Part shown: piece after piece, positions 1 through 64,000 of the stretch
How the letters are laid out: every line of letters starts with the position of its first letter
Position numbering within the stretch: the first letter of the stretch is position 1
Source: Brevibacterium epidermidis NBRC 14811
GTDB lineage: Bacteria > Actinomycetota > Actinomycetes > Actinomycetales > Brevibacteriaceae
NCBI RefSeq assembly: GCF_001570805.1
Contig: NZ_BCSJ01000014.1
Span: 1 to 64,000, forward strand
DNA: 64,000 nucleotides
Reading direction: 5' to 3'
Position numbers and translations under genes: made by a program
Notes under the pieces: generated by a model
What the model saw: the letters and a program-made list of their open reading frames with translations, nothing else
Databases searched by the model: none
Told to the model about the DNA's origin: nothing

Positions 1-13
1 ATGAATGTTGAAA

Positions 14-54
14 GGCCGCTTGGGTTCGGCTTCCCCTCCGAACCGCAAGCGGCC
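14..54 (-). terminator. Hairpin downstream of nrdR, probable terminator
   Basis: Two arms (14-29 and 38-54) pair over 16 bp with a single one-base bulge at 45 and an 8-base loop. It lies about 120 bases past the nrdR stop. The T-run beyond it on the minus strand is short. It could equally serve a gene left of the window. Bases 1-177 show no coding sequence I can support. Confidence 0.4.
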
Positions 55-177
55 GCGCGCCGTAGCGCGCACGTTCAATACTACACAACTATTTCTGTAC
101 CGCGGTACTCGAAACGAAGATTTCTGACGGAAATCTCAGCAGTCTCAGGATCCGGTCACGCGCACGCTCCGCGACGT

Positions 178-675
178 TCAGTCGGCGAAGTCGTCAGGGG
201 TCGGTTCGCGGGTCTGCCCGGACTGCAGCAGCGCATCGGCACGCAGCGAATCGATCGCGGCTTCGAAGTCCTCGAGCGAGTCGAATCCCTGGTACACGCT
301 GGCAAACCGCAGGTAGGCGACCTGGTCGAGTTCGCGCAACGGGTCGAGGATCGACAAACCCACTTCGTCGGCGTCGATCTCCGCGATTCCGCGCGACCGG
401 ATGTTCTCTTCCACCCGCTGTGCGAGCTTCGCAAGATCATCGTCGCTGACCGGACGGCCCTGGCAGGCCTTGCGCACACCCGACATGATCTTCTGACGGG
501 AGAACTCCTCTGTGACGCCGGAGCGTTTGATCACCGACAGGCTCGTGGCCTCCATCGTGGTGAAGCGGCGACCGCAGTGACGGCACTGCCGGCGCCTGCG
601 GATCGCGGCTCCGTCTTCGCTGGTCCTCGAATCGACGACCCGCGAATCGGACTCACGGCAGAACGGACAGCGCAT
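178..675 (-). CDS. nrdR: Transcriptional repressor NrdR
   Basis: This is a 165-residue NrdR, the zinc-ribbon/ATP-cone repressor that senses (d)ATP and silences ribonucleotide reductase genes through NrdR boxes. Zinc ligands are visible as CPFC at residues 3-6 and CRHC at 31-34. The ATP-cone follows at about 46-136, beginning SVIKRSG. Length is typical of the family. A GAGGAG ribosome site lies five bases before the ATG. The gene starts two bases after the hisD stop, so the two are probably co-transcribed. No nrd genes are in the window, so its targets lie elsewhere. Confidence 0.97.
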
Positions 676-677
676 CT

Positions 678-1988
678 CTACTCCTCGAACCTGATGTCGA
701 CAGCACGGCCGTGGGCCGGAAGCTGTTCGCTGGCGGCGAGAACACCGATGTGTTCGGCCACCTCGTGAAGGGCCGCCCGATCATAGTCGATGACCTGGCT
801 GACCTTGATGAATGAGTGCACACCCAGACCCGAACCGTGAGCGGCAGTGCCCATCGTGGGCAGCACGTGGTTCGACCCGGCACAGTAGTCGCCCAGCGAC
901 ACCGGAGCCCAATCGCCGAGGAAGACCGCTCCCCCGTTCGTGATCCGTGCCCCGACCGATGCGGCATCGGCCGTGTGGACCTCGACGTGCTCACCGGCAT
1001 ATCCGTTGACGACGGCGATCCCGGCATCGAGGTCGTCGACGAGGACGATCGCCGACTGCCGTCCGGCCAGAGCCGTGGCGATCCGTTCGGTGTGCATCGC
1101 CTCAGGCACCTGCACGTCCAACTCCTTCTGCACCGCTTCGGCGAGTTCGACTGAGTCGGTGACCAGCACCGAGGCGGCCAGTTCGTCGTGCTCCGCCTGA
1201 CTGATGAGGTCGGCGGCGACGAAGCGCGGGTCGGCCTGATCGTCGGCGAGGACGATGATCTCCGTGGGTCCGGCGACCGCGTCGATGCCGACCCGGGAGC
1301 GCACGAGGGACTTAGCTGCGGCCACATAGGCGTTTCCGGGGCCGGTGATGAGGTCGACGGGCTCGAGTTCCTCATCGTCGTCGAAGCCATATGCCAGGGC
1401 GCCGATCGCCTGTGCTCCACCCATCGCCCAGACCTCATCGATGCCGAGGATGTGGGCAGTGGCGAGCACGGTCGGGTGGGGAAGACCATTGCTCTGCGGC
1501 GGGCTGGCGATCGCCAGCGAGTGTGCACCGGCGGTCTGCGCGGGCACGACGTTCATGATCACCGTCGACGGGTATACGGCCAGTCCGCCTGGCACATAGA
1601 GTCCGACGCGCTCGACCGGCAGGTGGCGGGTGGTGACGAAAGCACCGGAGGCCAATTCCGTGCGGACGTCGACGGGGCGCTGATCGGCGGCGACCTTCCG
1701 GGCGCGGTCGATGGACTCGACGAGCGCAGCCCTGATCGCGGGATCGAGTTCCGCCGCGGCCTCTGCCAGTGCGGATTCAGGCACGCGCAGGGCTTCGGGA
1801 CGCACTCCGTCGAAGCGTTCGGTGAAGTCCTTCACCGCGGCCGCTCCCCCGCCGGCGACGGTGTCGAGCAGCTCGGCCACCCGTCGTTCGATATCGGCAT
1901 GGGTCTCGGCGGCCCGAGGCAGCTTCTGCGCCAGGAATCGCTTATTGAGGGTCTCACCACGGAAGTCCAGAATGTTCACCCGCACCAT
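678..1988 (-). CDS. hisD: Histidinol dehydrogenase
   Basis: This 436-residue HisD carries out the last two NAD-dependent oxidations of L-histidinol to L-histidine in the cytoplasm. The family signature appears as [11 protein letters not shown] at residues 216-226. The zinc-binding Gln and His fall in QAEHD at 264-268. Length matches the family (about 430). The start is the ATG with GGAG six bases upstream. It lies between dnaE and nrdR, with no other histidine genes in the window. The neighbourhood therefore looks like shared transcription rather than a pathway cluster. Confidence 0.97.
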
Positions 1989-2039
1989 TCTAGTCTCCGC
2001 AGCAAGAGGTGAGTCCCCCGGCCCGAAGTGCGGACGGCC

Positions 2040-5000
2040 TCAGACGCTGAAGCAGCGGGAGCCCAGCAGCGCCTTGAGATCTCCGTAGAGGCTCGGATTC
2101 GGATCGACCCGGATCGACCGATCAAGACGCATCACCGTCTGCCGACCCGGCTGAGACAGGATGATATGGACGTCCGTCTGCCCCTTGTTGGATTCGAGGA
2201 TCCGTTTGAGCTTCGTCGCCATGTCCTCGGTCGCCTTCTCCATCGGCATGATGAGGTTGAGCGGCCGGTCATTGGGGTCGGTGACATCGGGAATCGTCAT
2301 CGACATCGCCATCAGTGAGGTCGGCCGGTCATCGGAGGTGCGGATGCGACCGGTCAGCGAGATCACGAGGTCGGTGGCAAGCAGGCTCGCCACCGGTTCG
2401 TAGGTGTCGCCGAAGAACATCACTTCGATCTCGGCTTCGAGGTCCTCCAAAGTCACGATCGCATAGGGACGACCGGAGTTCTTCGACACCTTGCGGGTGA
2501 CCTGCGTGATCATTCCGCAGACCTTGATCTGGGATCCGTCGTGGCGATGCGATTCCGGATCGACCACCTCGGCGATGGAGGCATCGGATTCCGCGGCCAA
2601 CACACCTTCGAGACCGTTGAGCGGGTGATCAGAGACGTAGAGGCCGATCATGTCGCGCTCGAAAGACAGCTTCTCCTTCTTCTCCCATTCCGGACGGTCG
2701 GGAATGGTCACGGAGAAGCCGGGTGAGTCGTCGTCCCCGCCGAGCCCGGCGAAGAGGTCGAACTGTCCGTTGGCTTCCTGCCTCTTGACGCCGATGACCG
2801 AGTCGACGGCCTCCTCGTGGACTTCGACGAGTGAGCGGCGGCTATGGCCGAGCGAGTCGAAGCCGCCGGCCTTGATGAGCGATTCGATGGTGCGCTTGTT
2901 GCACACGTGGCTGGGCACCTTGTCGAGGAAGTCCGTGAACGAGGTGTAGGCGCCCTTCTCTCCGCGGGCTTCGACGATGCCTTCGACGACATGGGCGCCG
3001 ACGTTGCGGACCGCTCCCATGCCGAAGCGGATATCGGTGCCGACAGGGGTGAAGTGGAGCGCGGATTCGTTGACGTCCGGGGGCAGCACGGTGATGCCGA
3101 GGCGACGGCACTCGTTGAGGTAGATCGCGAGCTTGTCCTTATTGTCACCGACCGAGGTCAGCAGGGCCGCCATGTATTCGGCCGTGTAGTGGGCCTTGAG
3201 GTATGCGGTCCAGTAGGACACGACGCCGTAGGCGGCCGAGTGCGCCTTGTTGAACGCGTAGTCCGAGAACGGCAGCAGGATGTCCCACAGTGCTTGGGCG
3301 GCACCTTCGGAGAAGCCGCGTTCCTTCATTCCGCCGAAGAAGCCGACCTGCTGTTTGTCGAGCTCGGACTTCTTCTTCTTGCCCATCGCACGGCGGAGGA
3401 TGTCGGCTTGGCCGAGGGAGTATCCGGCGACCTTCTGCGCGATCGCCATCACCTGCTCCTGGTAGATGATGAGGCCGTAGGTGGTGTCGAGGATGTCCTT
3501 GAGCGGCTCCTCGAGCTCCGGGTGGATCGGGGTGACCTCTTGGAGCCCGTTCTTGCGCAGCGCATAGTTCGTATGCGAATCTGCACCCATCGGACCGGGC
3601 CGGTAGAGCGCCAGGGTCGCGGAGATATCCTCGAAGTTATCAGGCTTCATCATCCGCAGCAGGGCGCGCAGACCGCCGCCGTCGAGCTGGAACACGCCGA
3701 GGGTGTCACCGCGAGTCAGCAGCTCATACGCCGCCGGATCGTCGAGGCTCAGATGCTCGAGATCGAGATCATAGTCCCGGTTGGCTTTGATGTTCTCCAC
3801 TGCGTCGGAGATGATCGTGAGGTTTCGCAGTCCCAGGAAGTCCATCTTGATGAGCCCGAGGCCCTCAGAGGTCGGATAGTCGAACTGGGTGATGACCTGA
3901 CCGTCCTGGAACCGGCGCATGATCGGGATGACGTCGATGATCGGGTCCGAGGACATGATGACACCGGCGGCGTGGACGCCCCATTGCCGCTTCAGCCCTT
4001 CGAGGCCCTTCGCGGTTTCGAAGGTTTCTCGGGCCTCCGGGTCGGTGTCGACGAGTTCGCGGAACTCGCCGGCTTCCTTATAGCGCTTGGACTGCGTGTC
4101 CTCGATGTCCTTGAGCGGAATGTCCTTGGCCATCTCGGCCGGAGGCAGCGCCTTCGTCAGCCGCTCACCCATCGAGAAGGGTTTGCCGAGCACACGCGCG
4201 GAGTCCTTCAGCGCCATCTTCGTCTTGATCGTGCCGTAGGTGACGATCATCGCGACACGCTCATCGCCGTACTTCTCGGTCACATAGTCGATGACCTCGG
4301 AGCGGCGACGATCATCGAAGTCGACGTCGAAGTCGGGCATGGACACACGGTCCGGGTTGAGGAAGCGCTCGAAGAACAGTCCGTGCTGCAGCGGATCGAG
4401 GTCGGTGATGCGCATCGCGTAGGCGACCATGGAACCGGCACCCGAACCACGGCCGGGTCCGACGCGGATCCCGTTGTCCTTCGACCAGTTGATGAAGTCG
4501 GCGACGACGAGGAAGTAGCCGGGGAAGCCCATCGAGATGATGATGTCGAGCTCGTAGTCGGCTTGCTTGCGGACTTCGTCGGGAACGCCGTTGGGGTAGC
4601 GGTAGTCGAGTCCCTTGGCGACTTCCTTGATCAGCCATGAGGTCTCGTCCTCACCGGGAGGGCACGGGAACTTCGGCATGTAGTTCGCCGAGGTATCGAA
4701 GGAGACTTCGCACTTCTCGGCGATCTCGAGGGTGTTGTCGCAGGCTTCGGGGAATTCCTTGAACAGCGACCGCATCTCTGCGGGCGTCTTGAGGTAGTAG
4801 CCGGAGCCGGAGAAGGCGAACCGCGAACCGCCCTGATCGTAGGTGGGTTCGATGAGTTTGGAACCGGATTGGATGGCCAGCAGCGCTTCGTGCGCCTTCG
4901 CATCCGATTCGTGCGTGTAGTGGAGGTCGTTGGTGGCGACCAGCGGAATGTCGAGTTCCTTCGACAGTCGGATGAGGTCCTTCGTCACCCGCTTCTCGAT

Positions 5001-5597
5001 GGACAGACCGTGGTCCATGAGTTCGACGTAGTAGTTCTCCTTGCCGAAGATCTCACGGTATTTCCCGGCAGCCGCTTTGGCCTCTTCGTACTGCCCCAGA
5101 CGCAGCCGCACCTGAATCTCTCCGGACGGGCAGCCGGTCGTGGCGATGAGTCCCTCGGAATAGCTTTCGAGCAGCTCCTGGTCCAGCCGGGGCCACTTCG
5201 CGGTCACCGAGTCCAGGGAGGCGTAGGAGGAGGCCTTGAACAGGTTCCGCATGCCCGTGTTGTTCCGAGACAGCAGGGTCATATGTGTGTAGAGACCACC
5301 GCCGGAGAGGTCGTCGCTCTTCTGCGATTCGTCGGTACGCCACTTCACGCGCGTCTTGTCCCGACGGTCCGTGCCGGGGGTGACATAGGCTTCGACACCG
5401 ATGATGGGCTTGATTCCGGCGGCGGTCGCCTGGGACCAGAAGTCGAAGGCTCCGAACAGGTATCCGTGGTCGGTCGTGGCGATCGCGGACATTCCCGATG
5501 CCTTCGTCGCGGCCATCAGATCGGCGAGGCGGGCCGCACCGTCCAACATGGAGTATTCGGTATGGACGTGGAGGTGGACGAAGTCCTCATTCGGCAC
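2040..5597 (-). CDS. dnaE: DNA polymerase III subunit alpha
   Basis: This is the 1185-residue replicative polymerase subunit. The PHP domain opens at HVHTEYSMLDG (about residues 9-19). The polymerase aspartates lie in PDFDVDF (about 418-424). The finger and helix-hairpin-helix regions follow, and an OB fold near 1010-1090 contains QIKVCGMITQVTRKVS. The size and domain order are those of DnaE1. The most likely start is GTG at 5597, preceded by GGAAGG, which places the PHP histidines correctly. It lies 128 bases after the pseudouridine synthase stop, and hisD follows 51 bases after it. Confidence 0.98.
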   Translation of the reverse strand: MPNEDFVHLHVHTEYSMLDGAARLADLMAATKASGMSAIATTDHGYLFGAFDFWSQATAAGIKPIIGVEAYVTPGTDRRDKTRVKWRTDESQKSDDLSGGGLYTHMTLLSRNNTGMRNLFKASSYASLDSVTAKWPRLDQELLESYSEGLIATTGCPSGEIQVRLRLGQYEEAKAAAGKYREIFGKENYYVELMDHGLSIEKRVTKDLIRLSKELDIPLVATNDLHYTHESDAKAHEALLAIQSGSKLIEPTYDQGGSRFAFSGSGYYLKTPAEMRSLFKEFPEACDNTLEIAEKCEVSFDTSANYMPKFPCPPGEDETSWLIKEVAKGLDYRYPNGVPDEVRKQADYELDIIISMGFPGYFLVVADFINWSKDNGIRVGPGRGSGAGSMVAYAMRITDLDPLQHGLFFERFLNPDRVSMPDFDVDFDDRRRSEVIDYVTEKYGDERVAMIVTYGTIKTKMALKDSARVLGKPFSMGERLTKALPPAEMAKDIPLKDIEDTQSKRYKEAGEFRELVDTDPEARETFETAKGLEGLKRQWGVHAAGVIMSSDPIIDVIPIMRRFQDGQVITQFDYPTSEGLGLIKMDFLGLRNLTIISDAVENIKANRDYDLDLEHLSLDDPAAYELLTRGDTLGVFQLDGGGLRALLRMMKPDNFEDISATLALYRPGPMGADSHTNYALRKNGLQEVTPIHPELEEPLKDILDTTYGLIIYQEQVMAIAQKVAGYSLGQADILRRAMGKKKKSELDKQQVGFFGGMKERGFSEGAAQALWDILLPFSDYAFNKAHSAAYGVVSYWTAYLKAHYTAEYMAALLTSVGDNKDKLAIYLNECRRLGITVLPPDVNESALHFTPVGTDIRFGMGAVRNVGAHVVEGIVEARGEKGAYTSFTDFLDKVPSHVCNKRTIESLIKAGGFDSLGHSRRSLVEVHEEAVDSVIGVKRQEANGQFDLFAGLGGDDDSPGFSVTIPDRPEWEKKEKLSFERDMIGLYVSDHPLNGLEGVLAAESDASIAEVVDPESHRHDGSQIKVCGMITQVTRKVSKNSGRPYAIVTLEDLEAEIEVMFFGDTYEPVASLLATDLVISLTGRIRTSDDRPTSLMAMSMTIPDVTDPNDRPLNLIMPMEKATEDMATKLKRILESNKGQTDVHIILSQPGRQTVMRLDRSIRVDPNPSLYGDLKALLGSRCFSV

Positions 5598-5725
5598 TGG
5601 GCGCCGCCTTCCTGAAGTTGCCGGTGTTGCCTATCCAGCTTAGTCCATCAGCATCTGAGGAGAGGGGTTTCGGGACTGTTGTTCCCGGCACTTCGGCCCG
5701 GCCCAGACAGCGCCGGGCACCGGGA

Positions 5726-6649
5726 TCAGTTCGGTCGGATGCGGTCGAGCGCGATCTGCAGATCCTCGGGGTAGCCGCTTTCGAATTCAACCCACTTCTG
5801 CGTGTCGGGATGTTGGAAGCCCAGTTTGACGGCGTGCAGCCACTGGCGTTCCAGACCGAGTTCCTTCGCCAGCACCGGATCGGCGCCGTAGGGCAGATCG
5901 CCGACGCAGGGATGTTTGGTGGCGGAGAAGTGGACGCGGATCTGGTGGGTGCGTCCGGTCTCCAGATGAATCTCGACGAGGGCGGCACGACGGTGGGCTT
6001 CGATCACTTCGTAGTGGGTGATCGCGTTCTTGCCTTCGGTGCGCACCGCGTAGAGCCCGTCGTGCTTCGGGTGCCGGGCGATCGGTGCGTCGATGGTGCC
6101 GAGCACAGGATCGGGCAGCCCCTGCACGACCGCGTGGTAGGTCTTCTCGACAGTGCGTTCCTTGAAGGCGCGTTTGAGGACGCTGTAGGCGTATTCGCTC
6201 TTCGCCACGACCATCAGCCCGGAGGTTCCGACGTCGAGGCGCTGCACGATGCCCTGACGTTCGGGGGCGCCGGAGGTCGCGATGCGGAAGCCCGCTGCGG
6301 CGAGTCCGCCGACGACGGTGCGTCCGGTCCAGCCGAGAGCCGGGTGGGCTGCCACGCCGACGGGCTTGTCGACGACGACGAAGGCATCCTCGTCGTGGAC
6401 GATGCGCATTCCCGGCACGGGGTCGGGAACGACCTCGAGCGGCTTCTTGGGTTCGGGCATCATGATGTCCAGTCGTTCGCCGGCGATGACACGATCGGAT
6501 TTGATGACCGGACGCCCGGACATCTCCACTCCCCCGTCGGCGCAGATATCGGCGGCCGCAGTGCGGGAGAGGCCGAGCAGCTTCGACATCGCAGCGTCGA
6601 CGCGCTGGCCGTCGAGTCCTTCGGGGACGAGGATGGAGCGTTCAGTCAT
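5726..6649 (-). CDS. rluD: RluA-family 23S rRNA pseudouridine synthase (RluD type)
   Basis: The 307-residue product has an N-terminal S4 RNA-binding domain (about residues 13-70) and an RluA/RsuA catalytic domain. The catalytic aspartate sits in QRLDVGTSGLM. Most relatives have His where this protein has Gln before RLD, a small deviation that does not touch the catalytic residue. The downstream motif GRTHQIRVH is intact. A GAGGA site lies five bases before the ATG. The start overlaps the end of lspA by eight bases. The lspA-rluD pairing is common in Gram-positive bacteria. The exact uridine targets cannot be read from sequence. Confidence 0.93.
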   Translation of the reverse strand: MTERSILVPEGLDGQRVDAAMSKLLGLSRTAAADICADGGVEMSGRPVIKSDRVIAGERLDIMMPEPKKPLEVVPDPVPGMRIVHDEDAFVVVDKPVGVAAHPALGWTGRTVVGGLAAAGFRIATSGAPERQGIVQRLDVGTSGLMVVAKSEYAYSVLKRAFKERTVEKTYHAVVQGLPDPVLGTIDAPIARHPKHDGLYAVRTEGKNAITHYEVIEAHRRAALVEIHLETGRTHQIRVHFSATKHPCVGDLPYGADPVLAKELGLERQWLHAVKLGFQHPDTQKWVEFESGYPEDLQIALDRIRPN

Positions 6650-7187
6650 AAGAGTCCTCTTTCACACGGGTGGAGTCGGAGCCGTCGATGTCGATGCCTC
6701 TGAGGCTGACGATGACGAGGGTCACTGCGGCTGCAGAGATCGCGATGTCCGCGACGTTGCAGATGAACAGCGACAGATCGATGAAGTCGACGACGGCGCC
6801 GTGCAGAAATGCGGGTTCGCGGAAGAGCCTGTCGACGAGGTTGCCGAAGAGTCCGCCCAGGAGCAGACCGAGCCCGATCGCCCAGGCTCGCGAACCGAGT
6901 TTGCGGGAGATCACGAGGATCGCGACGAAGACTCCGATGGCGATGATCGGGAAGATCCACGTCACGCTCGAGCCGATGCCGAGCGCGGCTCCGGGATTGC
7001 GGTAGAAGGTGAATCCGGCCAGAGAGCCGATCACCGGCACGGGCGGTTGGCCCTCGAGGAGGCTCACGGCGAGGAATTTGGTGAACTGATCGATCACGAC
7101 CACGATTGCCGCGATTGTGAACAGCAGGGCCATCATGGCGGCACGGGGTCTTTTCACCCGTGAGGCAGGATCGTTCATTTGGTTCAT
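6642..7187 (-). CDS. lspA: Lipoprotein signal peptidase (signal peptidase II)
   Basis: LspA is a four-helix membrane aspartyl protease that removes signal peptides from prolipoproteins. The 181-residue sequence shows four hydrophobic segments. The catalytic aspartates are D119 in GNLVDR and D147 in NVADIAI, and the conserved NPGAALG precedes them. The window contains at least two substrates with lipoboxes (34075 and 62187). The start is taken as ATG at 7187. A second in-frame ATG at 7178 is possible, and neither has a strong ribosome site. It is translationally overlapped with the downstream pseudouridine synthase. Confidence 0.97.
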   Translation of the reverse strand: MNQMNDPASRVKRPRAAMMALLFTIAAIVVVIDQFTKFLAVSLLEGQPPVPVIGSLAGFTFYRNPGAALGIGSSVTWIFPIIAIGVFVAILVISRKLGSRAWAIGLGLLLGGLFGNLVDRLFREPAFLHGAVVDFIDLSLFICNVADIAISAAAVTLVIVSLRGIDIDGSDSTRVKEDSYD

Positions 7188-7249
7188 TCTAGACCACAGC
7201 CGAATGGGTCCGACTCAGCCCTGTGCTCGTTCAGCGTGCGAACACGACG

Positions 7250-7283
7250 GAGGCCCGGGTACTCCGAAGAGTTCCCGGACCTC
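7250..7283 (-). terminator. divIVA terminator with UUCG tetraloop
   Basis: Twenty bases beyond the divIVA stop, arms 7250-7264 and 7269-7283 pair over 15 bp with two mismatches. On the minus strand the loop is TTCG closed by C-G, the ultra-stable UUCG tetraloop. No U-tract follows, which is common for actinobacterial terminators. Confidence 0.6.
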
Positions 7284-7302
7284 GGTCGGTGGTACTTGAA
7301 GA

Positions 7303-8109
7303 TCAGAGCTTGTGGTTCGAGGAACCGCCCAGAGGGTTGTTCCCGTCGAGGGTCTCCGGAGCCAGGCTCGTGGAGTTCTCGAGGTCACGCAGCTGATCGT
7401 TGAGGTAGCTCTTGAGTCGAGTGCGGTACTGGCGCTCGAAGTTCGAGAGCTGGTCGATCGAACGCTCGAGGGTCGACTTCTGCGATTCGAGGGTCGACAG
7501 CGTTTCGTCGCGCTTGGTTTCGGCCTTGCCGACGATGTCGGCAGCTTCCTTCTCGGCGCTCTTGATGAGTTCGTCGCGCTTGCGCTCACCTTCAGCAACA
7601 TGCTCGTCGTGGACGCGCTGAGCCAGAGCGATGAGACCATGAGCGTCTCCGTCGCCACCGGCTGCGGCAGCACCGAGACCGGCGCCTGCTGCTCCACCGG
7701 CAGCACCGGCGGCCATCGCGGGTGCGGCAGAGTTGTTGTCCTGCGGAGCGGGAGCGGCTTCCTTGACGACCGGAGCCGGGGTCTCTTCGACCGGTGCCGG
7801 AGCAGCAGGTGCCTCGGCCGGAGCCGCAGCCTCTTCCTTCTCTTCGGGTGCAGGAACTGCGGCGGGCATCGCCTGAGTGGCGTCGATGTCCTGAGCCGGT
7901 GCAGCGGAGGCGCCGCCGGCTTCGAGTTCCTTCACACGCTGTTCGGCGGTGGAGAGCTTCTGACGCAGTTCGTCGTTCTCCTGGTAGAGACGGCGAATCT
8001 CAACGACGACCTCATCAAGGAAATCGTCGACTTCGTCCTGGTCGTACCCGTCGCGGAACTTCACATGCTGGAACCGCTTGTTTACTACGTCTTCAGGCGT
8101 GAGCGCCAT
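7303..8109 (-). CDS. divIVA: DivIVA/Wag31 polar growth protein
   Basis: The 268-residue protein begins with the DivIVA membrane-binding and coiled-coil domain (LTPEDVVNKRFQHVKFRDG, then DQDEVDDFLDE). An Ala/Pro/Glu-rich disordered linker covers about residues 65-155, and a second coiled coil spans about 160-245. In actinobacteria this protein recruits cell-wall synthesis to poles and septum and is often phosphorylated by Ser/Thr kinases. A kinase of that class is encoded at 37609. AGGTGA lies just before the ATG. The 304 bases upstream suggest its own promoter, and a hairpin follows it. Confidence 0.96.
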   Translation of the reverse strand: MALTPEDVVNKRFQHVKFRDGYDQDEVDDFLDEVVVEIRRLYQENDELRQKLSTAEQRVKELEAGGASAAPAQDIDATQAMPAAVPAPEEKEEAAAPAEAPAAPAPVEETPAPVVKEAAPAPQDNNSAAPAMAAGAAGGAAGAGLGAAAAGGDGDAHGLIALAQRVHDEHVAEGERKRDELIKSAEKEAADIVGKAETKRDETLSTLESQKSTLERSIDQLSNFERQYRTRLKSYLNDQLRDLENSTSLAPETLDGNNPLGGSSNHKL

Positions 8110-8282
8110 GAGGTCACCTTCGGTCGATCTACATTCATTACGCTGCCGCCCAGAAGGACGGCTTCAACGTCACATTAGCGTAACACCTGCAGTTTTGTCC
8201 CGCAGTAATGGCGTGTCTCGCATTCAATGACGAAGTTTTACGCATTCGAGGCTAACAACTCGGACAGGCAAACAGCCAATTC

Positions 8283-8300
8283 TGGTGAGCATATTCACCA
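8283..8300. promoter_or_regulatory. Dyad upstream of divIVA, candidate operator
   Basis: TGGTGA-N6-TCACCA is a perfect inverted repeat with 6-bp arms, about 175 bases upstream of the divIVA start in an otherwise non-coding AT-rich stretch. The regulator is unknown. Confidence 0.3.
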
Positions 8301-8374
8301 TTTATCCGGTATTCACTCAATGAAATCCCGCTAATCGGCCGACTCATTATTCAGGCAGATCCCGGCACCCGATC

Positions 8375-8402
8375 ACAGTGATCAGTCAGCCGAGATCACT
8401 GT
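8375..8402 (-). terminator. Hairpin downstream of yggT
   Basis: Arms 8375-8383 (ACAGTGATC) and 8394-8402 (GATCACTGT) form a perfect 9-bp stem with a 10-base loop, starting 12 bases after the yggT stop. There is no T-run. It probably ends the sepF-yggT transcript. Confidence 0.4.
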
Positions 8403-8413
8403 CAGGACGGGGA

Positions 8414-8713
8414 TCAGGCGGAAGCGTGCGAGAGGTTGAAGAACACCGACGCGATGATCTGGATGCCGATGAGCAGGACGATGAATCCCAGATCGAGCGA
8501 GACCTGTCCCAGACGCAGCGGCGGAATGATCTTACGCAGCAGCTTCAGCGGCGGATCGGTGAGCGTGTACACGATCTCGGCGAGGACGAGGAGGAAGCCG
8601 GTGGGCCTCCAGTCGCGGGAGAACACCTGGACCAGGTCGAGCACGACTCGCGCCAGGAGCACGTAGACGTAAAGGCTCAGCGCTGTACCGAGGATGTAGA
8701 AGATGATGGCCAC
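8414..8713 (-). CDS. YggT family membrane protein
   Basis: This is a 99-residue membrane protein of the YggT family, with two hydrophobic segments (about residues 3-25 and 70-92) around a short loop containing FSRDWRPTG and LTDPPLKLLRKIIPPLRLG, which is characteristic of the family. Its biochemical role is not established. Its fixed position after sepF and before divIVA in Gram-positive dcw clusters suggests a division or envelope function. The start is GTG at 8713, preceded by a G-rich ribosome site. Confidence 0.9.
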   Translation of the reverse strand: MAIIFYILGTALSLYVYVLLARVVLDLVQVFSRDWRPTGFLLVLAEIVYTLTDPPLKLLRKIIPPLRLGQVSLDLGFIVLLIGIQIIASVFFNLSHASA

Positions 8714-8807
8714 GTGGGTCCCCCGCGCCTTTCGTTGTTGCTTGAGTTCCGACGCTTCAGCCTAGCGGTTCCAGCTGAGGACGAGTTGAGAGATTCGGAA
8801 GTCGCGT

Positions 8808-9326
8808 TCAGCTCTGGTTGAAGAAGCTGGCCTGAGTGTCCGAATCGGCTTCGTTCTCGCCCGCGACTTCGATGTTCTCGGGGGTCAGCAGGAACACCTT
8901 GTTCGTGACGCGCTCGATCGACCCGTGCAGGCCGAAGATGAGGCCGGCGGAGAAGTCGACGAGGCGCTTGGAGTTGTTCTCGTCCATCTCCGAGAGGTTC
9001 ATGATCACGGGGGTGCCCTCACGGAAGGCGGCGCCGATGACCATGGCGTCGTTGTAGCTGCGGGGGTGGATGGTCCTGATGCGATTCATTGAGGTTCCTG
9101 GCGCCGGAGTGTCTACGGGACGGATCGGTGACGGATGGATCGGTGTCACCGGTGCCGGAGTCCGTTCCTCCGCCGCTGCCGGTTCGTCGTACTCGTCGGC
9201 GTCATCGAAGGACTCGACGACCTCGCGGTCCCGGTGGTTGGGTTCACGACGGTCGGTGTGCTGGGTGGTCTCGTCCTCTTCTTCGACGAAACCCAGGTAT
9301 TCCAGCGTCTTCTTGATTGCTGACAT
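8808..9326 (-). CDS. sepF: Cell division protein SepF
   Basis: SepF is a membrane-associated anchor for FtsZ, important in actinobacteria because FtsA is absent. The 172-residue product has an N-terminal amphipathic segment (MSAIKKTLEYLGF), an acidic disordered linker to about residue 75, and the SepF core from about 80 to 160 (TIHPRSYNDAMVIGAAFREG, then VIMNLSEMD and RLVDFSAGL). GAGGAG lies eight bases before the ATG. The FtsZ tail encoded nearby (LDIPDFLK) is the type of peptide SepF binds. Confidence 0.96.
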   Translation of the reverse strand: MSAIKKTLEYLGFVEEEDETTQHTDRREPNHRDREVVESFDDADEYDEPAAAEERTPAPVTPIHPSPIRPVDTPAPGTSMNRIRTIHPRSYNDAMVIGAAFREGTPVIMNLSEMDENNSKRLVDFSAGLIFGLHGSIERVTNKVFLLTPENIEVAGENEADSDTQASFFNQS

Positions 9327-9404
9327 GTCTAAAGCTCCTCGGACTTCGGCACTTGCTCACCTGTCGCCCAAACTATCGCACGCGAGCATCTAGGCTGGTG
9401 AGTC

Positions 9405-10163
9405 CTATGGGTGTGTCGCGGTCTTTTCTTCCTGCAGCCAGATGATCCCGGCGAACCGTCCCGTCCGCTTCTGCCTGCGGTAGGAGAAGAGGTCCTCGGA
9501 TTCCTTCGTGCAGGTGCGCGAGAAATGATCGATGGTCACATCGGCCCGGCGCAGCTGTTCGGCCACGGCTCCGGCAACGTCGAGTGCCGGTGTGCCGGTC
9601 ACCGACACCGAGGCGGCCGTGGGCTCGATCGCCGCGACCTCGCTTCTCAGCTCGGCCGGGACCTCGTAGCAGCGGGGGCAGACAGAGGGTCCGATGACCG
9701 CGTGGATGTTCTTGGCACCGGCTTCGCGCATTGCCGCGACCGTATTGCCGACGACTCCCGCTGCCATCCCCGGGCGTCCCGCGTGGACGGCGGCGATGAC
9801 ACCGGCGTCGGCATCGGCGAGCATGACCGGCGTGCAGTCGGCGACCATGATCGCCAGTCCGAGCCCGGGCACGGTCGTCAGCTGGGCGTCGGCTTCGACC
9901 GGCGCCTGCCGCAGCTGCGCTTCGTCGCTGATGGTGTGCACGTCGGTTCCGTGCACTTGGGAGACGAACGAGAGCCGCTCTCCGCTCAGGCCGATGACCT
10001 GAGCGAGAGCGGCTCGGTTGGCTGCGACGAGTTCGTCATCGTCTCCGACGTGGCGGGCGAGGTTGAACGAGGAGAAGTCCCCGCTCGAGTAACCGCCGTG
10101 CCGATCGGTGAAGGCGACGTGGGCGGTGCGCCCGCCCGGGATGACGAACCTCGAGCGCAGCAT
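9405..10163 (-). CDS. pgeF: Peptidoglycan editing factor / laccase-domain protein PgeF (YfiH)
   Basis: This 252-residue protein is of the YfiH/PgeF family. Members hydrolyse purine nucleosides or muropeptide precursors that carry wrong amino acids. Zinc-binding signatures are present: QVHGTD, VADCTPVM and AAVHAGRPG. IGPSVCPRCYEV and TCTKESEDLFSYRR follow. I set the start at ATG 10163, one base after the ftsZ stop, giving the protein start MLRSRFVI. A longer upstream reading would run into ftsZ. The yggS gene that usually follows it is missing here. Confidence 0.93.
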   Translation of the reverse strand: MLRSRFVIPGGRTAHVAFTDRHGGYSSGDFSSFNLARHVGDDDELVAANRAALAQVIGLSGERLSFVSQVHGTDVHTISDEAQLRQAPVEADAQLTTVPGLGLAIMVADCTPVMLADADAGVIAAVHAGRPGMAAGVVGNTVAAMREAGAKNIHAVIGPSVCPRCYEVPAELRSEVAAIEPTAASVSVTGTPALDVAGAVAEQLRRADVTIDHFSRTCTKESEDLFSYRRQKRTGRFAGIIWLQEEKTATHP

Positions 10164-10164
10164 A

Positions 10165-11352
10165 TTACTTGAGGAAGTCCGGGATATCGAGGTCGGAGTC
10201 GAAGTTCGAGCAGCTGCGCTCACCCGGCAGCGAGGCGGGAATCTGGTGTTCCTCGCTGCGTCGCGGAGCGGCTGCCGGTTCTTCGGCTTCCGGGGTCTCG
10301 GTTTCGGGCTCGGCGACGACGGGCGACTCGGATTCGGTCTCCGCCGGAGCTGCTGCCGGGATCGGGGCAGGAATCTGGTCGGATCCGGCGGTCTCCGCGT
10401 TCGGCGAAGTGTTGTCGAATCCAGCGGCGATGACAGTCACGCGGCATTCGTCGCCGATGTTGTCGTCGATGACGGCACCGAAGATGATGTTCGCCTCGGG
10501 GTGCGCGGCCTCCTGGACCAGGCGTGCGGCCTCATTGACTTCGAAGAGTCCGAGGTCTCCACCACCGGTGATGCAGAAGAGCACTCCGTGCGCTCCGTCG
10601 ATGCTGGCTTCCAGCAGCGGGGAGGCGATGGCGGATTCGGCAGCCTGCACGGCACGGTCGTCACCGGTGGCGGCGCCGATGCCCATGAGCGCGGTTCCGG
10701 CATCCTGCATGACCGACTTCACGTCGGCGAAGTCGAGGTTGATCAGGCCCGGGACCGAGATGAGGTCGGTGATGCCCTGAACACCGGAGCGCAGGACCTC
10801 ATCGGCGGAGCGGAATGCTTCGACGACGGAGACGCTGCGGTCGGAGATCGAGAGCAGACGGTCGTTCGGGATGACGATGAGGGTGTCGACCTCTTCGCGC
10901 AGGGCCGCGATTCCGGCTTCCGCCTGCGCGGAACGACGACGTCCCTCGAAGGTGAATGGGCGGGTGACGACACCGATGGTCAGTGCGCCGAGCGAACGGG
11001 CCACACGGGCCACGACAGGGGCTGCGCCGGTTCCCGTGCCGCCGCCTTCGCCGGCGGTGACGAAGACCATGTCCGCACCTTCGAGGGCATCGCGGATGGC
11101 GTCTTCGGAGGATTCTGCGGCCTTCTTGCCGATCTCAGGGTCGGCACCGGCGCCGAGTCCGCGGGTCTGGTCGCGGCCGATCTCGAGCTTGACATCGGCG
11201 TCCGAGAGGACCAGCGCCTGGGCATCGGTGTTGATTGCGATGAACTCCACGCCGCGCAGGCCGACGTCGATCATCCTCTGCACAGCGTTGACACCGCCGC
11301 CGCCGGTTCCGGCAACCTTGATATCCGCTCCGGATTGTGGGAATTCAGCCAA
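10165..11352 (-). CDS. ftsZ: Cell division GTPase FtsZ
   Basis: FtsZ forms the cytokinetic ring. The sequence has the nucleotide loop [13 protein letters not shown], the signature [13 protein letters not shown], the T7-loop region, and an Ala/Pro/Glu-rich C-terminal linker ending in LDIPDFLK, the actinobacterial SepF/FtsW-binding tail. I place the start at TTG 11352 ([13 protein letters not shown], 395 residues), because GAGGA lies six bases before it. The next in-frame option, TTG 11370, overlaps that ribosome site. The 240-base gap upstream, with a candidate promoter and a hairpin in the leader, suggests separate control from the rest of the dcw cluster. Confidence 0.96.
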
Positions 11353-11380
11353 GTCGGTTCCTCGTCTCAAGCGCTTCGGT

Positions 11381-11397
11381 CACGCAGGGTCTGCGTG
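11381..11397 (-). promoter_or_regulatory. Hairpin in the ftsZ leader
   Basis: CACGCAG-GGT-CTGCGTG is a perfect 7-bp inverted repeat ending 29 bases before the proposed TTG start of ftsZ. It would form a stem-loop in the transcript just upstream of the ribosome site, or it could be a protein operator in DNA. Confidence 0.4.
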
Positions 11398-11424
11398 TGC
11401 AATCGGTCTGTGTTCTCTGCCCTG

Positions 11425-11454
11425 AGGCTATTGGGCGGGACAACATCACTGCAA
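11425..11454 (-). promoter_or_regulatory. Candidate ftsZ promoter
   Basis: On the minus strand TTGCAG (11449-11454) is followed after 18 bases by TAGCCT (11425-11430). This is a fair sigma-70-type pair that would start transcription near 11418, upstream of the leader hairpin. The call rests on motif resemblance only. Confidence 0.35.
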
Positions 11455-11528
11455 CCATTCTCCCCGGAGTGTCGGGCTTCGGCCAAACTTCATTCCCGGT
11501 GTGTCGGGGCCAAACGGAGGCAATAGTG

Positions 11529-11563
11529 GCGCCTCCGAGGTCGGGGTCTGAACCGGAGGGCGC
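11529..11563 (-). terminator. Hairpin after ftsQ
   Basis: GCGCCTCCG (11529-11537) pairs with CGGAGGGCGC (11554-11563) with one bulged base, 30 bases beyond the ftsQ stop. It may end or attenuate read-through from ftsQ into ftsZ. There is no U-tract. Confidence 0.35.
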
Positions 11564-11592
11564 AACAACGTGCAAGCCCGGGAGTCGCAGGC

Positions 11593-12348
11593 TCAGTCCG
11601 TCACGGGCACCGAGGGCACGGAGACATCGATCTCCGTGCGGCCTTCGGCGGCGAGTTGGGCTGCGGTGCGCACCTTGAGACTGGAATCCGAGGAATCGCC
11701 GAAGACGACCTTGGCTTTCTGCTTTCCGGTGTCGAGGGTGCCCTTGAGGCTCATGGCGTCCTTGGCTTCGATCGTCACGAGCTGACGGCGCAGCTCCGGT
11801 CGCAGTTCGCCCATGAAGCGGATGACCGCGGATACGGTCTCTCTGTCCGGTTGGTGCCCGCCGCCGTTGAGCAAGGTGAGCTTCTTGGGTGCTTTGTCGA
11901 CCGTTCCGAGGTCGACGGCTTCGGAGTCATAGAGCCTGAAGCCGGATTCGCCTTCGATCGCGATGACTGGAGTGCGATCCGTGATTGTGATCTTCAGAGA
12001 CCTGGGCCCGGAGTAGTGCACGGAGGCCGCTTCTGCCTTCGGGAACTCCTTCAGCACGGAGTCCTCGACCGTGCCGGGGCGCACCTGTGGCAGCGGGGTG
12101 CCGCCCTGTTCGTCGAGCACGAAGCTGCTGACCTCGTCGGTGTCGACCAACTGACTGCCGCTGACCTGGACCTTCTGCAGAGACAGCAGGGGTGAGAACC
12201 AAGCGACGGCGACGAGGGCGATGAGGGCAATCACGATGCCGACGGCGATGAGGCGGCGACGCCAGGTCTGCCGGCGGCGCGCTCGGATGACTCCGGTGAG
12301 GTCCGCGGTGGAGTTGTCACCGGCCTGGGCCGGGGGAAGCGGCGCCAT
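11593..12348 (-). CDS. ftsQ: Cell division protein FtsQ
   Basis: FtsQ is a single-pass membrane protein that links FtsL/FtsB-type proteins to the septal synthase. The 251-residue sequence has a basic cytoplasmic tail, one membrane helix at about residues 34-55, a POTRA domain beginning LQKVQVSGSQLVDTDEV, and a beta domain. It starts five bases after the murC stop, whose last codons supply a GGAGGG ribosome site. Sequence conservation in the family is low, so the call rests on architecture and its place between murC and ftsZ. Confidence 0.93.
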   Translation of the reverse strand: MAPLPPAQAGDNSTADLTGVIRARRRQTWRRRLIAVGIVIALIALVAVAWFSPLLSLQKVQVSGSQLVDTDEVSSFVLDEQGGTPLPQVRPGTVEDSVLKEFPKAEAASVHYSGPRSLKITITDRTPVIAIEGESGFRLYDSEAVDLGTVDKAPKKLTLLNGGGHQPDRETVSAVIRFMGELRPELRRQLVTIEAKDAMSLKGTLDTGKQKAKVVFGDSSDSSLKVRTAAQLAAEGRTEIDVSVPSVPVTD

Positions 12349-12353
12349 GGGCC

Positions 12354-13769
12354 TCAGCCCTCCAGTGCGCTCAGCAGCTCGGGTCCGAGGATCGTCACGT
12401 CACCGGCTCCGACGGTGAGCACGAGGTCTCCGGGCTGCACACGGGCGGCGACGAAGGGGACCGCCTCGGCGAAGGACTCGAGGAAGGTCACGTTCTCGTG
12501 CGGGACCCGATCGGCGATGAGCGCACCGGTGACTCCGGGCACGGGATCTTCGCGTGCGGGGAAGACGTCGAGGACGACGACCTCGTCGGCAAGGCCGAGG
12601 GCCTGTCCGAACTCCTCACGGAATTCCATCGTCCGCGAGTACAGGTGCGGCTGGAAGATCGCCCAGACTCGTCCTCCGTCGGTGACGACTCCGCGGGCGG
12701 CGCTGAGCACGGCGCGCACCTCGGTGGGGTGGTGGGCGTAGTCGTCGATGACGCGGACTCCGGCCGCGATTCCGCGTTCCTCGAAGCGGCGGCGGGTCCC
12801 TCCGTAGCCGGCGAGTCCGGTGGCCGCGCGTTCGACATCGGCGCCGAGGCTGTGCGCCACGGCGATGGCGGCGGTGGCGTTGAGTGCGTTGTGCATTCCC
12901 GGCTGCCGCAGTTCGACCCGCAGCTCTTCGTCCCGGTCGGGCAGGTCGAGGACGAAGGTCGAGCCGATTCCGGAGTCGAGGTCGCGGAGCACGACGTCGG
13001 CGCCCTCGGAGGTGCCGTAGAGGACGACGTCGGCGCCCTGGCTGCGGGAGTGCAGGGCGACATCGTGGGATCCCGGGTCGTCGGCGCAGGCAATGATCGT
13101 TCCGCCCCGTGTCTGGATGCCGTCGCAGAATTCGATGAAGGCTTCGCGCACCTTCTCCGGGGTCCCGTAGTGGTCGAGGTGGTCGGCTTCGACGTTCGTG
13201 AGGATGCCGATGGCCGGTTCGTAGAGGAGGAACGATCCGTCGGATTCGTCGGCTTCGGCGACGAAGACGTCGCCGGTGCCCAGGTGGGCGTTCGTGCCCG
13301 TCGTCGACAGCACTCCCCCGATGACGAAGGACGGATCGACTCCGCAGGCCTGCAGCGCAACGGTGGTCATCGACGTGGTCGTGGTCTTCCCATGCGTGCC
13401 GGCCACGGCCACGGCCCGCCGGTCGACCATGAGCGAGGCGAGAGCTCCGGAGCGGTGCAGGATGCGCAGTCCCCGACGCTGGGCTTCGACGAGCTCGGGG
13501 TTGTCCTTGCGGATGGCCGAGGAGATGACGAGCGTATCGGCCTCGCCGAGGTTGTCCGCCGAATGCCCGATCATCACCGTGGCGCCCAGGGTCCGCAGCA
13601 CGTCGACGACGTTGGATTCCTTCGCATCCGATCCGGAGACTTCGACTCCATTCATGACCATGATCCGAGCGATTCCGGACATTCCCGAACCGCCGATCCC
13701 GATGAAGTGGACGGCTCCGAGTTCGCCGACGGGAACGATGTTCGCGGGGCTCGTGTTCGCAGAGGTCAT
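12354..13769 (-). CDS. murC: UDP-N-acetylmuramate--L-alanine ligase
   Basis: MurC adds L-alanine to UDP-MurNAc, the first amino acid of the peptidoglycan stem. The 471-residue protein shows the N-terminal Rossmann motif HFIGIGGSGMSG (residues 21-32), the ATP loop GTHGKTT (124-130), and the Mur ligase central and C-terminal domains, including FQPHLYSRT. Length is standard. It begins two bases after the murG stop. Confidence 0.98.
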   Translation of the reverse strand: MTSANTSPANIVPVGELGAVHFIGIGGSGMSGIARIMVMNGVEVSGSDAKESNVVDVLRTLGATVMIGHSADNLGEADTLVISSAIRKDNPELVEAQRRGLRILHRSGALASLMVDRRAVAVAGTHGKTTTTSMTTVALQACGVDPSFVIGGVLSTTGTNAHLGTGDVFVAEADESDGSFLLYEPAIGILTNVEADHLDHYGTPEKVREAFIEFCDGIQTRGGTIIACADDPGSHDVALHSRSQGADVVLYGTSEGADVVLRDLDSGIGSTFVLDLPDRDEELRVELRQPGMHNALNATAAIAVAHSLGADVERAATGLAGYGGTRRRFEERGIAAGVRVIDDYAHHPTEVRAVLSAARGVVTDGGRVWAIFQPHLYSRTMEFREEFGQALGLADEVVVLDVFPAREDPVPGVTGALIADRVPHENVTFLESFAEAVPFVAARVQPGDLVLTVGAGDVTILGPELLSALEG

Positions 13770-13771
13770 GT

Positions 13772-14872
13772 TCAGCCTTCCAGCGCGCGGTTGACGATGG
13801 CGGCCATGCGGGCCGCGGCATCGGTGGGGTAGTTCAGCTGCAGTGCCGCTTCGCTCATCTGCGCGAGTCGGGACTCGTCGGCGAGCAGCGGCAGGATGGT
13901 GTCGACGACCGTCGACGGTGAGAATTCGGCGTTGTCGACCATGAGGGAGGCCCCGGCCGAGACGCTGCCGGAGGCGTTGAGGCGCTGTTCGCCGTTGCCG
14001 ATGGCCAGGGGCACGTAGAGGGCCGGGACTCCGGCGACCGTGGCTTCGGAGACAGTGGCGGCTCCGGAGCGGGCGACGAGCAGATCCGCGACCGCATAGG
14101 CCCGGTGCATTCCGTCGACATAGTCCACGACGTGGTAGTCGGGCAGTTCGGCCGCGACCTCGCGCAGCGCGTCGCCCTTTCCGGCTCCCGTGATGTGGAG
14201 GACCTGGATGCCTGCTTCCTGGCAGGCGGTCGCTGTGGCGAGGAAGGCTTCGTTGATCTTCTGCGCGCCGGAGGATCCGCCGGTCACGACGAGTACCGGG
14301 CGGTCATCGCGCAGCCCCAGATCGGCGCGGAATCCCGCACGCTGTCCTTCATCGCTGCGGTCGAGGTCTGTGATCTCCGTGGGCATGGGCATGCCGACGA
14401 GGGTCGAATTGCGCAGCTCGGTGTCCGGGAAGGTGATGCCGACGCGTCCGGATGTGGTCAGTCGGGCGCCGAGGCGGTTGGCCATTCCCGGCTTCGCGTT
14501 GGCTTCGTGGACGATGAGCGGGATCTTCGCCTGTTTGGCGGCGAGGAACGCCGGTGGGCACACGTATCCGCCGACGCCGACGACGGCATCGATGCTGCGG
14601 GAGGAGATGATCTGCTTGACGGCAGAGATGTTGCCGCGGAAGCGTCCCGGGAATTTCAGCAGGGCAGGGCTGATCGACCGGGGCATGGGCACCTTGTCGA
14701 TGGTGAGCAGTTCGAACCCGGCGCGAGGAACGATATCGGCTTCGAGCCCGTCGGGGGTGCCCAGCGCCAAGACATCCCACTCGGGGTGCTGTCGACGCAG
14801 CTCACGGCCGATCGCCAGCATCGGCGAGATATGGCCGGTGGTGCCTCCACCGGCGAGGAGGATACTCGTCAT
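13772..14872 (-). CDS. murG: UDP-N-acetylglucosamine--lipid I GlcNAc transferase MurG
   Basis: MurG converts lipid I to lipid II at the inner face of the membrane. The 366-residue protein has the N-terminal loop LLAGGGTTGHISPMLAIG, the GGSSGAQKINEAF loop of the C-terminal domain, and a donor-binding region around ARSGAATVSEATVAGVPA. The start is ATG 14872, one base after the ftsW stop. Reading further upstream would overlap ftsW. The C-terminal sugar-binding part (PLAIGNGEQRLNA) differs somewhat from the common form, but the fold-defining glycine loops are kept. Confidence 0.97.
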   Translation of the reverse strand: MTSILLAGGGTTGHISPMLAIGRELRRQHPEWDVLALGTPDGLEADIVPRAGFELLTIDKVPMPRSISPALLKFPGRFRGNISAVKQIISSRSIDAVVGVGGYVCPPAFLAAKQAKIPLIVHEANAKPGMANRLGARLTTSGRVGITFPDTELRNSTLVGMPMPTEITDLDRSDEGQRAGFRADLGLRDDRPVLVVTGGSSGAQKINEAFLATATACQEAGIQVLHITGAGKGDALREVAAELPDYHVVDYVDGMHRAYAVADLLVARSGAATVSEATVAGVPALYVPLAIGNGEQRLNASGSVSAGASLMVDNAEFSPSTVVDTILPLLADESRLAQMSEAALQLNYPTDAAARMAAIVNRALEG

Positions 14873-14873
14873 C

Positions 14874-16502
14874 TCATTTCCTTTTCTTGCGGGCAAGCAC
14901 GGCGAGGGAGGATCGCAGGCGATCCTTGTTGGCGGCAATGGCCGCCTCGGCGCCCGGCTCTGTGCGGGCGAACGACAGCACCACTCCGACTGCGAGGAGT
15001 GAGGCGATGATCGAGGAGCCGCCGTAGGACACGAACGGCAGCGGCAGGCCGATGACCGGCAGCAGTCCGGTGACGACGCCGATGTTGATTCCGGCCTGGC
15101 CGATGATGAGGGCGAAGAAGCCGGCGGTGGCGACCTGGACCATGAGGCTGTTCGAGCGCATCACCACGCGCACCATGCCGTATCCGAGGACGGCGAAGAT
15201 GAGGATGACGACGAGGGTGCCGACGAGCCCCAGTTCCTCACCGATGATGGCGAAGATGAAGTCGTTGTGGGCTTCGGGCAGCCAGGACCATTTCTCACGG
15301 CTGGCGCCGAGTCCGACTCCCAGCCATCCGCCCGATGCCAGGGAGAACAGTCCGTGGTTGGACTGCCAGGCTTGGCCCATGGTGTCCGCTGCGCTCTGAT
15401 CGGCGTGCCCGGTGAGCATCGCCTGGATGCGGTCGAGGCGGTTCTGGGAGCTGAGGACGAAGAAGGTGACGGCTGCGACCAGCACGCTGCCCAGCATCAT
15501 GAAGTACTTCATCGGGAATCCGCCGACGAAGAGACAGACGGACGCCATGGCCATGATGACGAGTCCGGTGCCGAGGTCGTTGCCGGCGACGACGAGTCCG
15601 GCGGCAGCGAGGACACCGGGGACGATCGGGATCATGGCGTGGCCGAAGGTGTTCATCTTCCCGGCCTTCTTGGCGAGTATGAAGCCGAGCCACAGGGCGA
15701 GGGCGACCTTGAGGAACTCCGAGGGCTGGATCTGGAATCCGCCGAAGCCGATCCAGTTCGCATTGCCCTTCGTCTCTTTGCCGAGTCCTGGCGCGAAGAC
15801 CAGAGCCTGCATGAAGAGTCCGCCGAGGATCGCGAACCACGCGGTCCGCTTCCAGAACTGCAGAGACATCCTGCTCGCCGCAAACATGATGACGAGGCCG
15901 ACCCCGGCGAACATGGCCTGCTTGTTGAAGTAGGCGAACGAGGAGCCTGCTCCCCCGTCGTAGGAGGTGATCGATGAGGCGGAGAGCACCATGACCAGGC
16001 CCAGTCCCGTGAGCAGCACGACGCAGACGAGGATGAGGAAGTAGGTCGTCAGCGGATGAGCGGAGAGGCTGGCGATGTCACCGCGCAGATGATTCCAGGC
16101 GTTCCTGATCACCGAGGCGGGCTTCTGAGTGCTCTTGCTGGAGGCGCTCTTGCCGGGGGCGCTCTTCGCGGAGGCTCTCGCTGACTTCGTCACCGGCTTC
16201 TTCGCGCCTGCGGCCTTGGCCGCGGTGCCGCGCGAGACAGGTTTCGACGTGCCGGTGGCTGTCGGTCGTCTGACTGCGGTCTTCTTCGCCGAGGCGGATT
16301 TCGTGGCAGACGCTTTCGAGGCAGACACGGTGGTGCCGGGCTTCGCGGCAGGTGCCTTCGTGGCGGTCTTCACGCCCGATGGCTTCGTCGCAGCCGTCGC
16401 TCCGGCGTTCTGCGGCCGCGTCGGAGCGGAGGCGGAAACACTCGTCTTCGCTTGCTTGCGGCGGCGACGTTCATCCGCCTTCGCGGTGGTCTGCCGTCCC
16501 AT
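14874..16502 (-). CDS. ftsW: Septal peptidoglycan glycosyltransferase FtsW with basic N-terminal tail
   Basis: FtsW is the SEDS polymerase that links lipid II into glycan strands together with FtsI. The membrane part starts near residue 152 and shows the SEDS pattern, including EAHNDFIFAIIGEELG and the closing PLPFVSYGGSS. The 542-residue length comes from an unusual cytoplasmic extension. Residues 1-130 are almost entirely Ala, Lys, Ser, Thr and Pro, with repeated KSA, AKK and KPV patterns like a histone H1 tail. The start lies one base after murD. No ribosome site supports a shorter form inside the tail. Confidence 0.96.
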   Translation of the reverse strand: MGRQTTAKADERRRRKQAKTSVSASAPTRPQNAGATAATKPSGVKTATKAPAAKPGTTVSASKASATKSASAKKTAVRRPTATGTSKPVSRGTAAKAAGAKKPVTKSARASAKSAPGKSASSKSTQKPASVIRNAWNHLRGDIASLSAHPLTTYFLILVCVVLLTGLGLVMVLSASSITSYDGGAGSSFAYFNKQAMFAGVGLVIMFAASRMSLQFWKRTAWFAILGGLFMQALVFAPGLGKETKGNANWIGFGGFQIQPSEFLKVALALWLGFILAKKAGKMNTFGHAMIPIVPGVLAAAGLVVAGNDLGTGLVIMAMASVCLFVGGFPMKYFMMLGSVLVAAVTFFVLSSQNRLDRIQAMLTGHADQSAADTMGQAWQSNHGLFSLASGGWLGVGLGASREKWSWLPEAHNDFIFAIIGEELGLVGTLVVILIFAVLGYGMVRVVMRSNSLMVQVATAGFFALIIGQAGINIGVVTGLLPVIGLPLPFVSYGGSSIIASLLAVGVVLSFARTEPGAEAAIAANKDRLRSSLAVLARKKRK

Positions 16503-16503
16503 C

Positions 16504-18027
16504 TCAGCGCTCCAGGAGCGTGTTGACGGCCTCGGTGAACAGTTCGCCGCGAGTGTTGTAGTTGAGGAACTGGTCCATGCTCGCGGCAGCGGGTGCCAGG
16601 AGAACCGTGTCTCCGGATTCGGCCAGCTGTGCGGCGGCGTCGACGGCGGCAGCGGCGACGGCCTCTCCGCGGCGCTTCGGGACTCCGGAGTCCACGGCCA
16701 GGGCCGGTTCGATCCTCACGACCTCGAGGTCGGGGATGGTCGCGGCGATGGCCTCGCGGAAGGCCGAGTCGTCTTCGCCGATGAGCACGAGTGCTTTCAG
16801 TCGGTCGCGGTGGTCGGCGAACAGCGAAGTGAAGTCGGCGCCCTTGGGCAGTCCCCCGGCGATCCAGATGATCGAGTCGAAGGCGGCCAGGGAGGCATTC
16901 GCGGCGTGCGTGTTCGTCGCCTTCGAATCGTCGACCCAGCGGATGCCGTCCGCTTCGGCGACGGTGACCATGCGGTGTGCGCCGAGCGAGTGGCTGCGCA
17001 GTCCTGCGGAGATCGCCTGACCGGGCACGTCGATTGCGCGCGCCAGGCAGGCGGCGGCCAGTGCATTGGCGATCTGGTGCGGGGCGGGTCGCGAACCTGC
17101 GACTCCGGTGGCGGCTGCCACATCGTCGAGGGAGGCGAGTTCTGCGGCCGATGAGTAGCGCTGCGGGATGAAGGCCCGGTCGACCAGCAGGTCCTCGACG
17201 ACGCCGAGTTCGCCGGGGTGAGGTACGCCGCCGGTGAAGCCGATGGCCTTGGCCCCTTCGATGACGTCGGCGTCCTCGACCATGTGCAGAGTCACTTCGT
17301 CGGCGCTGTTGTACACGCAGGCGAGCTTCGCATTGTGGAAGATCTTCGCCTTGTCCGCAACATAGGCTTCGGCGCTGCCGTGCCAGTCGAGGTGGTCGGG
17401 TGCGATGTTGAGGACTGCCGCGGCGTCGGCGCTCATCGACTCCTGCCAATGCAGCTGGAAGCTCGAGAGTTCGATCGCGAGGACTTCGAGTCCGGGTTCG
17501 AGCACCGCTTCGAGCAACGGAGTGCCGATGTTTCCGCAGGCCTTCGCCTTGAGTCCGGCGGCCAGCAGCATCGACTCGAGCATCGTGGTGGTCGTCGTCT
17601 TGCCGTTGGTGCCCGTGATGGCCAGCCATTTCGCGTCGTTGGTGCCGCGGATCCGCCACGCGAGTTCGACTTCGCCGATGACGGGGATACCGGCTTCCGC
17701 GGCCGCTGCGAGCACGGGCTGGTCGGGACGCCATCCGGGTGAGGTGACGACGAGGTCGAGTTCGCCTTCGGGCAGAGCCTCGACGTGTTCGGGTCCGCGT
17801 CGGATGTCGACGTCGAAGACCTCGAGGATCTGCGCCTTCTCGCTGACATCGGCGGTGGCGTCACCGTCGATGACGATGACGTCGGCTCCGCGTTCGCCGA
17901 GGTGGACGGCGGCGGGGAATCCGGTCACGCCGAGTCCGGTGACGAGGATGCGCAGTCCGGCCAGGGAGGAGCTCGGTCCGCTCAGCGCGGTCGGGATCTC
18001 CTTGGTAGCGGTGGGTTCATCAGCCAA
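16504..18027 (-). CDS. murD: UDP-N-acetylmuramoylalanine--D-glutamate ligase
   Basis: MurD adds D-glutamate to UDP-MurNAc-L-Ala. The 507-residue protein has an N-terminal Rossmann-like domain ([14 protein letters not shown]), the ATP loop GTNGKTT (residues 139-145) and the C-terminal domain, including the conserved [10 protein letters not shown] and DSKATN. It overlaps the end of mraY by eight bases, so translation is probably coupled. Length is slightly above the usual 450 because of a Thr/Ser/Pro-rich start and loops in the central domain. Confidence 0.97.
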
Positions 18028-19108
18028 TGCGCGCCACCCAATCGGCGTAGAACAGGCAGATTCCGGCGATGACGAAGAGGGCCGCGATGATCCAGAATCT
18101 CACCACGATCGTCACTTCCGCCCAGCCCTTGAGCTCGAAGTGGTGTTGGAGCGGTGCCATGCGGAACACGCGTTTGCCGGTGGTCTTGAAGGACGCGACC
18201 TGAATGATCACCGACAGGGTGATGATGACGAAGAGTCCGCCGAGGACGATGAGCAGCAGTTCGGTGCGCGACATGATCGCCAGTCCGGCGAAGGCGCCGC
18301 CGATGGCCAGCGAACCGGTGTCGCCCATGAAGATCTTCGCGGGCGAGGTGTTGAACCACAGGAAGCCGAAGCAGGCTGCGGCCATGGCCCCGGCGACCAT
18401 TGCGAGGTCGCGGGGGTCGCGCATGTAGTAGCAGGCGTTCGTGGCCTCGGACATGAGGTTGCAGTTCTGGGTCGACTGCCAGGTGCCGATGACGACATAG
18501 GCGGCGAAGACGACCACCGAGGCGCCCGCGGCCAGACCGTCGAGACCGTCGGTGAGGTTCACCGCGTTCGAAACGGCGGTGACGATGAGGTTCGCCCAGA
18601 TGACGAACAGGATGAGGCCGAGGATCGCCGATCCGAACGCGAGGTCGAGGTTCGTGTCGCGGATGAACGAGATCTTCGTCGACGCAGGGGTCTCGCCGAA
18701 GGAGTTCGGGAACTGCAGGGCGAGGACGGCGAACGAGATTCCGACGAAGGCCTGGCCGATGAGCTTCGGCACCGGACGCAGACCCAGCGACCGCTGCTTC
18801 TTGATCTTGATGAAGTCGTCGAGGAACCCGACGACTGCCAGACCCGCAGCCAGCCACAGGACGAGCAGACCCGATGCGGTGGGCACAGAACCGGTGAACA
18901 GGTGTCCGAGCAGGTAGGCGAGCACGGCGGCGCCGATGATGACGACACCGCCCATGGTCGGGGTACCGCGCTTCGTCGCGTGCGAGGTCGGACCGTCGTC
19001 ACGGACGAACTGGCCGTACCCCTTCTTGACGAGCACCCGGATGAACAGCGGGGTGCCGACGAGGGCGAAGATGAGAGCCAGGCAGGCTGCGAGCAGTACG
19101 GCAATCAT
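18020..19108 (-). CDS. mraY: Phospho-N-acetylmuramoyl-pentapeptide transferase
   Basis: MraY makes lipid I by moving phospho-MurNAc-pentapeptide to undecaprenyl phosphate. The 362-residue membrane protein has about ten hydrophobic segments. Signature loops are present: the aspartate pair in [20 protein letters not shown], and [12 protein letters not shown]. The ATG overlaps the murF TGA by four bases. Confidence 0.98.
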
Positions 19109-20571
19109 TGGGCCCCCGATACTCCGGCGATTTCGTCTCCCAGGTACCGCAGACCGGCGTCGCGGGAGGATTTGAACAGAACGATGTCGCCGGGAGCGAG
19201 TTCGGCGTTCAGGAGATCCTTGGCCTCGGACGCGGTGGCGACCCAGGCCGCCTCGTTGCCCCAGGAGCCCTCGAGGTTCGCAGCGTTGAAGATCGGCTTG
19301 GCGCCCTCTCCCACGACGATGGTGCGAGTGATATTGAGGCGCACGACGAGCTCGCCGATGGCCGAGTGCGCGGACACCGATTCGTCACCGAGTTCGAGCA
19401 TCTCGCCGAGCACGGCGAAGGTGCGTCGCGGGCTGGTCTCCTCGTCGCCGCGGCCCATCGAGGCCAGGGTCTTCAGCGAGGCCCGCATGGATTCGGGGTT
19501 CGCATTATAGGCGTCATTGAGCACTGTCACGCCCGACGGCGAATCGATGAGCTCCATCCGCCAGCGGCTGGCCGCCGAGGAGGTCGACAGAGTCGTGACG
19601 ATCGACTTCGTCGTGACTCCGCAGGCGTGGGCGATGGCAGCTGCCGCCAGAGCGTTGCCGACGTGGTGTTCGCCGATGAGCGCCAGGCGCACATCCCGCG
19701 GCTCCTCACCGGGCAGGGTGAGGGTGAACGTCGGGTGGCCGGAGGAATCCGTGGACACTGAGGTGCCGCGCACGACGCGGTCGTCTTCTCCGACCCACTC
19801 GGGCAGGGACTCGCGCTGTGAGAACCACAGCGTGGACACGTCGGGGGCGAGGACCTCGCGCATCGCGGACACGCGGGTGTCGTCGGCGTTGAGCACGGCG
19901 GTGGACCCGGCGGTCAGGGACTCGACGAGTTCGGCCTTGGCCCGAGCGGTGTTCTCGATCGAACCGAAGACTCCGGAGTGGGCGGTGCCCACGGCGAGCT
20001 CGACGGCGATATCGGGTCGGATGAGGCTGGTCAGGTAGGCGAGGTTGCCGATCGACCGGGCTCCCATCTCGAGGACGAGGAAGCGGGTGGACTCGACCGC
20101 CCGCAGCGCCGTCAGCGGAACACCGACCTCGTTGTTGTACGAGTTCGGCGGCCACACGGTCTCGGCCTCCCCGGAGAGGAGATCGGCGGCGAGGTCCTTC
20201 ACCGTGGTCTTGCCCACGGATCCGGTGATCGCGATGACGGTGAGCTCACCGTCTGCGCGCAGGCCTTCGATGCTGTGCTTGGCCAGCTGGCCGAGCGCTT
20301 CGGTGGCATCGGCGACGACGACGACCGGCAGCGGTTCGTCGTCGAGGGTGGGGACGGATTCGCCGATGATCAGGGCCGCTCCCGCCTCGACGGCGGCGGC
20401 GGCGAATTCGATGCCGTCGAAGCTCTCGCCTCGGCGGGCGACGTAGATATCGCCGGGTCCGACTTCTCTCGAGTCGGTCACCACACCGGCGGTCAATGGG
20501 ATCTCGGGGTCGATGCCGTACAACTCGCCGCTCAGGGCGGTTGCGATTTCGGCTGCAGTCAGTCGCTTCAT
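19105..20571 (-). CDS. murF: UDP-MurNAc-tripeptide--D-Ala-D-Ala ligase
   Basis: MurF adds D-Ala-D-Ala to complete the pentapeptide precursor. The start is ATG 20571 ([13 protein letters not shown]), one base after the murE stop, giving 488 residues. The ATP loop reads GSVGKTT (residues 117-123), where many relatives have GSSGKTT. The conserved [11 protein letters not shown] follows in the C-terminal half. An open frame continues upstream for 39 codons but lies inside murE and is not used. No ddl gene for making D-Ala-D-Ala is in this window. Confidence 0.97.
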
Positions 20572-20572
20572 A

Positions 20573-22147
20573 TCATCTGTGAACTTTACCTGGTTGTTCG
20601 CCGCCCAGTCGCATGGACAGCGCTGAGCGTGTCCTGGCCCGGTCGTCGAAATCGGTGACCGTGGTGCCCACGGTCTGGCCTGTCTCATGCCCCTTGCCCG
20701 CGATCAGCACGGTCGCGCGGGGGTCTGCTTCCGCAATCGCCTCATCGATGGCGGCACCGCGATCGGGCACCTCGATGATCTTTTTCACACGGGCGCGGCC
20801 CGCATCCACCTCGGCGTCGATTCCCTGCCTGATGGCGGCGCGGATGGTGTCGGGATCCTCGGTGCGGGGATTGTCGTCGGTGAGAACGATCACATCGGCC
20901 TCACGTGCCGCAGCCTGTCCCATTCCGAAGCGTTTGCCGCGGTCACGGTCGCCTCCGGCTCCGAAGACGATGATGAGCTCATCGGAATCAGCGTGCAGGG
21001 TCGCCAAGGCCTTCGCGATCGCGTCGGGGGTGTGCGAATAGTCGACGATGGCCCGCGGCAGCAGCTCAGGGGGTGATTCCTCGAGGGCGCGAGGTCCGAG
21101 GACGTCGATGATCTCCATCCGTCCGGGCACCGTGGCCATGAAGCTGCGACCGATCGCGTCGATCTCTGCCGCGGGGATGCCCGATTCGATGAGCATCGAG
21201 GCCGCCAGGGCAGTGTTCGTGACGTTGAAGTCGCCGGGCAGCGGTGAGCGCAGGCGGATGCTCTGCCCGTCGTCGAGGTGGAGGACGAAGTCCGCCTCAC
21301 CCGGGGTGTGTTCGATGCGCCACTGGCTGCGGTCGTCGCGTCCCAAGGTGCGCACCGGCACCTGTGCGGCCTCCGTCATCCGCTCGCCCCATTCGTCTTC
21401 GATGACGATGACTGCCTTGTCGGAGAACGTGCGTGTGAACAGCTGCGCCTTGGCCTCGAAGTACTCCTCCATCGTGTTGTGGAAGTCGAGGTGGTCTTGG
21501 GACAGGTTCGTGAATCCTGCGACGTTGAAGTGCGCCCCGTCGACGCGGTGCTGGCTGAGCGCGTGGGAGGAGACCTCCATCGAGCAGGTGTCGACCTCGG
21601 CCGTACGCATCTTCGCGAACAGGGCGTGCAGTTCGGGAGCTTCAGGTGTCGTTCGCACACTGGGCACGGTGTCGCCGGCGATGAGGATGGCGACCGTGCC
21701 GATCACGGCGGTGCGGTGGCCCAGCGCCGCGAGCATTCCGTCGGCCAGGTAGGTCGTCGTCGTCTTCCCGTTCGTTCCGGTGATTCCGATGAGATCCGGC
21801 ACCGAGGTGGTCCCGTAGACGGCGGCGGAGACGAACCCGAGCACGGCGCGGGGTGCTTCGACGATGAGTGCGGTGACTCCGCCGAGCAGCTCCCTGTCGG
21901 ATTCGTCCGTGCTGAGGGCATCCGAGATGAGCTGCCAGCCGGCGTCATCGGTGAGGATGGCAGTCACGCCAGCGCGGATCAGGTCGGGGGCGAACTTCGC
22001 ACCGTGGACGTTCGCTCCCGGCAGGGCAGCGTAGAGCTGTCCGGGTGAGACCGCTCGCGAGTCATGGGAGACTCCGGTGACCTCTGTCTCGGGGTCTCCG
22101 TGGAGGGTGCCGGGTGCGATCGGCAGCAGCTGTGAAAAACGCATCAT
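20573..22147 (-). CDS. murE: UDP-MurNAc-tripeptide synthetase (meso-diaminopimelate-adding)
   Basis: MurE adds the third residue of the stem peptide. The 524-residue form starting at ATG 22147 (MMRFSQLL) overlaps the ftsI TGA by four bases. An ATG two codons upstream (22153) is an alternative. The ATP loop is GTNGKTT (residues 124-130). The substrate signature reads DDNPRTEDP. The DNPR motif is typical of enzymes that add meso-diaminopimelate rather than lysine, so this organism probably has mDAP-type peptidoglycan. The open frame runs far upstream, but that part is read from ftsI. Confidence 0.97.
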   Translation of the reverse strand: MMRFSQLLPIAPGTLHGDPETEVTGVSHDSRAVSPGQLYAALPGANVHGAKFAPDLIRAGVTAILTDDAGWQLISDALSTDESDRELLGGVTALIVEAPRAVLGFVSAAVYGTTSVPDLIGITGTNGKTTTTYLADGMLAALGHRTAVIGTVAILIAGDTVPSVRTTPEAPELHALFAKMRTAEVDTCSMEVSSHALSQHRVDGAHFNVAGFTNLSQDHLDFHNTMEEYFEAKAQLFTRTFSDKAVIVIEDEWGERMTEAAQVPVRTLGRDDRSQWRIEHTPGEADFVLHLDDGQSIRLRSPLPGDFNVTNTALAASMLIESGIPAAEIDAIGRSFMATVPGRMEIIDVLGPRALEESPPELLPRAIVDYSHTPDAIAKALATLHADSDELIIVFGAGGDRDRGKRFGMGQAAAREADVIVLTDDNPRTEDPDTIRAAIRQGIDAEVDAGRARVKKIIEVPDRGAAIDEAIAEADPRATVLIAGKGHETGQTVGTTVTDFDDRARTRSALSMRLGGEQPGKVHR

Positions 22148-23925
22148 TTCCATTCTCGCGCAGGCAGGTCGGGCTTCTGCGTCGACGGTGGGATCTTCAG
22201 ATGCCGCATGGCGAAGCCCGCGACGTCGGAGAAGACGGGGGCAGCGGCCTGTCCACCGTAGTAGCCGTTGCGTGGCCGCTGCAAAGTCACGGAGATCGCG
22301 AGCTCGGGGTCTTCGGCGGGCAGGACGCCGACGAAGGAAGCCGTGTATCCGTCGTAGCCTCCGCCTTCGGCAGCCGGTGCCTGTGCGGTGCCGGTCTTGC
22401 CGGCGACTCGGTAGCCCGAGACCTGGGCGGACTTGCCTGTGCCTTCGGCGACGACGCCCTCGAGCATCCGCAGGGTCTCGTCGGCGGCTTTCTCGCTGAC
22501 GACGCGCTGCTTCTCTCCGGCCGGGGTCGAGATCGTACGTCCCTTCGGTGAGACCATGCCGTCGACCAGTCGCGACGGGACGTGGACTCCCCCGTTGGCG
22601 ATGGTGGAGATGACGTCGGTGGTCTGGATCGCGTTCGCGGCCACACCCTGGCCGAACATCACGGTGTACTTCGTGCGTCCGTCCCACTCCTCGTACGGGT
22701 GCAGGATGCCTGAGGTCTCGGCGGGGAAACCAATGGCTGACTTCGAACCGAAGCCGAACTTCTTCATGTACTCATAACGCTGTGCCTCGGTGAGTTCCTT
22801 GCCGGCGAGGATGGTGCCGGTGTTCGAGGACTGGGCGAGGATTCCGGCGAAGGTGAGCTTCTCGTCGGGGTGTTCGTGGGAGTCGCGGAACTCTTCGTCG
22901 TTCGGCGCCTTCCACTTGTCAGGGACGGTGAATTCCTGTTCCGGAGTGACGAGTCCCTTGTCGAGCAGTGCGGCGGCGGTGACCATCTTCGCGGTCGAAC
23001 CGGGTTCGAACATGTCGGTGAAGATGCGCGAGCCGCGGTCGGGTCCGTCGACCTTGCCTGGAGAGTTCGGGTCGACACTGGGAGCATCGGCGGCGGTGAT
23101 GATGCGTCCGGTCTTGATCTCTTTGATGACGATCGACGCGGACTCGGCTTCGTGCTTCTTCCGCTGCTCTTCGATGGCCTGCTGAGCGTAGTACTGCATC
23201 GCGGGATCGATCGTCGTCTGCAGGCCTTCGCCGTCGACGGCGTCCTTCATGTTGTTGTCGCCGAGCGGAATGATCTCTCCGCGCGCACCGCGTTCGTACT
23301 GCTGCTGCCCGTCCTTGCCAGACAGCTGTTCGTCATAGGCCTTCTCCAGTCCGGCCTGGGCCGTGCCGTCCGAGCTGAGGAAGCCGACGAGGTTGCCGGC
23401 GACTCCGCCGGCGGGGTACGAACGCACGGCGTATTCTTCAGCGGAGATGCCGAGGACTTCGAGGTCCTTCACCTCACGCCAGGTCTCCGAAGTCAGGCCC
23501 TTGGCGACGGGGTTCCAGCGCTTGTCGCCGACGAGTTTCGGGTAGAGCAGACCTGGGTCGGTGTTGAGCGGCTTCGACAGGGCTTCGGCTGCGCCCCAGG
23601 CGCCGACGAGTTTGCCGTCGACTTCGTACTGGGCGACGTTCTGCTGGTCGACGACGAGCTGGTAGCGGGAGACGCTGTCGGCGAGCACGGTGCCGTCGGA
23701 GGCCAGGATCTGTCCGCGATCGGCGGGCAGGGTCTGAGTGACGAGGCGGTTCGACAGCGCTTTCTCCGCCAGCTTCATCGAATCCATGCCCTGGATCGAC
23801 ACGAGCCTGCAGGCGGTGATGAGGAGAGCGAGGACCGACAGTGCGGCGATGATGCCCATCCGCCAGCGCAGATTGGGGCCATCGCCCTTGCGCTTCCTCT
23901 TCAGTCGGGTCTTGGCTGAGCCCAT
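22144..23925 (-). CDS. ftsI: Septal transpeptidase FtsI (PBP2b/PBP3 class)
   Basis: FtsI cross-links septal peptidoglycan with FtsW. The 593-residue protein has a basic N-terminus, one membrane anchor (about residues 23-45), the class B PBP dimerisation domain, and a transpeptidase domain with all three motifs: STAK at 310-313 (active-site Ser310), SSN at 366-368 and KTG at 510-512. GAGGA lies seven bases before the ATG. It follows ftsL by 74 bases and overlaps murE. No PASTA domain is present at the C-terminus, unlike many Firmicutes homologues. Confidence 0.97.
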   Translation of the reverse strand: MGSAKTRLKRKRKGDGPNLRWRMGIIAALSVLALLITACRLVSIQGMDSMKLAEKALSNRLVTQTLPADRGQILASDGTVLADSVSRYQLVVDQQNVAQYEVDGKLVGAWGAAEALSKPLNTDPGLLYPKLVGDKRWNPVAKGLTSETWREVKDLEVLGISAEEYAVRSYPAGGVAGNLVGFLSSDGTAQAGLEKAYDEQLSGKDGQQQYERGARGEIIPLGDNNMKDAVDGEGLQTTIDPAMQYYAQQAIEEQRKKHEAESASIVIKEIKTGRIITAADAPSVDPNSPGKVDGPDRGSRIFTDMFEPGSTAKMVTAAALLDKGLVTPEQEFTVPDKWKAPNDEEFRDSHEHPDEKLTFAGILAQSSNTGTILAGKELTEAQRYEYMKKFGFGSKSAIGFPAETSGILHPYEEWDGRTKYTVMFGQGVAANAIQTTDVISTIANGGVHVPSRLVDGMVSPKGRTISTPAGEKQRVVSEKAADETLRMLEGVVAEGTGKSAQVSGYRVAGKTGTAQAPAAEGGGYDGYTASFVGVLPAEDPELAISVTLQRPRNGYYGGQAAAPVFSDVAGFAMRHLKIPPSTQKPDLPAREWK

Positions 23926-23999
23926 TGCTCCGTCCTCGGTCCTTGGTGTGATCGGCGAATGTTTCGGTCAGGCCGTTCCCTGGTCCCGGTGAGCTCGGA

Positions 24000-24566
24000 C
24001 TACTTCGGCGCCTCCTGGCTGGGAGCCGCCACGTCCTGGCTCGGGCTGCCCCCGACGACCGGGAGCTTCTCATCCGATCGTAGATTGGGTCGGAGGTCAT
24101 CACGTGTATCGGCACGCGGGCCGGGCACCACTGTGGGCTCTTTCTCACCGCTGACGTCGATTCCGGGGGCGTCGATCATCTTCCCGGTCTTCGCATCGAG
24201 GAATTCCGGTGAGGAGTCGCGGACGAGGCCGAGCTCTTCGGCGGCCAGTGAGATGTTCTGTGGGGACTCGCGGTACGAGTTGTCCTCGACGAGGCGGTCC
24301 TTCTGTTCGGCCAGGGCTTCCTTCTCGCTCGTCAGCTGGTCGACCTTGTAGGAGGTGTTCGCGACGAAGATGTTGAGCAGGAGCACGGCCACGAGGGTGG
24401 CGAGGAGGATCCCCACGCACAGCATCGAAAACGGCAGACGGGACTTGGGCAGTTCGAACTTGAGCAGCCGCAGCTTCGCCCCGCCCTGCTGACCACCGGC
24501 CTCTTCGAGCCGGCGGGAGCGTTCGGTGAAGTGGGGCTGACCGGCGGTCGCCTGGGAATTCCTCAC
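24000..24566 (-). CDS. ftsL: FtsL-like septum protein
   Basis: This 188-residue protein has a basic cytoplasmic start, one membrane helix (about residues 45-69), an extracellular coiled coil (about 72-100) and a Pro/Asp-rich tail. That architecture, and the place between rsmH and ftsI, identify the FtsL-type partner of the FtsQ and FtsW/FtsI complex. Primary sequence is poorly conserved in this family. The start is a GTG overlapping the rsmH TGA by four bases, with GGAGG seven bases upstream. The tail after residue 125 is longer than in most FtsL proteins. Confidence 0.88.
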   Translation of the reverse strand: MRNSQATAGQPHFTERSRRLEEAGGQQGGAKLRLLKFELPKSRLPFSMLCVGILLATLVAVLLLNIFVANTSYKVDQLTSEKEALAEQKDRLVEDNSYRESPQNISLAAEELGLVRDSSPEFLDAKTGKMIDAPGIDVSGEKEPTVVPGPRADTRDDLRPNLRSDEKLPVVGGSPSQDVAAPSQEAPK

Positions 24567-25525
24567 GATCGTGCCTCCCTGATCTTCTGCACTGCCCGCA
24601 GCCGGACGCTCGCCGCCCGCGGATTGTTCTCTGCTTCGTTCTCATCAGCCATTTCGGCGCCTCGGATGATCTCCTTCAGCCAGGGCTGGTGCTCTTCGGG
24701 CACGACCGGCAGGTCCGGCGGTGCCGAGGAGGTTGTGGCCGCCCGGAAGGTCTTCTTCACGATCGTGTCCTCCAGCGACTGGTAGGACTCGATGACGGCC
24801 ACTCCCCCGAGGTGCAGCGCTTCCAGTGCCGCCGGCAGTGCGGTGCGCAGCACTCCGAGTTCGTCGTTGACCTCGATGCGCAGGGCCTGGAAGGTGCGTT
24901 TGGCGGGGTGGGACTTCTTCTTCGTCTGCGGGATGACTCGCGAGAGCATGGCTGCGAGCTGATCCGAGGTCTCCCATGGGGTGTCGGCCCGGTCGGTGAC
25001 GATGATCTTCGCGATCTTGCCGGCCAGCTTCTCCTCGCCGTATTCGCGGAGGATGCGGCGCAGCTCGGATTCGGAGTAGGTCGCGAGTACCTTCGCGGCG
25101 GTGAGTTCCTGGGTGCGGTCCATGCGCATGTCGAGAGGCGCTGGCCGGGAGTAGGAGAATCCGCGTTCGTCTTCGTCGAGCTGCAGGGAGGACACTCCCA
25201 GGTCGAGCAGGATCGCGCTGATCTCGTCGATGCCGAGGTCGGCGAGGACGTCTGGAAGCTCGTCATCGACGGCGTGGACGATGTCGATGCGGTCAGCGAA
25301 GGGGGCCAGACGTTCGGTGGCAATGTCGATGGCCTGCAGGTCACGGTCGATGCCGACGAGGTGGACATCGTCGAAGGCCGTGAGCACCGCCTCGGCGTGC
25401 CCGCCCATTCCCAGGGTGCCGTCGACGACGACCGGGGTGATTCCGGCCTCCCGTGCGGCTTCGACTCCGACGCCGATGAGTTCGACCACGCGCGTCAGGA
25501 GCACCGGTACGTGCTGAGCTGTCAT
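24563..25525 (-). CDS. rsmH: 16S rRNA (cytosine(1402)-N4)-methyltransferase
   Basis: RsmH (MraW) methylates C1402 in the decoding centre of 16S rRNA using S-adenosylmethionine. Motif I appears as DGTLGMGGHAEAVL. Later family motifs include ILLDLGVSSLQLDEDERGFSY and LDMRMDR. The start is ATG 25525 (MTAQHVPVLL, 320 residues), with AAGGA seven bases upstream. In-frame codons further upstream lack this. It lies 165 bases after mraZ and overlaps ftsL by four bases. Confidence 0.97.
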   Translation of the reverse strand: MTAQHVPVLLTRVVELIGVGVEAAREAGITPVVVDGTLGMGGHAEAVLTAFDDVHLVGIDRDLQAIDIATERLAPFADRIDIVHAVDDELPDVLADLGIDEISAILLDLGVSSLQLDEDERGFSYSRPAPLDMRMDRTQELTAAKVLATYSESELRRILREYGEEKLAGKIAKIIVTDRADTPWETSDQLAAMLSRVIPQTKKKSHPAKRTFQALRIEVNDELGVLRTALPAALEALHLGGVAVIESYQSLEDTIVKKTFRAATTSSAPPDLPVVPEEHQPWLKEIIRGAEMADENEAENNPRAASVRLRAVQKIREARS

Positions 25526-25635
25526 TCGTGGGTCCTTCATACGGGGGTGGTCGGAGGTGCGCTGCTGGAGCCAGAACCTTGACCGCCGTGGCCCTGCCAC
25601 CGGGGAAGTGTGTCAGGACGTCCGAGCTTCGGAAA

Positions 25636-25650
25636 CGGGGAAGTTCCCCG
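25636..25650. repeat. Palindrome between mraZ and rsmH
   Basis: CGGGGA-AGT-TCCCCG is a perfect 6-bp inverted repeat in the 165-base gap between mraZ and rsmH. It could be a weak terminator or a processing hairpin separating mraZ from the rest of the operon. Confidence 0.3.
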
Positions 25651-25690
25651 AAACTCGAGCACGGCGGGCAAGGATCAAACCCGAGCAGAA

Positions 25691-26122
25691 TCAGATCACT
25701 CCGGGAATCACCTCCTCTTCGCGTTCGGCGAAGGCCTGCTGAGCGCCGACGAGGTAGTCCTCCCAGGTCGGTGCATCCCAGATCTCGACTCGGTTGCCCA
25801 TGCCGATCACTGCGACTTCCCGATCAAGTGATGCGTACTGCCGCAATATGTTCGGGACCGTGATGCGTCCCTGTTTGTCCGGTTGATCCGCAAATGCCGC
25901 CGACAGGAACACGCGCTGGTAGTCGCGGGCTTCCTTATTCGTCTTCGGCGCGTTCTGGATTCGCGCGTGCTCGGCTTCGAACTCCGTGGTGGGGAACAGG
26001 GTGAGGCAGTTCTCCTGGCCACGGGTCAGAACGAGTCCGGGCGACAGCTCCTCGCGGAACTTTGCGGGCAGGATGAGGCGACCTTTGTCATCGAGCTTCT
26101 GCATATGAGTGCCCAAGAACAT
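25691..26122 (-). CDS. mraZ: Transcriptional regulator MraZ
   Basis: MraZ is an AbrB-like ring-forming DNA-binding protein that controls its own dcw operon. The 143-residue sequence contains the two SpoVT/AbrB-type repeats. Each has the conserved D-x-K/Q-GR pattern: LDDKGRLILPAKFRE in the first and DKQGRITVPNILR in the second. It heads the minus-strand cluster. Three GTGG units at 10-bp spacing lie 42-65 bases upstream and fit an autoregulatory operator. Further units on the other strand face the divergent moxR operon. Confidence 0.97.
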   Translation of the reverse strand: MFLGTHMQKLDDKGRLILPAKFREELSPGLVLTRGQENCLTLFPTTEFEAEHARIQNAPKTNKEARDYQRVFLSAAFADQPDKQGRITVPNILRQYASLDREVAVIGMGNRVEIWDAPTWEDYLVGAQQAFAEREEEVIPGVI

Positions 26123-26163
26123 GTCGTCTCACCCCTTTCGAAACCCTTCGGCTCCGATAGCAA

Positions 26164-26187
26164 CCACAGTACTCCACTTCCCTCCAC
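26164..26187 (-). promoter_or_regulatory. Putative MraZ operator upstream of mraZ
   Basis: On the minus strand three GTGG units occur at exactly 10-bp spacing (GTGGAGGGAA, GTGGAGTACT, GTGGTTG). MraZ operators in other bacteria are direct repeats of a TGG/GTG core at one-turn spacing, as expected for a ring of AbrB domains. The site is 42-65 bases before the mraZ start. Confidence 0.6.
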
Positions 26188-26246
26188 GTATTCCAGCTTT
26201 TTGACCCACCGATGCTCCGAACCCATCGTTTTCCCAGGTCAGATAG

Positions 26247-26508
26247 GTGGAGGAAAGTGGGGAAAATTTCCCAGAGGCGCGTCGCTGGAGTGTCGGAAGC
26301 ACGGAAATCGGCGCGTTCACGGTGGGGGTGGGTCGCCTCGGCGAGAACACGGAAAACAGCGGAGATCCGCGAGAATCCGCGGATCTCACACGATCACCGC
26401 GCCGAGGTGGAGGCAAGTGGGGAGGAAAGTGGAGGGTCCGCGTGGAGGAAAGTGGGGAGGAGGGTAGGGAGTGGAGTGGGGGCCGCCTCGGGGAGGGAAA
26501 GGGAGTGG
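26247..26508 (+). promoter_or_regulatory. GTGG repeat array facing moxR, putative second MraZ-binding region
   Basis: Plus-strand GTGG units start at 26247, 26257, 26407, 26417, 26429, 26442, 26452, 26471, 26476 and 26505. Three pairs (26247/26257, 26407/26417, 26442/26452) keep the 10-bp spacing, and several read AAAGTGG, the core reported for other MraZ boxes. The array ends about 65 bases before moxR, suggesting control of the moxR operon by MraZ. The region is purine-rich, so some units may be chance. Confidence 0.45.
26362..26387. promoter_or_regulatory. Perfect 10-bp dyad in the mraZ-moxR gap
   Basis: GAGATCCGCG and CGCGGATCTC form perfect 10-bp arms around a 6-base centre. No T-run follows on either strand, so an operator or a transcript hairpin is more likely than an intrinsic terminator. 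Confidence 0.4.
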
Positions 26509-26573
26509 GGAGGAACAGGGAGTGACGAATCTGAAAGAAGCTCGTGTGGCTGGGGTGCCGGCTTTAGGGGACA

Positions 26574-27572
26574 ATGGAAGGTATGTCGACCAGCCAAGAA
26601 GGTACACAGACCAATTCCGTGATCGGCGCCGAACACATCGAGTGGGTGCAGAATCTGACCTCACGGGCACGCACAGCGATGAACTCGGTCCTCGAAGGCA
26701 AGGATGAGGCCGTCGGGCTCTCGCTCATTGCGCTGCTCGCCGGCGGACACGTCCTCCTCGAAGACGTCCCCGGCGTCGGCAAGACCCTGCTGGCCCGCGC
26801 CATGGGCAAGGTCGTCGACGGCTCAGTGCGCCGCATCCAGTTCACTCCGGATCTGCTGCCCACCGACGTCGTGGGCGTGAACCTGTTCAACCAGGAGACT
26901 CGTCACTTCGAGTTCCGGCAGGGCCCGGTGTTCGCGAACATCGTCATCGCCGATGAGATCAACCGTGCGTCCCCGAAGACGCAGTCGGCGATGCTCGAGT
27001 GCATGGCCGAAGGTCAGGCGACGATCGACGGGCAGACCTATCCGATGCCCACACCATTCATCGTCGTCGCGACTCAGAACCCGATCGACATGGAGGGCAC
27101 CTACGCTCTGCCGGAGGCGCAGCGTGACCGCTTCCTCACACGCATCTCGCTCGGCTACCCGGCCACCGCCGATGAGGTCGATCTGCTGGACAACCAGATC
27201 CAGAACGACCCGCTGGAAACGGCGACGGCAGTGACGAACCTCGAGCAGATCACTCAGGCGCGCACCATCGTCCGCCACGTGTCTGCGAGCAAGGCGCTGC
27301 GCGAATACATCGTGGCGATCCTCCATGCCACGCGCAACGATCAGGCGATCCTGCTCGGCAGCTCCCCTCGCGGTGGTGTCCACCTGCTGCGTGCGGCGAA
27401 GGCTCGTGCCGCCCTGTCCGGGCGCACCTTCGTCACTCCCGACGATGTGCAGGCCCTTGCCCCGTACATCCTCGCCCACCGCATCATCCCCCGCGACGGC
27501 GACGACGCAGACCTCGCAGCCGACCTCATCGGCCGAGTGCTGTCCCGCGTGCCCGTCTCGACGAACCAGTGA
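26574..27572 (+). CDS. MoxR-family AAA+ ATPase
   Basis: MoxR ATPases act as chaperones, often for the DUF58 or VWA proteins encoded beside them. The 332-residue protein has Walker A DVPGVGKTLLARA (GVGKT at 67-71), Walker B IVIADEINRA (about 122-131), the sensor region VVATQNPIDMEGTYALPEAQRDRF and an AAA lid domain. An ATG nine bases downstream (26583) is an alternative start. Neither start has a clean ribosome site. It is the first gene of a three-gene operon and lies downstream of the GTGG array, so it may share control with the dcw cluster. Confidence 0.95.
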   Translation: MEGMSTSQEGTQTNSVIGAEHIEWVQNLTSRARTAMNSVLEGKDEAVGLSLIALLAGGHVLLEDVPGVGKTLLARAMGKVVDGSVRRIQFTPDLLPTDVVGVNLFNQETRHFEFRQGPVFANIVIADEINRASPKTQSAMLECMAEGQATIDGQTYPMPTPFIVVATQNPIDMEGTYALPEAQRDRFLTRISLGYPATADEVDLLDNQIQNDPLETATAVTNLEQITQARTIVRHVSASKALREYIVAILHATRNDQAILLGSSPRGGVHLLRAAKARAALSGRTFVTPDDVQALAPYILAHRIIPRDGDDADLAADLIGRVLSRVPVSTNQ

Positions 27573-27576
27573 CCGC

Positions 27577-28830
27577 ATGCGACTGAGCACTTCGGGCATC
27601 ATCTTCGTCCTTGCCGGGGCGGCCCTGATCATCGCGGCCTACCGCTTCGCGCTGCCCGGCCTGCTGCCGGCCGGTCTGCTGCTACTTGGGCTGGTTCTGC
27701 TCTCGGCGCTGCTCATCCTCTGGGGCACCCGTCGGGTGTCGATCGCGATGAGCACGAACCTCCACGAGGTGGCGCTGTCTCCCTCGGGAGACCGTTACCC
27801 TCTGGCTGCCGAGGGCAAAGAGGTCGAACTGCAGGCGAGCGTGACCAATATCGGCCAGCTCGCGATTCCTGCCGCGACCATCGACTTCGTTCCGGCCGAG
27901 GGCTTCGGCGATTCCACCTCCGGCGATGTTCCGGCTCTGGCCCATGGGGCTTCGCAGACGGTGCTGACGTCCTTCACCCCCAACCGACGTGGTGTCTCCG
28001 GGATCGAATCGGTCCTCATCACGGTCTTCGGTCCCTTCGGCCTGGTGAAGATGAAGAAGAAGGTCCACGGGGCGTTCCCCGTCGCCGTGTCCGTGCCGAT
28101 TCTGCCTGCGCGAATTCCGCAGGATTCGTCGATCCGGCCGGCCCGCCTCGATGACGGCAAGGTCCGCACCGGTCACACCACCCGCGACTTCCACACACGT
28201 GAATACGTCCCCGGCGATGATCTGCGGCATGTGCATTGGCCCTCGACGGCGAAGTCCGGCGAGCTCATGGTCCGGCACGAAGCCGATGAGGAGACGCTCT
28301 ACTCGCTCATCCTCATCGACCTCGTCGCCGATGAGGGCGCCGAAGAGCCGAGCGATCTCGAGATCGAATTCCTGCTGGCCGCGGCGACCGCCGCAGGCAC
28401 CGCGTTCCTCCGGGCCGACTACGAGGTCAATGTCGTCGCTCCCGGACACCAGATCAGATTCAAAGGAGCCCGCGAGATCGACAAGCTGCGTCTGCTCTCC
28501 GCCCTCGTGCGTCCGGGCAGAGTCGAACTGCCCTCGCACGACAACCCGAATCACATCGTCATCTGCTCCGTCGGTGATCAGCGCGGGCAGGAGCTGGCCT
28601 CGCACTTCTCCCGTCGCGTGCCGGTGACTCTGCGCACCCTCAGCGAGATCGACGACCTGACGATGCTCGGCCTCAGTGAGGACCTGCCAGAATCGTGGAC
28701 GACCTTCGAATCCAAGCGCTCGGGCAGTGGCACCGGTCGGGCCTCGGCCGAGCCCGGGCCGGGTACTGCCGGTGCTGCCTCCGCAGCTCCGGGTGCCGCG
28801 AGCTCGGCTCCGCAGGGGGTGCGCCGATGA
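27577..28830 (+). CDS. DUF58 domain membrane-associated protein
   Basis: This 417-residue protein starts at ATG 27577, four bases after the moxR stop. Two hydrophobic segments (about residues 8-50) are followed by an immunoglobulin-like region and the DUF58 domain, whose signature reads REYVPGDDLRHVHWPSTAKSG. DUF58 proteins resemble von Willebrand A domains and are thought to be clients of MoxR ATPases. The C-terminus is a Gly/Ala/Pro-rich tail. The gene overlaps the next by four bases. The MoxR-DUF58-transglutaminase set is common in actinobacteria, but its molecular function is unproven. Confidence 0.92.
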   Translation: MRLSTSGIIFVLAGAALIIAAYRFALPGLLPAGLLLLGLVLLSALLILWGTRRVSIAMSTNLHEVALSPSGDRYPLAAEGKEVELQASVTNIGQLAIPAATIDFVPAEGFGDSTSGDVPALAHGASQTVLTSFTPNRRGVSGIESVLITVFGPFGLVKMKKKVHGAFPVAVSVPILPARIPQDSSIRPARLDDGKVRTGHTTRDFHTREYVPGDDLRHVHWPSTAKSGELMVRHEADEETLYSLILIDLVADEGAEEPSDLEIEFLLAAATAAGTAFLRADYEVNVVAPGHQIRFKGAREIDKLRLLSALVRPGRVELPSHDNPNHIVICSVGDQRGQELASHFSRRVPVTLRTLSEIDDLTMLGLSEDLPESWTTFESKRSGSGTGRASAEPGPGTAGAASAAPGAASSAPQGVRR

Positions 28831-31373
28831 GTCTCGATACTCCTGACACCCGTCCGCGCGGAGCCGATTCCAGGCCTCCGGCGCAGGACGAATCGGCACC
28901 TGTGACGACGAACGATGAGCGTCCGAGCACGGGCTGGCTCGAAGCGTTCGTCGTCTTCATCGCCATGGCCCTGACCGCTGTCGCCGTGTCGGCGGTGTTC
29001 AAGGACTTCGCCTGGCTGCCGCCTGTGCTCGTCTCCGTCGCCGTGGTCGTCGTCATCGGTGCCGTGTTCCGCACCGTTCCGGTGCTGCGTTCGACCGGAA
29101 CCGCGGTCATCGCGCAGTGCGTGGCCGGTCTCATCGCCGTCTTCGTCGTCTGTGCCGGGGATTCGCTGCTGCTCGGGTTCATCCCGTCCGGTCAGTCCTT
29201 CGGTACGGTGATCGACCTGCTCTCCGAGGGCGTCACCGACCTCTATGAGACCGCTCCCCCGGCCGCGAGTACACCGGGCTTCATCGCGATGCTCACGATC
29301 GCCTTCACTCTCATCACGATCCTCATCGACGGTCTCGTCTCGGATCTGCGGGCGCCGAAGGTCGGCGGTGTGCTGCTGCTCGTGCTGTGGATGATCCCCG
29401 TCTACTTCGCCGCTCAGGAAGTGAAGTGGTGGCATGTGGTCGCGATCCTCGCGGCGTTCCTGCTGCTCATGCTCAGCCCTTATCTGCCCGCCACCCGGTG
29501 GCGCGGAGGGATGACGGCGGTCCTGGCCGGAGCTCTGGCGCTGGCGATCGGCATCGCACTGCCCCTTCTGCTGCCGCCGGTGCCGACATTGCCTGATCGG
29601 GCGTCGAAGGGCCAGGGCGATCTGACGGTGACGAACCCGTTCCTCAACCTGCGCCAGAACCTCGGCGATCGTGACGATTCGACGCTGTTCAGCTACCAGA
29701 CGACGGCGAAGGAAACGGATCCGATCCGATTGACCTCGATCGATGACTTCGACGGGGAGAACTGGGCGCCGAGCCCGTTCAGCCTCGATCCCTTCGCGAT
29801 CGCCGCCGACGGCATGCCGTGGCCCGAGGGGATGCCGCGGGACAAGAACTTCAATGAGGAGACGATCAGCGTCGCTGTCAGCGACAAGTACGATCAGCAG
29901 TATCTGCCGTCTCCCTATGCTCCGCAGCAGCCGAAGGACCTCGACCGTAGGTGGATCTTCGACGAGAAGACTCTGACAGTCGTGGGCAACGGCCAGAAGA
30001 CCGGTGGGCTGCAGTACTCGATGGACTATCTGTCCCCGAATCCCGATGTCAAGGATCTGCAGTCGGCGACTCCGGTCTCCGAGAGTGACTTCGAGACCGA
30101 ACTCGCCGTCCCCGATTCTCTGCCGAGCCGCGTGAAGGAGACCGCGGAGAGAGTCACGGCCGATGCCGACAACCAGTGGGAGGCCGCAGTCCTGCTGCAG
30201 GCGTACTTCCGCGGCGGCGACTTCGAGTATTCGCTCGATGCTCCCGAACGGGCCAGCGGCGATGCGATCTCGGACTTCCTGGCCGATAAGAAGGGCTACT
30301 GCGTCCAGTTCTCCTCGGCCATGACGATCATGGCTCGGACGATGGGTATCCCAGCGCGCATCGGCGTCGGATACGCCGGCGCGGATCAGGGTGAGGACGG
30401 CTATGACGTGAGCATGCAGGATTCGCATGCTTGGCCGGAGCTGTACTTCGAAGGCGCCGGTTGGGTGCGCTTCGAGCCCACCCCCGGTGGTCCTGCCGGC
30501 GATCCGCCGAAGTGGACCCTTGCCGATGGAGCCGACCAGCAGAAGGACGACGACGAGTCGGAGTCGGCGAGCCCGAGCGAAGAGCCCACCGAATCAGCGT
30601 CGCCGACCGGTGGCGCCGACGAGCCCACCGAGGAGGAGACGAGCACTCAGGCCGCTGAGCCTGCCGGTTCGAACCTCAGCACGGTCTTCGGCATTGTAGT
30701 GATCGTGCTCGTCCTGCTGCTGCTCGTCGCGCTGCCGGCGATCTGGCGTTCGATCCTGCGGTCGCGCAGGACGAAGGATCCGCACGATCTCGAAGCCGTG
30801 TGGACCGAGGTGCGCGCTCTGGCCACCGACTACGGGCAGAGCCTGGATTCGAGTCGGACGCTGCGCTTCAACGAACTCGTGCTCTCCGGTGCCGTGCCGG
30901 CGGCCGGTGCTGCTGGGGCTGCCGGCGGCGCTGCGGGGGACGGCGCCGATTCCACGGATGCCACGAGCTCGACCGGTGCTGATGCTGGCTCCACTGCGCC
31001 CGAGGTCGACCCGAACACGGGTGAACCCGTGCGCAAGTCCGCCGCCGAGGCGGCCGCCGGTTCCGGTGCCACCGGAGCGAGTGCGGGAGCAGCCGGTTCC
31101 TCGGCGTTCGATCGTTCGGATGAACGACTGCGGCGTCTGAGCAGCCCGGCCCCGTCCGGACCGAGCGAATCGGGCCAAGATGATTCGGCCCTGGGAGCGT
31201 TCGTCGATGCTCTCGAAGCCCAGCGCTACGGTGCCGCACCCGCGTCTCTCGACGACTCCGAGGTGAGTGCACTCGTCGACGAGGTGAAGACGGACCTGTC
31301 GGAGCGAGCCACGCCGGGCAGTCGGATCTCCGCGAAGATCTGGCCGGCCAGCCTGTTCAATCGTCCGAAATGA
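28827..31373 (+). CDS. Membrane transglutaminase-like protein (TgpA-type)
   Basis: The 848-residue product starts at ATG 28827, overlapping the DUF58 stop. Several N-terminal membrane helices (about residues 30-260) precede an extracellular transglutaminase-like core. Cys492 in DKKGYCVQFSSAM and His534 in SHAWPE fit the catalytic Cys and His. The third position falls in RFEPTPG, with Glu where many relatives have Asp. A Ser/Glu-rich stretch, a further helix (about 620-640) and an Ala/Gly-rich cytoplasmic domain follow. It may act on cell-wall or surface proteins. A tetraloop hairpin lies 42 bases after the stop. Confidence 0.93.
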   Translation: MSLDTPDTRPRGADSRPPAQDESAPVTTNDERPSTGWLEAFVVFIAMALTAVAVSAVFKDFAWLPPVLVSVAVVVVIGAVFRTVPVLRSTGTAVIAQCVAGLIAVFVVCAGDSLLLGFIPSGQSFGTVIDLLSEGVTDLYETAPPAASTPGFIAMLTIAFTLITILIDGLVSDLRAPKVGGVLLLVLWMIPVYFAAQEVKWWHVVAILAAFLLLMLSPYLPATRWRGGMTAVLAGALALAIGIALPLLLPPVPTLPDRASKGQGDLTVTNPFLNLRQNLGDRDDSTLFSYQTTAKETDPIRLTSIDDFDGENWAPSPFSLDPFAIAADGMPWPEGMPRDKNFNEETISVAVSDKYDQQYLPSPYAPQQPKDLDRRWIFDEKTLTVVGNGQKTGGLQYSMDYLSPNPDVKDLQSATPVSESDFETELAVPDSLPSRVKETAERVTADADNQWEAAVLLQAYFRGGDFEYSLDAPERASGDAISDFLADKKGYCVQFSSAMTIMARTMGIPARIGVGYAGADQGEDGYDVSMQDSHAWPELYFEGAGWVRFEPTPGGPAGDPPKWTLADGADQQKDDDESESASPSEEPTESASPTGGADEPTEEETSTQAAEPAGSNLSTVFGIVVIVLVLLLLVALPAIWRSILRSRRTKDPHDLEAVWTEVRALATDYGQSLDSSRTLRFNELVLSGAVPAAGAAGAAGGAAGDGADSTDATSSTGADAGSTAPEVDPNTGEPVRKSAAEAAAGSGATGASAGAAGSSAFDRSDERLRRLSSPAPSGPSESGQDDSALGAFVDALEAQRYGAAPASLDDSEVSALVDEVKTDLSERATPGSRISAKIWPASLFNRPK

Positions 31374-31414
31374 TGGTCTGACGCTGCTGGTCGAATTGAC
31401 AGTGGTCAAAGTGC

Positions 31415-31442
31415 AAGAGGCGGTCCTACGGGGCCGCCTCTT
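31415..31442. terminator. Bidirectional terminator with UACG tetraloop
   Basis: AAGAGGCGGTCC and GGGCCGCCTCTT form a 12-bp stem with one G-T wobble around TACG, a UNCG-class stable loop closed by C-G. It lies between two genes that converge (transglutaminase and the YdcF-like gene). No U-tract is present on either side. Confidence 0.6.
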
Positions 31443-31500
31443 CGCTGTCTGGGTGCAATCGTGGCGCTCCTCAGTCAGCTCCCGAGTGCCCGCCTCTCAG

Positions 31501-32190
31501 CTAGCTCTCGCGAGCCCGCTTCGCGTTCTCTCGGTCGAGTGCAGCCAGGGCGATCAGTCCGCGTATGGCGGCGACGGCTTTCATCAGCGGGTGTTCTCCG
31601 AACCGATAGTCTCCTCCGGGGACAAGCCGACGTGCCAGGTCCGGGCGCATCTGCCACAGGTGATCTCGGGCTTTCTCCGCATGGTGGGAGTTCGAGACGA
31701 TGCTGATCGTCGTGAAGGGGGTGAGTTCGCGGTCGATGAGCGGGATCGCGTTGGCGATGTTCTCCCACGTCGTCGTGCTCTGATCCTCCACCAGTGATCT
31801 GCCGGTGAAGCCGAGTTCCTCTCGGGCGAAGCGATCGAGGATGGCCGCCTCCGACGTTCTGCCCGTGACGGCTCCCCCGCAGAAGATGAGGAGGGCCGAA
31901 CGCGCCATCGGATCGATCGAGCGCAGACCGGCACGGGCACGGAACCGGTTGATTCCGTTCGGTCGCTCCCCGCGATTGCCGTATCCGAGGACGACGATGA
32001 TCTGATCGCTGTCCTTCGCTGTCAGTGTCCCGGTGCCAGGGCTCGAGCATGGATCGCTCCAAGGTCGGCGTCCACGGGCGACGTCGTGGTCTCCCAGACG
32101 TTTGTAGCTCGATCTCCAGTGGGCCGCCTCGGCGAAGGCGAAGATGCCGGCGAAGACGGCACCGGCGGTCACGAGCACTCGAGTGGGCAT
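31501..32190 (-). CDS. DUF218 (YdcF-like) protein
   Basis: This 229-residue protein has an N-terminal hydrophobic segment (about residues 3-20) and a DUF218/YdcF domain with IIVVLGYGNRGERPN, LLIFCGGAVTGRTSEAAI and STTTWENIANAI. The family is linked to envelope metabolism in some bacteria (SanA/YdcF/ElyC), but no reaction can be named. I chose ATG 32190. The ATG at 32208 lies inside the terminator of the preceding gene and is an unlikely start. The start lies just after the T-run, without a clear ribosome site, so a weak or leaderless start is possible. Confidence 0.85.
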   Translation of the reverse strand: MPTRVLVTAGAVFAGIFAFAEAAHWRSSYKRLGDHDVARGRRPWSDPCSSPGTGTLTAKDSDQIIVVLGYGNRGERPNGINRFRARAGLRSIDPMARSALLIFCGGAVTGRTSEAAILDRFAREELGFTGRSLVEDQSTTTWENIANAIPLIDRELTPFTTISIVSNSHHAEKARDHLWQMRPDLARRLVPGGDYRFGEHPLMKAVAAIRGLIALAALDRENAKRARES

Positions 32191-32192
32191 TG

Positions 32193-32222
32193 AAAAAGGC
32201 ACCCTCATATCGAGAGTGCCTT
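32193..32222 (-). terminator. Intrinsic terminator after the DUF3040 gene
   Basis: On the minus strand an 11-bp stem (arms 32212-32222 and 32196-32206, with one G-T pair) has a 5-base loop and is followed by TTTTT. It is a textbook rho-independent terminator 18 bases past the DUF3040 stop. Confidence 0.85.
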
Positions 32223-32239
32223 GATCGTGTCGAGCAGGA

Positions 32240-32647
32240 TCATTCGCCGCGCTGGCGCTTCTCCCACCGGTCTTCCATTCGGCTCATGAAACCGGAGTTG
32301 CCCTTGCTGCTGGACTTCGAGTTGGCGTTCCGAGAATCGGTCTGTGTCGTGTGCACGTGGCCGGGACGGCTGAATGCCCAGTACATTCCGGTGACCATGA
32401 GGCCGAATCCGACGACACCGAGGGCGATCCACCATACAGAGCTGGAGACGAGCGAGATCGCGAGGATCGTCGCGGCCAGTCCAGCGAGAGCGATGAGGAT
32501 GCCGAGGACGAAGCGTTTGGCGGAGAATCCGGGACCCGTGGCCGCGGCCTGGGTTTCCGAGATATTCCGGGCAAAACGAGGGTCTTCACTGCGCAGCTGC
32601 TTCTCCAGTTGATCCAACAGCTGCTGTTCGTGATCGGAGAGTGGCAT
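32240..32647 (-). CDS. DUF3040 membrane protein
   Basis: This 135-residue protein belongs to the small actinobacterial DUF3040 family. It begins MPLSDHEQQLLDQLEKQL, followed by SEDPRFA, then two membrane helices (about residues 45-90) and a polar Ser/Lys-rich tail. The function is unknown. In M. tuberculosis a DUF3040 gene (Rv2169c) likewise lies just beyond mraZ. The start is ATG 32647, which gives the family-typical first residues. An ATG six codons upstream would add a non-conserved segment. Confidence 0.9.
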   Translation of the reverse strand: MPLSDHEQQLLDQLEKQLRSEDPRFARNISETQAAATGPGFSAKRFVLGILIALAGLAATILAISLVSSSVWWIALGVVGFGLMVTGMYWAFSRPGHVHTTQTDSRNANSKSSSKGNSGFMSRMEDRWEKRQRGE

Positions 32648-32778
32648 CTCGAACCCCCGTTTCAATACTCAAGTCTTTAGCTCAATCATAGTCTCTGATG
32701 CCCGAAAAAACATCTTCGGGGGCCGTCTGGAGCCGGATTCCCACGGGGTCTTCAGACTGTGCTCCCGCTCACCCGTTC

Positions 32779-34014
32779 TCAGGCATCTGGGCGCTTGCGC
32801 AGAAGCGAGGCCTGCGAGATCGCTTCGCTGCCGAACCGACGGCGCACCTCGTCGAGGGCGACCTCGGCTTCGCGTCCCGAATGCTCCGGTTCGTCCAAGG
32901 TGGCCTGCCGTCCGGTGACGGCGAAGTCGCTGAGGCCGGCGGCCCGGACTCCGAGCAGCCTCACTCCCTGGGAGCGCTGTTCGCGCAGCTTGCGCAGCGC
33001 CGGGCGCAGTCCCTCGTACATCTCCCGGGCCAGATCCGTCGGAGCCGACAGGGTCACCGACCTCGACAGAGTCGTGAAATCGCCGAGGCGGTACTTCAGT
33101 CCGAGGCTCGTGGCCACCTTCCCCTCCGCGCGGACGCGGTACGCGACTTTGTCGGCCAGACGCAGCAGTTCGTGTTCGAGCACGGCGATGTCCCAGATGT
33201 CCTCGCCGAAGGTGTTCTCCGCACTGATCGTGTGTTCCTTGGCCTGATGGTCGAATCCGGAGGAGTCCTGGCCGTGGGCGGCCCGCCACAGCTGATGGCC
33301 GTGGGCGCCGAAGACGCGTGCGGCCCAGTCCTCGTCGACGGCGGCGAGATCGCCGATGAGTCGGATTCCGTAGCGGGAGAACCCTTCCTGCGTCTTCTCC
33401 CCCACTCCGGGCAGCGCCTCGATCGGCATCGGGTCGAGGAACTCCTGAGTCGCGGCCGCGGGCACGAGCAGCTGACCGTTCGGCTTCGCCCTCGTCGAGG
33501 CGAGTTTGGCCACGACCCGGCTGACGGCGATGCCGACCGAGGCACTCAGGCCGGTGCGTTCCTGGATCTGGGCACGCAGCTGCGTAGTGATCTCCACCGG
33601 GGAGCCCAGGCGACGCACAGCTCCGGAAACGTCGATGAAGGCTTCGTCGACGCTGACCTGGCGCACATCGGGGGTCACTTCGGCGACGAGGTCGAAGACT
33701 TGGCGGGAGTAGGAGGAATACAGGCCATGGGACGGTGGGATCACCTCGGCGAAGGGGCACAGGTTCATGGCCCGCGACATCGGCATCGCCGCATGCACTC
33801 CGAACTCGCGCGCTTCATAGCTGGCCGAGACGACGACACCGCGGCCGCTGCGCCCGCCGACGATGACGGGTCGGCCGACGAGGTGCGGACGGCTGAGCAG
33901 CTCCACGGAAACGAAGAACGAGTCCATGTCGAGGTGGAGCATGGTGGCACCGGAGTCGTCCGTGCCCAGTCGGCTCAGATCACCTCCGGATCGTGCCAGC
34001 TGCTTCCGACTCAT
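32779..34014 (-). CDS. dinB: DNA polymerase IV (Y family)
   Basis: DinB is an error-prone translesion polymerase. The 411-residue protein has catalytic Asp29 in HLDMDSFFVSVE and the second acidic pair in SVDEAFIDVSG. It also has the helix-hairpin-helix region (ALPGVGEKTQEGFSRYG) and the little-finger domain. The N-terminus is about 20 residues longer than in typical homologues. RQATLDEP in the C-terminal part loosely resembles a sliding-clamp-binding motif. It is divergent from the lipoprotein gene with a 60-base gap. I saw no clear LexA box there. Confidence 0.95.
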   Translation of the reverse strand: MSRKQLARSGGDLSRLGTDDSGATMLHLDMDSFFVSVELLSRPHLVGRPVIVGGRSGRGVVVSASYEAREFGVHAAMPMSRAMNLCPFAEVIPPSHGLYSSYSRQVFDLVAEVTPDVRQVSVDEAFIDVSGAVRRLGSPVEITTQLRAQIQERTGLSASVGIAVSRVVAKLASTRAKPNGQLLVPAAATQEFLDPMPIEALPGVGEKTQEGFSRYGIRLIGDLAAVDEDWAARVFGAHGHQLWRAAHGQDSSGFDHQAKEHTISAENTFGEDIWDIAVLEHELLRLADKVAYRVRAEGKVATSLGLKYRLGDFTTLSRSVTLSAPTDLAREMYEGLRPALRKLREQRSQGVRLLGVRAAGLSDFAVTGRQATLDEPEHSGREAEVALDEVRRRFGSEAISQASLLRKRPDA

Positions 34015-34074
34015 CGCCTGCCCCTCGCGCTCGTTCCTTTCGGCTCCGCCGAACAGTCCAGGTACTCTTGAAGC

Positions 34075-34620
34075 ATGGTATCGCGCACCGCTGTCATGAC
34101 ACTGCCCATCGTGGCCGCTCTCGCTCTTGCGGGATGCTCGGGAACAGGTGGAGACAAGGCCGAATCGACCCCTTCGGCGTCCCAGGAGAACTCGGCCTCC
34201 GCAGCCTCGACCGAGACCGAGTCCGCCTCGGCAGAAGCATCGACCGAGGCCACCGGCTCGGATCCCGATACTTCGAACGATGTGAAGGATCTGCCCGAGT
34301 ACATCAAGCCGTACCCGGATTCAGAGGTGCTCTCGGCGTCGATCGTCAAGGCTCACAACGACAAAGATAAGAAGCTGCCCGAACAGGTCAGCCTCGTCGT
34401 GCGCGCCAAGGCCGACGCCAAGGACATCTTCGCCTTCTACGAAAAGGAGCTCGGCAAAGCCGACTTCGAACCCCTCGGCGAAGAGGTGAAGACGAAGAGC
34501 GCCCGCGTGGTCAATTTCAAGCACAAGGACAATGACAGCGTTCTCGTCGTCACGGTCGCCGAGGATTCCGAGGACAAGGCGAATTCGATCGTCACCGTCG
34601 GCGGAAACATCGGTTCATGA
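34075..34620 (+). CDS. Putative lipoprotein, family not recognised
   Basis: The 181-residue product has a signal peptide ending in a lipobox, LALAGC, with Cys21 as the lipidation site. A Ser/Glu/Thr-rich linker (about residues 25-65) and a compact domain follow, with alternating hydrophobic and lysine-rich segments (VSLVVRAKADAKDIFAFYEKELG, then VVNFKHKDNDSVLVVTVAED). That outer domain probably has an alpha/beta fold. I do not recognise the family. The stop overlaps the ATG of the polyprenyl synthase gene, so the two are likely co-translated. In M. tuberculosis the lipoprotein gene lppM lies near idsA2, but homology is not shown here. Confidence 0.85.
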   Translation: MVSRTAVMTLPIVAALALAGCSGTGGDKAESTPSASQENSASAASTETESASAEASTEATGSDPDTSNDVKDLPEYIKPYPDSEVLSASIVKAHNDKDKKLPEQVSLVVRAKADAKDIFAFYEKELGKADFEPLGEEVKTKSARVVNFKHKDNDSVLVVTVAEDSEDKANSIVTVGGNIGS

Positions 34621-35948
34621 CCTCGGACAGTTCTGTGACGCCCGGCGATACCTCCGGGTCCGCTTCGTCCTCTGCACCCTCGACGTCGGACAAGTCCGTC
34701 CCGACGGCCGATCCCGTCGCCGTTCCCGTCCTCATCGAGTCTCTCGATTCTCCGGAGGCCATCGCCGCCGAGGTGTCCGACCAGCTCGAGGCGTTCCTCG
34801 CCGAGAAGGCCGCCGAGTTCGAGGCGATCTCACCCGATGCGGCAGCGGTCGGCGAAGCCCTCATCGAGTTCACCCGCGGCGGCAAGAGGATCCGTCCCGT
34901 CCTGCTGTGGTGGGGCTTCCAGCTCGCCGGCGGCGACGTCCGCGCCGGCACGACGAGTGGAACCTCTGTCAGCCCTACGACAGGCACCTCTGCCAGCTCA
35001 GCGACCGGCACATCTGCCGATGTCGCCGTCGGCCTGGCTCAGGCAGCCGGATCGCTCGAACTGCTCCACGCTGCCGCGCTCATCCACGATGACGTCATCG
35101 ACAATTCGGACACTCGCCGCGGTCGACCCGCCCTGCACCGACAGTTCGAAGCCCGCCATCAGGCTTCCGGCTTCCACGGCGACGGCGCCTCCTTCGGCGT
35201 CTCCGCCTCCATCGTCATCGGCGATATCTGCCTGGCCCTGAGCGAGGAGCTCTTCGAGCGATCGCAGGAAGCGCTGGGCGGCAACCGCATGGCCCGCGAG
35301 CTGCGCGGAACCGTGCGTCGCGATGTCATGGTCGGCCAGTACCTCGACGTGCTCGCCGAGGTCATCCCCCTCGACGACGACCGGATCGCCGATCGTGCGT
35401 GGGAAGTGCTGAGCTATAAGTCCGCGAAGTATTCGGTCGAGCAGCCGCTCCTCCTCGGCGCGGCCCTTGCGGGGGCGGATAGTCGACAGCTCGAGGAGAT
35501 CTCCGGTTTCGGCCTCCCACTCGGCCAAGCGTTCCAGCTCCGCGACGATGTCCTCGGCATCGCAGGTGACCCCGAGGCCACGGGCAAACCCGCCGGTGAC
35601 GACATCCGTGAAGGCAAACGGACCGTGCTCATCGCCGAGACCGCTGCCCGGATCTCGGCCGAGCAGCTCGAGATCCTCGCCTCACGGCTGGGAGATTCGA
35701 ACCTCACCGACGCCGAAGTGGCCGAATGCGTCGACATGATCACGGACTCCGGCGGCCTCGCCGCCGTCGAATCCTTCATCGCAGACAAACACGCCCACGC
35801 AACGACGATCGTCGATACGTGGGCGAGAGCCGATTCGGGTGCAGTGTCAGCGGAAGGGTCGGCCGCCTCGGCGCGGGTGCACATCGGTTCGGCCGCTCAG
35901 GACAGACTCAAGGGATTCGCGAAAGCGCTGAGCTACCGATCCAGCTGA
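34617..35948 (+). CDS. Polyprenyl diphosphate synthase with low-complexity insertion
   Basis: This trans-isoprenyl diphosphate synthase (443 residues, IdsA/GrcC type) makes a prenyl chain from IPP and an allylic primer. The first aspartate-rich motif is HDDVID (D158-D162). The second lies in FQLRDDVLGIAGD, and GGKRIRPVL precedes the first. Two features are odd: a Ser/Thr/Pro-rich start of about 35 residues, and a Gly/Thr/Ser insertion (about residues 111-137), encoded by a 24-bp tandem repeat, between GGKRIRP and the DDVID helix. Chain length cannot be assigned. It overlaps the lipoprotein gene and converges on the Rv2175c-type gene. Confidence 0.93.
   Translation: MTSDSSVTPGDTSGSASSSAPSTSDKSVPTADPVAVPVLIESLDSPEAIAAEVSDQLEAFLAEKAAEFEAISPDAAAVGEALIEFTRGGKRIRPVLLWWGFQLAGGDVRAGTTSGTSVSPTTGTSASSATGTSADVAVGLAQAAGSLELLHAAALIHDDVIDNSDTRRGRPALHRQFEARHQASGFHGDGASFGVSASIVIGDICLALSEELFERSQEALGGNRMARELRGTVRRDVMVGQYLDVLAEVIPLDDDRIADRAWEVLSYKSAKYSVEQPLLLGAALAGADSRQLEEISGFGLPLGQAFQLRDDVLGIAGDPEATGKPAGDDIREGKRTVLIAETAARISAEQLEILASRLGDSNLTDAEVAECVDMITDSGGLAAVESFIADKHAHATTIVDTWARADSGAVSAEGSAASARVHIGSAAQDRLKGFAKALSYRSS
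34959..35018 (+). repeat. 24-bp tandem repeat inside the polyprenyl synthase gene
   Basis: Two full units (34959-34982 and 34983-35006) and a partial third (from 35007) each begin GGMACMTCTG and encode GTSVSPTT, GTSASSAT and GTSADV. The in-frame unit makes an eight-residue repeat whose copy number could vary between strains. Confidence 0.7.
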
Positions 35949-35961
35949 AACTGACGGAAAT

Positions 35962-35983
35962 GAGCGCTGACGAATAAGCGCTC
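35962..35983. terminator. Hairpin between convergent genes
   Basis: GAGCGCT (35962-35968) and AGCGCTC (35977-35983) form a 7-bp stem with an 8-base loop, in the 38-base gap where the polyprenyl synthase and Rv2175c-type genes converge. There is no U-tract. Confidence 0.45.
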
Positions 35984-35986
35984 GGA

Positions 35987-36337
35987 TCAGAACGCGAGGG
36001 CCTGAGCTCGGCGGCGCACTTCCTTCTTATTGCCTGCGCGCAACAGGTCGATGGGACGGCCGGGCAAGGTCTCGTCGTGGGTGAAGAGCCACACGATAGC
36101 TTCTTCGTAGTCGAATCCGGCGTCGAAGAGCGTGTGCAGGGTGCCTTTGAGCGGCTTGACGACCTCGCCGTCGATGAAGAATGCCAGCGGAACCCGCAGA
36201 ACCTTCGGCGAGCCGATCTTGATTCCGCAGATGGCGCCGTCTTCGAGCAGCCTCCGCACTTGGGAGATGCCGAGTCCGGTGAGTTCTGCGATGTCGGGCA
36301 GCGGGGCCCAGTCCTTGACGAGTTCTTCGGTATTCAC
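35987..36337 (-). CDS. Rv2175c-type DNA-binding protein
   Basis: This 116-residue protein has an N-terminal winged-helix/excisionase-like domain (PLPDIAELTGLGISQVRRLLEDG) and the Rv2175c C-terminal domain (GEVVKPLKGTLHTLFDAGFDYEEAIVWLFT). In M. tuberculosis, Rv2175c is a DNA-binding substrate of the neighbouring kinase PknL. The start is GTG 36337, with a G-rich ribosome site. It lacks the N-terminal tail in which the mycobacterial protein is phosphorylated. An upstream start would add about 50 residues of no evident family character. It is divergent from the LysM gene. Confidence 0.88.
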   Translation of the reverse strand: MNTEELVKDWAPLPDIAELTGLGISQVRRLLEDGAICGIKIGSPKVLRVPLAFFIDGEVVKPLKGTLHTLFDAGFDYEEAIVWLFTHDETLPGRPIDLLRAGNKKEVRRRAQALAF

Positions 36338-36466
36338 GCCCCCAAGCGTAGCAATATTCGGCAGAAACACCCCGCCATGCGGTGCCGAATGCTCGGGTCG
36401 CGCCCGCGTACTCGTTAGGCTGGGGACCGTAGCTTCCCCATTCGACATGAAGTCAACAGGTGACAG

Positions 36467-37612
36467 ATGACACGACCGCGACGGCACAAGCCCGTCACCG
36501 CCGCTCCTGACATCCGCGCCGCCTCGAAAGTGAATTCGACCGGTCCGATCCCAGGAGCCGAACGGGTCGACCCCGAAAACGAATCCCCCACCGAGGTGTC
36601 CCCCACCACCGACTCCCCCGACGAGAACGCACCGTCTGCTGAAGAAGACTCGGCGGCAGAAGAAGACTCAGCATCTGCCGAGAACGCAGCGGCCGCGACC
36701 ACCGGACCCCAGTGGATTTCGGGCACCGCGAGTGTGACCGTTCCCGTCACCCACGGCGGCCGCACCTACAAGGTCAAGCAGGGGGATACCCTCTATGGTG
36801 TGGCCAGCAAGCACGGCGTCTCCGTGCCCGCACTCGCCGAACTCAACCGCATCTCGCCGCGGCAGAATCTCCACCAGGGTCAGGTCCTGTCCCTGCCGGA
36901 GAAGAACGATCTGCCCGATGATGATCCCTCGCACGTCGTCGCCCCCGGCGAGACCCTGCAGGGAATCGCCGCGCGGCACGGAATCTCGCCCGCGACCCTG
37001 CGCCGGGCCAACGCTATGGGCGATGACTCGTTCATCAAAGTCGGCGAACTCCTTCTTCTCCGCCCATCGCAGGCCCGACCGCGTCGCACCGCTCCCGAAG
37101 CCCCGAGTGACATCCCCCGTGTCGCCGCCAGCGCGCAGGTCGAGGGCATCCGTCCCTCTGTGCTCCACGCGGCCCGGCTGAACAAATACACTCTGCTGCA
37201 CCGTCGCCATCCCGCCCCGGCGCAGGCAAAGCTGCTCGTCGCGTCGCTCGCGCTCGAACTCGGCGCCGATCCTGCCCTCATGCAGGCTGTCGCGGCGCAG
37301 GAGTCCGGTTTCCAGCACACGACGGTCTCGGCCGGAAACGCGATCGGCATCATGCAGATCACTCCACGCTCCGGTCGCTGGGCGTCCGATATCGTCGGCC
37401 GTGGACTCGACCTTCTCGACATCGAGGACAATATCGTCGCCGGAACCGTCATCCTCGGCTGGCTCGTCGAAACCGCCGAGTCGGAGAACGAAGCCATCGC
37501 CGGCTACTACCAGGACCTGCGCTCGGTTCGCGCCGACGGACTGCTGTCGGAGACGAAGGCCTTCGTCCGCGGTGTCCAGCTGCAGCGTGCGCGTTTGGAG
37601 GAGGCCCTGTGA
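36467..37612 (+). CDS. LysM and lytic transglycosylase (SLT) domain protein
   Basis: The 381-residue protein has two LysM peptidoglycan-binding domains (about residues 100-145 and 155-200) and a C-terminal SLT lysozyme-like domain (about 255-350). The catalytic Glu279 lies in VAAQESGF, and GIMQITP follows. Such proteins cleave glycan strands to 1,6-anhydro muropeptides. The N-terminal 90 residues are acidic and Ser/Glu-rich, with no hydrophobic signal peptide or membrane segment, and no in-frame upstream start supplies one. Export therefore needs explanation. The stop overlaps the GTG of the PASTA kinase gene, so the two are translationally coupled. Confidence 0.93.
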   Translation: MTRPRRHKPVTAAPDIRAASKVNSTGPIPGAERVDPENESPTEVSPTTDSPDENAPSAEEDSAAEEDSASAENAAAATTGPQWISGTASVTVPVTHGGRTYKVKQGDTLYGVASKHGVSVPALAELNRISPRQNLHQGQVLSLPEKNDLPDDDPSHVVAPGETLQGIAARHGISPATLRRANAMGDDSFIKVGELLLLRPSQARPRRTAPEAPSDIPRVAASAQVEGIRPSVLHAARLNKYTLLHRRHPAPAQAKLLVASLALELGADPALMQAVAAQESGFQHTTVSAGNAIGIMQITPRSGRWASDIVGRGLDLLDIEDNIVAGTVILGWLVETAESENEAIAGYYQDLRSVRADGLLSETKAFVRGVQLQRARLEEAL

Positions 37613-39831
37613 CCGCTCGCCGAGATCCCCTCATCGGCACGGTGCTCAATGACCGCTACCGCATCGATGCCAAGATCGCCCGCGGCGGCATGGCCATGGT
37701 CTACCGCGGCACCGACCTGCGCCTCGACCGCGAGATCGCGATCAAGGTCATGCACGAGCACCTCATCTCCGATGACACCTTCGTCGAACGTTTCCGCCGG
37801 GAAGCGATCAACGCCGGTCGTCTCACCCACCCGAACCTCGTGGCCATCCACGATCAGGCTCGCGACGGCGATATCGTCTACCTCGTCATGGAGTACCTGC
37901 CGTCAGTGACTCTGCGCCGTGAGCTCAAGCACCGCGGCACCTTCACCCCCAGGCAGGCGATCGTCGTCCTCGACGCAATCCTCGCCGCGTTGGAGGCCGT
38001 GCATTCGACGGGCATTATCCACCGTGACCTCAAGCCCGACAATGTGCTCCTGGGCACCGATGGTCAGGTCAAGCTCGCCGACTTCGGTCTGGCGCGTGCC
38101 GTGACCACGGCGACGACGACGAAGACGCTGATCGGCACCGTCGGCTATGTCGCTCCCGAGCTCGTGACCAGGGCCGGAGCCGATGCGCGCACCGATCTGT
38201 ACACGGTCGGCATCATGTTCTATGAGATGCTCACCGGCGCTCAGCCCTATACCGACGAAGTCCCGATCCAGGTCGCCTACCGTCACGTCCACGACACGGT
38301 TCCGCCGCCGTCGGACGTCGTTGCCCGCCTCAGCCCGCGCCTGGACGCGCTCGTGCTGTGGGCGACGTCGAAGGATCCCGAGGACCGTCCTGCCGATGCC
38401 GCCGAGTTCCGTCTGGCCCTGGCCGAAGCACGTGCGGAGATGAGCGAGGCCGAACTCGACCTCGGAGATCCGCAGATCGCGGCCGGTGAGCACTCCCCCG
38501 TGCTCACCGCGAGCATCGACCTTGGCGAGGAAGTCCCGAAGGAGAAGCGCTCCCGCACCGACGAGATCCCGTATCTCGAAGGCGAAGAGGACGACACCGA
38601 GGATGCCGACGAGACTGGTGCTCCAGACGATTCCGAAGATTCCGATGGAGACGACATCTCCGCCGAGGCGGCCGCCACGGATGATTCCGACGACGCGGAT
38701 GCTGCCGACGAGGCTGACACTGACGACTCCGATGCTGACGATGGCAAGGACGACGCTGCCGGCGCAGCCACCATCGCTGCGTCCGGAGCCGGTGTGGCCG
38801 GTGCCGGTGCCGCAGCTGTCGCCGCCTCCGGTGCAAAAGATGACTCCACCGCCGCGTCTGCCTCCGACGACTCCGCAGATGCCGACGAATCGAACGATTC
38901 ATCTGGCGAGGAGGACTCCGATGACGAGCAGGAATCGAAGGATTCGGAATCCGATCGCCACGACAAGGCCGCGGTCGTCGCCGGCTCCGCGGCCGCCTCG
39001 GCGGGGGCATCCCCTGCCAAACGACGCCGACGTCGAGTACTGACCGGACTCGTCGCCGTGGTCGCCGTCCTCGCCCTGGTCGCATGGTTCGTCGTGGCGA
39101 ACCTCCCGGCTCCGACGTCCATCGTCCCCGGCGAACTGGCAGGCAAACCGGTCGAAGAGGTCACCTCGCAATTGGAGGACAACGACCTCAAGGCTGAGCC
39201 CAAGGAAGTCTTCGACGACAAGGTGCCCGCCGGCACCGTCATCGGCACCGAACCTGTCAGCGGTGCGGAGCTCGCCCCCGACTCATCCGTCACCGTCGTC
39301 GTGTCCAAGGGCGAGGAGAAGTTCGCGGTCCCGAAGCTCGAAGGCATGAGCCGGGACGAGGCAGAAGGCGCACTGAAGAAGGTCAATCTCGAGGTCGGCA
39401 AGGTCGACGAGGAGTTCAGCGACACAGTCGCCAAGGACACCGTCATCTCCGCTTCGCAGAAGCCCGGGAAGAAGCTGTCGAAGGGCGAGAAGATCGACCT
39501 CGTCGTCTCCAAGGGCGTCGCCCCGATCCCGGTGCCCAACGTCGAGGGACTGACCTTTGACGCAGCCTATGCGACCCTGGCCAAGCGCGGATTCCGCGTC
39601 GGCAAGGACGAGGTGTTCTCCGACGACGTGCCCAAGGGCAAGGTCGTCTCGCAGTTCCCGAAGAGCACCGAGTCGAAGCCCGCGAACTCGCTGATCATCG
39701 TCCGCGTGTCCAAGGGCAAGGAGAAGAAGGAAGACTCCGACTCGAAGGACGACAAGAAGGACGAGAAGAAGAAGGACGACGACAAGGACAAGAAGTCCGA
39801 CGATAAGAAGGACGAGGACAAAGACAAGTAG
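37609..39831 (+). CDS. pknL: PASTA-domain Ser/Thr protein kinase (PknL-like by synteny)
   Basis: The 740-residue receptor kinase has a Hanks-type kinase domain (about residues 14-270) with ARGGMAMVYRG, HRD at 138-140 and DFG in KLADFGLARA. A long acidic Asp/Ser/Ala linker runs to about 460. One membrane helix (about 476-498) leads to three extracellular PASTA domains (about 500-705), which bind muropeptides or lipid II. A Lys/Asp-rich tail closes the protein. The GTG start has GGAGGAGG six bases upstream. The order idsA-type gene, Rv2175c-type gene, kinase and aroG matches the mycobacterial pknL locus, hence the symbol. Likely substrates nearby are the FHA protein and DivIVA. Confidence 0.94.
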   Translation: MTARRDPLIGTVLNDRYRIDAKIARGGMAMVYRGTDLRLDREIAIKVMHEHLISDDTFVERFRREAINAGRLTHPNLVAIHDQARDGDIVYLVMEYLPSVTLRRELKHRGTFTPRQAIVVLDAILAALEAVHSTGIIHRDLKPDNVLLGTDGQVKLADFGLARAVTTATTTKTLIGTVGYVAPELVTRAGADARTDLYTVGIMFYEMLTGAQPYTDEVPIQVAYRHVHDTVPPPSDVVARLSPRLDALVLWATSKDPEDRPADAAEFRLALAEARAEMSEAELDLGDPQIAAGEHSPVLTASIDLGEEVPKEKRSRTDEIPYLEGEEDDTEDADETGAPDDSEDSDGDDISAEAAATDDSDDADAADEADTDDSDADDGKDDAAGAATIAASGAGVAGAGAAAVAASGAKDDSTAASASDDSADADESNDSSGEEDSDDEQESKDSESDRHDKAAVVAGSAAASAGASPAKRRRRRVLTGLVAVVAVLALVAWFVVANLPAPTSIVPGELAGKPVEEVTSQLEDNDLKAEPKEVFDDKVPAGTVIGTEPVSGAELAPDSSVTVVVSKGEEKFAVPKLEGMSRDEAEGALKKVNLEVGKVDEEFSDTVAKDTVISASQKPGKKLSKGEKIDLVVSKGVAPIPVPNVEGLTFDAAYATLAKRGFRVGKDEVFSDDVPKGKVVSQFPKSTESKPANSLIIVRVSKGKEKKEDSDSKDDKKDEKKKDDDKDKKSDDKKDEDKDK

Positions 39832-39856
39832 GACTCATCTTGGCACCGGTGGTCAG

Positions 39857-39958
39857 ACAAATCGTGTCAGTCAGACTAATGGTCGTCGCTCGTGACGAAT
39901 GACTCGTCAGAGAAACGAACCTTGTCGCTCATACGAATGACTCGTCGCTTCTACAAAT
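39857..39958 (+). repeat. Six-unit degenerate direct-repeat array
   Basis: Units beginning ACAAAT, ACTAAT, ACGAAT, ACGAAC, ACGAAT and ACAAAT start at 39857, 39875, 39895, 39915, 39933 and 39953. Spacing is 18, 20, 20, 18 and 20 bases, and the first five units are followed by GTC three to five bases later. Two copies of ACGAATGACTCGTC (39895 and 39933) are identical over 14 bases. The array fills the gap between the kinase stop and a strong terminator. Confidence 0.7.
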
Positions 39959-39998
39959 GCCGAGGGCTCCGCAGAGATTCTGCGGAGCCCTCGGCATT
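39956..39998. terminator. Strong bidirectional terminator between the kinase gene and aroG
   Basis: Arms 39956-39975 and 39979-39998 form a perfect 20-bp stem around a 3-base loop, between two genes that converge (the PASTA kinase and aroG). Short T-runs flank it. Confidence 0.8.
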
Positions 39999-40012
39999 GT
40001 CGGTGGTGGCTG

Positions 40013-41407
40013 TTACTGACGGCGAGTGAGGTACTCGGCGACCTGGAACGCCATCTCCAGCGACTGATCGTGGTTGAGGCGCGGGTCGACGAGAGTCTCG
40101 TAGCGGCGACGCAGGCCTTCGTCGTCGATCTCCGTGGCTCCGCCCATGATCTCGGTGACGTCATCGCCGGTGAGTTCGATGTGCAGTCCGCCGGGGATCG
40201 TGCCTGCATCGCGGTGGGCGTTGAAGAATCCTTCGACCTCGGCCATGACGTCTTCGAAGCGGCGGGTCTTGTACCCGGTGTTCGAGGTGATCGTATTGCC
40301 GTGCATCGGGTCGCAGACCCAGGTCACGTGCGGCAGCCGATCGCCGATTCCCGCCAGCAGAGCCGGCAGCGATTCGCCGATCTGGCTTGCACCCATGCGG
40401 GTGACGAAGGTCAGACGGCCGGGTTCGGCGTCGGGGTCGAGCTTCTCGGCCAGGGCCAGAGCGTCGTCTGCGGTCGCCGTGGGTCCGAGCTTCACGCCGA
40501 TGGGGTTGCGCACCTTCGACAGGAAGTCGACGTGAGCACCGTCGATCTCGCGGGTGCGCTCACCGATCCACAGGAAATGGCCGGACACGTCGTAGGCTTC
40601 GCCGGTGCGTGAATCGATGCGGGTCAGTGCACGTTCGTATTCGAGCAGCAGCGCTTCGTGGGCGGCGTAGAACTCGGTGGTTTTCAGAGCGTCGAAGTCG
40701 GCTCCGCAGGCATCCATGAAGCGGATGGCGCGGTCGATCTCGGCAGCGGTCTGTTCGTAGCGCTGGTAGCCGGGGTTCGATGCGAGGAAACCGCGGTTCC
40801 AGTCGTGCACGAACCGCAGATCTGCGAAACCGCCCTGGGTGAACGCACGAATGAGGTTAAGCGTCGATGCGGAGATGTGGTACGCCTTGAGCAGACGCTC
40901 CGGATCGTGGCGACGGGATTCCTCGGTGAACTCATAGCCGTTGACGATGTCGCCGCGGAACGACGGCAGGGTGACTCCGTCGCGGGTCTCCATATCGGCC
41001 GAGCGCGGCTTCGCGAACTGACCGGCCATACGGCCGATCTTCACCACGGGCATCGAACCGCCGTAGGTGAGCACTGCAGCCATCTGCAGAACAGTCTGCA
41101 CACGAGCCCGGATCTTGTCAGCCTGAGCTCCGTCGAAGGATTCGGCGCAGTCGCCGCCGGCCAGGACGAAGGCCTCACCGCGAGAGGCAGCGGCAATCCG
41201 CTGCTTGAGCACATCGGCTTCACCGGCGAAGACCAGCGGAGGCGAGTTGCGCAGGTCGGTGAGCACCTCGTCGAGCGCGGCGCTGTCGAGATACGTCGGC
41301 TGCTGCTTCGGATCCATCTCTCGCCAGTCGTCGAGACCGCGGAGGTTGTCGTGGCCGGCAGCGGCGATTTCTCTGTTGGACAGAACCGGATCGGTGTGGA
41401 GACTCAC
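40013..41407 (-). CDS. aroG: Class II 3-deoxy-7-phosphoheptulonate synthase
   Basis: This DAHP synthase condenses phosphoenolpyruvate and erythrose-4-phosphate to start the shikimate pathway. The plant-like class II type is shown by LAGGDCAESFDG, VVKIGRMAGQFAKPRS, HFLWIGERTR and WVCDPMHGNT. I place the start at GTG 41407 (464 residues, normal for the family). The longer frame would overlap the DUF151 gene by over 100 bases. It follows DUF151 by 10 bases, so it may share that transcript. It also ends at the kinase locus terminator, as aroG does beside pknL in mycobacteria. Confidence 0.96.
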   Translation of the reverse strand: MSLHTDPVLSNREIAAAGHDNLRGLDDWREMDPKQQPTYLDSAALDEVLTDLRNSPPLVFAGEADVLKQRIAAASRGEAFVLAGGDCAESFDGAQADKIRARVQTVLQMAAVLTYGGSMPVVKIGRMAGQFAKPRSADMETRDGVTLPSFRGDIVNGYEFTEESRRHDPERLLKAYHISASTLNLIRAFTQGGFADLRFVHDWNRGFLASNPGYQRYEQTAAEIDRAIRFMDACGADFDALKTTEFYAAHEALLLEYERALTRIDSRTGEAYDVSGHFLWIGERTREIDGAHVDFLSKVRNPIGVKLGPTATADDALALAEKLDPDAEPGRLTFVTRMGASQIGESLPALLAGIGDRLPHVTWVCDPMHGNTITSNTGYKTRRFEDVMAEVEGFFNAHRDAGTIPGGLHIELTGDDVTEIMGGATEIDDEGLRRRYETLVDPRLNHDQSLEMAFQVAEYLTRRQ

Positions 41408-41417
41408 TGTTTCACTT

Positions 41418-41903
41418 TCATGGGTTTTCGGTACCGGTTTCGAAGTCCTCGGCCGAGACGTTGTCGAGGAAGTCTCTGAACTGTGCGACTTCCTCTTCAT
41501 CGGCCTCGGGAGCTTCGATTCCGGACTCTTCAAGCAATTGTGTTTCGACGTAGACGGGGCAGTGCGCTGTCAGCGCCAGAGTCACCGCGTCCGAGGGGCG
41601 CGCAGAGATCGACTTCCCGTCGTTCGTGTGCAGCTCGGCCAGGAAGATCTGACCATCCTTGCCGGTGATCGTCACGTCCTGCAGCTCGGCTTCGTACTTC
41701 TCGAGCACGTCGAGCAGAAGCGCGTGCGCCATGGGACGCGGCGGGGTCAGTCCCCGCTGAGCGATCGACAGCGCATTGGCTTCGATCGCACCGACCCAGA
41801 TCGGCAGATAGTACGCAGGTTCGCTGGCTTTGAGCAGCAGAATCGGTTGGTTGGCGGGCATTTCGATGCGGACGCCGACAACCTCGACTTCAACTTTTGA
41901 CAT
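41418..41903 (-). CDS. Bifunctional nuclease family protein (DUF151)
   Basis: The 161-residue protein belongs to the DUF151/bifunctional nuclease family. It begins VEVEVVGVRIEMPANQPILLLK and contains LPIWVGAIEANAL, RPMAHALLLDVLE and SARPSDAVTLAL. In mycobacteria the homologue (Rv1829) lies in the gcvH-garA gene cluster, as here. The biological role is uncertain. An acidic C-terminal tail of about 35 residues is less conserved. It is ten bases downstream of the FHA gene. Confidence 0.92.
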   Translation of the reverse strand: MSKVEVEVVGVRIEMPANQPILLLKASEPAYYLPIWVGAIEANALSIAQRGLTPPRPMAHALLLDVLEKYEAELQDVTITGKDGQIFLAELHTNDGKSISARPSDAVTLALTAHCPVYVETQLLEESGIEAPEADEEEVAQFRDFLDNVSAEDFETGTENP

Positions 41904-41913
41904 TATCCCCCGG

Positions 41914-43044
41914 TCAGGAGCGCGGACGCTGCTGGAAGATCATTCGGAACTTGCCGATCTGCACATCGGCACCGTTCTGCAGTTCGATCGAGTCGATGAG
42001 CTGACGCCCCACATAGGTGCCGTTGAGCGAGCCCGTGTCGCGCAGCGTGAAACCACTGGGAGTACGGATGAACTCGGCATGCTTGCGCGAGACGGTGACG
42101 TCATCGAGGAAGATGTCCGCGTTCGGGCTGCGACCCACCGTGACCACGTCGGTGTCGAGCAGGATCTGCGAACCGGAGTCCGGTCCGGAGACAACGACGA
42201 GCAGAGCGTCTGCATCCTGCAGACCTTCGAGGTCGGGAACCGGGTGGATCTCGCCGGTATGCGGGTCCAGGATTCCCCGGAACTGCTGGCTGCCCGAATC
42301 GTTCATCGGATCCTGACCGCCGTTCGTCGGCGCACCCTGCGGCTGACCGGACTGCGGCTGACCCGACTGGGGCTGACCATACTGGCCGGGGCCGGGCTGG
42401 CTTCCCTGCTGCTGGTTGGGATCGAACTGGCCGTACTGGCCGGCACCGTTCGAACCGTACTGCGGCTGGCCGCCCTGCTGCGGATAGTTTCCGTACTGCT
42501 GACCCTGGCTGCCCTGAGGCTGACCGGACTGAGGCTGGCCGCTCTGCGGCTGGTCGAAGTTCTGCGGTGGATACTGACTCTGCTGAGGCTGATACTGCTG
42601 CTGGCTCTGGCCGCCCTGACCGTTTCCGGCGTAGGGCTGGTCGGCCGGCTGCGACGCACCATAATTCTGGCCGCCCTGCGGAGTGCCGCCGTACTGTTGG
42701 CCACCGCCATACTGCTGACCGTTGCCGTACTGCTGGCCGCCCTGCGGAGTGCCGCCGTGGTTTTGGCCGTTGCCGTAGGGCTGACCGCCCTGCGGGGTCC
42801 CGCCGTGATTCTGGCCGTTGCCGTACTGCGGTGCCTGTGGGGCGCCGTTGGCCGGCTGCTGTCCGTAGGGCGGGGTGTTCCCCTGGCTGTTCTGGTCGAC
42901 CTGAGGGTTCATCCGAGTCGCCGACTCGTCGCCGCCGTTGCCGTTTCCGGCCCCGAACGGGAACTTCTTCGACTGCGGGACCTGTCCGTTGTCATACCAG
43001 GGCTGCGAGGGGGTCGGACGATTCTGATCGTGATTCTGCGACAT
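41914..43044 (-). CDS. GarA/OdhI-like FHA protein with Gln/Gly-rich N-terminal region
   Basis: The C-terminal domain (about residues 285-372) is a GarA/OdhI-type FHA phosphothreonine-binding fold: VTVGRSPNADIFLDDVTVSR, KHAEF, then GSLNGTYVGRQLIDS and QIGKFRMIF. GarA/OdhI switch 2-oxoglutarate metabolism when a kinase phosphorylates an N-terminal ETTSVF motif. Here that motif is absent. Instead, residues 1 to about 260 are Gln/Gly/Pro/Tyr low complexity with tandem repeats. The ATG overlaps the gcvH TAA by one base. Its 376 residues are more than twice the GarA length. A PASTA kinase that could act on it is encoded about 2 kb away. Confidence 0.9.
   Translation of the reverse strand: MSQNHDQNRPTPSQPWYDNGQVPQSKKFPFGAGNGNGGDESATRMNPQVDQNSQGNTPPYGQQPANGAPQAPQYGNGQNHGGTPQGGQPYGNGQNHGGTPQGGQQYGNGQQYGGGQQYGGTPQGGQNYGASQPADQPYAGNGQGGQSQQQYQPQQSQYPPQNFDQPQSGQPQSGQPQGSQGQQYGNYPQQGGQPQYGSNGAGQYGQFDPNQQQGSQPGPGQYGQPQSGQPQSGQPQGAPTNGGQDPMNDSGSQQFRGILDPHTGEIHPVPDLEGLQDADALLVVVSGPDSGSQILLDTDVVTVGRSPNADIFLDDVTVSRKHAEFIRTPSGFTLRDTGSLNGTYVGRQLIDSIELQNGADVQIGKFRMIFQQRPRS
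42658..42825 (-). repeat. 48-bp coding tandem repeat in the FHA gene
   Basis: Residues 74-129 of the FHA protein are copies of a 16-residue unit of the form YGNGQNHGGTPQGGQP. The third copy is expanded by GQQYGG steps. The underlying DNA units are close copies. Gln/Ser/Pro repeats (QPQSG) continue irregularly toward 42310. Confidence 0.75.
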
Positions 43045-43448
43045 TACGCCTCCTCGCTCTGAATGAGCTCTTTGTACGCCTCGCTGTCCATCAGCGATTC
43101 GAGCTGTGCGGGGTCACTGAGTTCGACGAGATACATCCACCCGCCTTCGAAAGGCGACGAGTTCACGGTCTCTGGTGAGTCGTCGAGTGAGTCGTTGACC
43201 TCGGTGACGGTCCCCGACACAGGTGCGATCAGGTCAGAGACGCTCTTCGTGCTCTCGACTTCGCCACAGGACTCCCCTGCGGTGACCGAATCCCCGGCTT
43301 CAGGCAGGTCGACATAGACGACGTCACCCAGCTGTTCCTGGGCGAAATCAGTGATACCCACACGGACTACTGCATTGTCATCCGTGGTCGCGACCCACTC
43401 ATGGTCGCGCGAGTACCGCAAAGACACTGGATAATCCAGATCTGCCAT
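43044..43448 (-). CDS. gcvH: Glycine cleavage system H protein
   Basis: GcvH carries the aminomethyl group on lipoyl-lysine between P, T and L proteins of the glycine cleavage system. The lipoylation site is Lys68 in GEVESTKSVSDL. Length (134 residues) is typical. The start is ATG 43448 with AGAGGAG five bases upstream. No gcvP or gcvT is present. The gene stands in front of the FHA and DUF151 genes, as in mycobacteria, where the two MerR-type regulators normally in this group are also encoded. They are missing here. Confidence 0.96.
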   Translation of the reverse strand: MADLDYPVSLRYSRDHEWVATTDDNAVVRVGITDFAQEQLGDVVYVDLPEAGDSVTAGESCGEVESTKSVSDLIAPVSGTVTEVNDSLDDSPETVNSSPFEGGWMYLVELSDPAQLESLMDSEAYKELIQSEEA

Positions 43449-43617
43449 GTCGACTCCTCTAGTTTGTCGGTGTACCAAGCATAGCGGCCTAGTCCACTTT
43501 CATAACAATCACGAAACGGAAATGTTACCGGGTCACCCTGTCAGGCATCTGCAAGTCCCGCTTCTTCGGTATCTACCTGGGATGATACCTGTTTTTCGAA
43601 GGTCACGGAACGCGGTT

Positions 43618-43645
43618 TTGGCAGTTGGCCCTTGATCGGTATAAG
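43618..43645 (+). promoter_or_regulatory. Candidate promoter of tRNA-Pro
   Basis: TTGGCA (43618-43623) and TATAAG (43640-43645) are separated by 16 bases, a good sigma-70-type pair, placing the start about 27 bases before the tRNA. Confidence 0.5.
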
Positions 43646-43678
43646 CTAGTTCTCGTTGCCCACGAGGGAGTACGGTAA

Positions 43679-43755
43679 CGGGCTATGGCGCAGCTTGGTA
43701 GCGCGCTTCACTGGGGGTGAAGAGGTCGTGGGTTCAAATCCCGCTAGCCCGACCA
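43679..43755 (+). tRNA. tRNA-Pro (anticodon GGG)
   Basis: A full cloverleaf can be drawn. The acceptor stem is CGGGCTA paired with TAGCCCG. The anticodon stem is CTTCA/TGAAG around loop CTGGGGG (anticodon GGG at 43713-43715). The T loop is GTTCAAATC, and CCA is encoded at 43753-43755. It reads CCC and CCT proline codons. Confidence 0.97.
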
Positions 43756-43760
43756 CCACA

Positions 43761-43801
43761 TGTGTCGCCACTTCGCATCAACGAGGTAGCGGCACATTTT
43801 T
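43761..43801 (+). terminator. Intrinsic terminator of tRNA-Pro
   Basis: TGTGTCGC pairs with GCGGCACA (one G-T wobble), and the inner bases extend the stem toward a CATCAA loop. TTTTT follows immediately. It lies five bases after the tRNA. Confidence 0.8.
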
Positions 43802-43894
43802 CGTTCCCGGAACTGTTCTGCACCCTGCGTAATCTCGAGCCCACCCATACATTGCGCGATCTCGACCCCGCTCCCGCGCCGACTCCGGCAGGCG

Positions 43895-45148
43895 TCAGGT
43901 CCGGCGCACGTCCAAGCGGTTCGCGAAGACCATCGTCAGGATGCCGACGAGCACGAGTATGCCGAGGCCCCAGCGCAGTCCGGCTCCGGTGGCGACGACC
44001 CCGATCAGCGGGCTCGTCCCGAGGTAGCCGACCCGCATCAGCCAGTTCACAAGCGTCACTCCCCCGGCCCGGCCCACTCCGGGCAGACGGCCAGCAGCGC
44101 CGAGTGCACCGGGCACGAGCGTCGCAGACCCGAATCCGAACGCTCCCATCGAGATGAGCAGCAGGATCGGCTCCTGGGCCGTGATGGCCCCGATCCCGCC
44201 GAGAGCGATGAGTCCGCCACCGAGGCGTGCGACCCGACCGGCCCCGAACCTCGTCACGAGCACGTCCCCGCTGAACCGTCCGAGACATTGGCTGCCGATG
44301 ACGATGCTGAAGGCGATCCCCGCCGAGGCGGCCGGAAACTCAGCGAAATCGACCGCGGCCAGCCCTGCCCAGTTGTTCGCGACGTCTTCGACCACGGCAC
44401 CGCAGATCGCCACGATCGCCAAGGGCAGCGCCGCCAAGAGAACCGCAAGTTTCGAACGTCCCGCGGCCCCGGCGCCGCCACGGCTCGCGCGCTCAACCTC
44501 TCCGGTCAGATCAGCCACACGGGAGTCCGATCCGGATTCCGATCCGGAGTCGGCCCCGGAATCGGACGTCGAGCTCGGATCGGAACCGGCGACGCGCCTC
44601 GGCGAGGCATATCCGCCGATGAGGCGCCGACCCACGATCGTGATGAGCACGGCTGCGGTGCCGATGATCGCCAGCCACACCCGCATGTCGGCACCTGCGC
44701 TGGCGGCCGCGGTCGCGGCGGCTCCGCTGAGCAGTCCGCCGAGGCTCCACAGCGCATGCATCGATGACAGGATCGAGCGGCCGGCCCGCTCCTGGACGGA
44801 GATGCCGACGACGTTCTGCGCGACGTCGACGATCGCATCGCAGCACCCCAGCAGGAGCAGACAGATTGCCATCATCACGCCGTTGACCGACCATGCCGTC
44901 GCCGAGGCGGCCACGCCGAGCATCACCGTCCCGACGATGACGACCCGGTGCGCTCCGAACCGGGCGATGAGCGCGGCGGGCAGGGCCGAGGACAGCAGCG
45001 ATCCGACTGCGAAGCAGGCGACGACGAGTCCGAACTGCCAGGAGCTCAGCTCGAGGCGGTCGACCAGCAGCGGATACCACGGCAGCAGCGCCGCGAAGAC
45101 GGCCCCGTTTCCGGTGAAGTAGAGGCCGACTCCGGCAGCGGCGCTCAC
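43895..45148 (-). CDS. Major facilitator superfamily transporter
   Basis: The 417-residue membrane protein has about twelve hydrophobic segments in two halves, separated by a Ser/Asp/Gly-rich cytoplasmic loop (about residues 190-230). MFS-type loops such as PAALIARFGAHRVVIVG and RFGAGRVARLGG follow helix 2 and its counterpart. The arrangement resembles YbjJ-type permeases. The substrate is unknown. The start is taken as GTG 45148, without a strong ribosome site, so this end is uncertain. Neither neighbour (tRNA-Pro, broken antiporter gene) indicates a pathway. Confidence 0.88.
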   Translation of the reverse strand: MSAAAGVGLYFTGNGAVFAALLPWYPLLVDRLELSSWQFGLVVACFAVGSLLSSALPAALIARFGAHRVVIVGTVMLGVAASATAWSVNGVMMAICLLLLGCCDAIVDVAQNVVGISVQERAGRSILSSMHALWSLGGLLSGAAATAAASAGADMRVWLAIIGTAAVLITIVGRRLIGGYASPRRVAGSDPSSTSDSGADSGSESGSDSRVADLTGEVERASRGGAGAAGRSKLAVLLAALPLAIVAICGAVVEDVANNWAGLAAVDFAEFPAASAGIAFSIVIGSQCLGRFSGDVLVTRFGAGRVARLGGGLIALGGIGAITAQEPILLLISMGAFGFGSATLVPGALGAAGRLPGVGRAGGVTLVNWLMRVGYLGTSPLIGVVATGAGLRWGLGILVLVGILTMVFANRLDVRRT

Positions 45149-45252
45149 ACCATTGCGGCCCCGGCCGGAACCGGACCGCCCAGCCTCATCGCGCGGACTC
45201 AGAGTCCCACCGCATTCGACCTGCGTGACTCACTGGTTCCGGGCATGACGAT

Positions 45253-46397
45253 TCAGTCCGCCTTCACGGCCTTCGCCGCACGCAGGTCTCGCCCGGCCGG
45301 TCCGAGGATCACGAGTCCGACCAGCACTCCGAGCAGCATCCACCACAGCGAACCGGTCATGAAGATGAGCACCATCGAGACGAGGATCGGCATGAGGCGG
45401 CGCAGCGACCACCAGACGTAGCCGCCGAAGCTCGGCATCGCGACGCCCGCCGATTCTGCGACGGATTTGACCATGAAGTTCGGTCCGTTGCCGATGTAGG
45501 TGATGGCTCCGCCCATGACGGCACCCAGCGAGACGGCGATGAGCAGCGTCTCGGGCACTCCCGCCACCTTCGGCTCGCCCGGCACCTGGGCGGCCATCTC
45601 GAAGAAGGTGACATAGGTCGGAGCGTTGTCGAGGACGGAGGAGAGGCCGCCGGTGAAGATGAACAGGGAGATCTCGCCCAGCGGGATCTTGTGGGCGATC
45701 TGACCGAGGTGCTGCAGAGCAGGCATCATCGTCAGGAAGATGCCGATGAAGAGCGCCCCGACTTCGAGGATCGGCGTCCACGTGAACTTGTTGAGGTTGA
45801 AGCTGGCACCACGGTCGCCGACGAGGAACGAGGTCATCGCGGAGAGGAGCATGACGACCTCACGCCGCGGCACGTAGTCCGAGGCGGTCGCATGCCCGGT
45901 TTCGATCGCGTGCAAGTCGACCGAGGGGATGAACGTGACGGCGATGATGATGATCGCCAGGAACAGCAGACCGCTGGCGCCGCGCAGGCCGAGCTTCGTC
46001 GCATACTCGGCGTCCTTGGCCAGTGCCTCGGCCGGTTCCTTTGCGTACATCTTCGAGTCGAGGGCGAAGTAGCTGATGAGCAGAAGGACATTGACGAACA
46101 GCCAGTACGGCCAGAGTCCGAACGTCCATTCGAAGGGCACTCCGCGCAGCATGCCGAGGAACAGCGGCGGGTCTCGCCCAGCGGAGTGAGCAGACCACCG
46201 CAGTTCGCGACGATGAAGATCGTGTTGTTGCGCGGTGTCGCTTTGATGTCTCCGACGAGGAAGATTCCGCCCGAGGCGACGATGAGCTTGACGAGGTTGC
46301 GATCCCAGATCTTCTCCGTGGCCGGGATGAGCGGGAGCACCGCGATGCACCCGAGCAGCAGAACGAACGGGATGATGCTCCACCAGGCCACGACCAT
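45253..46397 (-). pseudogene. Na+/H+ antiporter (NhaD/ArsB-like) pseudogene
   Basis: Reading starts at ATG 46397 with an AAAGGAG site (MVVAWWSIIPFVLLLG) and runs to GGLLTPLGE near 46175. It then leaves frame. The conserved continuation DPPLFLGMLRGVPFEWTFG is in another frame and runs to the stop at 45253. The switch coincides with GAGA at 46172-46175 on the minus strand, where loss of GA would restore LTPLGDPPLF. The first part also seems to lack two internal stretches (between NLVKL and VASGGI, and between NTIFI and VANCGG) where relatives have further membrane helices. Together these suggest decay rather than one sequencing error. Confidence 0.75.
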
Positions 46398-46577
46398 CCG
46401 GGGACTCCTTTTTACTCACTGTCGACGAGCAGTCTCGTCATGTCGACGCTGACGCTGTCCCACTCTACTGAACGCGCGCGGCACTTCGGACCACAGTCTG
46501 CCTGACGGACTCCGAGGTGGATCCTTCGGTTCGCCCAGCTGGATCCTTCAAATCACCGAGGCGGCAGCGCAGTTCGC

Positions 46578-47081
46578 TCAGTTCACCGAGGCGGAGGCCT
46601 CTTCCTCGGCGGGAGTTCGGTCCTTGCGCAGTCCGATGAACAGACCGATGATCGCGACGACGAAGACGAGGCCGAGCCCGACGGTCAGTCCCGGCTCGGC
46701 CTGGTAGGCCTTGGCGACGGCCTTGAAGCCGAGGAATCCGACGGTCGAGTAGATGAGCGCCCACAGCGATCCGCCGACGGCGAGCGCCGGGACATAGCGG
46801 CGGTAGCGCATCCCCGTGGTTCCGGCAGCCAGGTTGACCACCGTCTGCAGTCCGACGGTGAGGAAGCTCAGTGCCACGACTGGTGCCCCGAAACGGTCGA
46901 TCGTGTCCTCGGCGCGACGGTACTTGCGCCCGGACATGATCTTCTCGACCCGGTCGAACTTGCGGATCCCCTTCCGGGCGAAGCGGCCGAGGAGGAAGGT
47001 GCCGCCGGCGCGGAAGATGATGATGCCGAACATGATCAGCCAGGTCACGGCGATCGGAAACGACCAGTCGAGCGGATTCAT
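46578..47081 (-). CDS. VTT-domain (DedA-like) membrane protein
   Basis: The 167-residue protein has about four hydrophobic segments and a VTT/DedA-type core (DRFGAPVVALSFLTVGLQ, then AAGTTGMRYRRYVPALAVGG). DedA proteins act in lipid transport and envelope homeostasis. It is shorter than most DedA proteins (about 200 residues). The start is ATG 47081. An upstream ATG at 47120 would add a Cys-containing basic stretch without family resemblance. A dyad similar to an iron box lies 88 bases upstream of the start. Confidence 0.85.
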   Translation of the reverse strand: MNPLDWSFPIAVTWLIMFGIIIFRAGGTFLLGRFARKGIRKFDRVEKIMSGRKYRRAEDTIDRFGAPVVALSFLTVGLQTVVNLAAGTTGMRYRRYVPALAVGGSLWALIYSTVGFLGFKAVAKAYQAEPGLTVGLGLVFVVAIIGLFIGLRKDRTPAEEEASASVN

Positions 47082-47168
47082 CGCTGAGGCGCACTCCTCT
47101 CTCTGGCATTTCCGCCGCAATGACGCGCTGCGGCCTATGGATCGGTCACCCTCATCATAGCCCCATCA

Positions 47169-47186
47169 GGTTAGGGTTCCCTCACC
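47169..47186. promoter_or_regulatory. Dyad resembling a DtxR/IdeR iron box
   Basis: GGTTAGGG-TT-CCCTCACC is an inverted repeat with one mismatch. Its left half (AGGTTAG) equals the half-site of the DtxR/IdeR consensus; the right half is poorer. It sits 88 bases upstream of the VTT-domain gene. Confidence 0.3.
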
Positions 47187-47289
47187 AAATGATGAGGCGA
47201 GACCGATCTCACCCACCGAGGCGGCCGTGCCCTCGCAGACGTACGATCAGGGCGCACCGCCTCGGCGACGTTCCGGTTCGGTCAACGAC

Positions 47290-48504
47290 TCAGACGAGTT
47301 CGCCGTCGAGGTAGACCGCGTTGACTCGGTTCTCGATTCCGCGGACATCGGCAGTGCGCAGGTCGCCGTCCACGACGACGAGGTCGGCCAGACCGCCCGC
47401 GCCGAGGCGACCGACCCGATCGTCATCGAGCAGGCGAGCCGCCACGGAGGTGCCGGCGGCGAGCGCCTCCGTCGTGGAGAGCCCGACCTCGGCCAACAGG
47501 CTGATCTCTTCGAGGTTCTCCCCGTGTGGGCCGACTCCGGCGTCGGTACCCAGAGCGATCGGGACTCCCGCCTCGTGGGCCCGAGCGATCGACTCCTGGT
47601 GCGCCTCGACGACGCGGCGGGCCTTGTCAACGACTGAGGCGGGCAGTGCGGCGCCGGTGTCGGCGGCTTTGATGACCGCCTGTGGGGCCTGCAGGGTCGG
47701 GACGAGGAAGGTGCCGTGCTCACACATGAGGTCGATGGCCTCGTCGTCGAGATAGATTCCGTGTTCGATCGAGCGCACCCCGGCACGGACGGCGTTCTTG
47801 ATTCCCGGTGCGCCCTGGGCATGGGACATGACGGACGCACCTTGAGCGGCCGCCTCGGCGACGATGACGGCGATCTCGGCTTCGGTGAACTGCGAGTGGC
47901 GCGGGTCATCACGCGGGGAGAGCACTCCCCCGGTCGAGCAGATCTTGATGTGGTCGGCGCCCGCCCGCAGGAGTTCGCGGGCCTTCTTCTGCACCCCTTC
48001 GAGTCCGTCGGCGACTCCCGACGGCCGGCCCGGGTGAGGGGCCAGGAACGGCGATTCGGCTCCGGAGACGAGGTGGAAGTCCCCGTGCCCGCCGGTCTGG
48101 GACATGATGCTGACGGCGATCGTCAGGCGCGGACCGCGCACCACGCCGGTCTCCACTGCCACCTTTGCCCCGAGGTCGGTGCCGCCGGCGTCGCGCACGG
48201 TCGTGACTCCGCCCTTGAGGGTGGCTTCCATATTCGCCACGGAATTATAGAACTGCAGCGAGAACGGATCGTGGAAGTTCGCGGTGGCTGCCGCTCCGGA
48301 GCTCGTGAGGTGGACGTGGCAGTCGATGACTCCGGGAATGATCGTCTTGCCCGTGCAGTCGACGTAGTCGTCCCCGGCGTTGTGTGATCCCTGTCCCCCT
48401 TCGGTCACCGAGGTGATTCGTCCTCCGTCGATGACGACGTCCCGGGTGCCGGGCAGGAAGCGGGTGCCGTCGAAGACGGTGGCGTGGGTGAGAACTGTGA
48501 CCAT
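47290..48504 (-). CDS. Metal-dependent amidohydrolase
   Basis: This 404-residue amidohydrolase-superfamily enzyme has the metal-binding His63-x-His65 in GVIDCHVHLTSSG. It also has Lys in DHIKICSTGG, His in MSHAQG and IEHGIYL, and Asp in ALGTDAGVG. The fold and length match the imidazolonepropionase/Xaa-Pro dipeptidase-like branch. The substrate, probably a cyclic amide or dipeptide, cannot be read. The start is ATG 48504, with GAGGAG seven bases upstream. It is divergent from the large NRPS gene across 245 bases. Confidence 0.9.
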   Translation of the reverse strand: MVTVLTHATVFDGTRFLPGTRDVVIDGGRITSVTEGGQGSHNAGDDYVDCTGKTIIPGVIDCHVHLTSSGAAATANFHDPFSLQFYNSVANMEATLKGGVTTVRDAGGTDLGAKVAVETGVVRGPRLTIAVSIMSQTGGHGDFHLVSGAESPFLAPHPGRPSGVADGLEGVQKKARELLRAGADHIKICSTGGVLSPRDDPRHSQFTEAEIAVIVAEAAAQGASVMSHAQGAPGIKNAVRAGVRSIEHGIYLDDEAIDLMCEHGTFLVPTLQAPQAVIKAADTGAALPASVVDKARRVVEAHQESIARAHEAGVPIALGTDAGVGPHGENLEEISLLAEVGLSTTEALAAGTSVAARLLDDDRVGRLGAGGLADLVVVDGDLRTADVRGIENRVNAVYLDGELV

Positions 48505-48582
48505 GGGCGTGCTCCTCATCGTTGAAAATCAGCTGGTCGACCGCGGACGGCCGTCTACTCACATCTATCACGGACGCCTGAG

Positions 48583-48614
48583 CCGTGACGATAGTGCCTG
48601 TCCCGTGGCGATAG
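48583..48614 (+). repeat. Paired CCGTGRCGATAG repeats upstream of the NRPS gene
   Basis: CCGTGACGATAG (48583-48594) and CCGTGGCGATAG (48603-48614) are 20 bp apart, and CCGTGG recurs at 48622, 19 bp further. Two-turn spacing on one face of the helix suggests a regulator-binding site between the divergent amidohydrolase and NRPS genes. Confidence 0.4.
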
Positions 48615-48674
48615 GATCAGTCCGTGGAACCGGGATGCGCTCCGTGCGCCCCGACCTGTGTTCACGTCCGCGAC

Positions 48675-48692
48675 ACCTTATTGGACTAAGGT
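48675..48692. promoter_or_regulatory. Dyad ACCTTA-N6-TAAGGT before the NRPS gene
   Basis: A perfect inverted repeat with 6-bp arms ends 57 bases before the NRPS start. Its half-sites resemble TWAGGT of DtxR boxes, but in the everted orientation, so the regulator is uncertain. Confidence 0.4.
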
Positions 48693-48749
48693 CACCGGCG
48701 ATGCCGGTCGGCCCGGCGCCAGTCAGCTCCCGAACGACTCGGAAGATCC

Positions 48750-51700
48750 GTGAGAGAATACGCACCGCAGTTCCCGTCCCCCGTGCGGCCCCGCGAGGAC
48801 CGCACCCTCATCGACGTCCTCCTCGAGTCGGCCGGCGCCCATCCCGATCAACCGGCCCTCGATGACGGCACTCGGGTGCTCAGCTACGCGGAGCTCATCA
48901 CCGCGATCCGCGATCTCGCGCTGGAGATGGCCGAAGCCGGAATCGGCCCCGGTGACAAGGTCGGCATCCGCGTCCCCTCGGGGTCGGTGGATCTGTACCT
49001 CGCGATCCTGGCCACGCTCATGCTCGGCGCGGCCTACGTTCCCGTCGACGTCGACGACCCGGATGAGCGGGCGCGCACCGTATTCGCCGAGGCGGCCGTG
49101 ACCGGAGTGGTCACCGCCGGACCACACATCGAATCCCGCACCGACCGCGGTCCTCTCGACCGTTCCGAGCTGCGTTCGCCTACCCCCGATGACGACTGCT
49201 GGGTGATCTTCACCTCCGGCTCGACGGGCACTCCGAAAGGCGTGGCCGTCACCCATCGTTCGGCGGCAGCCTTCGTCGACGCCGAGGCGGCCCTGTTCTG
49301 CGTCGAGGAGCCGCTGGGTCCCGGCGATCGCGTCCTGGCCGGACTGTCCGTGGCCTTCGACGCCAGCTGTGAGGAGATGTGGCTGGCCTGGCGGCACGGC
49401 GCGTGCCTCGTCCCTGCCCCGCGTGCACTGGTGAAGTCCGGAATGGATCTGGGACCGTGGCTGTCATCGCGGCAGATCACCGTCGTCTCGACCGTGCCCA
49501 CCCTGGCCGCACTGTGGCCGGCGGAGAGCCTCGACAATGTCCGCCTCCTCATCTTCGGCGGTGAGGCCTGCCCGCCCGAGCTCGGACGTCGGCTCAGCGA
49601 CGACGACCGTGAAGTGTGGAACACCTACGGCCCCACCGAGGCGACCGTCGTCGCCTGCGCGGCCATGCTCGACGGGTCCGAGCCGGTGCGCATCGGCCTG
49701 CCGCTCAAGGGCTGGGATCTGGCCGTCGTCGATGCCGAGGGCGTACCCGTCGCCGAGGGCGAGACCGGCGAGCTCATCATCGGCGGAGTCGGACTGGCCC
49801 GCTACCTCGATGCTGCCAAGGACGCCGAGAAGTTCGCCCCCATGCCGAGTCTCGGCTGGGACCGGGGGTACCGGTCCGGCGACCTCGTCGTCAACGATCC
49901 GGCCGGGCTCATCTTCGTCGGTCGTGCCGATGAGCAGATCAAACTCGGAGGCCGACGCATCGAACTCGGCGAGATCGACGCTGCCCTGCAGGCCCTGCCC
50001 GGTGTCGAAGGCGCTGCGGCCGCGGTGAAGAAGACGGCGGCCGGCACGGACGTCCTCATCGGCTACCTCGCCCCCGGTGCCGGTTCCGGCGAGGCCGACC
50101 TTCCCGACTGGGAGGCCCGGCTGCGTGACGAACTGCCGGCCGCACTCGTTCCCCGTCTGGCCCTCGTCGATGACCTGCCCACGAAGACCTCCGGCAAGGT
50201 CGACCGCAATGCCCTGCGGTGGCCGCTCGATGACGGCGCCGAGGCGGCCGGATCCGATGAGGTCTTCGACGAGGACGTGGAGTGGGTCGCCGAGCAGTGG
50301 GCCGCGGTCCTCGGTGCCCGACCGGGAAGCGATACGGACTTCTTCACCGCCGGCGGTGGTTCGCTGGGCGCCGCACAGCTCGTCTCCCGACTGCGCACCC
50401 GCCATCCCAGCGTCACCGTCGGCGACATCTACGCGCATCCGCGCTTCGGCGCCCTGTCCAGGCTCTGCCACGGCGAGGAAGGGGCCGGAATCGGACCGGC
50501 AGGTCCGAAGCGGACGATCACACGGACCTCCCGGGGCATGCAGGCCTTCCAGGTGCTGCTCGGAATTCCGGTGCACATCCTCGGCGGGGTCCGATGGGTC
50601 GTACTGGCGATGCTCGCGGCCAATATCGGGGTCGGTCTCGGCGCGGACCTGCCCTTCACACCGTGGCCGGTGCTTATCGTCCTCTTCCTCGTCTTCGTCA
50701 CCGCGTGGGGGCGGATGCTCATCTCCGCGGGTGCGGCACGCCTGCTCATGATCGGGATCCGGCCCGGGGTCTATCCGCGATCCGGGTGGGTGCATAAACG
50801 GCTGTGGCTGGCCGAACACATCGCCGACATCGCCGCTGCGGTCTCGGTGGCGAGCGCACCCTGGGTGACCTGGTATGCGAAGCTGCTGGGCAATCGGATC
50901 GGCAGCGACGCCGATCTGCACTCAGTGCCCCCGGTGACCGGTTTCCTCACCCTCGGCGAGGGCGCTGCAGTCGAACCCGAAGTCGATCTCAAGGGCTGGT
51001 GGGTCGACGGCGACCTGCTGCGCATCGGACGCATCGACATCAGCCGCAACGCCACGATCGGTGCCCGGTCGACGCTCATGCCCGGCGCCGAGGTGGGGAT
51101 CGGAGCTCTCGTCGAAGCCGGATCCGCGGTGACCGGTCGGGTGCGGAAGAACCAGATCTATTCAGGTTCGCCTGCGGTGCGGGTCGGGAAGGCGAAGAAG
51201 TCCTGGCCGGCTCCCCCGCCCAGGCGGCGTCTGCCTTTCCTGTTCTACGCCGTCGGCTCCCAGATCAATGCGCTGCTGCCGTATCTTGCGGTAGTGCCAG
51301 GCTTCGCGATCATGCTCGGGGTCTCCGGGATCGAGGTTCTCGAGTCTCCCTGGCTGCTGGTGGCATGGTCCCCCGTGGTCGCCTGCCTGTGGTTCCTCAC
51401 CACCGCCCTACTCATCCTTGTGTCCGTGCGGATTCTGGCGATCGGCATGGAAGAGGGTGAGTTCCCCGTTCGTTCGGCTCGCGGATATCGGGTGTGGGCG
51501 ACGGAGCGTCTGCTCGACATGGCCCGGGATCTGCTGTTCCCCCTCTATGCGTCGATGCTCACCCCGTGGTGGCTGCGCCTCCTCGGTGCAAAGGTGGGGC
51601 CGGGTACGGAGATCTCGACCGTCGTCTTCGTGCCCAAGATGACGACGATCGCGGCCGGTGCCTTCCTCGCCGATGACACCATGGTCGCCAGCTACGAACT

Positions 51701-52772
51701 CGGGCACGGCTGGATGCGCGCCGGGCGAGCGAAGGTCGGCAAACGCGCCTTCCTCGGCAACTCGGGAATCGCATCCCCTGGTCGCAGGGTGCCGAAGAAT
51801 TCCCTCGTCGCGGTGCTCTCAGCGGCGCCGGCGAAGGCGAAGAAGGGATCGTCGTGGCTCGGCTCTCCCCCGGTGCAGCTGCGTCGCGCCGCTGTGGAAT
51901 CCGACGAGTCACTCACCTATGCTCCGACCTTCGGGGTCAAGGCCGCTCGTGCCTTCTGGGAGACGCTGCGGATCTCGTCGATCATCGCCGGCGGCGTGCT
52001 CATCACCGGAGTCGTCCTCACCATCTGGTTCTTCCTCGGCCTGCCGGGCGGGGTGGCCGCGCAGTCGACGACGTTCTTCGCTTCGGTCCTGTTGGCCCTG
52101 CTTACTTCGGGGATCGTGATGATGGCCGCCGGTGCTGTGGCAGCGGGATTGGCCGTGGCGGCGAAATGGATCCTCGCCGGTCCCATCCGACCCGGGGAGC
52201 ATCCTCTGTGGTCGTCATTCATCTGGCGCAACGAGGTCGCCGACTGCTTCGTCGAACTCGTGGCCGCTCCCTGGTTCGCCCGGAACGCCGTGGGCACGCC
52301 TGCGATCGTGTGGTACCTGCGGGCGATGGGCGCGAAGATCGGCCACGGAGTGTGGTGCGAGAGCTACTGGCTGCCGGAGGCCGACCTCGTCCGCCTCGGC
52401 GACAATTCGACGGTCAACCGCGGCTGTGTGGTCCAGACTCACCTGTTCCATGATCGGGTGATGAGTCTCGATACAGTGCAGCTCGATCCTGGTGCCACTT
52501 TGGGGCCCAACAGCGTCATCCTCCCGGCTTCCACGCTGGGTGAGAACGCCACGGTGGGAGCGACGTCTCTGGTCATGCGCGGAGAGTTCGTGCCGGCCCA
52601 TGCCTACTTCAGCGGCAATCCTGTCATACCCTGGGTGGATGCCCCAGAACTTCCCGCACTCAGCGAAGAAGGCCGAGAAGACGTCGGTCGCGAAGAAGCA
52701 GGCCGAGACGACGTCGGTCACAACGGCTCAGACCCCGACGACGGAGAACGATCGGGCCGATCGCATGCTTGA
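48750..52772 (+). CDS. Pls/PosA-type membrane non-ribosomal peptide synthetase
   Basis: The 1340-residue protein has one adenylation domain (about residues 15-500: FTSGSTGTPKGV, FDASCEEMW at 203-211, NTYGPTEATV) and one carrier domain with phosphopantetheine Ser538 in GGGSLGA. The rest is membrane segments (about 605-660, 835-910, 1075-1145) alternating with three left-handed beta-helix-like regions (about 725-815, 940-1030, 1190-1297). There is no condensation or thioesterase domain. This is the layout of epsilon-poly-L-lysine synthetase (Pls) and relatives, which make isopeptide-linked homopolymers. The amino acid used is not assigned. The start is GTG 48750. The C-terminus overlaps the aminopeptidase gene by eight bases. 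Confidence 0.9.
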   Translation: MREYAPQFPSPVRPREDRTLIDVLLESAGAHPDQPALDDGTRVLSYAELITAIRDLALEMAEAGIGPGDKVGIRVPSGSVDLYLAILATLMLGAAYVPVDVDDPDERARTVFAEAAVTGVVTAGPHIESRTDRGPLDRSELRSPTPDDDCWVIFTSGSTGTPKGVAVTHRSAAAFVDAEAALFCVEEPLGPGDRVLAGLSVAFDASCEEMWLAWRHGACLVPAPRALVKSGMDLGPWLSSRQITVVSTVPTLAALWPAESLDNVRLLIFGGEACPPELGRRLSDDDREVWNTYGPTEATVVACAAMLDGSEPVRIGLPLKGWDLAVVDAEGVPVAEGETGELIIGGVGLARYLDAAKDAEKFAPMPSLGWDRGYRSGDLVVNDPAGLIFVGRADEQIKLGGRRIELGEIDAALQALPGVEGAAAAVKKTAAGTDVLIGYLAPGAGSGEADLPDWEARLRDELPAALVPRLALVDDLPTKTSGKVDRNALRWPLDDGAEAAGSDEVFDEDVEWVAEQWAAVLGARPGSDTDFFTAGGGSLGAAQLVSRLRTRHPSVTVGDIYAHPRFGALSRLCHGEEGAGIGPAGPKRTITRTSRGMQAFQVLLGIPVHILGGVRWVVLAMLAANIGVGLGADLPFTPWPVLIVLFLVFVTAWGRMLISAGAARLLMIGIRPGVYPRSGWVHKRLWLAEHIADIAAAVSVASAPWVTWYAKLLGNRIGSDADLHSVPPVTGFLTLGEGAAVEPEVDLKGWWVDGDLLRIGRIDISRNATIGARSTLMPGAEVGIGALVEAGSAVTGRVRKNQIYSGSPAVRVGKAKKSWPAPPPRRRLPFLFYAVGSQINALLPYLAVVPGFAIMLGVSGIEVLESPWLLVAWSPVVACLWFLTTALLILVSVRILAIGMEEGEFPVRSARGYRVWATERLLDMARDLLFPLYASMLTPWWLRLLGAKVGPGTEISTVVFVPKMTTIAAGAFLADDTMVASYELGHGWMRAGRAKVGKRAFLGNSGIASPGRRVPKNSLVAVLSAAPAKAKKGSSWLGSPPVQLRRAAVESDESLTYAPTFGVKAARAFWETLRISSIIAGGVLITGVVLTIWFFLGLPGGVAAQSTTFFASVLLALLTSGIVMMAAGAVAAGLAVAAKWILAGPIRPGEHPLWSSFIWRNEVADCFVELVAAPWFARNAVGTPAIVWYLRAMGAKIGHGVWCESYWLPEADLVRLGDNSTVNRGCVVQTHLFHDRVMSLDTVQLDPGATLGPNSVILPASTLGENATVGATSLVMRGEFVPAHAYFSGNPVIPWVDAPELPALSEEGREDVGREEAGRDDVGHNGSDPDDGERSGRSHA

Positions 52773-54219
52773 TACCTATACACAGGGTGTCGGCAACGCG
52801 GACCTTCATATCGACCATTACGATCTCGACCTCGACTACCGGATCGGTCCGAACCGACTCTCGGCCAGGGCGGTGCTCAAGGGGCGGGTGCTCACAGACA
52901 CCTCATCGATCGTCCTCGACCTCACAGGTCTGCGGGTGACGAAGGCCAGCGTCAACGGCAAGAAGGTCCGTTTCTCCGCTCGAGGGAAGAAGCTGCGGCT
53001 GACGACCCCGGTGCTGAAGAGCAACCAGCCGGTGGTCATCGACATCAGCTATACGGGCAATCCGGAACCGGCGATCGGCACGTGGGGCGACATCGGCTGG
53101 GAGGAGCTCGAAGACGGGGTGCTCGTGGCTGGACAGCCCGTCGGTGCCTCGACCTGGTTCCCGTGCAACGACCACCCCTCGAACAAATCCCAGTACAGGA
53201 TCTCCGTGCTCGTCGAGTCCGAGTACACGGTGGTGTCCAACGGGAGCCTGACGAAGAAGACGCGCAAGGCCGGGCGGACCCGCTGGACCTATGAGTCATC
53301 GACTCCCCTGGCGACTTACCTGGCGACGGTGCAGATCGGCCGCTACAAGTACGGGCAGATCCCTCTGAGTTCCGGAGCCACGCGGTTCGGTGCTGCGATG
53401 CTCGGCGCGGCGAAGGACGCGGTTGCGGGTTCGGCCCGGGACGCGCTGTCGAGCGCCGCTCGAGGAGTCGCCAGCGCTGCCGGCAAGGACGTGTCCGTTC
53501 ACGATTCGTCGGGCAGGCGCACGACGCACAGCCGGACCGAATCTTCCGTTCCCCTCGGCGTCTATGCCGACGATCATTGGGATGTGGCGGTCGAGCGCCT
53601 CGGTATCCAGCACGGAATGATGAACCTGTTCATCGAACGCTTCGGGCCCTACCCGTTCGACGTCTACGACGTGGTCGTGACCGATGACGTTCTCGAGATT
53701 CCGCTCGAGTCGCAGCCACTGTCCGTGCTCGGGCCCAATCATCTGGGTCCCGAGTGGGAGGCCGAGCGCCTCGTCGCACACGAGATGGCGCACCAATGGT
53801 TCGGAAACTCGCTCACGCCTTCGCGGTGGAGGGACATCTGGCTCAACGAGGGCTTCGCCTGCTACGCCGAGTGGCTGTGGTCGGAGGAGTCCGGCCGCGC
53901 GAGTGCCGACGAGCGCGCGCGGCAGTGGTGGGACGATCTGTCTGCCCAGCCGCAGGACATCATGCTCGGCGATCCGGGCGGGCCGAACATGTTCGACGAC
54001 CGCGTGTACAAGCGCGGTGCACTGTGCCTGCATGCCCTGCGCCTCGAGCTCGGCGATGAGGACTTCTTCGCGGCCGTCGCCGAATGGACGAAGCGGTACC
54101 GTCATTCCTCGGTGAGCACAGAGGAGTTCATCCGCTGCGTCTCCGACGTGGCAGAACGTGACATCGCCGAGGTGGTCCGTCCTTGGCTCGAGGAGTTGGA
54201 ACTCCCGCCGCTTAAGTAA
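52765..54219 (+). CDS. M1 family zinc aminopeptidase
   Basis: The 484-residue M1 peptidase has HEMAH (His339, His343) and the third zinc ligand Glu362 eighteen residues on. The usual GAMEN region reads LEIPLESQ. About residues 205-255 are an Ala/Gly/Ser-rich amphipathic insertion (FGAAMLGAAKDAVAGSARDA) absent from many relatives. No signal peptide is visible. I chose ATG 52765, whose sequence LDTYTQGVGN fits the family start. An ATG at 52639 would add 42 Lys/Thr/Gln-rich residues inside the NRPS gene. The overlap suggests co-expression with the synthetase. Confidence 0.93.
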   Translation: MLDTYTQGVGNADLHIDHYDLDLDYRIGPNRLSARAVLKGRVLTDTSSIVLDLTGLRVTKASVNGKKVRFSARGKKLRLTTPVLKSNQPVVIDISYTGNPEPAIGTWGDIGWEELEDGVLVAGQPVGASTWFPCNDHPSNKSQYRISVLVESEYTVVSNGSLTKKTRKAGRTRWTYESSTPLATYLATVQIGRYKYGQIPLSSGATRFGAAMLGAAKDAVAGSARDALSSAARGVASAAGKDVSVHDSSGRRTTHSRTESSVPLGVYADDHWDVAVERLGIQHGMMNLFIERFGPYPFDVYDVVVTDDVLEIPLESQPLSVLGPNHLGPEWEAERLVAHEMAHQWFGNSLTPSRWRDIWLNEGFACYAEWLWSEESGRASADERARQWWDDLSAQPQDIMLGDPGGPNMFDDRVYKRGALCLHALRLELGDEDFFAAVAEWTKRYRHSSVSTEEFIRCVSDVAERDIAEVVRPWLEELELPPLK

Positions 54220-54234
54220 GCGTCAGACTGTTCC

Positions 54235-54996
54235 TCAGCCGAGTTTGCGGACGAGCACGTCAGAATCGCCGTTGCGGCCGACGGACACGAATCCGTGGTC
54301 GGCGTAGAGTTTCGCCGCTCCATTGCCGTCTTCGACGGACAGGCTGACGGCGGGGTAACCGCTCATCCGCGCCAGCGCACAGATGGTGTCGAGGAGCGCA
54401 CCGCCGATTCCCTGCCCCTGGTGGTCGGGCAGCACAGCCATCGAGAGCTCGGGGATATCGGCTGCGACCCAGCCGTAACCGGTGAAGGGCGCCCGACCGT
54501 CGCTCGGCGACAGGTCGGCGGCTGCCGACTCGGCGGTAGCTATGCCACCCTCGTCATTCGAATCAGCCTCGGCGTCACCGTCGGTGACGACCTCACTGCG
54601 AACCACCTCGGTGCCGGTCTTATCCAGGGCGGCCGCGAAGTCTCCGCCCACCTGTTTTTCGGCTTTCCCGACAACGTCTTCAATATCGGCCAGGCGCACC
54701 CAGGCGAGCCCGATGATCGGCGACTGCGCGTCGGCCTCGGCGTGCGCGGCGACGGCGATGTCACCATCGCGACCCCAGTCGCGGAAGTAGAAGACCGCGT
54801 CGCTGCGGTGGCGGAGGTCCTCGAGTTCGATCCGGGGTTTGTCCGTCGACCAGTTGAAGCACAGGTCAAGGAACGGCAGGAAGGTCTCGTCATCGGTCTC
54901 GGCCGGCAGCGGACGGATCCGTCCGCGCAGGGAGGCGGCGGCCGCCTCGGCGGAGGTGTTCTGCGAATCATGAGCGTCAGTGTGGGCAGCGTTCAT
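54235..54996 (-). CDS. GNAT family N-acetyltransferase
   Basis: The 253-residue protein has a GNAT acetyl-CoA-binding core near its C-terminus: ELSMAVLPDHQGQGIGGALL (pyrophosphate loop QGQGIGG), then SVEDGNGAAKLYADHGFVSVG. The middle contains an acidic, poorly conserved stretch (about residues 130-165). The ATG overlaps the MATE gene stop by four bases, so the two form an operon. An acetyltransferase paired with an exporter can indicate drug or metabolite detoxification, but no substrate can be named. Confidence 0.88.
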   Translation of the reverse strand: MNAAHTDAHDSQNTSAEAAAASLRGRIRPLPAETDDETFLPFLDLCFNWSTDKPRIELEDLRHRSDAVFYFRDWGRDGDIAVAAHAEADAQSPIIGLAWVRLADIEDVVGKAEKQVGGDFAAALDKTGTEVVRSEVVTDGDAEADSNDEGGIATAESAAADLSPSDGRAPFTGYGWVAADIPELSMAVLPDHQGQGIGGALLDTICALARMSGYPAVSLSVEDGNGAAKLYADHGFVSVGRNGDSDVLVRKLG

Positions 54997-56309
54997 GAGA
55001 TTCCTTTCTCGACGGCGCGTTCGATCCACGCCCGGTTGCGTACTCGCCAGCCCAGGGTCAGGGCGCGGAAACCGACGAATCCGATGCAGAAGCCGGCCCA
55101 GAGCCCGGGGGCTCCCGGCCAGATGTTGATGATCGGGATGAGCAGAATCGCGTATCCGATCACAGCGACCAATTGTGCCAGAGCCAGGTACTTCGCGTCC
55201 TCGGCTCCCATCAGCACGCCGTCGAGGACGAAGACGTACCCGGCGATCGGCATGCTCAGCGCCAGCACCGGCAGGAGTGCGGCCAGTGCCGACACCACTG
55301 CGGGGTCGGAGGCGAAGGCTCGGGGGATGATTCCGGAGCCGGCGAACAGGGCGACGCCGACGACGATGCCGAAGATGATCCCCCACAGACACAGGCGGCG
55401 GTTGATCGCGGCGACCGCGTCGGTGTTCTTCGCGCCCAGCTCGAGGCCGATCATCGCCTGGCCCGCGATGGCCAACGAGTCGAGGGCGAGCGCAAGGGCG
55501 AAGAAGATGCTCTGAGCGACCTGGATCGCGGCAAGGTCCGTCGTGCCCATCGCCGTGGCCAGGAACACGAGGAGAATGAGGGCCGCGCGCAGTGAGGCGT
55601 TGCGGACCAGCAGCCAACCGGAGGTCTTCGCCGAGGTGAACACGCCTGACCAGTCGGGACGGATGCTCGCGTGGAGGCGACGGGCCGCGCGGATGGAGAT
55701 GGTGAGGTAGACCGCGCACATTCCGGCCTGCGCGATGACCGTACCCATCGCCGATCCCGCGACTCCCATGTCGAGACCGTAGATGAAGAAGGCGTTGAGA
55801 CCGATATTTGCGATGCAGCCGGCCGCCGCGACGATCAGCGGGGTCTTCGTGTCCTGGAGCCCGCGCAGCAGCCCGGTCGCTGCGATGACCATGAGCATGA
55901 ACGGCAGACCCCACCATGAGATCGCCAGGTAGGAGTGTGCGCCCTCGGTGATCGCCGGATCCGGGTCGAAAGCTCCGATCGCGGTGCTCAGCAGGGGCAG
56001 TCCGATGATGATGAGCAGGATGGAGGTGCCCAGTGCCAGCCAGATTCCGTCGAATCCTGCCGTGATCGCGCCCGGCCGGTCCCCCGATCCCATCCGTTTC
56101 GCCACGCGCGGAGTCGTGGCATAGGCGAGGAAGATCATCAGACCGAGCACCGTCTGCAGGATCGTCGACGCGATCGCCAGCGATCCCAGAGCACCGGCAC
56201 CGAGGTGGCCGACCATGGCCGTGTCCGTGAGCAGAAAAATGGGTTCGGCGATCAGGGCTCCGAGTGCGGGAAGTGCCAAACGGAGAATATCTTTGTCGAT
56301 CGCTGCCAC
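54993..56309 (-). CDS. MATE family efflux transporter (DinF-like)
   Basis: The 438-residue membrane protein has about twelve hydrophobic segments and MATE family features, starting with DILRLALPALGALIAEPIFLL, TDTAMVGHLG and ATTPRVAKRMGSGD. The second half repeats the pattern. Such proteins export cationic compounds using Na+ or H+ gradients. The start is a GTG (56309) with weak ribosome-site support. It is followed directly by the overlapping GNAT gene. Confidence 0.93.
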   Translation of the reverse strand: MAAIDKDILRLALPALGALIAEPIFLLTDTAMVGHLGAGALGSLAIASTILQTVLGLMIFLAYATTPRVAKRMGSGDRPGAITAGFDGIWLALGTSILLIIIGLPLLSTAIGAFDPDPAITEGAHSYLAISWWGLPFMLMVIAATGLLRGLQDTKTPLIVAAAGCIANIGLNAFFIYGLDMGVAGSAMGTVIAQAGMCAVYLTISIRAARRLHASIRPDWSGVFTSAKTSGWLLVRNASLRAALILLVFLATAMGTTDLAAIQVAQSIFFALALALDSLAIAGQAMIGLELGAKNTDAVAAINRRLCLWGIIFGIVVGVALFAGSGIIPRAFASDPAVVSALAALLPVLALSMPIAGYVFVLDGVLMGAEDAKYLALAQLVAVIGYAILLIPIINIWPGAPGLWAGFCIGFVGFRALTLGWRVRNRAWIERAVEKGIS

Positions 56310-56717
56310 GTCCCCGATTCTAGCGAACCGGGGCGGCGGGGCCGGTTGTTATGGGTCGGTGGATTGGGGCTTGATCTGCTGGATCGGCCGGAGTAGGGCC
56401 GGCAGTGCGCGGGCCCACAAGATCGTTATGCGCCCTTGTTGAGTGCCCGCCCCTATTGGACGGCGATACGCAGACGGTTCACCAAAGGTCGACAGTCCGA
56501 TCGCAATGTCGTGTCAGTGCCGAACCGTAGAGTCAGAGGACAAACAAATCGGTACTGACAAACACGGTCCACAATTGCTTCGTTTCTGGAACATAGGGGT
56601 ATCTGTTCTATTTGTAATCGTATTGTGACATCTTTTTCTATCCGCAGATTCTATAATTGAGATAGGCGACTTCCCTGACTATCAACTTCCACAGAGGCGT
56701 GGAGAGGTGAAAGACCG
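56310..56717 (+). other. AT-richer intergenic region with a -10 consensus
   Basis: This 408-base gap holds no supported gene. Its right half is clearly AT-richer than the surroundings. A perfect TATAAT lies at 56652-56657, 60 bases before the DUF222/HNH start. No good -35 is found at 16-18 bases; TTGTGA at 56623 is 23 bases away. The composition change suggests the HNH gene and its leader may be acquired. Confidence 0.5.
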
Positions 56718-59612
56718 ATGAAGAACATCGGAGACAACGACGGACGGGAATTCGGCCTGCCCACCGCTCCCCCTGCGGAGGCAGACCACCGGGCTCTGTC
56801 GAAGTTCCGCCGGGCCCACGGACGTCGTCTGGAGATCGCCGAAGACAATGAGCTCGTCGACCTGCTGGGTGTCTATGCTCAGAGCAGCCTCGCCCAGATC
56901 AATTCTTTCATCGCCACGAGTGAAGTCGTGGCTCAGGACGTCGCTTACGCTCTCGGGCTCTTGGGCAGTCAGCCCGACTCGGTCTTTGAGTTCGCGTCAT
57001 TCACCAGGACTGCGGCACGCTATCGTCTGCCCGTGGGCAAGCGAGCCACAGTTGCCCTCAACAGCAACGACTGCGTTGTCGACGTTCCTGCCGACGACGT
57101 GTTCTCCCCGCTCAGAACTTGGACCCGCAGAGAGACACTTGCGTGGACACAGGCTGTGGCCCAGGTCGAAGCCGAAATCGGGACGAAAGTCGGCGCAATC
57201 ACAGGACGGAAGAAGAACCGTGCCACCGGCCGTCAACACCGTCGAGTGCGGAAGTTGGCCAAGGAGTTCCTGATCAACCCCGCACTCTTACCTGACTTTC
57301 CCGGTTACGATCCGAAGCTGACCTTCTTCACGTGGCTGCGCGGCAATATCGAACCGACCGAGGCCGGCGTCTATTCGAGTCTTCTGGGCGCGACGACGAG
57401 CAACTCGCTCAGACACATGACTTCATCGATGACGCTAGTGCACGGACTTCCGCGGTTCCTCAAGCGATGCTTGGATGGAGACTTCACGATCGAACACGTC
57501 GATTGTGTCACTCGTGCGTGTCGTGACCTGCACTTCGAGCATCTGCCGGAATTCGATGACTACCTCGCCCGCCGGCGCGCTGACATCACGATCGAGACGT
57601 TCAAGCGATCGGTCGCTCTGAAGATCGCAGTCATTCAACCGGCCGAGGACACTCTGAAGAGTGTTTCACTGCGTCGTCGGGTCGACTTCAGCACCGGCGA
57701 CGACGGAACCGCCTACCTCACACTGACCGGGCCCGCACCTGAGCTTCAAGCCTGCTACAGAAGGCTCGACGCCTTTGCCCGAGCGGTTCATAAGAGCAAT
57801 ACGAGCGCGTTCTCGGATCAGCTGAAGGCAGGAGAATGCTTCGATGAGGAGCGTTCGGTCTCAGCCCTGATGTTCGACATACTCACGCGCACGCGTCCAC
57901 AGATCAAGCTGCGTATCATCAGCACAAACGAGGCCGACAACACGTCGACGAGCACCGATTTCCCTCTCGATGGGCTCTTCGCCGGACCCGACGGCGTCCC
58001 CATGCAGGAAGGTGAGGCGCTGCTCGACTACATCGAGCGAGTGTTCGACGACATGGACACGAACGGCCACGCAGGACCGACACAGTCAGAGCCAGCCAGC
58101 TCGGAAGCGTCCGCGCAGTGTGACTCCGGCCGCCGGGCATCCGCACCGGAAGAAGAGCCCAGCCGCCCTGCGAACACCACTCCAGCTGACCGCATCTTCG
58201 AATCCCAGCTGCTCGAGGCCATCCTCAGCAGCAACAACACCACGGATCAAGACACGGCAGAAGCGCTCGAGGCGCTCATCGGCTCACGTGCCAGCGGAGC
58301 TCGCCCCGCATCCGAGGGATCCGAAGCTGCCGCGTCCGGTGGTGTCGATGCATTCGGCAGTCCCATCCTCGATGCCGGCGAGCGCCGCATCAGCTTTGAG
58401 TTCCTCCTCGATATGCCGACCAACGAGTATTGGTTGGCGAATCAGGCCAGCACCTTCATCACCGTTCCTCTGCTTACTCTGCTCAGCCAATTCCACTCGG
58501 ATGACGACGGTTCGCCGCCACCAACCCTTGAGCCGTCGAGTCCACAGCCGCCCTCCGTCGATCCCCTAAATCCGCCACCACCGACTACCGGTCCCCCAGA
58601 CCCGCCGCCTCCCGACGAACCGCCAACGTCAACACTCTCAACCACGCCGGCACCACCTGACGGACCAACATCATCGCAAGTCTCGACGCCAGCACCATCG
58701 GAGGTACCTCTGACTTCAGGAGAGGTGTGCGATCTGGCGGGCATGCTTCCAAACGGGTCACCGATCCCAGCCGAAATGGCACGACGGGTCGCCGGGTACT
58801 CCACCACCTGGACCAGGCTGCTGACCGATCCGGCAACTGGAACACCTGTTGATGCGAAGGCAACGTCCTATGCAATACCGAACAGCGTGCGCAAAACACT
58901 TGTCGCTCAATTCATGACCTGCACCTTCCCGGGATGTACTCAACCCGCTGAGGTGACAGAGGTCGATCATATTGACCCGTTCAATCACTCCGACCCGACT
59001 CAGGGCGGTCTCACTCGCTTCGGAAATCTCCATTGTCTGTGCAAGGCCCACCATCTGCAGAAGACCAACGGCAATTTCGACGTGCGGATGGCCGAACCCG
59101 GCCACCTGGAGTACGTGTTCCGCAAGGGTGTCACTGCAGAGGTCGTCTCGCCGGATAACCCCATCAGCATTGAGCATGCTCGGCTGTTCCTCGAACGATT
59201 CGGCGCTAGACTCCCCCGAACGGGTCGAGCAGTCACATCGGAACAGGCAAACATCGAGGATCCACTTGCCGACGAGAGTGTTCCAGCCACCGAGCATCAA
59301 TCTGATGCCGAGGGCGATCCTGATGTTGAGCGTCAATCTGACTCTGAAACGGCGTCTGCCCACAACAGCGGCGATCCAAACGTGAAACACCCCGTTCCCG
59401 GTGATCGGAAGCAGGCACAGGAATGCCCGGAACCAGCCGCGACCGACCGTAGCCCAGGCTGGAGAGAGTTCATTGCCAACGACCCCTATGCGTTCGCACC
59501 CAAGACTGCGCCGCGCAGTGCCGACGAAGCATCTGGCACCGCACGGTCAGGCAAGGATGACGCAGAGCTGCGCAACTGGTTCTGGGACTCCGGCGAGCCT
59601 CCGCCGTTCTGA
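56718..59612 (+). CDS. DUF222 and HNH endonuclease domain protein (13E12 type)
   Basis: The 964-residue protein has an N-terminal and central DUF222-type helical region and a C-terminal HNH nuclease domain (about residues 733-790). That domain contains CTFPGCTQPAEVTEVDHIDPF, HCLCKAHH and QKTNGNF, with paired Cys as in zinc-stabilised HNH folds. A Pro/Thr/Ser-rich linker (about 600-680) and a polar tail make it about twice the usual length. These proteins are multicopy in many actinobacteria (13E12 repeats). Their role is unproven, and mobile or defence functions have been suggested. A long hairpin follows the stop. Confidence 0.9.
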   Translation: MKNIGDNDGREFGLPTAPPAEADHRALSKFRRAHGRRLEIAEDNELVDLLGVYAQSSLAQINSFIATSEVVAQDVAYALGLLGSQPDSVFEFASFTRTAARYRLPVGKRATVALNSNDCVVDVPADDVFSPLRTWTRRETLAWTQAVAQVEAEIGTKVGAITGRKKNRATGRQHRRVRKLAKEFLINPALLPDFPGYDPKLTFFTWLRGNIEPTEAGVYSSLLGATTSNSLRHMTSSMTLVHGLPRFLKRCLDGDFTIEHVDCVTRACRDLHFEHLPEFDDYLARRRADITIETFKRSVALKIAVIQPAEDTLKSVSLRRRVDFSTGDDGTAYLTLTGPAPELQACYRRLDAFARAVHKSNTSAFSDQLKAGECFDEERSVSALMFDILTRTRPQIKLRIISTNEADNTSTSTDFPLDGLFAGPDGVPMQEGEALLDYIERVFDDMDTNGHAGPTQSEPASSEASAQCDSGRRASAPEEEPSRPANTTPADRIFESQLLEAILSSNNTTDQDTAEALEALIGSRASGARPASEGSEAAASGGVDAFGSPILDAGERRISFEFLLDMPTNEYWLANQASTFITVPLLTLLSQFHSDDDGSPPPTLEPSSPQPPSVDPLNPPPPTTGPPDPPPPDEPPTSTLSTTPAPPDGPTSSQVSTPAPSEVPLTSGEVCDLAGMLPNGSPIPAEMARRVAGYSTTWTRLLTDPATGTPVDAKATSYAIPNSVRKTLVAQFMTCTFPGCTQPAEVTEVDHIDPFNHSDPTQGGLTRFGNLHCLCKAHHLQKTNGNFDVRMAEPGHLEYVFRKGVTAEVVSPDNPISIEHARLFLERFGARLPRTGRAVTSEQANIEDPLADESVPATEHQSDAEGDPDVERQSDSETASAHNSGDPNVKHPVPGDRKQAQECPEPAATDRSPGWREFIANDPYAFAPKTAPRSADEASGTARSGKDDAELRNWFWDSGEPPPF

Positions 59613-59667
59613 GAGCACTCTGGTGCCCCAAGCAAAGTCAGCCTCCGCACCGATCTCGAACACGGAA

Positions 59668-59714
59668 AGGGCCGACGATATTCGGTCAGAATCGACCAGA
59701 ATATCGTCGGCCCT
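59668..59714. terminator. Bidirectional terminator between the HNH and thiolase genes
   Basis: A 16-bp perfect outer stem (59668-59683 with 59699-59714) continues after one bulged base into a 4-bp inner stem with an AGAATC loop. It lies between two convergent genes. Confidence 0.75.
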
Positions 59715-59744
59715 CAGTTCAAGTTGAACTGCCGGCGGAATGCC

Positions 59745-60944
59745 TCAGCAGACTTCGAACAGTCCTGCTGCACCTTGTCCGCCGCCGATGCACATCGTGA
59801 CGACGACGTACTTCACTCCACGGCGGCGTCCCTCGATGAGAGCGTGTCCGACGAGTCGGGCACCGGTCATTCCATACGGATGTCCGACGGAGATGCCGCC
59901 GCCGTCGACGTTGTACTTCTCGGGGTCGATGCCGAGGCGGTCACGGCAGTACAGGGTCTGTACTGCGAAAGCCTCGTTGAGTTCCCACAGCCCGATGTCG
60001 TCGATCGACAGACCATGGTTCTTCAGCAGCTTCGGAATCGCGAACACAGGACCGATGCCCATTTCGTCCGGTTCACAGCCGGCCACGGCCATGCCGCGGT
60101 AGATGCCCATCGGCTCGAGTCCGCGACGGCTGGCTTCGTCGCTTGACATGACCACCGAAGCAGATGCGCCGTCGGAGAGCTGCGACGCATTGCCCGCGGT
60201 GATGCTCGGAACCTTCGAAGCCACACCGGGATCGAGTACAGGGTTGAGGCTGGCGAGGCTTTCGAGCGTCGTCGAGGGGCGATTGCCCTCGTCGGCTTCG
60301 AGAACCACATCCTGACGCGAGGTCTCCTTCGTCTCCTTGTCGACGACAACCTTCGTCGTCGGCAGAGGCACGATCTCGGCATCGAACCGACCGGCTTCCT
60401 GAGCAGCAGCGGTGCGCTGCTGCGACGACAGGGAGTACTCGTCCTGAGCTTCACGGCTGATGCCATAGCGCTCGGCAACGACCTCGGCAGTGGCCAACAT
60501 CGGATAGTAGATACCGGGAACATGCTCTTCGAGCCACGGATCCTTGGCCCGGAACGTGTTCATCTTGTCGTTCTGAACCAGCGACACCGACTCCACGCCA
60601 CCGCCGACGACGATCTCCTGATCGTCGAAGAGGATCTGCTTCGCTGCGGTCGCAATGCCCATCAGCCCGGATGAGCACTGCCTGTCGATAGACATTCCCG
60701 GCACCGTCGTGGGCAAGCCTGCGCGCAATGCTGCCTGGCGAGCGACGTTCGAACCTTGGCTGCCCTGTTGCAGAGCAGCGCCCAAGATGACGTCCTCGAC
60801 CTCTCCGCCTTCCAAGCCAGCGCGTTCCACGGCATGCTTGATCGCGTGGCCGGCCAACTCCTGAGCCTGGGTGTCGTTGAAGGCACCACGGTAGGCCTTG
60901 CCGATCGGCGTACGTGCCGTCGACACAATGACTGCTTCCCTCAT
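59745..60944 (-). CDS. Acetyl-CoA acyltransferase (thiolase)
   Basis: The 399-residue thiolase has the acyl-accepting Cys90 in [10 protein letters not shown], the [10 protein letters not shown] histidine motif and the second cysteine in [14 protein letters not shown]. It catalyses the last step of beta-oxidation, or the reverse condensation. The start is ATG 60944, with GAAAGGTG upstream; a GTG three codons earlier is inside that site. It is 51 bases after the SDR gene, so the pair probably forms a small operon for fatty-acid or side-chain degradation. Confidence 0.95.
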
Positions 60945-60995
60945 GGGTCTCACCTTTCGAAGATGTTCGTTGATTCGTCGTGAGGACGGCGGCGA

Positions 60996-61739
60996 TCAGT
61001 CCTTCGGACCGCCGGCGACGTAGATGACCTGACCGGAGACGAAGCCGGCTCCCTCGGAGGCGAGGAACGATGCAGTGTGAGCAATGTCCTCGGGCTTTCC
61101 CGATCGGGCAACGGGGATCTGCTGGACCGAGGCCTCAACGAAGTCCTCGAAGCCCATGCCCACACGCTCGGCGGTGGCCTTGGTCATATCCGTTTCGATG
61201 AAGCCGGGAGCAATGGCGTTCGCGGTGATGCCGAACTTGCCGAGCTCGATCGCCCAGGTCTTCGTGATGCCCTGGATGCCGGCCTTGGCAGCGGAGTAGT
61301 TCGTCTGTCCGCGGTTGCCCTGTGCCGAAGTGGACGACATCGAGATGATGCGGCCGAACTTCTCTTCGACCATGTAGGACTGCACGGCCCGCGCCATGAG
61401 GAAAGCTCCGCCGAGGTGGACGGAGAGGACCTTGTTGAACTCCTCGTGAGTCATCTTGAACAGGAGGTTGTCGCGCAGGATTCCGGCATTGTTGACCAGG
61501 ACGGTCGGCGCGCCGAGTGTCTCGGCAACCTGCTTGACCGCGGCATTGACCGAGTCCTCGTCAGAGACGTCGGCCTCGAGGCCGAGGGCTTCGCCGCCGG
61601 CGTCCTTGATGGCGGCAACGGTCTCGTCGGTGGGGCCCATATCGAGAACGGCGACCTTGAGTCCGTCGGCTCCGAGTCGCTTGGCGATGGCGGCTCCGAT
61701 GCCGCGGCCTCCACCGGTGACGATTGCTGTACGAGTCAT
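60996..61739 (-). CDS. Short-chain dehydrogenase/reductase (FabG-like)
   Basis: The 247-residue SDR has the cofactor loop TGGGRGIG (residues 8-15), NNAG, the active-site Tyr148-x3-Lys152 in NYSAAKAGI, and a C-terminus typical of FabG/PhaB enzymes. It reduces 3-oxoacyl or oxidises 3-hydroxyacyl thioesters. Pairing with a thiolase suggests an acyl-CoA substrate. The start is ATG 61739, with AGGAG eight bases before it. Its promoter should lie in the 447-base gap shared with livK, where a TetR-type dyad is visible. Confidence 0.93.
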   Translation of the reverse strand: MTRTAIVTGGGRGIGAAIAKRLGADGLKVAVLDMGPTDETVAAIKDAGGEALGLEADVSDEDSVNAAVKQVAETLGAPTVLVNNAGILRDNLLFKMTHEEFNKVLSVHLGGAFLMARAVQSYMVEEKFGRIISMSSTSAQGNRGQTNYSAAKAGIQGITKTWAIELGKFGITANAIAPGFIETDMTKATAERVGMGFEDFVEASVQQIPVARSGKPEDIAHTASFLASEGAGFVSGQVIYVAGGPKD

Positions 61740-62186
61740 GAACAAGCTCCTAAAGATGATGTTGCGTCATTGCCGAGGGGAACCGAGTGGGCACCTGCGG
61801 TTCGCGTCTGCATCGGACCTGATGTGATGCAGATCTCCCATGCAGCTATGCCCACTATAGACCAATTCCGTCACTGAACGATTGTTTGCTCACTTTTCAG
61901 ACACATGGCCAGGTCGAACGCTTCAGAACCGCAGAGCCGATCTGAGAAATTCGGCACGCATGCAGTCCGACCTCGCCTTATGTTCTCCGAGCCTGGACCA
62001 GCCCCGAACATTATCGAACGTTCAAAAATCTAGCCCAAAACCATTGACTTCACGAGAGTGATTTGGAAATGTTCACACCAGTCGAAGTCCATTACGGATT
62101 GACGACGACTCCGGGAACTATCACTGACGACGTCCCGGACACCGTGTGGAGCAAGCTCGCTCCAGGAGCTTTTCAAAGGAGAAAAG
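61740..62186. other. Divergent intergenic region between the SDR gene and livK
   Basis: This 447-base stretch has no supported gene and is AT-richer than its neighbours. It contains the dyad at 61875-61892, a GAACGTTC palindrome at 62016-62023 and TTGACT at 62044-62049, a possible -35 for livK without a good -10. The strong livK ribosome site AAAGGAG lies at its right end. Confidence 0.5.
61875..61892. promoter_or_regulatory. Candidate TetR-type operator upstream of the SDR-thiolase operon
   Basis: TGAACGATTGTTTGCTCA is an imperfect 18-bp dyad of the form TGANCNA-N4-TNGNTCA. It recalls operators of fatty-acid-responsive TetR regulators in spacing and in its TGA/TCA ends. It is 136 bases before the SDR start. 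No regulator gene is in the window. Confidence 0.35.
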
Positions 62187-63401
62187 ATGAACTCTGTCTC
62201 GCGAAGTCGCCGCCGGAGACTATCGGCAGCAGCAGCTTTGGGCGCAATCGCATTGACTGCCACAGCCTGCGGAGGCGGTGGCGGTTCAGGTGAGGGCGAC
62301 ACCGTCGTCATCGGCTATACAGGACCGCTCAGCGGCGGTGGCGCCGCATACGGTGAGAACGTCAAGATCGGTCTCGAAATGGCCATCGACGATCTCAACG
62401 CAGACGGGGTCGAGGTCGATGGCAATCCCGTGACCCTTGAGCTGAAGTCCCTCGACGACAAATACGCACCGTCCACCGCCGCGAGCAATGCTCAGCGGTT
62501 GGCCGATCAGGACAAGGCCCCTGTGGTCGTCTCCCCGAACGCCGGAGCAATCAAGGCGATTCAGCAGATCAACAGCGGCAGGTCGAACTTCCTCATCTCT
62601 GCGTACACGTCCGATCCCGCGATCGTGCAGGCGGACAACCCCCTGACGATGATGATCCCTCCGAATTTCGAATCCTATGCTGAGGAATTCTCCGAGACTG
62701 CCATGGAGCACGGAGGCAAGAAGCTCGCTCTGCTCGGAACTCAGAGTGAGTACGGGCAGCAGTGGACCAAGTCGATCAAGGACGCATGGAGCGAAGCCGG
62801 CGGGAAGATCGGCGGCGACAACAGCGTCGACTACGCAACTGTGTCCGATTTCGCGGGCCCTGTCTCGAAAGCCCTGTCGGAGAAGCCCGATGCGATCTTC
62901 GTCGGCGGACCATCCCAACCGACAGCATTGATCATGGAAGAAGCTCGCAAGCAGGGCTTCAAGGGCAGCTTCCTCGTCATGGATCAGGCAAAGCTGGATG
63001 AGATGGCCACGGTGACGAAACTCGACAATCTCAAGAATTCTGTCGGCGTTCTGCCGGTTTCCGAATACGAAGATCCCGGCACTAAGGACTTCCTGAAGAA
63101 GTTCGCTGAGAAGGCCGGAGAGAAGAAGGTTCCGACCAGCGAAACGGCGCTGAACTACCAGGGCATTGCGATCGTCGCGAAGGCGATGGAGGTTGCGGGA
63201 ACAACGGACGACCCGGAGAAGATTCGCGAAGCCATCGGTGAGGCGCTGCCAGAGGTCGATGACAAGTACAAAGTCAATGGCTTCCCCGACGAGATCACAG
63301 AGCAGGGCCACCTCCTCAATCCCGATCTGGAGGCGGCGTTCCTCAATGAGGACGGCAAATACACCAAGGTGCCGATCGAGCAGGTATCCGACGATAAGTA
63401 A
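62187..63401 (+). CDS. livK: Branched-chain amino-acid-type ABC transporter substrate-binding lipoprotein
   Basis: The 404-residue protein has a lipoprotein signal peptide with Cys28 in ALTATAC. A type I periplasmic-binding-protein fold of the LivK/Leu-Ile-Val family follows, beginning VVIGYTGPLSGGGAAYGENV and including RLADQDKAPVVVSPNAG. AAAGGAG lies five bases before the ATG. The ligand is not certain: such proteins also bind amides, urea or aromatic acids. The partial permease gene livH follows 85 bases later. The divergent thiolase/SDR genes hint at a linked catabolic role. Confidence 0.93.
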   Translation: MNSVSRSRRRRLSAAAALGAIALTATACGGGGGSGEGDTVVIGYTGPLSGGGAAYGENVKIGLEMAIDDLNADGVEVDGNPVTLELKSLDDKYAPSTAASNAQRLADQDKAPVVVSPNAGAIKAIQQINSGRSNFLISAYTSDPAIVQADNPLTMMIPPNFESYAEEFSETAMEHGGKKLALLGTQSEYGQQWTKSIKDAWSEAGGKIGGDNSVDYATVSDFAGPVSKALSEKPDAIFVGGPSQPTALIMEEARKQGFKGSFLVMDQAKLDEMATVTKLDNLKNSVGVLPVSEYEDPGTKDFLKKFAEKAGEKKVPTSETALNYQGIAIVAKAMEVAGTTDDPEKIREAIGEALPEVDDKYKVNGFPDEITEQGHLLNPDLEAAFLNEDGKYTKVPIEQVSDDK

Positions 63402-63486
63402 CTTCCGTCAGCGGCTGTATTGAAGGTGAGGCGCATGAGTGCGCCTCACCCGGCCGAACTCATGCCTGCAGAGGACCCGACTGATC

Positions 63487-64000
63487 ATGACTCTCTTCAT
63501 CCAACAGCTCTTCAACGGCCTCGCGCTGGGCGGTGTCTACTGCCTCGCTGCGATCGGTCTGACACTGGTTTTCGGAGTGCTGCGCATTCCCAACCTGGCT
63601 CACGGTGCGCTGTATATGCTCGGCGCGTACATCACCTATTTCTTCCTCACGACCGTCGGCGTTCCCTATATCGCCGCGATCGGCATTGCGGCGATCATGC
63701 TCTTCGTCGTCGGTGTCGGGCTCGAACGCCTCGTATTCCATCCCTTGCGCAACTCCCCGCATACTCACCACATGATCGCGGCCGTCGGTGCGATGTTCTT
63801 CTTCCAGGCCCTGGCTCAAGCGATCTGGGGAGCCGACTTCCGACGTATGGACACGCCGATCACCGGCGAACTGCGCATCCTCGGCGCTGAAATCTCTGCG
63901 CAGAGGATCGTCATCATCGTCACCGCGGTGATCGTCTTGGCGCTGTTGGCGATGTTCATCAAGCGGTCCATCCACGGCCAGACGATCGAAGCGATCGAAC
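63487..64000 (+). CDS. livH: Branched-chain amino-acid-type ABC transporter permease LivH (partial)
   Basis: The reading frame from ATG 63487 stays open to the window end (171 codons). The protein starts MTLFIQQLFNGLALGGVYC and continues LAAIGLTLVFGVLRIPNLAHGAL, the classic LivH N-terminus, with several membrane helices. The 3' end lies outside the window. AGAGGA lies 11 bases before the start. The remaining transporter genes (livM, livG, livF) would be expected to follow. Confidence 0.93.
   Translation, partial: MTLFIQQLFNGLALGGVYCLAAIGLTLVFGVLRIPNLAHGALYMLGAYITYFFLTTVGVPYIAAIGIAAIMLFVVGVGLERLVFHPLRNSPHTHHMIAAVGAMFFFQALAQAIWGADFRRMDTPITGELRILGAEISAQRIVIIVTAVIVLALLAMFIKRSIHGQTIEAIE

Follow-up and report, generated by a model that had tools for sequence, protein, structure and literature searches.

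We analysed a 64,000-nucleotide stretch of the Brevibacterium epidermidis NBRC 14811 genome, hereafter the window, in which a long synthetase gene runs directly into the gene of a zinc peptidase. The features of the locus are as follows.

47290-48519, minus strand: amidohydrolase, like the Xaa-Pro dipeptidase model NF051886 but below its cut-off
48750-52772, plus strand: pls, predicted epsilon-poly-L-lysine synthetase (1340 aa, GTG start)
48798-50231, plus strand: adenylation (A) domain of the synthetase (residues 17-494)
50280-50465, plus strand: thiolation (carrier) domain (residues 511-572; PF00550, 1.8e-8)
50547-52625, plus strand: terminal membrane region with three tandem domains (residues 600-1292)
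52765-52772, plus strand: eight-base overlap between pls and the M1 peptidase gene
52765-54219, plus strand: M1-family zinc aminopeptidase (484 aa; PF01433 and PF17900), predicted PldII counterpart
53779-53850, plus strand: zinc site HEMAH-x18-E of the M1 peptidase

Architecture of the synthetase and its partner

The synthetase reading frame opens at a GTG that is the earliest in-frame start. Family models place an AMP-binding match at residues 26-351, followed by the carrier domain and by a tail that matches the TIGR02353 'Pls/PosA family NRPS' terminal domain over its full length (positions 2-695 of 695) and scores 638 bits where the cut-off is 423. As in the Pls layout, condensation and thioesterase domains are absent and the terminal region stands in for both. 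A hydropathy scan located three hydrophobic clusters between soluble parts of the protein (residues about 602-663, 838-901 and 1072-1144), and together with weak hexapeptide-repeat matches at residues 766-795 and 1247-1275 these indicate that the beta-helix-like regions correspond to the acetyltransferase-like domains C1-C3 known from Pls. An earlier sequence-only reading of this DNA had proposed a single-module A-T-membrane enzyme with the layout of epsilon-poly-lysine synthetase and three beta-helix-like regions; the AMP-binding, PP-binding and TIGR02353 matches bear out the first proposal, and the three clusters and hexapeptide matches bear out the second. The genome (3.7 Mb in 25 contigs) encodes one full copy of the synthetase. 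Its nearest named relative is that of Brevibacterium iodinum (96% identity), with 69-83% identity in other Brevibacterium and about 55-64% in Arthrobacter, Kocuria, Nocardia, Rhodococcus and others.

The peptidase gene starts at the ATG at 52765 and not at the mechanical open reading frame start at 52492, and since the pls stop codon occupies 52770-52772 the two genes overlap by exactly eight bases, as the sequence-only reading had stated. This arrangement makes translational coupling likely. The peptidase combines N-terminal and catalytic M1 domains with an HEXXH-x18-E site, the composition expected of a PldII enzyme, and hydropathy analysis revealed no transmembrane stretch in it. Of 130 partner peptidases, 129 carry the HEMAH-x18-E motif, and the one without it belongs to a truncated locus. 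Residues about 203-258 (window 53370-53540) form an insertion of about 45-55 residues, rich in Ala, Gly and Ser, that is kept in the closest Brevibacterium relatives, shorter in locus L016 and absent from most other lineages.

The amidohydrolase gene upstream is indeed divergent from pls, as noted in the earlier reading, and this neighbourhood does not extend beyond one lineage comprising part of Brevibacterium; no locus from another genus contains the gene. We rejected the amidohydrolase as a component of the system because it accompanies only a subset of Brevibacterium loci. Elsewhere in the window (56718-59612, plus strand), a protein of 964 aa weakly matches an HNH endonuclease model at residues 739-784, contains a Pro-rich linker and resembles the common actinobacterial HNH repeat family.

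Pocket code and predicted product

Epsilon-poly-lysine is a natural antimicrobial and a food preservative. Comparison of the synthetase with solved structures returned the A domain of an epsilon-poly-L-lysine synthase, 7wew_A, as the top match (E 1e-189), with ordinary NRPSs as the next class far below, and the window A domain shares 68% identity with 7wew across 467 aligned residues. We located the ten specificity positions through the PheA core motifs and their numbering and read a pocket code of DAESIGTVVK, the lysine code of 7wew at all ten positions. The same code occurs in 128 of 135 homologous loci; the other seven are three divergent Pls copies described below and four extraction failures (L069, L080, L081 and L125), whose blank codes we took as frameshifted or mis-anchored open reading frames and left uncounted.

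Within the Pls/PosA family, Ala at pocket position 2 denotes lysine, Met denotes ornithine and Phe denotes diaminobutyrate or diaminopropionate (PMC10522769), and the window enzyme carries Ala and not the Met of the PosA ornithine code. The delta-poly-L-ornithine synthetase PosA of Acinetobacter baumannii belongs to the same A-T-membrane family but has a differing code, DMEHNGTVSK, and an A domain 36% identical to that of Pls, and the text of the PosA paper mentions no peptidase (PMC10522769). The differing pocket code excludes PosA as the closest kin of the window synthetase, and the earlier label 'Pls/PosA-like' is narrowed to its Pls half.

Operons of this kind have been characterized in two other genera. 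In Streptomyces albulus, pls and pldII overlap by 4 bp within a single operon and PldII acts as the principal epsilon-poly-lysine-degrading enzyme (PMC4361855), the two genes being translationally coupled (PMC9223678). Corynebacterium variabile harbors the same pls-peptidase operon and its Pls yielded epsilon-poly-lysine in Streptomyces coelicolor, and in the same 2021 study 14 of 15 Brevibacterium isolates of cheese and skin origin carried pls (PMC8117764). The product had been described as unassigned in this lineage; it is assignable to epsilon-poly-lysine because the code is identical to that of 7wew, because both the operon and what it makes have been published in S. albulus and C. variabile, and because Brevibacterium has already been surveyed for pls (PMC8117764, PMC4361855). 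From these published homologues, we infer epsilon-poly-L-lysine as the product of the window synthetase.

Conservation of the pls-M1 pairing

As stand-ins for the S. albulus sequence we used near-albulus Streptomyces genomes with a Pls A domain 94% identical to 7wew. Against these relatives, the full window Pls is about 51% identical, and the M1 peptidase has 37-38% identity along its length to the gene downstream of pls (E 1e-90 or better), establishing homology between the window peptidase and the pls-adjacent Streptomyces gene, the counterpart of PldII. The window locus shares with S. albulus pls-pldII the domain layout, lysine code, gene order, overlapping genes and M1 zinc partner, and differs from it in having an 8-base instead of a 4-base overlap, an insertion in the peptidase and an amidohydrolase upstream.

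The sequence-only reading had suggested comparing gene order in related genomes, and this comparison placed an M1 gene downstream of pls in 80 of 80 named loci and in 29 of 29 loci from relatives that have a near Pls. We also drew 148 genomes from across the class and scored them with a 200-bit threshold for the M1 subfamily; pls occurred in 25 of these genomes and was adjoined by the M1 gene in 23; in the remaining two, the M1 gene lies on another contig (G193) or a partial pls match lacks an M1 partner (G079). None of the 123 genomes without pls encodes an M1 gene of the pls-partner subfamily, the best M1 scores being at least 206 bits beside pls versus at most 157 bits in genomes without it (Fisher p about 6e-25 for the association across the 148 genomes, with no correction for relatedness). 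The commonest junctions are overlaps of 4 bases (34 loci), 1 base (19 loci) and 8 bases (17 Brevibacterium loci), counts that leave out a few implausible spacings (-653 to -1424 bases) taken as frameshifted or mis-anchored open reading frames. Gaps of 0.6-2.2 kb separate pls from the M1 gene in two Tsukamurella loci (of three, two measured) and two Williamsia loci (L117, L123, L101 and L107). The window pls gene lies in an operon with a PldII-type M1 peptidase, as is characteristic of Pls, and the gene pair is ordinary for Brevibacterium and widespread in actinobacteria.

Divergent Pls types

Three of 57 Brevibacterium genomes (G030, G019 and G604) encode a divergent Pls that is 45-48% identical to the window enzyme.

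L148, 4382-10118, plus strand: divergent Pls locus, code DAESIGTVIK
L149, about 2729-8409, minus strand: divergent Pls locus, code DAESIGSVIK
L183: divergent Pls locus

Directly after the divergent Pls comes a membrane acyltransferase (HGSNAT_cat, with DUF418 also matched in one) and no M1 peptidase. These acyltransferases are 43-45% identical to each other and, among the 57 genomes, are confined to the same three, always beside the divergent Pls. Such a pair may produce an N-acylated (lysine) polymer, and it constitutes the one fresh lead, outside the window operon. Locus L150 (G045) holds a distant Pls relative (32-34% identity) that has no M1 partner and a code, DFEYNGTVTK, resembling those of diaminobutyrate and diaminopropionate enzymes.

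Discussion

The locus is very probably the pls-pldII operon of Brevibacterium, dedicated to making and then cutting epsilon-poly-L-lysine, as indicated by the observed domain layout, lysine code identity, zinc site, gene overlap and conserved pairing. Given the reports on S. albulus, C. variabile and Brevibacterium, the window pair is a member of a known operon in a surveyed genus, already described in kind and predictable in product. It is the same operon, in the same kind of host, as that of C. variabile and of the cheese and skin Brevibacterium isolates, with the difference that for C. variabile heterologous expression has proven the product to be epsilon-poly-lysine (PMC8117764).

By analogy with the published homologues, the A domain would activate L-lysine and load the neighboring carrier domain, and the membrane-embedded three-domain tail would link lysines via the epsilon-amino group into epsilon-poly-L-lysine, which would be exported as it is by the enzyme of Streptomyces. 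The M1 peptidase, likely coupled in translation to the synthetase, would then cut the polymer, probably for self-protection and turnover. Degradation of the product by the peptidase, previously raised as a possibility, can be judged likely from the role of PldII in the S. albulus pls operon; activity of the window peptidase on the polymer is not guaranteed, because it shares only 37-38% identity with the corresponding Streptomyces enzyme and contains an insertion, specific to its lineage, of about 45-55 residues.

Cultures of C. variabile itself contained no detectable polymer in the tested conditions and its Pls was not detected by proteomics (PMC8117764), indicating that the operon may be silent, or may serve in conditions other than those tried. 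These observations would also suit a silent or decayed relic, with intact genes out of use, a reading that we consider unlikely given the full-length open frame, intact zinc motif and recognised carrier domain in the window and the 94-97% protein identity among close species. There is a slim chance that Brevibacterium makes a lysine isopeptide polymer differing from Streptomyces epsilon-poly-lysine in length or modification, and that its length is set by the insertion-bearing peptidase. It is highly improbable that the synthetase instead makes poly-ornithine, poly-diaminobutyrate, poly-diaminopropionate or poly-beta-lysine: the enzymes for all of these cationic homopolymers fall in one family, TIGR02353, and one PosA pocket residue shifts chain-length preference (PMC10522769), but position 2 of the window code is Ala and not Met or Phe (PMC10522769), all ten positions equal those of 7wew, and only lysine-type enzymes have the peptidase partner (PMC8117764). 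That the M1 enzyme is a housekeeping aminopeptidase adjoining pls by chance is scarcely credible, for although M1 is a general family and PepN-type models match weakly, this subfamily occurs only with pls and its overlap with or tight spacing to pls is kept across the class.

For the pls-pldII operon, pairing of synthetase and peptidase is near-universal among lysine-type Pls across the sampled actinobacteria, which fits a role in self-protection or turnover. The product prediction is settled for the window gene pair, and it bears on whether epsilon-poly-lysine really arises in cheese or on skin, a question already posed in 2021.
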